Source: Candidatus Moraniibacteriota bacterium (GTDB lineage Bacteria; Patescibacteriota; Minisyncoccia; Moranbacterales; UBA11712). From it: a stretch of 34,127 nucleotides of DNA. Below the pieces are notes generated by a model, which was given only the letters and a program-made list of their open reading frames with translations, was not told the DNA's origin and did not search any database. A program made the position numbers and the translations under genes. Positions 1-34,127 of the stretch are shown piece by piece (the stretch's first letter is position 1; every line of letters begins with the position of its first letter). The DNA lies in NCBI GenBank assembly GCA_030679895.1, contig JAUXSN010000039.1, forward strand, positions 1 through 34,127, given 5' to 3'.

Positions 1-1
1 T

Positions 2-259
2 GACCGCCAAAAACCAAAATTTGTCGATCTTCCCAGAACCCTGAACAAAAACCCCGGAGACACCGTCACCTGGACCGTCACTGACAACGACCAGATTGGA
101 TACTACCAGTACACCTTCCGGGGAAAGAAAGTGAAAACCAATGACAACTCCTTCGTCCTTCCAGCAGGCACTCCCAAAGGTATCTCCCGCCTCACCGTAA
201 GAGCCTATGACAGAGCGAAAAACATGGCCAAGCGAAGAGTGAAGATCAAGGTGGAGTAG
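2..259 (+). CDS. C-terminal end of a probable surface or secreted protein (5' truncated)
   Basis: An open frame enters from the left edge and stops at TAG 257-259, giving the last 85 residues. The sequence alternates hydrophobic and polar residues and contains NPGDTVTWTV near its start and LTVRAYDRAKN near its end. This resembles the closing strands of an Ig-like or cadherin-like beta-sandwich of the kind that ends bacterial surface proteins. The tail is basic (KRRVKIKVE). Codon use is richer in C and G (ACC, CTC, GCC, GAC) than in the next genes. The upstream part, which would show a catalytic domain or anchor, lies outside the window. The reading frame is secure; the fold is an inference from sequence character. 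Confidence 0.6.
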   Translation, partial: DRQKPKFVDLPRTLNKNPGDTVTWTVTDNDQIGYYQYTFRGKKVKTNDNSFVLPAGTPKGISRLTVRAYDRAKNMAKRRVKIKVE

Positions 260-345
260 GGAAAAGACAGTTCGGAGAAAAATAAGCCGGAATGATTTCT
301 GGACAGGTTTGCTTTTAGCTTTTTTGATAATTTAAATTTATTAAT

Positions 346-894
346 ATGGTGAAGATATCATCAATAAAAAAAGAATTGTTGGTTGTGGTTATGGCTATTG
401 TATTTTTGATAGCGATTGTTGTTTTCAAAAAAGCCGATCAAGTTCATGAAAGTGTTGATGTTAACGCTGAAATACCGACGAAACAAGAGGCGTCTTTGCC
501 TAGCGATCCGAATAGGATAACAGTGACCCTGAATGCAGAAAATAATTTTACGGATAAGCTAGAGAAGGGTTTGTTCACCCGAAGCGCAGATGAGGGGCCA
601 GGAACCGGTATGTTTGTCTCGGAAGGTTTTGAATTCACCCAGGGGAATTGCGCTGAAATAGCGGATAGGGGGCCCAATAATTTCACCTGGACATCAGGTC
701 TTCTGAATGGTTGCAGCAAAAATACATTGCTCAAGTCTGACTGGTGCGGACGACTGGTTGATGATAGGTCGGTCATGTACACGCTTCGTTTTCTCTCCTG
801 GGCCAGTGCAGGAGGAGACCAAGCCTGTCTTGGCGAATGCGAAAAATATAATAATCAGACAGTATACCTGCGGACAAATAACTCCAAAAAATGA
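346..894 (+). CDS. Small membrane-anchored extracytoplasmic protein of unknown function
   Basis: The 182-residue protein has one hydrophobic segment at about residues 10-27 after a basic start, so it is probably an N-terminally anchored protein with the rest outside. The outer part is polar and has five cysteines in its second half (around CAEI, GCSKN, WCGR, ACLGEC), enough for disulfides. I recognise no family. The stop codon overlaps the start of the downstream permease (ATGA, 891-894), so the two are probably translationally coupled and may work together. No SD precedes the ATG; the upstream 85 bases are AT-rich with no clear promoter. Confidence 0.6.
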   Translation: MVKISSIKKELLVVVMAIVFLIAIVVFKKADQVHESVDVNAEIPTKQEASLPSDPNRITVTLNAENNFTDKLEKGLFTRSADEGPGTGMFVSEGFEFTQGNCAEIADRGPNNFTWTSGLLNGCSKNTLLKSDWCGRLVDDRSVMYTLRFLSWASAGGDQACLGECEKYNNQTVYLRTNNSKK

Positions 895-1892
895 AACTGA
901 CCGGATTCAAAAACAAGGCCATTAGGGGATTTATATGGGCTTCTCTTATTTTTTTTGTCGTGGACTTTATTTACAAGGTTTCGAGTAATATTTCTTTTGT
1001 AAACAGAGAGAAGTGCATTCTTTATAGAGTTATACCCAAATTTTGGTTTTTGATTTTTGAGTATTTTGTCGAACTTACGGCTGTTATGGTTGTTGGGATT
1101 TTTATCGCGACATTACTCGAGTTTTATTTTCTGAAATTCAAGAAATTTTATCCCAAAAGCCCCTTAACAGCTTTTTTCTACGCCTCCTTGTTACCAGTAT
1201 GCGGCTGCGGGGCAATACCGCTGCTTAAATCCCTGAAAGGAAAAATAAAATACGGAACGCTTGTGACACTCGTTGTCGCTGCCCCTCTTTTGAGTCCTTA
1301 TGTAATAATTCTTTCTTTTTCCGTGCTTGGAACAAAATATGCGGTTCTGCGGATCATCAGCTCATTTATCCTGGCAATTACTTCGGGCATTGTGATGGAA
1401 TATTTCTATAAAGATGAAAAAGAGGAGATTGCTGTGCCAAAAGACGCAGGCGCTGCTTCCTGCAATCGATCCTGCGCTGCTCCTCAAGGAAAGGATGTTT
1501 TTCTTGAAACATTCGCAGTTTTCAAAAAATTATTACCCTATCTTTTGTTTGCCGCTCTTCTTGGGTTGGCTCTGGAATACACCAATCCAAAGAATATTTT
1601 ATTGAATCTTCACATTGGAAACAACTTCTGGGGTATAGCTCTGTTCGATCTTATTGGCATACCTCTTTATTTTTGCAATGGAGCAGAAGTGCTTATTTTG
1701 AAGCCTTTAATTCATTTCGGAGGTCTTGGCCTGGGATCCGCGATTGCATTTTCGCTGACTTCTACCGCGATCTGCATAACTTCCATAGTATTGCTCATAA
1801 AATTCATCGGAAAAAGAATGACTTTCATTCTTACTGTCCAAATATTTATTGTTACGCTAATCTTGGGCTATCTGATAAATACCTTCGGATAA
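891..1892 (+). CDS. ArsP/DUF318-family permease
   Basis: The protein has 333 residues in two hydrophobic bundles of about four membrane spans each, joined by a hydrophilic linker (residues 173-205) that contains two cysteines. The first bundle carries LPVCGCGAIPL with C104 and C106, matching the CxCG-x-P signature of the ArsP_1 (DUF318) permeases; the second carries the related GIPLYFCNGAEVL. Some members export trivalent organoarsenicals and many are uncharacterised, so the substrate here is unknown. It overlaps the upstream anchored-protein gene by four bases, which suggests co-translation. Family assignment is firm; transport role is inferred. Confidence 0.8.
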   Translation: MKLTGFKNKAIRGFIWASLIFFVVDFIYKVSSNISFVNREKCILYRVIPKFWFLIFEYFVELTAVMVVGIFIATLLEFYFLKFKKFYPKSPLTAFFYASLLPVCGCGAIPLLKSLKGKIKYGTLVTLVVAAPLLSPYVIILSFSVLGTKYAVLRIISSFILAITSGIVMEYFYKDEKEEIAVPKDAGAASCNRSCAAPQGKDVFLETFAVFKKLLPYLLFAALLGLALEYTNPKNILLNLHIGNNFWGIALFDLIGIPLYFCNGAEVLILKPLIHFGGLGLGSAIAFSLTSTAICITSIVLLIKFIGKRMTFILTVQIFIVTLILGYLINTFG

Positions 1893-1933
1893 TTTTCAAA
1901 AAAAGAACTTTTAGCCGTCTTCTATAGAAACCT

Positions 1934-2905
1934 ATGCTTTCTAGTCCAATAGAAAAATTTTTATTGCCCTTCTTTCTTTCTCTCGGACTTACTGTCATCG
2001 GAGTAGTTCTTTTGCTGTGGCTGGGGAAAAAATCCGCGAAAAGATTGGGCGGACTCATCCTGATCATCGTCTTTGGAATTTCCGTTCTTTTGAACAAGGA
2101 TCTCGAGATTACAAGATCAATTTTGGGCATCCTTATTGGCAGTTCAATGATATTTCTTTTTGGACTTTGGGATGATTTGAAAAATATAAACTGGAAATGG
2201 CAGTTAATATTTCAGATTATTATCGCTCTCGCCGCAATAAGTTTCGGTGTGCGAAGCGGCTTTATAAGCAATCCACTTGGTGGAGCTATAAGCCTAAATA
2301 ATCCGGCAATATATTATTTTTTTTATATTTTATACTTTCTGATTTTCTTGAATTCGCTCAATTGGCTCGACGGGACGGACGGGTTGGCCGGCGGGGTGAC
2401 GCTGGTGTCGCTCGGGACGATATTTTTTTTGAGTTTCAAACCCGAAGTGAACCAGCCGGCGACAGCCATTTTATGCGCTATTTCCGGCGGCGCGGTGCTG
2501 GGATTTTTGTTTTTCAACTGGAACCCGGCCAAGATATTGGCGGGGACAAGCGGAGCCTGGTTTTTTGGATTTATTTTGGCCAGCTTATCAATATTCGCGG
2601 GAGCAAAAATTGCGACCGTGATGATGGCTGCTTTAATCCCGATACTAGATTTAGTAAGAGTTGTTTGGGAAAGGTGGAGAAGCGGGCAATCTATTTTTCA
2701 AAAAGATCATCGGCATTTGCACTATCTGCTGCTTAATGCGGGAATAAACGAACGGAAAATATTCTTCCTTTATTTCTTTGCGAGCGTTTTGATTGGAAGC
2801 GCGGCGCTGAATTTGAGAGTTTGGGGAAAATTAGCTACAATAGCATCAGTAATTATAATTTATTCACTTTCCTTTTATTTATGGTCAAAAAAACAAAAAT
2901 CATAA
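1934..2905 (+). CDS. WecA/MraY-type polyprenyl-phosphate sugar-1-phosphate transferase
   Basis: This 323-residue polytopic protein belongs to glycosyltransferase family 4, which moves a sugar-1-phosphate from a UDP-sugar onto undecaprenyl phosphate at the inner membrane face. The family motifs are present: WDD with D80-D81, NWLDGTDGLAGG with D146 and D149, GTSGAWFFG, and the HRHLHY histidines at 259-263. About ten hydrophobic segments are visible. The HRHLHY motif and general form fit WecA/TagO-like enzymes of cell-surface polysaccharide synthesis better than MraY itself, but the sugar cannot be told from sequence. The end overlaps the next gene by 25 bases. No SD is seen. Confidence 0.85.
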   Translation: MLSSPIEKFLLPFFLSLGLTVIGVVLLLWLGKKSAKRLGGLILIIVFGISVLLNKDLEITRSILGILIGSSMIFLFGLWDDLKNINWKWQLIFQIIIALAAISFGVRSGFISNPLGGAISLNNPAIYYFFYILYFLIFLNSLNWLDGTDGLAGGVTLVSLGTIFFLSFKPEVNQPATAILCAISGGAVLGFLFFNWNPAKILAGTSGAWFFGFILASLSIFAGAKIATVMMAALIPILDLVRVVWERWRSGQSIFQKDHRHLHYLLLNAGINERKIFFLYFFASVLIGSAALNLRVWGKLATIASVIIIYSLSFYLWSKKQKS

Positions 2906-3339
2906 TATTTTCCGTTTTGATGCTTCTCGGGATTATATTGATTGTCGTAAACTACATATTCAGCGAGGTTTATTCAACTTCCGGAAATCCGATCAAAAGG
3001 GTATATTTCAAAAACACTTTCGTTAAGGCGGAGGTAGTGAGCGACCAAAAAAGAATCGAGCTTGGTCTGGCGGGGAGAAAAGAACTTCCAGCAGGAAGAG
3101 GAATGCTTTTCTTGATGCCTCAAGAGGATTATCTGCGATTTTGGATGAAGGGAATGCAAATCTCGGTTGACATTATTTGGATCGAGCAGAGCCGGATTGT
3201 CGGGTGCGAGAAAAATATTTCGCCCAAAGATGAGCGGATTTTCACCTCGCCGGCCATGACGGGCCTTGTTCTTGAAGTGCCGGCCGGTTTTTGCGATAAA
3301 TATGATGTTGGAATCAACGACGCCATAAGGACGCAGTGA
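2881..3339 (+). CDS. DUF192 protein, membrane anchored
   Basis: I chose ATG 2881, giving MVKKTKIII followed by a hydrophobic anchor at about residues 6-26; an upstream TTG at 2821 only adds residues that overlap the preceding gene. The outer part is a complete DUF192 domain: GLAGRKELPAGRGMLF, then FWMKGMQISVDIIWI, then LEVPAGFCDKYDVG. The family forms a small beta-barrel found in bacterial and archaeal envelope or secreted proteins; its function is not settled. The 25-base overlap with the transferase gene suggests one transcript with it. Confidence 0.8.
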   Translation: MVKKTKIIIFSVLMLLGIILIVVNYIFSEVYSTSGNPIKRVYFKNTFVKAEVVSDQKRIELGLAGRKELPAGRGMLFLMPQEDYLRFWMKGMQISVDIIWIEQSRIVGCEKNISPKDERIFTSPAMTGLVLEVPAGFCDKYDVGINDAIRTQ

Positions 3340-3415
3340 TTTAACAGGGTAACCTTGCCTAAATAAAAGTCTTTTGCTAGACTGCTAGCGCGTAAGAAAT
3401 TAAGACCTTTGATTT

Positions 3416-3676
3416 ATGAAAGAATCAATGATTAAATTTGTAAAGAATATAAGGATAAACGAGAAATCTATCAATTTTCTCCTTATATTCATTTTAGGAT
3501 TTCTGGTAGGGGTGGCGGTAAAGACGGAAGCAAAAAAGAGGATAACAATCGGCTATAATGATTATCTGGTAGGCGAAATGAAGCAAGGATTCAAGCTCAT
3601 GGAACAAAATGCCGCGCCAAGCCAGGAAGAAGCGGTTCAGCCGGAAGATGGAAGCGATCAGCAGCCCGCACAATAA
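3416..3676 (+). CDS. Small single-span membrane protein, unknown
   Basis: The 86-residue protein has a basic start, one membrane span at about residues 19-36 (NFLLIFILGFLVGVAVK) and a tail rich in Glu, Gln and Pro, which looks disordered. No family is recognised. It lies 40 bases before the double-thioredoxin protein and may be co-transcribed with it. A possible promoter lies in 3345-3400, but no clear pair of boxes could be fixed. No SD precedes the start. Confidence 0.55.
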   Translation: MKESMIKFVKNIRINEKSINFLLIFILGFLVGVAVKTEAKKRITIGYNDYLVGEMKQGFKLMEQNAAPSQEEAVQPEDGSDQQPAQ

Positions 3677-3721
3677 TAGTATCTTCTCAAATAATAAACT
3701 ATAACTCTTAAGTAATTGAAG

Positions 3722-4825
3722 ATGGAAGAAAAAAACGAGGAAAAAATGGCATCTGATTTGCCAAGCGAAATGAAGGAGGGGGAAAAAGAATTAATAATAA
3801 AAGAAAAAAACGAACAGCTGGAGAAAAAGAAGCTAAAAAACTATGTTTCAATCATTATCCTTCTTGCCGGACTTCTCGCAGGCAGTATTTTTGTCGATGT
3901 CGCGCAGTTTTTCGGCCATCAGGGAGTATCTCCCCGCGCGCTCAAGGATCTGGATGTTTTTCCCTTTGAGGGGAAAACCTGGGTATCTTATAACGAACCA
4001 ATAGTAAACGTTCAGGTGGTGACTGACAGCAAATGCGAAGCTTGCGATCCGACGGAACCACTTAAGTGGCTGAAGCGCGTTATGCCGACTCTCCTGGCGA
4101 AAAAAGTGGAAATTGATTCGCCGGAAGGAAAAAGTCTGGTTTCCCAGTTCAAGATCAAAAATATTCCGGCTTTTATATTTGACGAAAACGTGACTAAGAC
4201 TGATGTCTATTCACAGGCCCAGGCAATTTTCTCGAAAGAGGGAAGCAACTACTTGATGAATACGGATCAAGTCGGAATCAAGCCGGGGAAATTTCTGGAA
4301 ACGCCGGAAGTAAAGGAAGATGACGCTCAAATCGGGCTGAAAAACGCTAAAGTGAAGGCGGTTCTGTTCAGTGATTTCCAGTGCCCTTACTGCAAAACTT
4401 TTTATGAAACCTATAAACAAGCGATTAATGAATATAAGGATAGGGTATTATTCGCCTTCAAGCATGTTCCGCTTGATTTCCATAAACAAGCTATGAACGC
4501 GGCTATGGCGGGAGAATGCGCCCAGGAACAGGGAAAATTCTGGGAAATATCAGACAAGCTCTACGCCACTCAAACTGATTGGAGCAATATCGAAGGAACG
4601 GCTAAATTCAAGGCTTACGCGGCGCAATTGGGCTTAAATACGGCCAAATTCAATCAATGCATGGACGATTCCAAATATAAGGATAAAATCGCGGCCGACC
4701 AGGCTCAAGCTCAAAATTTTGGAATTTCCGGAACGCCATCATTTTTCGTGAACGACCAGTTTTTCGGCGGTCTAGTCACCTATGACCAGCTGAAGCAAAC
4801 TTTGGATGCGGAGCTGGCGAAATAG
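3722..4825 (+). CDS. Membrane-anchored protein with two thioredoxin folds (CEAC domain plus DsbA-like CPYC domain)
   Basis: ATG 3722 is chosen over an in-frame TTG at 3716. A charged, Lys/Glu-rich cytoplasmic head of about 38 residues leads into one membrane span (about 40-62). Outside, a first small thioredoxin-like region contains VVTDSKCEACDPTEP with a CxxC pair and NIPAFIF, where thioredoxins have their cis-proline. A second, complete DsbA-like domain has FSDFQCPYCKTFYE, the helical insert, and GISGTPSFFVNDQFFGG with its cis-proline. DsbA/DSBA-like proteins oxidise or isomerise disulfides in exported proteins. Two redox sites on one anchor could relay electrons, but that is inference. A strong terminator follows. 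Confidence 0.85.
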   Translation: MEEKNEEKMASDLPSEMKEGEKELIIKEKNEQLEKKKLKNYVSIIILLAGLLAGSIFVDVAQFFGHQGVSPRALKDLDVFPFEGKTWVSYNEPIVNVQVVTDSKCEACDPTEPLKWLKRVMPTLLAKKVEIDSPEGKSLVSQFKIKNIPAFIFDENVTKTDVYSQAQAIFSKEGSNYLMNTDQVGIKPGKFLETPEVKEDDAQIGLKNAKVKAVLFSDFQCPYCKTFYETYKQAINEYKDRVLFAFKHVPLDFHKQAMNAAMAGECAQEQGKFWEISDKLYATQTDWSNIEGTAKFKAYAAQLGLNTAKFNQCMDDSKYKDKIAADQAQAQNFGISGTPSFFVNDQFFGGLVTYDQLKQTLDAELAK

Positions 4826-4855
4826 GCGATTATTGTTGAGCTGAAAATTCTATCA

Positions 4856-4888
4856 AAACTCGGTTTCTGTTTGAAGCCGAGTTTTTTT
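4856..4888 (+). terminator. Intrinsic terminator after the thioredoxin-fold gene
   Basis: Arms AAACTCGG (4856-4863) and CCGAGTTT (4877-4884) pair perfectly over 8 bp around a 13-base loop and run into seven T residues. It lies 31 bases after the stop codon. Its loop and 3' arm overlap the -35 region of the por promoter. Confidence 0.85.
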
Positions 4889-4898
4889 GTGCTATAAT
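4871..4898 (+). promoter_or_regulatory. Probable promoter of the por operon, overlapping a terminator
   Basis: TTGAAG (4871-4876) and a perfect TATAAT (4893-4898) are separated by 16 bases. The expected transcript start is near 4905, just before the inverted repeat at 4907-4951, so that repeat would form the 5' end of the por mRNA. Confidence 0.65.
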
Positions 4899-4906
4899 GT
4901 TTCTAT

Positions 4907-4951
4907 GAATCCCGTTAGAAATTTTTTAGATGGAATTTTCAAACGGGATTC
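4907..4951 (+). repeat. Inverted repeat (CCCGTTAGAAA family) in the por leader
   Basis: Arms GAATCCCGTT (4907-4916) and AACGGGATTC (4942-4951) pair over 10 bp, with weaker A/T pairing inside. The left half matches the left half of the perfect palindrome inside the cation ATPase gene (11656-11684), so the two are probably one family. A spurious ATG at 4930 lies inside the repeat. Confidence 0.65.
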
Positions 4952-4971
4952 TACAAATTATTTCTACCGGG

Positions 4972-5541
4972 ATGAAACTCGACAAAAAAATTTTTGAAAT
5001 TATTTTTCACGCGCGGGGCGGACAAGGGGCGAAGACCGCCGCCGAACTTTTGGCGCAGGCGGCTCTTCGGGAAGGAAAATTCGTCCAGGCTTTTCCTGAT
5101 TTCGGACCGGAAAGGAGCGGCGCGCCGATGAAAACATATGTCCGCATTTCTGACGAACCGATTCGGACGCATGAGCCGGTAGTTGATCCGGACATGGTGG
5201 CTGTGCTTGATGAAACGCTTTTAGGAGTGATAGATATTTCCAAAAATCTTGACGAGAATGAAAGTTTGATCGTGAACACTACAAAGGATCGGGAAACTGT
5301 TTCCCGGGAGACCGGATATGTCGGCAATATTTATCCCATTGACGCGCTGGGCCTCTCGATGGAAGTTATCGGCGAACCGCGGCCGAACACGGCTATTCTC
5401 GGGAAAATTATAAAAGTCACGGAAGTTGTCCGGCTGGAAAGCGTGATGGATGTTTTTCGCGAAAAATACACGGATAAAATCGGCGCGGAAAAAACGGACA
5501 AGAACACGGCGGCGATCGAAAAAGCGTATGATTCACTGTAG
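4972..5541 (+). CDS. porG: Pyruvate:ferredoxin oxidoreductase, gamma subunit
   Basis: ATG 4972 gives MKLDKKIFEIIFHARGGQG, the usual short lead-in of the family; an in-frame ATG at 4930 would add residues encoded by the inverted repeat and is judged false. The 189-residue protein has HARGGQGAKTAAELLAQAA, FPDFGPERSGAPMKTYVRI and the YPIDALGLS-PNTAILG region typical of PorG. The subunit helps build the catalytic heteromer that oxidatively decarboxylates pyruvate to acetyl-CoA and reduces ferredoxin. It is the first gene of a porG-porD-porA-porB set. No SD is seen before the start. Confidence 0.9.
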   Translation: MKLDKKIFEIIFHARGGQGAKTAAELLAQAALREGKFVQAFPDFGPERSGAPMKTYVRISDEPIRTHEPVVDPDMVAVLDETLLGVIDISKNLDENESLIVNTTKDRETVSRETGYVGNIYPIDALGLSMEVIGEPRPNTAILGKIIKVTEVVRLESVMDVFREKYTDKIGAEKTDKNTAAIEKAYDSL

Positions 5542-5542
5542 C

Positions 5543-5595
5543 AAACTCAAATCTCAAAACGCAAAGCGCAAAACCACAGCGTAAAATTAAAAACA
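5543..5595 (+). repeat. AT-rich repeat, CAAAGCGCAAAACCACAGC family (copy 1)
   Basis: The spacer after porG is a run of CAAA-type units around the core GCAAAGCGCAAAACCACAGC. The same core is present at 21127-21146 and 28218-28237, and shorter relatives occur inside the ATPase gene (11887-11938) and at the end of the sigma/HARE gene. Confidence 0.75.
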
Positions 5596-5622
5596 AAACA
5601 GATATATTTTGATGTATAAATT

Positions 5623-5886
5623 ATGAATTGGCAAAACATCGAAGAAGGCGCAGTTATAAAACACGATATTACTAAATCTCCTAAAACCGGAGATTGGCGG
5701 TATATGAAGCCGGAAATAAAGAAGGCCGAGTGCATTGGATGCGGCCAGTGTATGCCGTATTGTCCCGAAGCGGTCATTGATTTTGATTCGGAAAAAAAAG
5801 CGGATATCGATTTCGATTTTTGCAAAGGCTGCGGGGTTTGTGCGACAGTTTGCCCGAAAAATGCGATAACTATGGGAAAAAATTAG
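5623..5886 (+). CDS. porD: Pyruvate:ferredoxin oxidoreductase, delta subunit (2x[4Fe-4S])
   Basis: This 87-residue protein has a short N-terminal stretch with the family's GDWRYMKPEI and two classic ferredoxin motifs: C37-x2-C40-x2-C43-x3-C47-P and C67-x2-C70-x2-C73-x3-C77-P. These bind two [4Fe-4S] clusters that pass electrons from the catalytic subunits to free ferredoxin. It follows porG across a repeat-filled spacer and is followed by a MITE-like repeat, so two separate repeats sit inside this operon. Confidence 0.92.
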   Translation: MNWQNIEEGAVIKHDITKSPKTGDWRYMKPEIKKAECIGCGQCMPYCPEAVIDFDSEKKADIDFDFCKGCGVCATVCPKNAITMGKN

Positions 5887-5894
5887 ATTATTAT

Positions 5895-5976
5895 TTTGTC
5901 ATTCCCGCGAAAGCGTAAATCCAGTATTATTTGAAAATTAATTTTTCCGGATCCCGCATCAAGTGCGGGATGACAA
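5895..5976 (+). repeat. MITE/REP-like element with terminal TGTCATTCCCGC inverted repeats
   Basis: The element runs from TTTGTCATTCCCGC (left) to GCGGGATGACAAG (right), near-perfect inverted ends of a type scattered in many bacterial genomes. An inner hairpin CCCGCA/TGCGGG occupies 5953-5969. It separates porD from porA and would produce a false in-frame GTG start for porA at 5963. Confidence 0.75.
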
Positions 5977-5986
5977 GAATAGAGTT

Positions 5987-7153
5987 ATGAATTTAAACAA
6001 AAACAATTTAGCTTTGACCGGCGGCGCGGCGGCGGCGGAGGCCTTGAAACAGATCAATCCCGATGTGATGCCGGTCTATCCAATCACGCCCCAGACGCCG
6101 ATAATCGAGGTTTTTGCCAAGATGGTGGCGGACGGCGAAGCGGCGACAGTTATGATCGAAGTGGAATCGGAGCACAGTGCGATGAGCGCGGCCGTGGGCG
6201 CGCAGGCGGCGGGAGCGCGGGCGATGACAGCCTCGAGCTCGCAAGGAATAATGCTCATGAGCGAGATTTTGCCGATTGCTTCCGGAATGCGGCTTCCTAT
6301 CTTGATGTTTGTCAGCGCGAGAGCGATCAGTGCGCCGATCAATATTCACGGCGATCATGAAGATGTGATGGCAGTACGAGATCTGGGCTGGATTCAATTT
6401 TTTTCGGAAAACTCACAGGAAGTTTATGACAATACTTTTATTGCTTTGAAATTGGCGGAAAAAGCGCGCATGCCGGCGATGGTGATCATGGACGGATTCT
6501 TGACTTCGCACAGCGTCGAGAATCTGGAAATTTTGGAAACGCCTTTGGTTAGAAAGTTTATTGGCGAATATGAACCGAAAAATAATTTGCTCGACATGGA
6601 AAATCCGATGACTTTCGGTCCGGTATCGCTTCCTAATTCTTTTTTTGAATTTAAGCGGCAGCAGATTGAAGCGATGAACGGGGTGCTGACGGAATATGAA
6701 AATGTTGCCGAAGAGTACGAAAAAATAAGCGGGAGGAACCACGATATTTTCGAAAGTTATCAGCTCGATGACGCCGAAAGAGCGATCGTCGTGGCCGGAT
6801 CAACGGCTGGAACGGTAAAAGTGGCAGTGGATGAACTGCGGGAACAGGGCGAGAAGGTCGGGCTTCTCAAAATAAAATTATTCCGGCCCTTTCCATATCA
6901 ACAAATCGCCGAAGCGCTGAAAAATGTGAAAAATATCGCGGTTTTGGACAGGACAGTGCCGCTAGGTTCAAATGCGCCTATATTTTCTGAAATCATAAAT
7001 AGCTTATTCGAATTGAAAATTTCGAACTGCCAATTACATTCTTATATTTATGGACTGGGCGGTCGGGAAATTTTTAAGGAAGATATAAAGAAAGTTTTTG
7101 ATGATTTAAAAAGCGAGAGTAAAGAAAAAGTAAAATACATTGGATTGAAATAA
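5987..7153 (+). CDS. porA: Pyruvate:ferredoxin oxidoreductase, alpha subunit
   Basis: ATG 5987 (MNLNKNNLALTGG) starts just after the repeat element; an earlier GTG at 5963 lies inside it and is rejected. The 388-residue protein shows YPITPQTPIIE, the VESEHSAMSAAVGA region, the SSSQGIMLMSE loop and the pyruvate-type INIHGDHEDVM, then the C-terminal domain with LFRPFPYQQI and GLGGREI. PorA carries pyrimidine-binding and pyruvate-contacting parts of the thiamine-diphosphate enzyme. Residues ELKISNCQLHS before GLGGREI are encoded by an AT-rich stretch and are not clearly family-typical. Substrate class (pyruvate) is likely but other 2-oxoacids are not excluded. Confidence 0.9.
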   Translation: MNLNKNNLALTGGAAAAEALKQINPDVMPVYPITPQTPIIEVFAKMVADGEAATVMIEVESEHSAMSAAVGAQAAGARAMTASSSQGIMLMSEILPIASGMRLPILMFVSARAISAPINIHGDHEDVMAVRDLGWIQFFSENSQEVYDNTFIALKLAEKARMPAMVIMDGFLTSHSVENLEILETPLVRKFIGEYEPKNNLLDMENPMTFGPVSLPNSFFEFKRQQIEAMNGVLTEYENVAEEYEKISGRNHDIFESYQLDDAERAIVVAGSTAGTVKVAVDELREQGEKVGLLKIKLFRPFPYQQIAEALKNVKNIAVLDRTVPLGSNAPIFSEIINSLFELKISNCQLHSYIYGLGGREIFKEDIKKVFDDLKSESKEKVKYIGLK

Positions 7154-7199
7154 TTATCCTCAAGAATTTGCAGTTTGTTGCGCTTGAGATTAAAAACAT

Positions 7200-7454
7200 A
7201 TGGACTCCATTCAATTGACAGGATATATTGCGGGATTTGTTATAGCTTTTTCCCTCACGCCGCAAGTTTATAGATCTTGGAAAACCAAATCGACGAAAGA
7301 CATATCTTTGCTCTGGAACTCAATTTTGATCTTTGGATTACTCCTATATTTTGTTTACGGAATCGGAATAAGACAAATGCCAATTATTGTTATGAATACG
7401 GTTGAAATGCTTCTTGCATTTTCCCTGATTGTCGCTAAATTAACGTACAAATAA
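7200..7454 (+). CDS. SemiSWEET (PQ-loop/MtN3) sugar transporter
   Basis: The 84-residue protein has three membrane spans and the motif FSLTPQVYRSWKTKSTKDIS with its PQ pair after the first span, followed by LWNSILIFGLLLYFVYGI. This is the full length of bacterial SemiSWEETs, which work as dimers and carry sugars down a gradient. It sits between porA and porB, 46 bases after the first and 11 before the second, so it must be read on the same transcript. Its substrate is unknown; a link to sugar uptake feeding pyruvate is inference. Confidence 0.85.
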   Translation: MDSIQLTGYIAGFVIAFSLTPQVYRSWKTKSTKDISLLWNSILIFGLLLYFVYGIGIRQMPIIVMNTVEMLLAFSLIVAKLTYK

Positions 7455-7465
7455 ACTCAAAAACA

Positions 7466-8377
7466 GTGAATAAACAACTGACGAAAAAATTGGCTCCGGG
7501 ACACGCGACTTGCGCCGGATGCGGGATTCCGGCCATTGTGCGGACGGTTCTTGGCGCGACGGATGATCCGGTGGTTGTCGTGAACGCGACGGGATGCCTT
7601 GAGGTGACTTCAACACTTTATCCTTATTCGGCATGGAAAGTGCCGTGGATACACAATGCTTTTGAGAATGCGGCGGCCACGGCGGCCGGGGTTGATGGAG
7701 CAGTGAAGGCGCTGCGGAAGAAAAGCAAAATTCCTGCGGACAAGAAAATAAAAATCGTCGTTTTCGGCGGGGACGGGGGAACATATGACATTGGTCTTCA
7801 AAGTTTTTCCGGGGCGCTGGAACGAGGGCATGATTTTTTGTATGTTTGCTACGACAACGGAGCTTATATGAATACCGGCGGACAAAGAAGCGGAGCTACG
7901 CCGTATGGCGCGGATACGGAAACGACGCCGGCCGGAAAAAACAGCTTCGGGAAAAAAGAAAAAAGAAAGGACTTGATGTCGATTGTTATCGCGCATCATT
8001 TGAAATACGCGGCGCAAGCCAATGTCGCATATCTAACCGACCTAAAAATGAAAGCCAAAAAAGCTCTTGAAATGGAAGGTCCGCGGTTTTTGCTGGTGCT
8101 TCAGCCTTGCACGAATCTTTGGAAATATCCAACTTCGGAATATGTACGAATTGGAAAATTGGCAACGGAAACCAACTTTTGGCCGCTTTACGAATTTGAA
8201 AACGGAAAATACAAGATAAACTGGGCCACGGAAAATCCGAAACCGCTCGAAGAATTTCTGAAAACACAGGGGAGATTCAAGCATTTATTTAAGCCTGGAA
8301 ATGAAAAAGTGATCGAAGAAATGCAAAAAGCGGTGGATGAAGAGTGGAGAAGACTGGTAAATTTGGCGGAGATATAA
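7466..8377 (+). CDS. porB: Pyruvate:ferredoxin oxidoreductase, beta subunit
   Basis: GTG 7466 starts the 303-residue protein (MNKQLTKKLAPGHATCAGCG). The cluster-binding cysteines are in CAGCG, in the TGCLEV loop and near QPCTNLW, as expected for the [4Fe-4S] cluster of PorB. The thiamine-diphosphate site is clear: GGDGGTYDIGLQSFSGALER followed by YDNGAYMNTGGQRSG. This subunit holds the cofactor and the electron exit. It closes the por set after the inserted SemiSWEET gene and is followed by a ferredoxin gene, the probable electron acceptor. Confidence 0.92.
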   Translation: MNKQLTKKLAPGHATCAGCGIPAIVRTVLGATDDPVVVVNATGCLEVTSTLYPYSAWKVPWIHNAFENAAATAAGVDGAVKALRKKSKIPADKKIKIVVFGGDGGTYDIGLQSFSGALERGHDFLYVCYDNGAYMNTGGQRSGATPYGADTETTPAGKNSFGKKEKRKDLMSIVIAHHLKYAAQANVAYLTDLKMKAKKALEMEGPRFLLVLQPCTNLWKYPTSEYVRIGKLATETNFWPLYEFENGKYKINWATENPKPLEEFLKTQGRFKHLFKPGNEKVIEEMQKAVDEEWRRLVNLAEI

Positions 8378-8441
8378 ATCTTTGCTTAAAATCATTTCTG
8401 AAATAAATCTTGATTATATTCGTAATAATTAGTCGAAACAT

Positions 8442-8624
8442 ATGCCAAAACCTATAGTAAACGAAGATCTTTGCATCGGTTGCGGAACCTGCGAAGCGCT
8501 TTGCCCGAAAGTTTTCAAAATCGAAGACGACAAATCGCATGTAATCGCGGATGATTGCGGAGGTTGCGATTGTGCGGAAGTTGCCTCAAGCTGTCCGGTG
8601 AACGCGATTTCCATCGAAAATTAA
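8442..8624 (+). CDS. Single-cluster [4Fe-4S] ferredoxin
   Basis: This 60-residue protein has C11-x2-C14-x2-C17 and C51-P as likely ligands of one [4Fe-4S] cluster; C21 would be the usual non-ligand cysteine. Three further cysteines lie in CGGCDC (39, 42, 44) where related small ferredoxins keep at most one, for a disulfide with C21. Placed 64 bases after porB, it is the natural carrier of electrons released by pyruvate oxidation. No SD or promoter is obvious, so it may be read through from por. Confidence 0.88.
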   Translation: MPKPIVNEDLCIGCGTCEALCPKVFKIEDDKSHVIADDCGGCDCAEVASSCPVNAISIEN

Positions 8625-8656
8625 ATAAGACAAAATATTAATCATTAATCATAAAA

Positions 8657-8672
8657 CCTGCCTACTGGCAGG
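8657..8672 (+). repeat. Small CCTGCC/GGCAGG hairpin
   Basis: CCTGCC-TACT-GGCAGG forms a 6-bp stem in the spacer between the ferredoxin and htrA. There is no T-run, so it is more likely a REP-type remnant than a terminator. The spacer also has a tandem TTAATCA motif (8637-8652). Confidence 0.5.
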
Positions 8673-8714
8673 CGGGCACTGATCAATATTTGAGGATTTA
8701 GTGGCCAATTTATT

Positions 8715-10001
8715 ATGAACGAAATAAAAAACGAATCAGAACAAAAAGAAAACAAAGCTTGCTGTTCTGATTTTCTTCATCCTCATAAAAAGCTAATAGT
8801 AACAGTGGTATTGATTTCTTTTTTGCTCTCCTCTTTTTGTGGGGCTGTTTTCGGTTTTATGGCGGCCGGTATCGGGCAGGGGAAAATATTTTCCAAAATT
8901 ACCGGGCAGAAAAACGGCGAGCAGGGACAAAATACGACAAATGGCAGCAGCCGGACGACCAGTGTTCCCGATGAGGGGTCGGCGGTGATAAAAGCCGTTG
9001 ATAAAGCCTCGCCTTCAGTGGTAAGCATAATCATCAGTAAAGATGTCGCAAGGATGCAAAATTTCTTTTCCGATCCCTTTTTTGATCCTTTCGGTTCCGG
9101 AAATAATAATCAAAACAATCAGGGCGGAACCGAAAAACAGGAAATCGGCGGGGGATCGGGATTTATTGTTTCAGGTGATGGTTTGATTGCTACGAATAAA
9201 CATGTTGTTTCGGACCAAAGCGCCAGCTATACGGTAATGACCAATGATGGAAAAAAATATGATGCCAAGGTGCTGGCAATCGATCCGGTCAATGACGTCG
9301 CAATCCTCAAGATAGACGCTGCCAATTTGCCGGTTTTGGAGCTGGGCGATTCCGCGAATCTCAAAATTGGCCAGACTGTCATCGCCATCGGCAATTCATT
9401 GGGAGAGTTTAGAAACACCGTGAGCAAAGGGATAATTTCCGGACTTAAGCGGAATGTCATGGCCGGATCGGGATTGGGCGATTCAGAGAACCTTAGCGAA
9501 GTAATTCAAACGGACGCGGCTATCAATCCGGGGAACTCGGGCGGACCGCTGCTTGATATCAATGGAAAAGTGATCGGAGTAAACGTGGCCATGGCGCAAG
9601 GGGCGCAGAATGTGGGCTTTGCTTTGCCGATCGATATAATCAAAAAAGACATTGACAGCGTGAAGACCCAGGGAAAAATTGTTCAACCGTATATCGGAGT
9701 GCGCTATATGCCAGTGACTGCTAATTTGGCAAAACAAAATAATCTGCCTTACGAATACGGCGCGCTAGTTCTTCGCGGGCAAAAAATAACCGACTTTGCC
9801 GTTGTTCCGGGAAGTCCGGCCGACAAAGCGGGTATCGTGGAAAATGATATTATTCTTGAAATAAACGAAATAAAAATCGACGAAAATCATCAGTTCATCG
9901 ATCAAATTGCGAAATTCAGTGTCGGTGACACCGTCACTCTCAAAATTTGGCATAAGGGTGAGGAAAAAACGGCGCAAGTGAAGCTGGAAGAGCGAAAATA
10001 A
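8715..10001 (+). CDS. htrA: HtrA/DegP-type membrane-anchored serine protease
   Basis: The 428-residue protein has a cytoplasmic head with two cysteines, a membrane span at about 26-52, a flexible linker and a trypsin-like domain with the complete triad: H163 in TNKHVV, D194 in NDVAIL and S275 in GNSGGPLL. A single PDZ domain follows (about 325-425: IGVRYMPV, VVPGSPADKAGI, GDTVTLKI). HtrA proteins degrade or refold damaged exported proteins on the outer face of the membrane. A Phe-rich LA-like loop (MQNFFSDPFFDPFG) lies before the catalytic domain. The gene is followed by two small hairpins and a strong terminator. Confidence 0.93.
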   Translation: MNEIKNESEQKENKACCSDFLHPHKKLIVTVVLISFLLSSFCGAVFGFMAAGIGQGKIFSKITGQKNGEQGQNTTNGSSRTTSVPDEGSAVIKAVDKASPSVVSIIISKDVARMQNFFSDPFFDPFGSGNNNQNNQGGTEKQEIGGGSGFIVSGDGLIATNKHVVSDQSASYTVMTNDGKKYDAKVLAIDPVNDVAILKIDAANLPVLELGDSANLKIGQTVIAIGNSLGEFRNTVSKGIISGLKRNVMAGSGLGDSENLSEVIQTDAAINPGNSGGPLLDINGKVIGVNVAMAQGAQNVGFALPIDIIKKDIDSVKTQGKIVQPYIGVRYMPVTANLAKQNNLPYEYGALVLRGQKITDFAVVPGSPADKAGIVENDIILEINEIKIDENHQFIDQIAKFSVGDTVTLKIWHKGEEKTAQVKLEERK

Positions 10002-10006
10002 AATAG

Positions 10007-10038
10007 CCACCCTAACGGGTGGTTCCCCGCTAGGGGGA
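10007..10038 (+). repeat. Twin small hairpins after htrA
   Basis: CCACCC-TAAC-GGGTGG (10007-10022) is followed at once by TCCCC...GGGGA (10024-10038). Neither has a T-run. Together they look like a small REP-type repeat or a 3' RNA-protecting structure placed ahead of the true terminator. Confidence 0.5.
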
Positions 10039-10052
10039 TATTTAGCATAATT

Positions 10053-10084
10053 AAGCAAAATGGACTTGTCCGTTTTGCTTTTTT
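10053..10084 (+). terminator. Intrinsic terminator of htrA
   Basis: AAGCAAAA (10053-10060) pairs with TTTTGCTT (10073-10080); TGG/CCG extends the stem to 11 bp around a 6-base loop. A run of T residues follows to 10084. On the opposite strand the A-rich 5' side would also give T residues, so it may act both ways. Confidence 0.88.
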
Positions 10085-10111
10085 GTTATAAAACATATTT
10101 TTCTGTATAAT
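10083..10111 (+). promoter_or_regulatory. Promoter of the cation ATPase gene, predicting a leaderless mRNA
   Basis: TTGTTA (10083-10088), a 17-base spacer and TATAAT (10106-10111). The start codon ATG 10118 lies six bases beyond the -10 box, where transcription should begin, so the mRNA probably has no 5' leader. Confidence 0.65.
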
Positions 10112-10117
10112 TTAGGT

Positions 10118-12913
10118 ATGCCAAAACTAGTATACAATTTGAACGCGGAAGAAGTATTAAAAAAGTATTCAGCGATTTTGGATGGTCTTTCGGATGAAGA
10201 GGCGAAAAAGAGGTTGAGAGAATACGGGTCGAATAGGATTGAGAAAAAGATAGGCTGGCGATGGCTGAAATTGGTCGGCCATCAGTTCAATGACGCGCTG
10301 GTATGGATTCTTTTGGTGGCGGCTGTTTTGGCTTTCGCGTTCGGCGAAATGCGCGACGTGACGATAATTATGGTTATCGTTTTTTTGAACGCGATCATCG
10401 GCTTCACGCAGGAGTGGAAAGCGGAACGGATTATGGACCGGATCCAGAAATTGGCATCGGACAAGGCAACGGTCATACGATCCGGCCGAAAAAAAGAAAT
10501 TGACGCTTCGGAAATCGTGCCGGGGGACATAATCTTCATAACGTCAGGCGACAATGTTCCGGCGGACGGATATATTCTCGAAAGTTATAATCTCCACACC
10601 AACAGTTTTGTTTTCACAGGCGAATCAAAATCGGAGAAAAAAGGAGCCGGAATTGCCACCGAAGAAAATCTGTCGATCGCCGATATCGAAAATATGGTTT
10701 TCACGGGCGAGCAAGTGACGAGGGGGGAAGCAAAAGCGATTGTGACGGGGACGGGGATGAAAACGGAACTTGGAAAAATCGCCAAACTCGCGACGGAAGT
10801 GGCGGATGAACTCACGCCGCTTCAGAAAAAAATGCAGACTTTAGGAAGAGACGTTTCGGTTCTGGCGGTGGCGATCGCGGTACTGGTTCTCGTCGCGGGC
10901 GGATTTCAGCATCTTTCCTGGTATCAAAATTTTCTTTTTGCCTTCGCGGTGGCGGTTTCGGTCGTTCCGGAAGGCCTTCCGGCGGCGATGTCGGTGGCGC
11001 TTTCGCTTGGAATGCGGCGGCTGCTCAAAAACAACGTTCTGGTGAAAAAATTGATCGCGGTGGAAACCTTGGGCTCGGTGAATGTTATTTGCACGGACAA
11101 AACGGGAACGATCACGAAAAATGAATTGATGGTGACGAAAATCGTGTTGGATGAAAAGATCATCGAAGTTGAAGGGGAGGGATACGCGCCTCAAGGCGAT
11201 TTTCTGCTTGATGGAAAAATAGTTGATCCGAAATCGGTAAAAAATCTTGAATTGCTATTGAAAATAGGAGTTTTGTGCAATGACGCAAGTTTATTGCGGG
11301 AAAAAGAAAAATATAAAATAGTCGGCGATCCTACGGAAGGGGCTCTTGTTGTTGCGGCGAGGAAGTTCAGCAATAAGGAAATTTTTTTCGGGGCAGGGGA
11401 GAAGAAAATTGATGAAAATCCTTTTGAATCGGAAAGAATGATGATGAGCGTGATATATGAAAAATCAGAGGCCGAAGGAAAGAAAGACGTGTATTCATAT
11501 GTAAAAGGTTCGCCGGATGTCCTTCTGGGTCTCTCCCCTAAAAAGTTGACTGAAGAGGGGATAGTCCCCTTTTCCAAAGAAGAAAAAAAGAGAACAAAAG
11601 AAATATACGACAGAATGTCAGGTGAGGCGCTTCGGGTTTTGGCTTTCGCCTATCGTCCCGTTAGAAAAAATTTTTCTAACGGGATAAATCCCACCGATAC
11701 AAAAATTTTGACTGACGAATCCGAAAAAGATTTGATCTGGGTCGGGATGATGGCGATGATCGATCCACCGAGAACAGATGTCGCGAAAGCCATTGCAGAA
11801 TGCCAGCAGTCCGGGATAAAGGTGATTATGATTACGGGAGACTATGAAATCACCGGCAGAGCAATCGCGGAGAAAGTAGGGTTGATAACTCAAAGCGCAA
11901 AACTCAAAGCGCAAAACCAAAACTCAAAACAAAAAACTTGCGATGTTATAAATGGCAAGGAATTAGGTAGTTTAAGCGATAACGAGATAATCAAGAGAAT
12001 CAAGAATGGCGTTTCTGTCTTTGCTCGTATTACTCCCGAACAGAAACTTCGCATTGCCACAATTCTCAAAAAATCCGGGGCGGTGATTGCGATGACGGGA
12101 GACGGAGTGAATGACGCGCCGGCGCTGAAGCGTGCCGATATCGGCATCGCGATGGGAATCATCGGAACCGATGTTTCCAAGGAAGCTTCAGATATGATTT
12201 TGATGAACGATGACTTTGCTTCCATCGTGGCGGGGATTAAAGAGGGAAGAACGATATATCAAAATATTCGAAAATTCATTTATTATGTTTTTTCCTCGAA
12301 CTCCAGCGAATTTATGACGGTGATTTTTGGAGCGTTGCTTTTCATCCCGGCACCGATCACGGCGGTACAGATCCTGGCGATTGATCTTGGAACGGACGTT
12401 TTTCCATCGCTGGCTCTCGGGCTCGAACCGGCGGAACCCGGAGCGATGAAAAAAAGACCCTTCGATCCGAAAGAAAGGTTGATCGGTTCGTTTGGCTTTA
12501 GGCGTCTCGTTTATGTCGGCCTCATCATGGCCACAGGCGCCATTGCCGCTTTTCTTTGGTCAATGAAGCGGGGCGGATGGGATTTTGGAGAAAAAATTGA
12601 TTTCAACTCGGCCTTGTATATCAAATCAACGGCAGCGACTTTTGCTGTTCTTTCAATGACCCAGATGGCCAATCTCATTCAAACCAGAAGCGAAAAAATT
12701 TCCGCTTTAAAAATGAGATTTTTCAGCAACATATATCTTATCGGTTCCATTTTCATTTCGATATGCGTCCTTTTTTCTTTTATGTATATCCCCTTCTTCC
12801 AGAAAAATCTTCATATGGCGCCGATAGATTTTTGGGACTGGACGGCAGTTGTGGTGGCGTTTCTGGCAGTTTTCTTTTTTGAAGAAGCGAGAAAAGCGGA
12901 AAAGGCCGGATAA
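10118..12913 (+). CDS. P2-type cation-transporting ATPase
   Basis: The 931-residue protein has an N-terminal cation-ATPase domain (LSDEEAKKRLREYG), the actuator loop with TGES at 167-170, a fourth span with PEGLP at 284-288, the phosphorylated D327 in DKTGT, the nucleotide domain with GDPTEGAL, and MTGDGVNDAP at 659-668. The sixth span has AIDLGTDVFPSLALGLE, closer to the Na,K/H,K-type IDLGTD than to the NLVTDG of most calcium pumps, so the ion (Ca, Na or other) is open. Two repeats lie inside the gene in frame: a 29-bp palindrome coding PVRKNFSNGI (514-523) and a CAAAGCGCAAAAC stretch coding about residues 590-607. Both fall between conserved blocks. Confidence 0.92.
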   Translation: MPKLVYNLNAEEVLKKYSAILDGLSDEEAKKRLREYGSNRIEKKIGWRWLKLVGHQFNDALVWILLVAAVLAFAFGEMRDVTIIMVIVFLNAIIGFTQEWKAERIMDRIQKLASDKATVIRSGRKKEIDASEIVPGDIIFITSGDNVPADGYILESYNLHTNSFVFTGESKSEKKGAGIATEENLSIADIENMVFTGEQVTRGEAKAIVTGTGMKTELGKIAKLATEVADELTPLQKKMQTLGRDVSVLAVAIAVLVLVAGGFQHLSWYQNFLFAFAVAVSVVPEGLPAAMSVALSLGMRRLLKNNVLVKKLIAVETLGSVNVICTDKTGTITKNELMVTKIVLDEKIIEVEGEGYAPQGDFLLDGKIVDPKSVKNLELLLKIGVLCNDASLLREKEKYKIVGDPTEGALVVAARKFSNKEIFFGAGEKKIDENPFESERMMMSVIYEKSEAEGKKDVYSYVKGSPDVLLGLSPKKLTEEGIVPFSKEEKKRTKEIYDRMSGEALRVLAFAYRPVRKNFSNGINPTDTKILTDESEKDLIWVGMMAMIDPPRTDVAKAIAECQQSGIKVIMITGDYEITGRAIAEKVGLITQSAKLKAQNQNSKQKTCDVINGKELGSLSDNEIIKRIKNGVSVFARITPEQKLRIATILKKSGAVIAMTGDGVNDAPALKRADIGIAMGIIGTDVSKEASDMILMNDDFASIVAGIKEGRTIYQNIRKFIYYVFSSNSSEFMTVIFGALLFIPAPITAVQILAIDLGTDVFPSLALGLEPAEPGAMKKRPFDPKERLIGSFGFRRLVYVGLIMATGAIAAFLWSMKRGGWDFGEKIDFNSALYIKSTAATFAVLSMTQMANLIQTRSEKISALKMRFFSNIYLIGSIFISICVLFSFMYIPFFQKNLHMAPIDFWDWTAVVVAFLAVFFFEEARKAEKAG
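11656..11684 (+). repeat. 29-bp perfect palindrome inside the ATPase coding region
   Basis: Arms TCCCGTTAGAAAAA and TTTTTCTAACGGGA surround one central base. The stretch is read in frame as PVRKNFSNGI between the conserved LRVLAFAYR and DLIWVGMMAMIDPPR. The left arm matches the por leader repeat at 4909-4920. Confidence 0.85.
11887..11938 (+). repeat. CAAAGCGCAAAAC-type repeat inside the ATPase coding region
   Basis: Two tandem ACTCAAAGCGCAAAAC units followed by a CCAAAACTCAAAACAAAAAAC tail are read in frame as a Lys/Gln/Asn-rich peptide (SAKLKAQNQNSKQK) between KVGLI and the conserved INGKEL block. It matches the intergenic repeats at 5543, 21119 and 28202. Confidence 0.8.
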
Positions 12914-12946
12914 TTGGGTAAATAAGGGCAATTTAGGAAATCGGAA

Positions 12947-12976
12947 GTTGACTTTTCTTCCGCAAATATGATATAA
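12947..12976 (+). promoter_or_regulatory. Promoter of the 88-residue Cys-rich protein gene
   Basis: TTGACT (12947-12952), an 18-base spacer and TATAAA (12971-12976), about 40 bases before an SD (AGAGGTGG) and ATG 13022. Confidence 0.65.
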
Positions 12977-13021
12977 ATTCAGCAGATTGCAAGGCAAAAC
13001 GAGCGGAAAAAGAGGTGGTCA

Positions 13022-13288
13022 ATGAAACCAAAGACGGGAGTGTCGCAGGTACCTACTGGTAAGTTAAAAGATGTAGTGTTCCTTACTGTATTGCCCGACA
13101 GTTTTGAGCCTCACTGTTGCGGCAGATATGGTGAAGAAATACTATGTTGCGACTGCCAGAAAACCGGGGTAGAATTCTGCCCCGCAGACTATTATTCCGG
13201 CGATCCGGAAAATCCCTTCCTGCCCATGGAAGGAATTCCGGCTTTTGAAGTCCGAATCGCGCAGTGCGAGGGGGCTCTAAGAGTCTGA
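13022..13288 (+). CDS. Small Cys-rich protein of unknown function
   Basis: The 88-residue protein contains HCCGRYGEEILCCDCQKTGVEFCPA and one later cysteine. Clustered CC and CxxC-like pairs suggest metal binding, possibly a zinc ribbon, but no family is recognised. It has its own promoter (12947), an SD (AGAGGTG) and its own terminator (13310), so it is a single-gene unit. That sets it apart from the SD-less housekeeping genes around it. Confidence 0.65.
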   Translation: MKPKTGVSQVPTGKLKDVVFLTVLPDSFEPHCCGRYGEEILCCDCQKTGVEFCPADYYSGDPENPFLPMEGIPAFEVRIAQCEGALRV

Positions 13289-13309
13289 AGCTTATCAATA
13301 GTTGTACAC

Positions 13310-13339
13310 GGGCGGCCGGGAGGACGCCCTTTTCTTTTT
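13310..13339 (+). terminator. Intrinsic terminator of the Cys-rich gene
   Basis: GGGCG (13310-13314) pairs with CGCCC (13325-13329) around a 10-base loop and is followed by TTTTCTTTTT. Confidence 0.75.
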
Positions 13340-13346
13340 GCGGGAA

Positions 13347-13355
13347 TGGTATAAT
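13347..13355 (+). promoter_or_regulatory. Extended -10 promoter of ispG
   Basis: TGGTATAAT is a consensus extended -10 element. No good -35 is present. The predicted start near 13362 puts the whole hairpin element at 13373-13447 in the 5' leader of ispG. Confidence 0.6.
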
Positions 13356-13372
13356 ATTTATATGTGTTATCT

Positions 13373-13447
13373 TTTTTCCTAAAGCTAAGCTTTTTCCTTC
13401 CCCGACTATTCATCGGGGAATTCCTCAAAGCTTAGCTTTGGAAAAAA
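13373..13447 (+). repeat. 75-base hairpin repeat in the ispG leader (copy 1)
   Basis: Outer arms: CCTAAAGCTAAGCTTT on the left and AAAGCTTAGCTTTGG on the right. An inner hairpin CCCCGA/TCGGGG lies between them. A second copy at 14511-14586 has the same outer arms and the same AATTCCT, but a different inner stem that still pairs. The element ends two bases before the ispG start codon. Confidence 0.8.
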
Positions 13448-13449
13448 AT

Positions 13450-14505
13450 ATGATCAAGCGAAAAAAAACCAGAAAAATAAGAGTCGGCAATTTATTTATC
13501 GGCGGGGATGCGCCGGTGGCGGTGCAGTCGATGACAAACACGAAGACGAGTGATGTCGCGGGAACCGTAAGGCAAATAAAACAACTGGAAAAAGCCGGCT
13601 GTGAAATTATTCGAGTGGCGGTGCCGGATATGGAATCGGCAAAAGCCTTAGGAAAGATAAAGGAAAAAATTGGCATCCCCCTTGTGGCCGATATCCATTT
13701 TTCCCATCTCCTGGCGCTTGAAGCGATCAGTCAAGGAGTTGACAAACTTCGGATTAATCCGGGGAACATCGGTTCGGAAGAAAAGGTGAGACAAGTCGTG
13801 AACGCTTGCAAGAAGAAAAAAATTCCGATCCGAATCGGAATCAACGGAGGCTCGCTTGAAAAAGATATTCTCGCGAAATATAAAAAAAAAGTGACGGCGG
13901 CGGGAATGGTCGAGTCGGCGATGAGGCACATAAAAATTCTTGAGAAACTGAATTTCAAAGATATTATTATTTCGCTCAAAGCTTCTGACATTGAGCGAAC
14001 AGTTGAAAGTTATAAAATGCTCTCAAAAAAAATGAATTATCCTTTGCACCTTGGCATCACCGAAGCCGGAACAATGTTTCGGGGAACGATAATGTCGTCG
14101 ATTGGAATAGGGCATTTGCTTTATGAAGGTATAGGCGACACGATTCGGGTTTCGTTGACAGCTGATCCGGTCGAAGAGATGAAAGTGGCCTGGGGAATTT
14201 TGCAATCCCTTGGTTTGCGAAGGCGCGGAGTCACGGTGACGAGTTGTCCGACTTGCGGACGGACAAAAATCGATCTCATCAGCCTTGCGAAAAAAGTGGA
14301 AAAACTTGTTGAAGGAATTGATAAGAATATCCACGTGGCGGTGATGGGATGCGTGGTGAACGGTCCCGGTGAAGCGCGCGAGGCGGATCTGGCGGTCATC
14401 GGCGGTGAAGGCGCAGGCCTCATTTGCAAAAAAGGAGAAATCATCAAAAAAGTGGATGAAAAAAATTTGCTCAAGGAGTTTATGAAGGAGATTAAGAAAT
14501 TTTAA
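13450..14505 (+). CDS. ispG: 4-hydroxy-3-methylbut-2-en-1-yl diphosphate synthase
   Basis: ATG 13450 is the natural start (MIKRKKTRKIRVGN); a GTG far upstream would read through the terminator and repeat. The 351-residue protein has the TIM-barrel start GDAPVAVQSMTNT, IPLVADIHF, LRINPGNIG, and the cluster domain with CPTCGR (C266, C269) and MGCVVNGPGEA (C301, E308), the expected [4Fe-4S] ligands. IspG (GcpE) makes HMBPP, the penultimate step of the MEP isoprenoid pathway, with electrons usually from ferredoxin or flavodoxin. The ferredoxin at 8442 is a possible donor (inference). The stem-forming repeat directly before the ATG leaves no SD. Confidence 0.94.
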   Translation: MIKRKKTRKIRVGNLFIGGDAPVAVQSMTNTKTSDVAGTVRQIKQLEKAGCEIIRVAVPDMESAKALGKIKEKIGIPLVADIHFSHLLALEAISQGVDKLRINPGNIGSEEKVRQVVNACKKKKIPIRIGINGGSLEKDILAKYKKKVTAAGMVESAMRHIKILEKLNFKDIIISLKASDIERTVESYKMLSKKMNYPLHLGITEAGTMFRGTIMSSIGIGHLLYEGIGDTIRVSLTADPVEEMKVAWGILQSLGLRRRGVTVTSCPTCGRTKIDLISLAKKVEKLVEGIDKNIHVAVMGCVVNGPGEAREADLAVIGGEGAGLICKKGEIIKKVDEKNLLKEFMKEIKKF

Positions 14506-14510
14506 TTGTG

Positions 14511-14586
14511 TTTTCCCTAAAGCTAAGCTTTTTCCTTCCGGCAAACTAATTGCCAGAATTCCTCAAAGCTTAGCTTTGGAAAAAAT
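14511..14586 (+). repeat. 76-base hairpin repeat in front of polX (copy 2)
   Basis: The outer arms match copy 1 (13373-13447); the inner stem is GGCAA/TTGCC instead of CCCCGA/TCGGGG. It starts five bases after the ispG stop and ends one base before the polX start codon. Confidence 0.8.
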
Positions 14587-14587
14587 T

Positions 14588-16294
14588 ATGCTCAACTTCA
14601 AAATCGCGAAAATTTTTTCGGAGATGGCGGAATATTATACGATGAAGGGCGACCAATTCCGGCCGCGGGCGTATGAAAAGGCGGCGCGGCTAATTGAATC
14701 GATGGACGAAGATCTTGAGGATATATATAAAAAATCCGGCGTGAAGGGGCTCATGGCAATCGAAGGCGTGGGAAGGGGGATGGCCGAGCATATCGAAGAG
14801 TTTGTGAAGACAGGGAAGATCAAAGTTTTTGAAAAACTCAAAAAAGAAGCTCCTCTCGACCTCGAGAGCTTCTCGGCCGTGGAAGGCGTTGGGCCGAAAA
14901 TGCTTTTAGCATTATACAAAAATCTTGGCGTAAAAAATATCCGCGATCTTGAAAAAGCGGCGAGAAAGGGGAAGGTGCGGACTCTCCCCCGCTTCGGTGA
15001 AAAAACGGAGGAGAATATTTTGCGCTCGATCGAAATGTCGCGCGAGCACCGGGGCCGGTTTTTGCTCGGGTTTGTCTCCCCCATCATTTCAAAAATTGAA
15101 AAAGATCTCGCCTCTTCCGCCGGCGTCCAAAAAGTTTTGGCTTGTGGATCTTTTCGGCGCCGGCAGGAAACCATCGGGGACATTGACCTTTTGGCCGAGG
15201 CGAAGGATTCCCGTGCGGCGATGGAATACTTTGTGTCGATGCCGAATGTTGAAAAAGTTTTGGCGCATGGCGAAACGAAATCAGCGGTGCGCCTCGACAT
15301 CGGAATTGACGCGGATTTGCGAGTGGTGCCGGAAAAATCTTTCGGGGCGGCGCTTCAATATTTCACCGGGAGCAAAGACCATAACATAGAACTTCGCAAA
15401 ATCGCGATAAAGAAGGGATGGAAGCTGAATGAATACGGCTTGTTTGATAAAAATAACCGGCAAATCGCCGGCCGGACCGAAGAAGAAATTTATAAAAAAC
15501 TCGGCCTCGACTGGATGCCGCCGGAGATGCGGGAAAACCGGGGCGAAATCGAACTGGCGCAAAAACATAAACTCCCGAAAATCGTCGAATACGGCGAAGT
15601 TATTTCAGATCTTCAGATGCACACGACTTATTCTGACGGCGCTCATACGATCGAAGAAATGGCGCGAGAAGCCCAAAGGCTGGGGAGAAAATATATCGCG
15701 ATCACTGACCACGTCGGGCATCTCAAAATCGCGGGAGCGATGGACGTCGCGACAATTGAGCGGCAATGGAGGGAAATCGAAAAATTAAATAAGAAACTTA
15801 AAAATATAAAGATTCTCAAAGGCTGCGAAGTGGATATTAATCCCGACGGCACGATCGCGCTTGAGGATAAATATCTGGCGAAATTCGATGTCGTCATTGG
15901 CGCGATTCACTCGAATTTCAAAATGGAAAAAAATGAAATGACCAAGCGCTTGATTCGAGTCATCGAAAATTCCCATATTGACATCATTTCCCATCCCACC
16001 GGGCGGATAATCCATCGCCGAGCGGGATATGAGTTTGACTTTGAAGCGATCTGCAGGGCGTGCGTTAAAAGCAAAACAATCCTTGAAATAAATACTTATC
16101 CCGATCGGCTGGACTTGAACGATGTGAATATCCGGCGGGCGATCGAATATGGCGTGAAATTGTCCCTTGGCACGGATGCCCACAGCAAGAATCAACTGCA
16201 CTATCTGGAACTCGGCATCGCGCAAGCGCGCCGCGGATTTGCGACAAAAAAAGACATCTTGAATTGTCTGGAAGTGGAAGAACTTTTGAAATAA
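14588..16294 (+). CDS. polX: Family X DNA polymerase with PHP exonuclease domain
   Basis: ATG 14588 (MLNFKIAKIFSEMAEYY) is chosen; an upstream TTG at 14576 lies in the repeat. The 568-residue protein has helix-hairpin-helix segments (MAIEGVGRGMAEHI, FSAVEGVGPKML), a nucleotidyltransferase core with GDIDLLAE (D198, D200) and the third aspartate D243, and FTGSKDHNIELR. A C-terminal PHP domain has DLQMHTTYSDG (H345), AITDHVGHL, EVDINPDG, ISHPTGRI and GTDAHS. Bacterial PolX fills short gaps and trims ends during base excision repair; the PHP domain gives metal-dependent exonuclease and AP-endonuclease activity. All catalytic residues seem intact. Confidence 0.93.
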   Translation: MLNFKIAKIFSEMAEYYTMKGDQFRPRAYEKAARLIESMDEDLEDIYKKSGVKGLMAIEGVGRGMAEHIEEFVKTGKIKVFEKLKKEAPLDLESFSAVEGVGPKMLLALYKNLGVKNIRDLEKAARKGKVRTLPRFGEKTEENILRSIEMSREHRGRFLLGFVSPIISKIEKDLASSAGVQKVLACGSFRRRQETIGDIDLLAEAKDSRAAMEYFVSMPNVEKVLAHGETKSAVRLDIGIDADLRVVPEKSFGAALQYFTGSKDHNIELRKIAIKKGWKLNEYGLFDKNNRQIAGRTEEEIYKKLGLDWMPPEMRENRGEIELAQKHKLPKIVEYGEVISDLQMHTTYSDGAHTIEEMAREAQRLGRKYIAITDHVGHLKIAGAMDVATIERQWREIEKLNKKLKNIKILKGCEVDINPDGTIALEDKYLAKFDVVIGAIHSNFKMEKNEMTKRLIRVIENSHIDIISHPTGRIIHRRAGYEFDFEAICRACVKSKTILEINTYPDRLDLNDVNIRRAIEYGVKLSLGTDAHSKNQLHYLELGIAQARRGFATKKDILNCLEVEELLK

Positions 16295-16336
16295 AATAAT
16301 CAGTTTGTCAATCTGTGGATAACTTTTTTTGAGGTC

Positions 16337-16364
16337 TTGCAATTTTTCTGGCAACTGCTAGTTT
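16337..16364 (+). promoter_or_regulatory. Promoter of the gene at 16479
   Basis: TTGCAA (16337-16342), a 16-base spacer and TAGTTT (16359-16364) preceded by TGC, an extended -10. It predicts a leader of about 108 bases. Confidence 0.5.
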
Positions 16365-16369
16365 AACGT

Positions 16370-16478
16370 ATAAGGAGGCAATTATATTTAAAAAAAGAAT
16401 ACCCCGTTAACCGTATTGCGGTGGCGGGTTTATTAACTCGCCAGTGGGCGAGACATCCAACGACGGAGGTTCAGGAAA
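16370..16478 (+). promoter_or_regulatory. Structured 5' leader of the gene at 16479
   Basis: Two hairpins are visible: CCCG...ACCG pairing with CGGT...CGGG (16403-16428, with an internal loop), and CTCGCC-AGTG-GGCGAG (16437-16452, perfect 6-bp stem). The SD GGAGGT (16465-16470) follows 12 bases later, unpaired. A second GGAGG occurs at 16374-16378 near the expected transcript start. It matches no riboswitch class I can recognise. Confidence 0.45.
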
Positions 16479-17315
16479 ATGAGGAAATGGTTGAGAAAGG
16501 GTTATGCGTTGGGGATTTTGGCAGTATTTTTGGCGGTGGTTTTCTGCTTCGCCGGTATGGCGACGGCGGCCACCAAGAATCCGGTCACCGGTCGGTATGT
16601 ATTCACCGATGCCGAGACCGCCTACCCGAAATTTGTTGGCAACCAGAACCAGGCCGACGCGGCCTACGGCGCCTACATGGCAGATTTGAAGGTCAAGACG
16701 GCAGTGGCCGCCCAGGTGGCAGCCGATGCAATGACGGCGCAGGACAAGTGGCTCAATTTGATCTCATACATCCCGCCCATCGGCGTCACCATGGCCTGGT
16801 ACAATTCCGGGGAAATGGATTACGTCGCGGAAGACATCATGGCACTCCGTGCGGGCAAACCCGCTCCGTGGGGTAATGCTTCCACTCGGGGAGTCCTGAA
16901 CGTACTGTTCAAGGTTCCGGCCGGCGCTCCTGAAGCTATGTTCGCCTATGGCGTGAATCGGCCCTTCGCCAGCAGGTGGAACGAGCTGGACGTCTTTAAC
17001 GTTTACACGGAATACGGCCGGCCCTATTGGGTCGATGGCGTGATTATTGGCACCAAGGTGTTCTTTGGTCTCGCCGGTGCCGGGGTTCTGCATACGGGCT
17101 TCCCGTTTGTAGGTCACTATGCCGCTCATCATTCCAGCCACGTGGTTCTGCCAGTCCTGGGCTATACCGGGCCGGTTGGCAATGCCTTCCTGTGGATGGC
17201 AGCTGCCGGCGGTACGGCGAACATTCTTGCCGGCGCGGGGAACCAATATGTCCAGCCGTCCTACGATCGCTACTTCAGCCGGTTGGCCTGGGCGAACAGC
17301 CGCAATCCGCTGTAA
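16479..17315 (+). CDS. Exported Ala/Gly-rich protein of unknown function
   Basis: The 278-residue protein starts with a signal peptide (MRKWLRKGYALGILAVFLAV, ending near MATAA at about residue 30). The mature part is rich in Ala, Gly, Tyr and Trp and has glycine-rich hydrophobic stretches near residues 195-255 (GVLHTGFPFVGHYAAHH, AAAGGTANILAGAGNQY). No family is recognised. It has a strong SD, a long structured leader, its own promoter and a terminator. Codons favour GCC, GGC, CTG and ACC more than the neighbours, which suggests a different origin or high expression. Confidence 0.7.
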   Translation: MRKWLRKGYALGILAVFLAVVFCFAGMATAATKNPVTGRYVFTDAETAYPKFVGNQNQADAAYGAYMADLKVKTAVAAQVAADAMTAQDKWLNLISYIPPIGVTMAWYNSGEMDYVAEDIMALRAGKPAPWGNASTRGVLNVLFKVPAGAPEAMFAYGVNRPFASRWNELDVFNVYTEYGRPYWVDGVIIGTKVFFGLAGAGVLHTGFPFVGHYAAHHSSHVVLPVLGYTGPVGNAFLWMAAAGGTANILAGAGNQYVQPSYDRYFSRLAWANSRNPL

Positions 17316-17365
17316 GCCAAACCTGGCCTCGCCAGCCTAAACAGGAGGTGCTGGCATGTTTTATC

Positions 17366-17399
17366 AAGGGTGGTTCTCACGAATCACCCTTCTTTTTAT
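17366..17399 (+). terminator. Intrinsic terminator after the exported protein gene
   Basis: AAGGGTG (17366-17372) pairs with CACCCTT (17385-17391), followed by TCTTTTTAT. An SD-like AGGAGG and an ATG (17356) lie just before it but are not counted as a gene. Confidence 0.85.
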
Positions 17400-17409
17400 C
17401 TCCGAAAAC

Positions 17410-17438
17410 TTGACAAGAATTTATTTATAGTATATGGT
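17410..17438 (+). promoter_or_regulatory. Promoter of the lipoprotein gene
   Basis: Perfect TTGACA (17410-17415), a 17-base spacer and TATGGT (17433-17438). Confidence 0.78.
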
Positions 17439-17491
17439 ATACAGTCCGCAACGGCGGCGAAGTTAAAGAAAATATCGATATTGGAGGTATC

Positions 17492-18034
17492 ATGAGACAG
17501 ATCATTAACATTTTGGCATTGTTTGTGGCCGTCGGCCTCATTGTGGCATGCGGGGAAAAAAGCAACGGGACGGAAAAAGGTCATCACGGCAATTTTATTG
17601 AGAGTCCGATTCTTTATCAAGACAAATCCATGCTTTCCGTGATTTCGCAATATGCGGCCGATCGCGATGAGGTTAAAGCTGCCACGGATAGGCGAGTGGA
17701 TTTAATCTGCGATTTCCTTCTGAAAAACGGGTGGCTGAAAAAAAATATCAATTACCCGTCCGTCAAAAGCGCTTATTGCGCGATTACGGGAGAGGATATG
17801 TTCAAGGACTGGACCGTTTGCGTGATCAGCATTATTAATCGGCCTGCTCCCCATAAATCGAAAATGATTGTCCAATGCGGCGCGAAAGGATTGAAAAAGC
17901 CGTTCTTGATGAGGGAATTTGACAACGGCTTGCCGGACGATCAATTTCTCAACGATCTGAATCGGATATTAACCGGCCTCATAACCGCGGCTCGACAAGA
18001 CGCGCTGAAATTGCAAGAGACGGTGTTGAAATAA
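17492..18034 (+). CDS. Lipoprotein of unknown function
   Basis: The 180-residue protein starts with a hydrophobic signal ending in a lipobox-like LIVAC with C20, then GEKSNG, so it is probably lipidated and held on the outer face of the membrane. The mature part has three further cysteines (DLICDF, AYCAIT, TVCVIS) plus VQCGAKG, and is alpha/beta in character. No family is recognised. It has a consensus promoter, an SD (GGAGGT) with short spacing to ATG 17492, and a strong terminator at 18067, making it a self-contained unit. Confidence 0.72.
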   Translation: MRQIINILALFVAVGLIVACGEKSNGTEKGHHGNFIESPILYQDKSMLSVISQYAADRDEVKAATDRRVDLICDFLLKNGWLKKNINYPSVKSAYCAITGEDMFKDWTVCVISIINRPAPHKSKMIVQCGAKGLKKPFLMREFDNGLPDDQFLNDLNRILTGLITAARQDALKLQETVLK

Positions 18035-18066
18035 GAAAATCCGGATACGCTGACTCAAAAAATTTT

Positions 18067-18103
18067 AGCGGTTTGTTGTTGGGGGACAACAGCCGCTTTT
18101 TTT
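18067..18103 (+). terminator. Intrinsic terminator of the lipoprotein gene
   Basis: AGCGG pairs with CCGCT and, inside, GTTGT with ACAAC, around a G-rich loop. Seven T residues follow (18097-18103). Confidence 0.85.
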
Positions 18104-18109
18104 ATTTTG

Positions 18110-18132
18110 ACTTGGAAACTAAGTTTCCAAGT
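18110..18132 (+). repeat. RAYT-linked 23-bp palindrome, upstream copy (central A)
   Basis: Arms ACTTGGAAACT and AGTTTCCAAGT surround one central A. Identical arms occur at 18612, 18810 and 27245. Confidence 0.92.
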
Positions 18133-18150
18133 GAGCTTTCGAGTGTTGTA

Positions 18151-18159
18151 TGGTATAAT
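18151..18159 (+). promoter_or_regulatory. Extended -10 promoter of the RAYT gene, predicting a leaderless mRNA
   Basis: TGGTATAAT ends right at ATG 18160. A start site six to seven bases downstream would fall on the second in-frame ATG (18166), so translation may begin at MRKTQLAEG on a leaderless mRNA. Confidence 0.55.
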
Positions 18160-18807
18160 ATGAGCATGAGAAAAACACAGTTGGCTGAAGGAGAATATTA
18201 TCATATTTTTAACCGCGGGGTGGACAAGCGGGAAATATTCAGCGATCTGATCGACAGGCAAAGATTCTTTCAAAGTATGGATGAATTCAATACGCTCGAT
18301 CCGATCGGCAGCATATACGAAAATTTTTTTCGCGACAGAAAAGAAAAAAATAAATCCAAAAAGAAGCTGGTTGGTTTCGTGTGTTATTGCCTGAACCCAA
18401 ACCACTATCATTTTATTCTCAAACAAACAGCCGAGCAAGGAATAGAAAAATTCATGCATCGCCTCGGAGTGGGTTATACAAAATACTTCAATAAAAGACA
18501 CGAGCGCTCCGGCTCCCTTTTCCAAGGCACCTTCAAGGCAGTTCATATAAAATCAAACTCTTATTTTTTCCACTTGAGCGCGTATGTCAATCTCAACAAC
18601 AGGGTTCATTCACTTGGAAACTTAGTTTCCAAGTCGATGTCGAGCTGGCGGGGATATACGGATAATTTTTCAGAGAAGACGTTTTGCGGGGAAAAGCGCG
18701 TAATTTTGGATGACTTCAAAAATGGCGAGGATTATCGAAAATTCGCGGAGGAATCGCTGATTTCCATAAAAGAGAAAAAGGAGATGGAAAAATTGCTAAT
18801 TGAATAA
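18160..18807 (+). CDS. REP-associated tyrosine transposase (Y1 HUH, RAYT/TnpA_REP)
   Basis: About 215 residues (213 if ATG 18166 is used). The N-terminus reads GEYYHIFNRGVDKREIF, typical of RAYT proteins. The HUH metal site is in NHYHFILK (H82, H84) and the catalytic tyrosine region in GVGYTKYFNKRHERSGSLF (Y106 or Y109), followed by QGTFKA. Such enzymes nick single-stranded hairpins and are thought to spread REP palindromes; they are usually single-copy and domesticated. Here the same palindrome stands upstream, downstream and within the gene, where it encodes SLGNLVSKS near the C-terminal third without breaking the frame. Confidence 0.9.
   Translation: MSMRKTQLAEGEYYHIFNRGVDKREIFSDLIDRQRFFQSMDEFNTLDPIGSIYENFFRDRKEKNKSKKKLVGFVCYCLNPNHYHFILKQTAEQGIEKFMHRLGVGYTKYFNKRHERSGSLFQGTFKAVHIKSNSYFFHLSAYVNLNNRVHSLGNLVSKSMSSWRGYTDNFSEKTFCGEKRVILDDFKNGEDYRKFAEESLISIKEKKEMEKLLIE
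18612..18634 (+). repeat. RAYT-linked palindrome inside the RAYT gene (central T)
   Basis: The same arms with a central T, read in frame as LGNLVSK. With central A this frame would contain TAA, so only this orientation keeps the gene open. Confidence 0.92.
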
Positions 18808-18809
18808 CG

Positions 18810-18832
18810 ACTTGGAAACTTAGTTTCCAAGT
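18810..18832 (+). repeat. RAYT-linked palindrome, downstream copy (central T)
   Basis: The same arms fill the gap between the RAYT stop codon (18805-18807) and the NUDIX gene, ending seven bases before ATG 18840. Confidence 0.92.
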
Positions 18833-18839
18833 GGAGTAT

Positions 18840-19304
18840 ATGGTTTTTGAAAAATCAATCGGCGCGGTGGTTTTCCGCCGCGAGGGAAGGAAAATTTTGT
18901 ATCTGGCTCTTCTTCACCCCCGGGATTCCAAAGAAGAATACTGGAATTTTCCAAAGGGACATGTGGAAAAAGGTGAGACCTGGGAAGACACCTTGAGGCG
19001 TGAAGTAAAAGAGGAAACAGGAATAAAGAACCTGAAAATCATTCCGGATTTTTATGTTTGGAACAAATATTTTTATCGGGCGAAAGGCGAGGAGAGAAAA
19101 AAGCGAAAAAAATCCGAAAAAGGAATAAATATTTTCAAAATCGTGACGTATTATCTGGCCGAAACGAAAGTAAAAAGGATTAAAATATCTCACGAACACA
19201 TTGGCTATAAATGGCTGGAATATAAAGAGGCGCTAAAGCTGCTCACATATAAACAAACGAAAAAGGCGCTCAAGAGAGGGAATGATTTTTTAGAGAAATT
19301 GTGA
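18840..19304 (+). CDS. NUDIX hydrolase
   Basis: ATG 18840 (MVFEKSIGAVVF) is chosen over an in-frame GTG at 18831 that lies in the palindrome. The 154-residue protein carries a full Nudix box from G40 (GHVEKGETWED then LRREVKEETGI), which binds the metal-pyrophosphate. The YWNFPKGHVE start and overall length resemble diadenosine tetraphosphate hydrolases and related housecleaning enzymes; the substrate is not decided by sequence. A Lys/Arg-rich loop (about residues 82-94) interrupts the fold. It is probably read with the RAYT gene or from an unseen promoter. Confidence 0.88.
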   Translation: MVFEKSIGAVVFRREGRKILYLALLHPRDSKEEYWNFPKGHVEKGETWEDTLRREVKEETGIKNLKIIPDFYVWNKYFYRAKGEERKKRKKSEKGINIFKIVTYYLAETKVKRIKISHEHIGYKWLEYKEALKLLTYKQTKKALKRGNDFLEKL

Positions 19305-19327
19305 ATTCTCCGTCCAGATTTTGATCC

Positions 19328-19356
19328 GTGACTTTTTTTGTTTTCTATGCTAAAAT
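19328..19356 (+). promoter_or_regulatory. Promoter of secDF
   Basis: GTGACT (19328-19333), a 17-base spacer and TAAAAT (19351-19356) with an upstream TGC, an extended -10. The leader to ATG 19385 is about 20 bases and has no SD. Confidence 0.6.
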
Positions 19357-19384
19357 AGATTCAGAAACTTAGAGCTTTATAAAT

Positions 19385-21094
19385 ATGTCCGTCCAGAGAA
19401 AAATTTGGATAAAATTTTTATTGGTTCTGCTTCTGTTCGCCGCGGCGACTCTGATTTCGTATCCGGGAAAAATTTCAAAGCCGGCGTGGCTCGCGAATTT
19501 TCATTCGAAGTTCAAAATAAATCTCGGACTTGATCTTCAGGGGGGAATTCATCTTATCTATAAAATTGATACGAGCGGAGTGGAATCGGGAAAAGTTCAA
19601 GACGCCATTAACGGTCTTCAGGACGTGATTGAGCGGCGCGTGAACGCGTTCGGGGTGGCCGAGCCTTTGATCGAGACTTCGAAATCAGGAGGGGAACAGC
19701 GCCTCATCGTCGAACTGGCGGGCGTGAAAGACATTGAAAAAGCCAAGGAGATGATCAAAGAAACTCCGTTTTTGGAATTCAAGAAACTGGCTGACCAGCA
19801 AACTCCGGAGTCTGCGCCGGAACTTTCTGACGAAGACAAAAAATCCAACATAGATCAGCAGAAAAAAGCGGAAGACCTCTTGAAGCAGATCCAGGGCGGG
19901 GCTGATTTTTCGGAATTGGCAAAACAAAATTCCGAAGATCCGGGATCAAAAGACAAAGGCGGCGACCTTGATTGGGTGAAAAAGGGGACTTTTGTCCCGG
20001 AATTCGATAAGATTCTTTTCGAAAGCGACCTCGCGCCGGGAGAAGCTTATCCGCAAGTGGTTGAATCGCAATTCGGATATCATATAATCAAAAAACTGGA
20101 AGAAAGAGGCGATGGCGACAACAAAGAAGTTCATAGCCAGCATATTCTTTTGATGAAAAAAATTCCGCCGGTCCAGCCCCAAATGCCGGCATTTGTCGAA
20201 ACGGGACTTTCGGGAAAAAATCTGAAACAAGCGGATGTCCAGTTTATGTCCCAAAGCGGGAAACCGGAAATAGGAATCGAATTCGACAGCGAGGGAGGGA
20301 AAATGTTCGCCCAACTCACAAAAGATAATATTGGAAAACAGATCGCTATTTTTCTGGACGGGCAGGTTATCAGCGCGCCGACGGTGCAGACCGAAATTAC
20401 GGACGGGAAAGCAGTCATCACGGGAGATTTTTCCCTTGAGGAAGCCAAAAAATTGGCGCAAAGGCTCAATGAAGGAGCTCTGCCGGTTCCCATAACTCTC
20501 ATCGGCCAGCAAAGCCTCGAGGCGTCGCTGGGAAAAGTATCGCTGGATAAAAGCCTCAAGGCCGGGCTTATTGGAATGATTCTGGTTGCTATTTTTATGA
20601 TTATCTACTATCGGTTTCTCGGGCTTATGGCTACGGTCGCGCTCTTAATTTATACCTCAATCATGGTAGCCTTGTTCGAATTATCGTCAGTGACACCGTG
20701 GTCTATCACTTTGACGTTGGCCGGAATTGCCGGTTTCATTCTTTCGGTCGGAATGGCCGTGGACGCCAATATTTTGATTTTCGAGCGGACAAAGGAAGAG
20801 ATCCGAAAAGGCCGAAGCCTTCGAAGCGCGATTGATGAGGGATTCCACCGGGCTTGGCCGAGCATCCGGGACAGCAATATTTCCTCAATCATCACCTCGA
20901 TGATTTTGATCTGGTTCGGGACAGGGTTTGTGAAGGGATTTGCGATCACGCTTCTCTTGGGCGTTTTGGTTTCAATGTTCACGGCGATCGTGATCACTCG
21001 CACTATGCTGACGGCGGTGATAGGAGAATGGGCGGAAAAGCGAAAATCTCTGGTAATCACAAGAAGCAAGGGTGAGGTGATAAACGATAATTAG
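19385..21094 (+). CDS. secD: Protein translocase subunit SecD with inserted parvulin (PpiC) domain
   Basis: The 569-residue protein starts with a membrane span, then the P1 region with NLGLDLQGGIHLIY and IERRVNAFGVAEPLIE. After TPFLEFKKL comes a stretch (about 158-243) that is not part of ordinary SecD: LLKQIQGGADFSELAKQNS, GGDLDWVKKGTFVPEFD and FGYHIIKKLEE, the pattern of a PpiC/parvulin peptidyl-prolyl isomerase. SecD sequence resumes with TGLSGKNLKQADVQF, AIFLDGQVISAPTVQTEI and five C-terminal spans with GMAVDANILIFERTKEE. SecD and SecF use the proton or sodium gradient to pull exported proteins through SecYEG, so the insert would sit where clients emerge unfolded. Confidence 0.93.
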   Translation: MSVQRKIWIKFLLVLLLFAAATLISYPGKISKPAWLANFHSKFKINLGLDLQGGIHLIYKIDTSGVESGKVQDAINGLQDVIERRVNAFGVAEPLIETSKSGGEQRLIVELAGVKDIEKAKEMIKETPFLEFKKLADQQTPESAPELSDEDKKSNIDQQKKAEDLLKQIQGGADFSELAKQNSEDPGSKDKGGDLDWVKKGTFVPEFDKILFESDLAPGEAYPQVVESQFGYHIIKKLEERGDGDNKEVHSQHILLMKKIPPVQPQMPAFVETGLSGKNLKQADVQFMSQSGKPEIGIEFDSEGGKMFAQLTKDNIGKQIAIFLDGQVISAPTVQTEITDGKAVITGDFSLEEAKKLAQRLNEGALPVPITLIGQQSLEASLGKVSLDKSLKAGLIGMILVAIFMIIYYRFLGLMATVALLIYTSIMVALFELSSVTPWSITLTLAGIAGFILSVGMAVDANILIFERTKEEIRKGRSLRSAIDEGFHRAWPSIRDSNISSIITSMILIWFGTGFVKGFAITLLLGVLVSMFTAIVITRTMLTAVIGEWAEKRKSLVITRSKGEVINDN

Positions 21095-21118
21095 TTTCTT
21101 AGAAAATTTAGCGAAAAA

Positions 21119-21211
21119 TGCAAAATGCAAAGCGCAAAACCACAGCTTAAAGCGTAAAAATAGTTTTGAGTTTTACGCTATAGCTTTGCACTTTGAGTTT
21201 TGAACTTTGAG
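21119..21211 (+). repeat. Hairpin-forming CAAAGCGCAAAACCACAGC repeat between secD and secF
   Basis: Outer arms TGCAAAGC (21126-21133) and GCTTTGCA (21183-21190) and inner arms AGCGTAAAA (21151-21159) and TTTTACGCT (21171-21179) make a long imperfect hairpin. The left side has the core shared with 5543 and 28202; the right side is its inverted form (CTTTGAGTTTTGAACTTTGAG). Confidence 0.82.
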
Positions 21212-21220
21212 TTATTTATT

Positions 21221-22117
21221 ATGTATAACATCCTCGGCAAACGAAAATACTTCTATATCTTCTCCGGAACTTTGATAATCCTCTCAATTATCAGTCTTTC
21301 AACATGGGGACTGAAATACGGGATTGATTTTACCGGCGGGACGCTGATGGAGTTGAAATTCTCAAATTCTGCGCCACCGAACGCCCAAATAAAAACGATT
21401 CTTGACGGAGCCGGCGCGAAAGATGCCACTGTCCAGCCGACCGAGAACAATTCCGTCTTGATCCGTTTTGGCAACGCGGATGACGAAAAGAACAAGGAAG
21501 TTCTCAAAAAAATGCGGGAAAAATATCCGGAAATCGAAAATACGCGTTTGGATTATATAGGTCCCTCAATCTCTTCGGAGCTAAAAAGCAAAGCCTTGTG
21601 GGCGCTTCTTATTGCGGTTCTTGGAATCGCCCTCTATATCGCTTATGCTTTTCGCCAGGTCTCCCGTCCGGTGGAATCCTGGAAATACGGAGTGGGAGCG
21701 GTAGTGGCTCTTATCCACGATGTTTTGATCACGGTCGGCATCTTTTCGGTTTTGGGGAAATTTTACAATATTGAAATTGACACGTCTTTCATCGCGGCTC
21801 TTCTCACGATTCTGGGATTTTCGGTTCACGACACGATTGTTGTTTATGATCGAACCAGGGAAAATCTGACGCGGTCCGGCAATAGGGAAGATTTCAGCGA
21901 AGTCGTCAATCGGAGCCTGAATGAAACAATGGCGCGCTCCATCAACACCTCCCTCACGGTTATCGTCACCTTGCTTGCCATTTTCATCTTCGGCGGAGAA
22001 TCGATAAAAACTTTCACCCTGGCTCTTCTCATTGGAATCGTTTTCGGAACTTATTCCTCGATCTTTGTCGCTTCGGCGCTGATGGTGGATTGGTGGAAGA
22101 TGGGAAATAAGAAGTGA
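21221..22117 (+). CDS. secF: Protein translocase subunit SecF
   Basis: ATG 21221 (MYNILGKRKYFYIF) is chosen; an earlier in-frame ATG at 21200 lies in the repeat. The 298-residue protein has a first span, the periplasmic start with YGIDFTGGTLMELKF, and five C-terminal spans with LGFSVHDTIVVYDRTREN, NETMARSINTSLT and FGTYSSIFVASAL, all SecF signatures. It partners SecD to drive protein export. The repeat between the genes has no T-run, so both are probably on one mRNA. Confidence 0.93.
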   Translation: MYNILGKRKYFYIFSGTLIILSIISLSTWGLKYGIDFTGGTLMELKFSNSAPPNAQIKTILDGAGAKDATVQPTENNSVLIRFGNADDEKNKEVLKKMREKYPEIENTRLDYIGPSISSELKSKALWALLIAVLGIALYIAYAFRQVSRPVESWKYGVGAVVALIHDVLITVGIFSVLGKFYNIEIDTSFIAALLTILGFSVHDTIVVYDRTRENLTRSGNREDFSEVVNRSLNETMARSINTSLTVIVTLLAIFIFGGESIKTFTLALLIGIVFGTYSSIFVASALMVDWWKMGNKK

Positions 22118-22290
22118 AAATAAATATTTGATATAGCGGGAAAAAGAAATTTTTCTGAAAGGCGGAAATTCAAAAATTTAGTTCATTAAAATCCAATATA
22201 TAAGCCTTTTTTAGGTGGTTTACGGTTTGATTGCCGCCGGTTGCCCATTGCGCGAAAAGACTTTTTATTCTATAAAAAGAGTAGAAAGGG

Positions 22291-22320
22291 TTGACAGATG
22301 AAACAATTATATGTTATGGT
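22291..22320 (+). promoter_or_regulatory. Promoter of the sigma-region-4/HARE gene
   Basis: Perfect TTGACA (22291-22296), an 18-base spacer and TATGGT (22315-22320). It lies in the 277-base spacer after secF, where I see nothing else in 22118-22290. The -10 is the same as at 17433. Confidence 0.65.
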
Positions 22321-22342
22321 TGAATATCTAATCAATAAATCG

Positions 22343-22388
22343 GCCAAGCCGGATTTAATTCAGCTTTAAACCGGATTTGGCATTTTTT
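22343..22388 (+). promoter_or_regulatory. Attenuator-like hairpin directly before the sigma-region-4/HARE gene
   Basis: GCCAA (22343-22347) pairs with TTGGC (22377-22381), and CCGG (22349-22352) with CCGG (22371-22374), followed by A and six T residues. It looks like an intrinsic terminator but lies between the promoter and ATG 22395, where it could stop most transcripts before the gene. The CCGGATTT unit occurs twice as a direct repeat. Confidence 0.6.
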
Positions 22389-22394
22389 AGTAAA

Positions 22395-23510
22395 ATGGAA
22401 GAGCAGCCTGTTCAAATCATCCTAAAAGAGTCCGGATCGCAAAAAATACCGGTCAAAGAAATTACGGCCAAGTCATTGATTGAAGATCTGCTTCAACTTC
22501 TTAGCGCGAAGCAAAAACTGGTCATTGGCAGCCGTTTTGGCATTTCCGGCGGCGAGCCGAAAACTCTCGAAGCCATTGGCAAGAATCTGAACATCACCCG
22601 GGAAAGAGTGAGGCAGATCGAAGCTGATGCCATAAAAGCGCTGAAAAAAACGCGAAAAAGCGCGGAATTTGAGAAGCTCATTTTCGATATAAAAGAAATT
22701 ATCCGTGAAAAAGGCGGCATTTCTTCAAGAGATGAGTTGTCCGCCGACGTTTTCGAAAAGTTTTCCGAAAAAAAGAATTTTTCCCCGGATGAAGCCAGAG
22801 GCCTTGAAATTGCCTTTTTTATCGCCGATCTGAAAAGGAACAAAGGAAACAAGGAAACAATTGATTCCTGGACCAGTCCCGATTTTGACCGGAAACTGTT
22901 CCGCGACGCGACCTTGGCGCTCGAAAATATTTTTGATAATTCGAAAAAACTCTTTAGTCCCGAGGAAATACTTCGAAAACTGGAGTATTCTGATTTCAAG
23001 AAAAAATATCCCGGCGCCACGCCTGAACAAATCCTCAATTTTTTGAGCGTATCGAAAAAATTCGGAAAAAATGTATTCGGGGACTGGGGGAAAGCCAGAT
23101 GGCCGCTTATCCGGCCGCGAGGAGTGAGAGAAAAAGCCACGCTGGTTCTGATGAAAAAAGAAAAGCCTATTCATTTCCGCGAGATCAGCCGGCTGATTGA
23201 AGAATACGGCATGAGCCAGAAAAAGGTGCATCCCCAAACCGTCCACAACGAACTGATTCGCGACCAAAGATTTGTCCTTGTGGGGCGGGGAACCTACGCG
23301 CTTCGTGAATGGGGATACGAAGAAGGAACGGTGAAAGACGTCATAATTTCGCTTATCAAGTCGGCTGGCGGGTTTTTGAAAAGAGAAAACTTGGTCAGCG
23401 GAGTTTTAAAGAAAAGGAAAGTCAAAAAAGCCACGATATCAGTCAATCTTTCGGATAAAAATGTTTTCGAAAAAGTGAAAGACGGATACACATTAAAAGC
23501 GCAAAACTAA
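22395..23510 (+). CDS. Sigma-70 region 4 plus HARE-HTH protein
   Basis: ATG 22395 (MEEQPVQIILKE) is chosen; a TTG at 22377 lies in the hairpin. The 371-residue protein has a region-4 helix-turn-helix at about 30-85 (LSAKQKLVIGSRFG, then TLEAIGKNLNITRERVRQIE), which in sigma factors reads the -35 box. Regions 2 and 3 are absent. A charged middle part follows, and at about 244-310 a HARE-HTH domain (REKATLVLMKKEKPIHFREI, VHPQTVHNELIRDQRF, GRGTYALREWGYEEG), also found in RNA polymerase delta, ASXL and restriction enzymes. It is probably a transcription regulator binding DNA or RNA polymerase. The last codons (LKAQN) come from a dispersed repeat. Confidence 0.82.
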   Translation: MEEQPVQIILKESGSQKIPVKEITAKSLIEDLLQLLSAKQKLVIGSRFGISGGEPKTLEAIGKNLNITRERVRQIEADAIKALKKTRKSAEFEKLIFDIKEIIREKGGISSRDELSADVFEKFSEKKNFSPDEARGLEIAFFIADLKRNKGNKETIDSWTSPDFDRKLFRDATLALENIFDNSKKLFSPEEILRKLEYSDFKKKYPGATPEQILNFLSVSKKFGKNVFGDWGKARWPLIRPRGVREKATLVLMKKEKPIHFREISRLIEEYGMSQKKVHPQTVHNELIRDQRFVLVGRGTYALREWGYEEGTVKDVIISLIKSAGGFLKRENLVSGVLKKRKVKKATISVNLSDKNVFEKVKDGYTLKAQN

Positions 23511-23538
23511 AAATTAAAAACTAAAAATTAAAAATTTT
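23492..23538 (+). repeat. CAAAGCGCAAAAC-family repeat at the 3' end of the sigma/HARE gene
   Basis: ATTAAAAGCGCAAAACTAAAAA is followed by ATTAAAAACTAAAA repeats. Its first part encodes the last residues TLKAQN and the stop codon. The rest of the spacer to 23603 has palindromic scraps (GCTCGC, and GATTTTATC...ATAAAAT) but no gene. Confidence 0.65.
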
Positions 23539-23603
23539 GGCGCTCGCTTTGCTCGCGGACTATTCGATAGATTTTATCCTGCGAAGCGGGAATCCATAAA
23601 ATA

Positions 23604-24872
23604 ATGGACTTTTTCACATTATTAAAACAAGAGGTTGAAACAACCAGACAAGTAATTTCCGCCACGTGGTGGTTTGTCTTTCCGGTTGTTTTATTTTATC
23701 TTTTCCAGATAATGTGGATAAAGTATGTCTGGGGAGAATATAAAAAAAAGCTGAAATACATCTTGCTTGAGATCAAACCTCCCCGAGACATTGAAAAAAG
23801 CCCCAAAACAATGGAGCAGTTTTTCATTTTTCTCCACGGAATCTGGTCAACGCCCAATTATTTCGACTATTATCTCAAGGGCCGCGTCAAACAGTCGCAA
23901 TTCGCTCTTGAGATACAGGGAGTGAACGGAGAGATCCATTTTTTTGTCCGGACGGAGGAACGATATCGAAACCTGGTGGAGTCGGGAATTTATGCCCAAT
24001 ATCCGGATGCCGAAATCCAGGAGACGGAAGATTATGTTTTATCTGTTCCGAAAAATGTGCCTAATCCGGACTGGAATATGTGGGGAACGGATTATAAGTT
24101 TGCCAAAGACGACGCTTATCCGATCCGGACTTACCATAAGTTCCAGGAAGAAGTGACCAAGGGTATGATCGAGCCCCTGGCATCGCTCGCGGACATCATT
24201 TCCACTCTTCCGCCGGGACATCAACTTTGGTTGCAAATTCTCATTATTCCGATCAAAGACAAGACCTGGAGGCCCGAGGTCCAGAAAATCGTGGCAAAAC
24301 TGGCCGGCCGGGAAGTGAAAAAAGAAGCCGTAGCGATCATCAGGTTTTTTCAGGAAGCTGTTGATATCGTCGCTTCAGCTTTCAAATATATTTTCAATCC
24401 GGTTCCGGAGGAAGAAGAAAAAAAGAAAGAAGAAGCTCCGCTTCAGTTTCGGCTGACTCCCGTCGAGAAGGATGTTCTTCAGGCGGTGGAAGAAAGCTTG
24501 AATAAAAAGGCCTTTAAGACCAAAATCAGGAATATATACGTTGCTCCCCGCAAAACTTTCAAAAAAGTTTTTTATCAGGGAGTGGACGGCTTTATCCATC
24601 AGTTCAATGACCCGAATCTCAACACGCTCGACAAGGACAACGAAACCAAAACATATGCCAATTATTATTTCGTGAAATACCGCATGCTCTGGGCGCAAAG
24701 GAAGATCTGGAACCGCTATTTGACGCGCGATGACGACGGCCCGAACGTCATTCTCAACACCGAAGAGCTGGCGACTCTTTTTCATTTGCCGGATATGTCG
24801 GCTCTGTCGCCGTCAATCGCCAGAGTGGAAGCGAAAAAGGGCGGAGCGCCGATTAATTTGCCGATCGGATAA
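23604..24872 (+). CDS. Membrane protein paired with a VirD4-like ATPase
   Basis: The 422-residue protein has one or two hydrophobic segments near residues 22-46 (WWFVFPVVLFYLFQIMW), then a large soluble part with EQFFIFLHGIWSTPNYFDYY, YAQYPDAEIQETEDY and PPGHQLWLQILI. This pattern recalls N-terminal regions of conjugation-type VirB4/TraC ATPases and of proteins found beside VirD4-like ATPases, but no Walker motif is present. A Glu/Lys-rich linker (268-275) splits it. It lies 30 bases before the ATPase gene and is almost surely its partner, perhaps the membrane platform. No conjugation genes are seen nearby, so the role is open. Confidence 0.65.
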   Translation: MDFFTLLKQEVETTRQVISATWWFVFPVVLFYLFQIMWIKYVWGEYKKKLKYILLEIKPPRDIEKSPKTMEQFFIFLHGIWSTPNYFDYYLKGRVKQSQFALEIQGVNGEIHFFVRTEERYRNLVESGIYAQYPDAEIQETEDYVLSVPKNVPNPDWNMWGTDYKFAKDDAYPIRTYHKFQEEVTKGMIEPLASLADIISTLPPGHQLWLQILIIPIKDKTWRPEVQKIVAKLAGREVKKEAVAIIRFFQEAVDIVASAFKYIFNPVPEEEEKKKEEAPLQFRLTPVEKDVLQAVEESLNKKAFKTKIRNIYVAPRKTFKKVFYQGVDGFIHQFNDPNLNTLDKDNETKTYANYYFVKYRMLWAQRKIWNRYLTRDDDGPNVILNTEELATLFHLPDMSALSPSIARVEAKKGGAPINLPIG

Positions 24873-24875
24873 TTT

Positions 24876-24894
24876 CCTAACATTCGATGTTAGG
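24876..24894 (+). repeat. CCTAACAT/ATGTTAGG palindrome
   Basis: Arms CCTAACAT and ATGTTAGG surround TCG in the 30-base gap before the VirD4-like gene. The same arms recur at 31817-31835. Confidence 0.8.
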
Positions 24895-24902
24895 CGAACA
24901 AT

Positions 24903-26654
24903 ATGGAAAAAATCACCACTTTCGCCAAAACCAATTTCCGGGGACAAGACCGGGCTTTCGGCATCAAGATGGATGACCGCCGCCGGCATTTTTACGTGGT
25001 GGGAAAAACCGGAACCGGAAAGACGACTATGATCCAGAATATGGCCATTCAGGATATTCAAAACGGCCATGGCGTGGCGGTTGTCGATCCCCATGGAGAA
25101 TTTGCCGAAACTATCATCAAGGCCATTCCCTCCAGTCGGATAAACGACGTTATCTATTTCAATCCGGCCGACCAGGAATATCCCATCGCCTTCAACGTCA
25201 TGGAAAAGGTGGACACGGAATACCGGCATCTTATCGCTTCGGGACTTGTCGGGGTTTTCAAAAAAATCTGGGCGGATTCCTGGGGGCCGCGCCTTGAATA
25301 TATCCTGCGAAACGCCATTCTCGCTCTTCTTGAATATCCGGGCAGCACGCTTTTGGGCGTTACCCGCATCCTGGTTGATAAAAATTATCGGGCGCGCGTC
25401 GTCGAAAAAATAACCGATCCCGTCGTCAAGTCTTTCTGGGTGGATGAATTCACGCAATGGAACGACCGGGTGCTCCAGGAAGTCATTTCTCCGATCCAGA
25501 ACAAGGTCGGGCAATTCCTTTCCAGCGCTCTTATCCGAAACATTGTCGGCCAGACCAAGTCGGCTTTCAATATCCGGGATCTGATGGATGAGGGGAAAAT
25601 ATTGATTATGAATCTTTCCAAAGGCCGGATCGGAGAGGACAACAGCGCCCTTCTCGGAGCGATGATGATCACCAAGATCCAGCTCGCGGCAATGGGCCGG
25701 GTGGATATTCCGGAAGACCAAAGAAAGGATTTTTATCTCTATGTCGATGAATTTCAGAACTTTGCCACGGATTCTTTCGCCAATATTCTTTCCGAGGCCA
25801 GAAAATATCATCTCAATCTGATTATCGCCCATCAATATATAGGCCAGCTGGTGACGGACACTTCAACGAGGGTGCGGGACGCCGTTTTCGGCAATGTCGG
25901 GACGCTCTGCGCGTTCCGGGTCGGAGCGGAAGACGCGGAATTTCTGGAAAAAGAATTCGAGCCAGTTTTTGTGATCCAGGATCTGGTGAATCTTCCCAAT
26001 CGCAATATTTATATCAAGCTGATGATAGACGGATTCACGGGAAGCGCTTTTTCGGCGACGACGCTTCCCCCGATCGATCTCGCGCCAACAAAGCAAAATG
26101 AGGAAAAAGTGATCCGCATAACCCGGGAACGATATGGAACGGAACGGAAAATCGTGGAAGAAAAAATCGCCCGCTGGAGCGGCATGATAACGGAAAAAGA
26201 TCTGGAGAAAGCAGCCGTAAAAAGCGAAAATAAAGTTGTGAGAGAAACAAAAAATCCCCCAAGAAAAGCCAATACGGCGAGTGCTCCTGTTGTGGAAAAG
26301 AAGGGCGACCAAACAATGTATCCGGCCAAATGCGCCACCTGCGAAATGGACATTGAAGTTCCTTTCAAGCCGGATGGCAGCCGGCCGACTTTCTGCAAGG
26401 ATTGCCTCAAGGATTATCAGCGCCAGCAGGCCAGGATCCAGGATGTCAAATCGCAAAAAGGAGAAAAAGCGGATAAGCGGCCGTTTTCGGATCGGACAGG
26501 AGGAGCGCGGCGTCCCGAACCGCGGAGGATTTCTTTGAACCAGGCCGCCAGAATGGCTCCCCGCCCCTTCAGAGAAAATCGAGAGAGGCAAAAAAAACAG
26601 GTGAATCTTACGGAAGTAAGAGCATTAATAAAAGAGAGTTTGAACTCGAAATAA
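24903..26654 (+). CDS. VirD4/TraG-like ATPase with C-terminal zinc ribbon
   Basis: The 583-residue protein has Walker A GKTGTGKTT (34-42), VAVVDPHGEFAE, Walker B FYLYVDEFQNF (D282, E283), then LIIAHQYIGQL and FGNVGTLCAFRVGAEDAE, matching the type IV coupling-protein/HerA-FtsK class of DNA-pumping ATPases. No transmembrane segment is evident, so it may depend on the upstream membrane protein. After the ATPase a linker leads to a zinc ribbon with C477-x2-C480 and C498-x2-C501, then a basic tail rich in Arg and Lys, good for nucleic-acid binding. Without relaxase or pilus genes it may serve DNA uptake, segregation or secretion; this is unknown. Confidence 0.85.
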   Translation: MEKITTFAKTNFRGQDRAFGIKMDDRRRHFYVVGKTGTGKTTMIQNMAIQDIQNGHGVAVVDPHGEFAETIIKAIPSSRINDVIYFNPADQEYPIAFNVMEKVDTEYRHLIASGLVGVFKKIWADSWGPRLEYILRNAILALLEYPGSTLLGVTRILVDKNYRARVVEKITDPVVKSFWVDEFTQWNDRVLQEVISPIQNKVGQFLSSALIRNIVGQTKSAFNIRDLMDEGKILIMNLSKGRIGEDNSALLGAMMITKIQLAAMGRVDIPEDQRKDFYLYVDEFQNFATDSFANILSEARKYHLNLIIAHQYIGQLVTDTSTRVRDAVFGNVGTLCAFRVGAEDAEFLEKEFEPVFVIQDLVNLPNRNIYIKLMIDGFTGSAFSATTLPPIDLAPTKQNEEKVIRITRERYGTERKIVEEKIARWSGMITEKDLEKAAVKSENKVVRETKNPPRKANTASAPVVEKKGDQTMYPAKCATCEMDIEVPFKPDGSRPTFCKDCLKDYQRQQARIQDVKSQKGEKADKRPFSDRTGGARRPEPRRISLNQAARMAPRPFRENRERQKKQVNLTEVRALIKESLNSK

Positions 26655-26657
26655 ATT

Positions 26658-26680
26658 TTCCTAATCAACGAGATTAGGAA
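26658..26680 (+). repeat. TTCCTAATC/GATTAGGAA hairpin
   Basis: Nine-base perfect arms surround AACGA, four bases after the ATPase stop codon. It resembles the CCTAACAT palindromes in its CCTAA/TTAGG ends. No T-run follows. Confidence 0.65.
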
Positions 26681-26685
26681 TGATT

Positions 26686-26714
26686 TTGACAAACGGTATA
26701 GTTTTGATTATCAT
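26686..26714 (+). promoter_or_regulatory. Promoter of the gene at 26765
   Basis: Perfect TTGACA (26686-26691), a 17-base spacer and TATCAT (26709-26714). A TATAAT at 26717-26722 is an alternative -10 without a good -35. Confidence 0.65.
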
Positions 26715-26721
26715 TCTATAA

Positions 26722-26739
26722 TGCCTTGCATGCAAGGCA
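26722..26739 (+). promoter_or_regulatory. 18-bp perfect palindrome at the predicted transcription start
   Basis: TGCCTTGCATGCAAGGCA is a perfect even dyad, 7 bases beyond the -10 box. Its symmetry and place suit an operator for a dimeric repressor. As RNA it would have no loop, so a DNA role is more likely. Confidence 0.55.
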
Positions 26740-26764
26740 GATCACAAAAAGCAGGGAGGCAGGC

Positions 26765-27040
26765 ATGGATAAGGATGGAGCCACGGTAGCTTTTTATGAA
26801 TTTGTGGCGATTGTCAAGTCGTTGCTGCAAAACGTGGAAAAATACCTTGAGATGTTTGATTACACCAGGGCGCATTGCCATTTTTCAACGGCAGAGCATG
26901 CCTACAGCCGAGCAGCCAGTCTTTATTTTCAGTATGTGACCGAGTGGTCACCCGAAAATGGAGAACAAGCCCGGTCAACTTTGGAGCGGATTGCGGGTCA
27001 CATTCATGGCGCTCATGATGTCATTCGGGCCGGCAAATAA
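26765..27040 (+). CDS. Small helical protein of unknown function
   Basis: ATG 26765 has a clear SD (GGGAGG, five bases upstream). The 91-residue protein appears fully helical, with VAIVKSLLQNVEKYLEMFD, AEHAYSRAASLYFQYV and ARSTLERIAGHIHGAHDVI, and several histidines. No family is recognised; the spacing of helices could suit a small four-helix bundle or a TPR-like hairpin. It has its own promoter, a possible operator and a terminator. Confidence 0.65.
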   Translation: MDKDGATVAFYEFVAIVKSLLQNVEKYLEMFDYTRAHCHFSTAEHAYSRAASLYFQYVTEWSPENGEQARSTLERIAGHIHGAHDVIRAGK

Positions 27041-27058
27041 AAAAAGGGGGGAGAAATG

Positions 27059-27093
27059 GGCTGTGGCTTTCGAGTCACAGCCTCGAATTTTTT
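27059..27093 (+). terminator. Intrinsic terminator after the small helical protein
   Basis: GGCTGTG (27059-27065) pairs with CACAGCC (27076-27082), followed by TCGAATTTTTT. Confidence 0.85.
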
Positions 27094-27118
27094 ATAAAAC
27101 AATGGTAAAATTATTATA

Positions 27119-28201
27119 ATGGATTCTAAACGTAAAAAAATTGTCGTCGCGCTTTCCGGCGGGGTGGACTCGGCGGTGGCGGCGGCGCTGCTCAAAAAAC
27201 AGGGATACGATGTCATTGGTGTTCATTTTATCTTCACTAAGCGCACTTGGAAACTAAGTTTCCAAGTGAAGGAAATGGCCGAAAAGCTGGGAATTCCGCT
27301 CAAGATTGTTGACGCGCGCAAGGAATTTCAAAAGCGGGTAATCGATTATTTTGTTTCTTCCTATAAAAAAGACCTCACGCCCAATCCGTGCGTGGTTTGC
27401 AATAAGGAAATGAAATTTCGGTTGCTTTTTGATTTGATGAAGAAGCTTAAAGCAGATTGTGTGGCGACGGGACATTACGCGCGAATTTCTAAAAATCCCA
27501 ATTTCAAAATCCAAATGTCAAATCAAATCCAAAATCCAAAATCTGAAAAAATATTTACGCTTCTTCAGGCGGTGGATAAGCAAAAAGATCAATCATACTT
27601 TCTTTATAGATTAACGCAAAAAGATTTATCGAAAATTATTTTTCCGCTGGGAAATTATACGAAAGTTGAAGTCAAGAAAATTGCCAGGAAGCTTCGGCTG
27701 CCAATTTCGGATGGCGAGGAATCGCAGGATATTTGTTTTTTGCAGAACCGGGATATAAGCTCATTTTTGAAAAAATATATAAAACCCAATCCCGGAAACA
27801 TTACAGATAAAAAGGGAAATATACTTGCGCGTCACAAAGGCTTGCCGTTTTATACCATTGGCCAGCGAAAGGGAATCGCAATTGGAGGGACGGGACCGTA
27901 TTTTGTGGTTGGAAAAAATGCGCGAAAAAATGAGTTGATCGTGACAAATGATGAAAAAAAGCTGAATTCAAAAAAATTCGAAGCGACGCGGGCCAATTGG
28001 ATCAATAAGGGAATAAATCTGCCGCTTAGCGCCAAAGTCCAAATTCGCTACCATGCCGATAAATTTCCTGCTATAATAAAACCAGGAAGATCGGGGAACT
28101 TGATCATTGAAACCAAAAAACCGCTTCGGGCGGTGACGCCCGGGCAATCAGCCGTTTTTTATAAAAATAACGAAATTTTAGGGGGCGGTATAATAATTTA
28201 A
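27119..28201 (+). CDS. mnmA: tRNA-specific 2-thiouridylase MnmA with repeat-encoded segments
   Basis: The 360-residue protein has the PP-loop ALSGGVDSAV, the tRNA-binding and catalytic NPCVVCNKEMKF with C94, TGHYARI, KDQSYFLYRL, ESQDICFL with C206, and the C-terminal GQRKGIAIGG and PGQSAVFY. MnmA makes 2-thiouridine at the wobble position of tRNA-Lys, Glu and Gln. Residues 43-50 (TWKLSFQV) are encoded by the RAYT-linked palindrome and fill the variable loop before AEKLGIP; a second repeat encodes about residues 126-143 (NPNFKIQMSNQIQNPKSE) between HYARI and the next conserved block. Both keep the frame and all catalytic residues remain, so the gene is probably active. No SD; a TATAAT overlaps the start codon. 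Confidence 0.92.
   Translation: MDSKRKKIVVALSGGVDSAVAAALLKKQGYDVIGVHFIFTKRTWKLSFQVKEMAEKLGIPLKIVDARKEFQKRVIDYFVSSYKKDLTPNPCVVCNKEMKFRLLFDLMKKLKADCVATGHYARISKNPNFKIQMSNQIQNPKSEKIFTLLQAVDKQKDQSYFLYRLTQKDLSKIIFPLGNYTKVEVKKIARKLRLPISDGEESQDICFLQNRDISSFLKKYIKPNPGNITDKKGNILARHKGLPFYTIGQRKGIAIGGTGPYFVVGKNARKNELIVTNDEKKLNSKKFEATRANWINKGINLPLSAKVQIRYHADKFPAIIKPGRSGNLIIETKKPLRAVTPGQSAVFYKNNEILGGGIII
27244..27268 (+). repeat. RAYT-linked palindrome inside mnmA (central A)
   Basis: The 23-bp palindrome (27245-27267), extended by a C/G pair to 25 bp. It is read as TWKLSFQV. It is over 8 kb from the RAYT gene. Confidence 0.92.
27493..27547 (+). repeat. CAAATCCAAA-type repeat inside mnmA
   Basis: A run of AAATCC, CAAAAT and TCAAAT units, read in frame as an Asn/Gln/Lys-rich peptide. 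It resembles AT-rich intergenic repeats of many bacterial genomes and sits in a loop of the protein. Confidence 0.7.
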
Positions 28202-28275
28202 GCGCAAAGCTAAAAACGCAAAGCGCAAAACCACAGCTTAAAGCGCAAAAATTTGAAAAGCTTTTAGTTTTAGTT
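28202..28275 (+). repeat. CAAAGCGCAAAACCACAGC repeat after mnmA
   Basis: It starts at the base after the mnmA stop codon and has the core GCAAAGCGCAAAACCACAGC followed by TTAAAGCGCAAAAAT, almost identical to the left half of the secD-secF copy. It ends in an inverted TTTTAGTTTTAG. It fills the gap to the next gene. Confidence 0.82.
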
Positions 28276-28283
28276 ATATTTTT

Positions 28284-28592
28284 ATGGGACTACTCGACGA
28301 CTACAATTCAAGCGCGGATGAAAATGGCGATGCCGATCAAAATGAACCCGACACGCGCCGCAAGCGGGCCGATTTAGATCGGAATATCGTTATGGCAGAC
28401 GCGGATCTCAAAAAAGTTTTGCGCGAAATTGCGGAACTGGAAGGCCAAGCCAGAAGATTCGAAAAAGAAGAAAAAAGAATTGAAATTGAAAGAGATGACC
28501 TTGACAAAAAGGTCAAAAAATTGCAGGATAACCAAAGGCTTCTGGAGGAGGAAATCAGAGGTCTCAAGAAAAAGCAAAAAACCCTTAGATAA
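28284..28592 (+). CDS. Small coiled-coil protein
   Basis: The 102-residue protein has an acidic start (SSADENGDADQNEPD) and a long charged helix from about residue 30 to the end with heptad-like leucines (LKKVLREIAELEGQARRFEK, LQDNQRLLEEEIRGLKKK), a clear coiled coil. No family can be named. It has no SD, follows a repeat, and its last codons overlap a small hairpin (28580-28597). Confidence 0.7.
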   Translation: MGLLDDYNSSADENGDADQNEPDTRRKRADLDRNIVMADADLKKVLREIAELEGQARRFEKEEKRIEIERDDLDKKVKKLQDNQRLLEEEIRGLKKKQKTLR

Positions 28593-28597
28593 GGGTT
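28580..28597 (+). other. Hairpin over the stop codon of the coiled-coil gene
   Basis: AACCCTT-AGAT-AAGGGTT has a 7-bp stem. There is no T-run on the + strand, but on the - strand it is followed by T-rich sequence. Its function is unclear. Confidence 0.45.
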
Positions 28598-28628
28598 AAA
28601 ATCTATTTCCTGAAAAACGGGGGGGATT

Positions 28629-29030
28629 ATGAATCAGCGAGTAGTGGTCCTTGTTGATGACGACGGGCCTCTAAGGGAGTTGCTGGAGAGCTACCTGCGA
28701 AAAAAGGGGTTTGTCGTGCACGGATTTTCTGACTTCGGTTCGGCTCTCGTGGCCGTGGAGTTGCTCGAAAAGGTGGACATACTCATTGCCGATTACCGGT
28801 ATTCCAGAGGCTTTCTCGATGGCGTTGAGTTCATTGAATGGGGTGTTGGGATAAGAAACGATTTTGGCGCGTTGGTACTGATTTCCAGCATGCCTGAAGC
28901 GAAGGAACGCGCCGAAAGGAGCTCCATCCTGATCGATTTCCTCCAAAAGCCGAATCTCGTCAATCTGTACTCCGCGAAAAAGTTTGCGGAAAGCCTGGTT
29001 CTCCTGGTAAATAGGCTGCAAAGAGAATAA
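28629..29030 (+). CDS. Single-domain response regulator (receiver only)
   Basis: The 133-residue protein is a complete receiver domain with the acidic pocket D10-D12, the phosphorylated D55 in LIADYR, the S86-S87 switch and K107 in FLQKP. No output domain is present, so it acts by protein contact as CheY or Spo0F do. No histidine kinase is seen in the window. It has a G-rich SD (GGGGGA) before ATG 28629 and a strong terminator at 29047. Confidence 0.88.
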   Translation: MNQRVVVLVDDDGPLRELLESYLRKKGFVVHGFSDFGSALVAVELLEKVDILIADYRYSRGFLDGVEFIEWGVGIRNDFGALVLISSMPEAKERAERSSILIDFLQKPNLVNLYSAKKFAESLVLLVNRLQRE

Positions 29031-29046
29031 ATAAAAAAATTTCTCC

Positions 29047-29083
29047 ATATTCCTGGTTGAGTCTTCGCCGGGAATATTTTTTT
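29047..29083 (+). terminator. Intrinsic terminator of the receiver gene
   Basis: ATATTCCTGG (29047-29056) pairs with CCGGGAATAT (29068-29077), a 10-bp stem with one G-T wobble, followed by T residues to 29083. Confidence 0.87.
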
Positions 29084-29123
29084 CCAAAAAAAACTTTACA
29101 AATTGTTAAAATTTCGCTATTTT

Positions 29124-29129
29124 TATAAT
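29124..29129 (+). promoter_or_regulatory. -10 box of alaS
   Basis: TATAAT, 34 bases before ATG 29164. A TTGTTA at 29103 is a possible -35 with a short 15-base spacer. Confidence 0.5.
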
Positions 29130-29163
29130 CACTGGATCTAAATAAAATACTAAATACCAGCGT

Positions 29164-30990
29164 ATGACCGCAAAAGAACTCCGGCAAAAATATCTCGACT
29201 TTTTCAAAAGCAAAGAACATAGCATCATTCCCTCCGCGCCGCTGGTGCCGGAAAATGATCCGACCGTGCTTTTCACGACGGCCGGAATGCATCCGCTGGT
29301 GCCGTTTTTGATGGGCGAGAAACATCCGCTCGGAAAACGGATTGCCAATGTGCAAAAATGCGTGCGAACGGGCGATATCGACGACGTGGGCGACAACCGG
29401 CACCTTACTTTTTTTGAAATGATGGGCAACTGGTCGCTCGGGGATTATTTCAAGCGAGAAGCGATCGAGTGGAGTTTTGAATTTATAACAAGCGAAAAAT
29501 GGCTGGGCCTTGATCCGCGTAGATTGTACGTCACGGTTTTTGAAGGCGATGATAATTCGCCCCGGGACGAAGAATCAGTGAGAATCTGGCAGGATCAATT
29601 CAGAAAAGCGGGAATTGAAGCGGAAGTGACGGACGACGACAAAAAAGTGGGTGAAACAAAGCGCATTGTCCCCTTGGGGGCCGACGACAACTGGTGGGGG
29701 CCGGCGGGAGAAACAGGCCCTTGCGGCCCGTGCACGGAGATGTTTTATGACGTTTCGCCGGAAAACGGATCGCTCGATGACAATTTTGAAAATTTACTGG
29801 ACAGTTTCCGGTTGCTGGAGATATGGAACGATGTATTCATGGAGTTCAATAAAAAATCAGACGGGACTTTTGAAAGGATGAAACAACAAAATGTCGATAC
29901 GGGGATGGGACTGGAGCGGACGGTCGTGGTGATGTCCGGGAAAGATAATGTTTTCGACACGGAAATATTTCAGCCTATCATCAGAAAGATCGAAGAAATT
30001 TCCGCAAGAGACTATGGCTCTCCGGAAAATCAGCGGCCGATGCGGATCATTGCCGACCATCTGAAAGCTGCCGTCTTCATGATTGCTGACGGGGTCCGGC
30101 CGTCAAATGTTGAAAGAGGGTATATTTTGCGCCGGCTCATCCGCCGGGCGGTGCGGCAGGGAAAAATTCTGGGGATTGAAAAAGAATTCTCCCGTGATAT
30201 CGTTCAGGTCGTCATCGATGAATACGGCGAATCTTATCCGGAGCTGACAGGGAATAAAGATAAAATTTTTGAAGAGCTGGAACTCGAAGAAACAAGATTC
30301 AAGCAGACCCTGGAAAAGGGACTGAAAAAAATAAAAGAAGTCATCGCCGAGAGCCGAAAAACGGAAAAAATTTCCGGTAGCGAAGCTTTCGGGCTGTTTT
30401 CGACCTACGGTTTCCCGTTGGAACTTACGCGGGAAATCGCCAAAGAGCACGAAATTGGCGTTGACGAAGACGGTTTTCATGAAGCGTTCAAAAAACACCA
30501 GGAGCTTTCCCGGACGGCGAGCGGCGGAATGTTCAAGGGTGGCCTCGCGGACGCGGGCGAAAAATCAGCCCAGCTTCACACGGCCACGCATCTTCTTCTC
30601 GCGGCCCTTCGGAAAGTGCTGGGAGAGCATGTTTTGCAAAAAGGATCGAACATCACCGCCGAAAGATTGCGTTTTGATTTTTCGCAGGACAAAAAAATGA
30701 CGCCGGAAGAAATTTCCGAAGTGGAAGAATTGGTAAACGAAGCGATTTTGAAAGATATTCCCGTAAAATGCGCGGAAATGACGCTTGAAGAAGCCCAAAA
30801 AGCGGGAGCGATGGGGGTTTTCGGCGAAAAATACGGGGATAAGGTGAAAGTATACTCTATCTTAGACTTCAGCCGCGAAATCTGCGGCGGCCCGCACGCG
30901 GCTTCGACGGGCGAACTTGGAAAGTTTCGGATAAAAAAAGAAGAGGCTTCCAGCGCCGGAGTGCGCCGGATCAAAGCGGTGCTGGAATAA
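29164..30990 (+). CDS. alaS: Alanyl-tRNA synthetase, minimal form
   Basis: The 608-residue protein charges tRNA-Ala. The catalytic domain has FFKSKEHSIIPSAPLVP, FTTAGMHPLVPF, RHLTFFEMMGNWSLGDYF, GPCGPCTEMFYD and MGLERTVVVMSG. After the tRNA-binding helices, the editing site follows with H472-x3-H476 and C574-x3-H578, spaced as in E. coli AlaRS (564, 568, 666, 670). The first pair comes about 92 residues earlier than in E. coli, and the beta-barrel part with its GGQ-type motif is missing. The protein ends right after the editing core (GVRRIKAVLE), so the C-Ala domain is also absent (E. coli AlaRS has 876 residues). No SD. Confidence 0.94.
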   Translation: MTAKELRQKYLDFFKSKEHSIIPSAPLVPENDPTVLFTTAGMHPLVPFLMGEKHPLGKRIANVQKCVRTGDIDDVGDNRHLTFFEMMGNWSLGDYFKREAIEWSFEFITSEKWLGLDPRRLYVTVFEGDDNSPRDEESVRIWQDQFRKAGIEAEVTDDDKKVGETKRIVPLGADDNWWGPAGETGPCGPCTEMFYDVSPENGSLDDNFENLLDSFRLLEIWNDVFMEFNKKSDGTFERMKQQNVDTGMGLERTVVVMSGKDNVFDTEIFQPIIRKIEEISARDYGSPENQRPMRIIADHLKAAVFMIADGVRPSNVERGYILRRLIRRAVRQGKILGIEKEFSRDIVQVVIDEYGESYPELTGNKDKIFEELELEETRFKQTLEKGLKKIKEVIAESRKTEKISGSEAFGLFSTYGFPLELTREIAKEHEIGVDEDGFHEAFKKHQELSRTASGGMFKGGLADAGEKSAQLHTATHLLLAALRKVLGEHVLQKGSNITAERLRFDFSQDKKMTPEEISEVEELVNEAILKDIPVKCAEMTLEEAQKAGAMGVFGEKYGDKVKVYSILDFSREICGGPHAASTGELGKFRIKKEEASSAGVRRIKAVLE

Positions 30991-31059
30991 TCTTGGCTTT
31001 GTGCAACCTCACTAGCGATAAGTGAAATGATTTAAATAATTTCGGAAAAAGGGGGTTCC

Positions 31060-31719
31060 ATGGTTCCTTTAAGATTAAAGAAAGCGTGGCGATGGTTGCA
31101 CCTGACAGCAATCTGGTGCTTGCCTGTTCGAATACAGGATCAATTCAACCGCCGGAACGTTTTAGATCAGGTGACTGAAGCGATGCAGAAAATCCGGCGC
31201 ACTCTGAATATTGCCGGGAAAGTCGTTGAGGTGGAGGAGAGATATATTTATCTCAGGGTTGAAGATATCCACATCTTCCTGGACATTGAGCCGGTATTCA
31301 ATGAGGAAGATCCGCATCTCCCATGCGCTATTGAGACGGATGATCTCGTCATCTATCAAGTTGCGCACAAAATGCTGTCCGCAGTAGTAGCCAGTTTGAG
31401 AGTTCGGCTCCGTATTTCGGACGAAGAAGATTTTTTGGCGGCGGCAGAACCGTCTTGGCAAAAAATTTCAAACGCCTTGGACGGAATAGGGAACTTTTGG
31501 AAATGTTGCGGATGTTTCTGTCTTCGGGACACGGAAGACGAAAAGTATAACTGGCAAGATGATTGGCCCAAAGACAACGGTTTCTGTGATTTTCACCGGG
31601 CCTTGGCGTCGGGCGTGGTATTTGAGACGAATTGCCAGGAGGGCATGGAAATCATCGTTGCCACGAGAAAGCATTCCGACATGCCATTCATTGAGCCTAA
31701 GAAAAGCGTCATCTTTTAG
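31060..31719 (+). CDS. Protein of unknown function
   Basis: The 219-residue protein starts with a basic, Trp-containing segment (LRLKKAWRWLHLTAIWCLPV) that might be a weak membrane anchor or amphipathic helix. The middle is alpha/beta (RRTLNIAGKVVEVEERYIYL), and a Cys cluster WKCCGCFCL occurs near residue 148, with two further cysteines (GFCDF, TNCQE). No family is recognised. It has a G-rich SD (GGGGG, four bases before ATG) and its own terminator, like the other standalone unknown genes here. Confidence 0.6.
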   Translation: MVPLRLKKAWRWLHLTAIWCLPVRIQDQFNRRNVLDQVTEAMQKIRRTLNIAGKVVEVEERYIYLRVEDIHIFLDIEPVFNEEDPHLPCAIETDDLVIYQVAHKMLSAVVASLRVRLRISDEEDFLAAAEPSWQKISNALDGIGNFWKCCGCFCLRDTEDEKYNWQDDWPKDNGFCDFHRALASGVVFETNCQEGMEIIVATRKHSDMPFIEPKKSVIF

Positions 31720-31766
31720 GTTTTTGCCTAATCGGACGTGGAATGTATTTCTACACGAAAAAAGCG

Positions 31767-31805
31767 AGGCCATGGCTCCATTCCGGAACTATGGCCTATT
31801 TTTTT
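31767..31805 (+). terminator. Intrinsic terminator of the gene at 31060
   Basis: AGGCCAT (31767-31773) pairs with ATGGCCT (31791-31797), followed by A and seven T residues. It separates this gene from the convergent phosphoesterase. Confidence 0.82.
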
Positions 31806-31816
31806 GGCTATCTTTC

Positions 31817-31835
31817 CCTAACATTGAATGTTAGG
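31817..31835 (+). repeat. CCTAACATT/AATGTTAGG palindrome between convergent genes
   Basis: Perfect 9-bp arms surround a central G. The same family as 24876-24894. It lies five bases beyond the stop of the - strand phosphoesterase gene. Confidence 0.8.
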
Positions 31836-31840
31836 AAGTA

Positions 31841-32719
31841 TTATTTTGCAAAAGAAAATGTGTTGAGCAAGGCGCCGTTCGGAGAATAAAGCTTCGTCGT
31901 GATTTGATCGCCATCCGCTTCGACAAGAAGATAACTTTTCTGGCGATAATAATACTCGACGCTCCGGCGGGGCTTGGGATGGGCATAACACGCCGTGTTT
32001 CCGACCGTAAACTGGTAAATTGAGTTTTGGGCGCCGGAAAAAACCGAAGAATCAATTTTTTTGCGGTAGAATAAGTGCTCGTGCCCCGAGAAAACAGCCG
32101 TCACGTTATGGCCGTCCAAAATTTCCCAAAGCGCGTCGCGGTCGGACGGATTGGCGTCAAGGCTGTTTCCGATTTTTTTGCTCACCGGAAAGGCCGGCTC
32201 GTGAAAAAAGACAAAAATATTTTCCTTCGCGCTGGCGGCAAGATCTTGCTCGAGCCAGGCACGCTGGTTGGAATTGATGATATGCCATTTCGAGCGGGAA
32301 GAATCAAGAACGACAAAATGGGAATTTTCAAAATCAAAGGAATAGGTCCAGCCGATATATCCGCTTGGACCGTTGAATGGCGGATTGAAGGTTGACTGCC
32401 AGTTGCCGGAACTGACGGCGTCGTGGTTGCCGTGGACGGGATATACATCGGGAAACAAGAGATTGGCGGCGTTTTTCCAACGGCGAAGTTTTTTGGCGCA
32501 TTTTTTCCCGGAGCAGAAATCGCCCATCATGAAAGTGAAGTCCGCGCCCGACGCGGAAATCCGGTTCACCGCTTTTCGCAGGGATCCCTTCCGGCTGGTA
32601 TTGAATTTTTGCGTGTCGCCGAGGACGGCAAAGGAAAAAGCCTGAACGCTAGCAGCTTCCGAAAGAAGGAAGACGACAAGCAGAGCAAAAAAAATTGTTC
32701 GCAGAATATTTTTTTTCAT
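31841..32719 (-). CDS. Secreted calcineurin-like metallophosphoesterase
   Basis: This is the only - strand gene. The 292-residue protein starts with a signal peptide (MKKNILRTIFFALLVVFLLS, cut near VQA-F at 27-28). The metal-site motifs are in order: GDTQ (D35), GDF (D67), GNHD (N98, H99), FFHEP and SGHEHLF. The fold is that of purple acid phosphatase-like and cyclic-nucleotide-like phosphoesterases; the substrate is unknown. Q37 takes the place of the histidine found in many relatives (GDxH), as in other GDTQ-type members. It is convergent with the gene at 31060 and divergent from the gene at 32879. Confidence 0.9.
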   Translation of the reverse strand: MKKNILRTIFFALLVVFLLSEAASVQAFSFAVLGDTQKFNTSRKGSLRKAVNRISASGADFTFMMGDFCSGKKCAKKLRRWKNAANLLFPDVYPVHGNHDAVSSGNWQSTFNPPFNGPSGYIGWTYSFDFENSHFVVLDSSRSKWHIINSNQRAWLEQDLAASAKENIFVFFHEPAFPVSKKIGNSLDANPSDRDALWEILDGHNVTAVFSGHEHLFYRKKIDSSVFSGAQNSIYQFTVGNTACYAHPKPRRSVEYYYRQKSYLLVEADGDQITTKLYSPNGALLNTFSFAK

Positions 32720-32787
32720 AGCGCCAGCTTAACACTTTTTTTCATGATACTATAAATTGGCGCAAAAGGAAAAATTTATAGGCATGA

Positions 32788-32804
32788 TTGGATATTTTAT
32801 CCAA
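32788..32804 (+). promoter_or_regulatory. Palindromic operator candidate in the divergent promoter region
   Basis: TTGGATA-TTT-TATCCAA is a perfect 7-bp dyad 11 bases before the -35 box of the gene at 32879, in the 159-base gap between two divergent genes. An ACTATA (TATAGT on the - strand, 32749-32754) could be the -10 of the phosphoesterase. Confidence 0.5.
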
Positions 32805-32815
32805 ACTAGATAATT

Positions 32816-32844
32816 TTGACGAAAAAAGCGAAAGACAGTAGAAT
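32816..32844 (+). promoter_or_regulatory. Promoter of the secreted Gln/Asn-rich protein
   Basis: TTGACG (32816-32821), a 17-base spacer and TAGAAT (32839-32844). It predicts a leader of about 28 bases. Confidence 0.72.
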
Positions 32845-32878
32845 AAGACCAAGCGGTAATTTCTTAAAAAATAAAAAT

Positions 32879-33616
32879 ATGCGAAAAAGAGGCATTATCA
32901 TTTCTTCCGCCGTCCTGCTTGTTTTTGGAATGGCGGCTTTGTCTTTCGCGAAAACAGATGGAAATCAAGGCGCGAACGGAAATAGCAGCGGCAAAAATAC
33001 GGGGAACTCCGCGCAAACAACTGAATCTCCGGTGAAAAACGCGAACCAAAACCAGGAGAAAAATCAGGTTCAAAACGAGAACAAGAGCAAAAATCAGGGA
33101 ACAGCCGCAACCGGAGAAAACGCCCAAATGAATCAGGAACAGGAGAAAAGCAAGGAAAAGAACAAGACGAACACGGGACAAGCCAATGCCGAAACGCACC
33201 GGAGCGCGGTGGCCGGTTTTGTGAAGAGCCTTCTCGAGGTGGCGAAAAATGAAGAAAACGGGGAAGCAAACGGAATAGGATCTCAAGTCCGGAATGTGGC
33301 TATGCAGCAAAATCAGGGCGAAGCGACGACGATCACGGCTATGGAACAGGTTCAGACCCGCAGCAAAATCAAAACTTTTCTTTTCGGCTCGGACTATAAG
33401 AATCTTGGAGCTCTTCGGAGCGAAATGGTCCAAACCCGAAACCGGATCCGCCAGCTGACGGAGCTTGTGGACAAAGCTGAAAACGAAGAGACGAAACAAA
33501 CGCTTCAGGAGCAAATCCAACAGCTCGAGCAGGAACAAACAAAAATTAACAGTTTCATAACCGAAAACGAATCAAAAATCAGCCTTTTCGGGTGGCTGGC
33601 CAAAATGTTTCAATAA
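32879..33616 (+). CDS. Secreted low-complexity protein with C-terminal coiled coil
   Basis: ATG 32879 (MRKRGIIISSAVLLVFG) is chosen; a TTG at 32816 is part of the -35 box. The 245-residue protein has a signal peptide ending near LSFA-K (about 22), then about 85 residues rich in Asn, Gln, Lys, Gly and Glu with QNQEKNQ-like repeats, surely disordered. A more ordered part follows (HRSAVAGFVKSLLEVAKNE), then a coiled coil (NRIRQLTELVDKAENEE, LQEQIQQLEQEQTKI) and a short hydrophobic end (LFGWLAKMFQ). No family is recognised; it could be a cell-surface or adhesion-type protein. Confidence 0.75.
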   Translation: MRKRGIIISSAVLLVFGMAALSFAKTDGNQGANGNSSGKNTGNSAQTTESPVKNANQNQEKNQVQNENKSKNQGTAATGENAQMNQEQEKSKEKNKTNTGQANAETHRSAVAGFVKSLLEVAKNEENGEANGIGSQVRNVAMQQNQGEATTITAMEQVQTRSKIKTFLFGSDYKNLGALRSEMVQTRNRIRQLTELVDKAENEETKQTLQEQIQQLEQEQTKINSFITENESKISLFGWLAKMFQ

Positions 33617-33820
33617 AAAGACTAATCAATAGTATTAAATAATCCTTGACTTTTTCCAGGGAAGTTTGATACCGGTAAACGACTCACAAAGGGTTTTTTC
33701 GCTAAATTAATCGTAAATTGATCTTGCCGCGCTTGCGGATTTGACAAGTATTTTTAAAAATGTCATTGTAACTCATCAACAAAATAGACGCTAAGGTCTA
33801 TTTTTTTATGTGGATTATTT
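33617..33820 (+). other. Intergenic stretch with promoter-like and terminator elements
   Basis: This stretch has TTGACT (33652), TTGACA (33741-33746, with a weak TGTCATTGT -10 after 14 bases), and the terminator at 33782. No ORF of note lies here. A short RNA of about 40 bases could be made if the weak promoter is real. Confidence 0.3.
33782..33807 (+). terminator. Intrinsic terminator
   Basis: AAATAGAC (33782-33789) pairs with GTCTATTT (33796-33803) around GCTAAG, ending in a T-run. It either ends the secreted-protein transcript, 165 bases after its stop, or acts as an attenuator for the next gene. Confidence 0.78.
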
Positions 33821-33902
33821 ATGAAAAACAAGGAAAATAAGTATCTAATTGTCCTAATCATTGCTATGACATTGGTTTTTTCTAATAATTTTCAGTGAAA
33901 AT

Positions 33903-34127
33903 ATGGACGATTATCTCCGGATGGAAAATATGGAAAAGTCTGAATTACTTAATATCAATCGATATTTGATTAGTCCCAATTTTGTTAATCAAGAACATTT
34001 TTTTGAGATTAATTCATTGAGATTTTTGAAGCATGTGCCCATACTTCTTGCCGCATGTCTATTTTTATTCCTTCTATCTGTTGTTGTCCTATATAAAATT
34101 GTTTACTACCTAAATATTGAACCGAAT
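33903..34127 (+). CDS. Truncated membrane protein, possibly frameshifted at its start
   Basis: An open frame from ATG 33903 runs off the right edge: 75 residues with a charged start (MDDYLRMENMEKSELL) and a membrane span (HVPILLAACLFLFLLSVVVLY). A short ORF at 33821-33898 (MKNKENKYLIVLIIAMTLVF) ends just before it in another frame. Upstream of 33903 the frame is open back to 33870 and reads HWFFLIIFSEN, so a single-base change near the T-run at 33875-33880 would join them into one protein with two membrane spans. No family can be named from this piece. Confidence 0.5.
   Translation, partial: MDDYLRMENMEKSELLNINRYLISPNFVNQEHFFEINSLRFLKHVPILLAACLFLFLLSVVVLYKIVYYLNIEPN

Follow-up and report, generated by a model that had tools for sequence, protein, structure and literature searches.

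A RAYT-linked, mostly intragenic system of REP-like palindromes in conserved genes of Candidatus Moranbacteria

Known palindromic repeats and the present locus

Among the closest described systems are those formed by REPs and RAYTs (E. coli yafM, Stenotrophomonas REPtrons and Pseudomonas REPINs). RAYTs are flanked by inverted, co-evolving REPs, whose palindromicity is kept via paired changes (PMC2817692). RAYTs that are inherited vertically can nevertheless go on replicating REPINs (PMC8049555). In vitro work has demonstrated recognition of REPs (PMC8266576). Intragenic REPs are also listed in PMC3733652; R. conorii RPE-4/6 and O. terrae GTAG REPs are among them, and many lie in genes for replication, repair or tRNA. 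For the Rickettsia palindromic elements (RPEs), PMC3767692 reports sites shared between orthologues and leaves a hotspot explanation open, and PMC6649704 states that RPEs lose repeat identity over time.

The window analysed here (the whole 34,127-nucleotide stretch) belongs to a genome of ~1.03 Mb (G000) from Candidatus Moranbacteria (Patescibacteria), and holds copies of a short palindrome, family A, at a RAYT-like gene and in mnmA (Table 1). Like REP/RAYT systems, it combines a palindrome-flanked Y1/HUH gene and a RAYT-specific palindrome with paired arm changes (PMC2817692) and a vertical RAYT (PMC8049555). Family A differs in having no GTAG head, in lying mainly within genes and in the presence of a palindrome inside the RAYT ORF; moreover, conservation of the RAYT here exceeds that of its neighbours, in contrast to the faster evolution reported in PMC2817692. 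The GTAG/CGTC REPs (Di Nocera 2013, PMC3733652) are similar in being short, in occurring within replication, repair and tRNA genes (uvrB among them), and in having REP-flanked RAYTs, and different REPs lie at about one site in Xanthomonas recB. However, most of them lie between genes and bear a GTAG or CGTC tag, and the available parts of that account describe no RAYT-internal copy and mention no Patescibacteria. No GTAG lies beside the family-A stem, and a search for a GTAG-like guide tetranucleotide beside 37 copies found no conserved 5' motif, only a G/A preference at +1/+2.

RPEs and the Wolbachia WPEs are likewise palindromes read in frame within conserved proteins, where they encode solvent-exposed parts; orthologues have sites in common, and a WPE and eRPE-4 share a biotin ligase gene region (PMC3767692, PMC2229807). 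A preliminary description of the mnmA palindrome had drawn this comparison with RPEs, which the analysis supports: family A is repeated, in frame and tied to a RAYT, and such palindromes lie in conserved proteins such as UvrB and MnmA, the latter keeping its catalytic residues (below). Classical RPEs nevertheless measure 100–150 bp, compared with family-A units of 23 bp and doublets of 36–42 bp. They have no transposase association in the accounts as available, whereas family A is RAYT-linked, and they lose identity (PMC6649704) where the copies here stay perfect or change in concert. The coding palindromes of Nematomorpha mitochondria are also perfect inverted repeats thought to be actively maintained, but they are mitochondrial, reach 284 bp and have no cognate transposase described in the available parts of PMC6649704. 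The literature searched described neither these palindromes in Patescibacteria nor any RAYT gene containing a REP, a negative result that does not prove their absence elsewhere. The novelty first proposed is narrowed by the intragenic REPs, including those of Opitutus, already reported in PMC3733652; we could not find prior descriptions of a RAYT-internal copy, of concerted change at shared coding sites, or of individual loops being hit by different palindrome families in the majority of a family's species.

Table 1. Features of the window that bear on family A
Feature	Position	Strand	Evidence
Family-A palindrome upstream of RAYT start	18110..18132	.	Arm matches
RAYT-like Y1 (IS200-type HUH) transposase, cognate of family A; HUH motif NPNHYHF	18160..18807	+	Pfam Y1_Tnp 3e-6; 28-sequence alignment
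Family-A palindrome inside RAYT ORF, read as SLGNLVSKS	18612..18634	+	Arm matches, in-frame check
Family-A palindrome just 3' of RAYT stop codon	18810..18832	.	Arm matches
mnmA, tRNA 2-thiouridine(34) synthase, 360 aa, intact	27119..28201	+	Pfam PF03054 5e-64; NCBIfam NF001138 389 bits (cutoff 284); AF2 pLDDT 91.4
Family-A palindrome in mnmA, encodes T43-V50 (TWKLSFQV)	27244..27268	+	Arm matches; same codon in G002, G006, G007

Family A in mnmA and across the genome

The mnmA copy, CACTTGGAAACTAAGTTTCCAAGTG, has perfect 12-base arms around one central base (25 bases in total), and as a single strand it folds at -10.6 kcal/mol (z = -6.0). Its in-frame reading as TWKLSFQV was confirmed, as was the claim that catalytic residues are kept: MnmA retains the SGGVDS motif, C94 and C206, and key positions are invariant among 38 aligned MnmAs. 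In the AlphaFold2 model (mean pLDDT 91.4), residues 43–50 follow strand 31–38 and start helix 43–57, with an average pLDDT of 79 for block 41–50.

In alignments of the palindrome sites across eight genomes of the family, four species from two genera have this copy at an identical codon position. The G006 mnmA has the identical 24 bases, G007 has ACTTGGAAACCGAGTTTCCAAGT (TWKPSFQV), and G002 has ACTTGGAAGCCGAACTTCCAAGT (TWKPNFQV), in which the arms show a paired A-T to G-C change. The relatives without the palindrome encode other peptides here, as the preliminary description anticipated, but the same-codon copies mean that the element is not genome-specific. The proposal of an in-frame insertion was not upheld as worded, as there is no net insertion relative to G003 (PWGEKTADV) or G004 (SRTSSFQA). 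The element thus occupies a variable loop without clear net length gain; it is a replacement, or an insertion that was then trimmed, because the G003 and G004 loops (9–10 residues) are unrelated to the palindrome-encoded loop but about equal to it in length. Given a partial match, AGTTTTCAAGCG (SSFQA), G004 may retain an eroded copy. Loops in G001 and G005 are longer and different.

In the window, the exact 11-base arm has eight matches, forming four palindromes (at 18110, 18612, 18810 and 27245), and nine matches with ≤1 mismatch against 0.79 expected. The arms are therefore common to the mnmA copy and three at the RAYT, as first described, except that one of the three lies inside the RAYT frame rather than around the gene. 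The whole-genome search for repeats that had been suggested found 14 exact copies of the 23-base core and 20 with ≤1 mismatch (reversed control, 0); the form is ACTTGGAAACT[A/T]AGTTTCCAAGT. Counts for G000 cover 989 of 1028 kb (joined regions), and other genomes were sampled only. Perfect palindromes with arms ≥11 and a 1-base centre numbered 47 in the 989 kb, against 0–1 in Markov controls.

Family A is not mainly extragenic: 16 of its 20 copies lie inside called coding sequence, counts that are approximate as the gene caller marks only 82% of the 989 kb as coding (fraction 0.82), and the copy at 18110, scored as coding solely through an over-long RAYT start, is probably 5' untranslated. Host genes in G000 include topA, dnaX, pheT (two sites), ruvX (two copies), smc, miaA, elp3 and ychF, together with genes for a ROK kinase and a CapA-like protein; gene names not backed by a family search were assigned from sequence motifs. 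The remaining stop-poor families were also largely coding, namely B (TGGAAG-N5-CTTCCA, 16/21 copies), C (CCCAATTGGG doublets, 4/4), D (TCGAGGT-N3-ACCTCGA, 9/10) and E (4/6), whereas the stop-rich families F1 (CCTAA..TTAGG) and F2 (CC[CT]AACAT..ATGTT[AG]GG) had 5 of 59 and 2 of 20 copies in coding sequence, respectively. In family A, an A centre gives TAA in phase 2 and a T centre gives TAG in phase 1. All 12 A/T-centred intragenic copies in these phases had the stop-free orientation (chance 2.4e-4, with the 18110 copy left out), which is consistent with indiscriminate arrival followed by reading-frame selection.

Outside called genes, family-A copies at L013 (~1501) and L092 (~2497–2564) sit at a seemingly orthologous place, the flanks being alike in G000 and G006. 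No known RNA was matched when loci holding non-coding copies were scanned against Rfam, and this place could hold an unknown RNA or leader. The window has further repeats. Near-identical blocks (29 and 40 nt, 95–97% identical) with AAAGCTAAGCTTT and AAAGCTTAGCTTT, at 13373–13457 and 14511–14595, are direct repeats 1138 bases apart flanking an ispG-like gene. An inverted pair with CCTAACATTCGATGTTAGG (24874–24913 and 31798–31837) belongs to a palindrome family that is rich in stops, lies mostly between genes and is related to the palindromes that accompany another RAYT (G000:C27, L053). A non-palindromic, mostly intergenic repeat of the AAAGCGCAAAACCACAGC type occurs at 5549–5586, 11892–11929, 21115–21152, 23496–23533 and 28206–28243.

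The RAYT and its palindromes

The window RAYT scored 27.7 bits against Pfam Y1_Tnp (cutoff 23). Among 28 homologues, N80, H81 and H83 are invariant and the tyrosine of the GYTKYFNK region (Y108) is conserved at ≥90%, making it a candidate catalytic residue. A profile search of the RAYTs against PDB found no relative. The window RAYT did not match NCBIfam REP_Tyr_transpos (NF047646), for which the G009 homologue reached 31 bits, under the cutoff of 80; because this cutoff was not reached, we assign the window RAYT to a divergent RAYT-like group.

Five RAYT-like genes were found in G000, and the palindromes flanking the window RAYT (18110 and 18810) recur elsewhere as the 20 genome copies. In 19 of 28 RAYTs across the order, the core of the palindrome that flanks the gene is found again within it, in frame (≤2 of 17 mismatches), near residues 53–72 or 150–154, both variable stretches of the alignment. 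Copies upstream, inside and downstream of the RAYT were seen in G000, G006 and G009. The system is real, RAYT-linked and mostly intragenic, with self-copies in the transposase gene, and is more general than first stated.

RAYT and mnmA are syntenic, ~9 kb apart, in G000, G006 and G002. Among these genomes the RAYT is 92% and 86% identical, above its neighbours and the highest of any protein in the region, with a silent-site identity of 0.62–0.65 compared with ~0.47 nearby. The protein is thus strongly conserved, perhaps with some recombination as well. G003 (98% complete) had no RAYT match yet carries at least five family-A copies, and the G007 assembly (86% complete) had no cognate RAYT; both have some family-A copies with mismatched arms. 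Decay of copies after RAYT loss was considered on account of these imperfect arms but is not proposed here, as G002, with an intact RAYT ORF, also has imperfect copies. Coding palindrome density in RAYT-positive compared with RAYT-negative 20-kb samples gave p = 0.056.

Gain, turnover and origin of coding palindromes

Some coding sites differ in length between relatives. At the palindrome, uvrB of G006 has 14 additional codons (42 bp, the length of a doublet) relative to G003 and G007, so that the YE-to-VEQ spacing is 21 residues rather than 7. An uncharacterised G006 protein has gained 8 residues at its palindrome site, dnaX 5 and smc 11. At pheT site 2, ychF and murI only ~1 residue is gained, and mnmA gains practically none, so trimming or replacement must also occur.

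Where sites are shared, G000 and G006 palindromes match at 202 of 207 positions against 2454 of 3114 in flanking codons, with 23/23 bases identical at seven sites while nearby silent sites are ~50% identical. The corresponding values for sites shared with G002 are 104/138 and 1513/1947. At six of these (mnmA, ROK, pheT site 2, ruvX twice and a glycosyltransferase, the last shared with G006), G002 carries its own variant (GAAG..CTTC or GAAG..TTTC), positioned at the codons used in the other genomes and changed in a paired manner in the two arms. This points to concerted evolution, through interlocus homogenisation or same-base re-insertion, because independent drift would not yield such variants.

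The same loops also hold other palindromes. Where genomes have no family A at a family-A loop, other palindromes with arms ≥8 occurred in 26 of 83 windows (31%), compared with 20 of 490 controls taken from those genes (4%; p = 2.2e-12), and at pheT site 1 such a palindrome is present in 7 of 8 genomes, nearly all different. G005 has its own family, TGGAGAT..ATCTCCA, often as doublets, in smc, topA, capA-like, murI, pheT and ruvX (L196, L151, L168, L221, L195, L208), at loops holding family A in other genomes. Separately, the DnaX proteins of G004 (L130) and G007 (L209), from two genera, resemble each other in a long insert, ADLVGEERAATKS...SIRRSDAKAD, located in the loop where G000 and G006 hold a palindrome; it is possibly a larger intragenic repeat.

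We consider it probable that the mnmA palindrome is a RAYT-mobilised, REP-like family-A element, that stop-poor families live in genes and that their copies are homogenised as DNA. Family A would be a non-autonomous element spread in trans by the window's HUH/Y1 RAYT, which we infer to be the mover, probably as a single-stranded hairpin. Arrival would be largely indiscriminate, and a copy would survive within a gene only if in frame, stop-free and in a tolerant surface loop, so that stop-poor families would build up in coding sequence while stop-rich ones stay intergenic. Existing copies would still be homogenised by RAYT-mediated replacement or gene conversion, and shared coding sites would therefore keep matching the genome's current palindrome version. 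The family-A copies in G003, the absence of the cognate RAYT from the G007 assembly, the density comparison at p = 0.056 and the missing GTAG-like guide count against this explanation, and plain insertion does not explain the sites without net length gain, mnmA included.

Static functional DNA sites, for example for RAYT, nucleoid or recombination binding, could also be held by purifying selection on DNA, with the G002 covariation as co-evolution with a changed binding protein and no mobility. Such sites would account for the seven fully identical G000/G006 copies and for the conservation of the RAYT, but this reading is unlikely given the many species-specific sites (smc, miaA, elp3 and ychF in G000; uvrB in G006), the clean 42-bp gain in uvrB, the unrelated families at the same loops in sister species and G001, of the same genus, in which no family-A copies were found. 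The shared mnmA codon in two genera, the RAYT–mnmA synteny and the mismatched arms in G003 and G007 would instead suit an insertion that took place long ago in a common ancestor and was then simply passed on vertically, leaving the mnmA copy as an inactive fossil. We regard this as very unlikely, since drift cannot give the same multi-base variant, paired in both arms, at six G002 sites, nor full identity where silent positions have diverged. Signals for DNA uptake or Chi-like recombination, which genome-maintenance genes are also known to contain, would fit the mostly coding copies in replication, repair and tRNA genes. Uptake signals, however, number hundreds to thousands per genome, against only ~20 copies of long self-complementary units here, which are both associated with a transposase gene and present within it, and which differ in sequence by lineage, making this origin highly improbable.

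The in-frame copies in conserved genes and in the RAYT gene itself suggest that mobile palindromes repeatedly rewrote surface loops of housekeeping proteins in the Moranbacteria group. More tentatively, each RAYT might keep its own palindrome in its gene and rewrite matching coding palindromes in place, such that housekeeping loops evolve in concert with its preferred sequence and are recycled between unrelated families. The system bridges the literatures on RAYT/REP and Rickettsia coding palindromes, offers a testable case of concerted evolution within coding sequence and provides a candidate transposase for intragenic palindromes, none being named in the RPE accounts as available. If true, recurrent hits would flag permissive loops in TopA, PheT, DnaX, SMC, UvrB, MiaA and MnmA, and a vertically kept transposase with its palindromes would have contributed loop sequence to conserved Patescibacteria proteins on a large scale.
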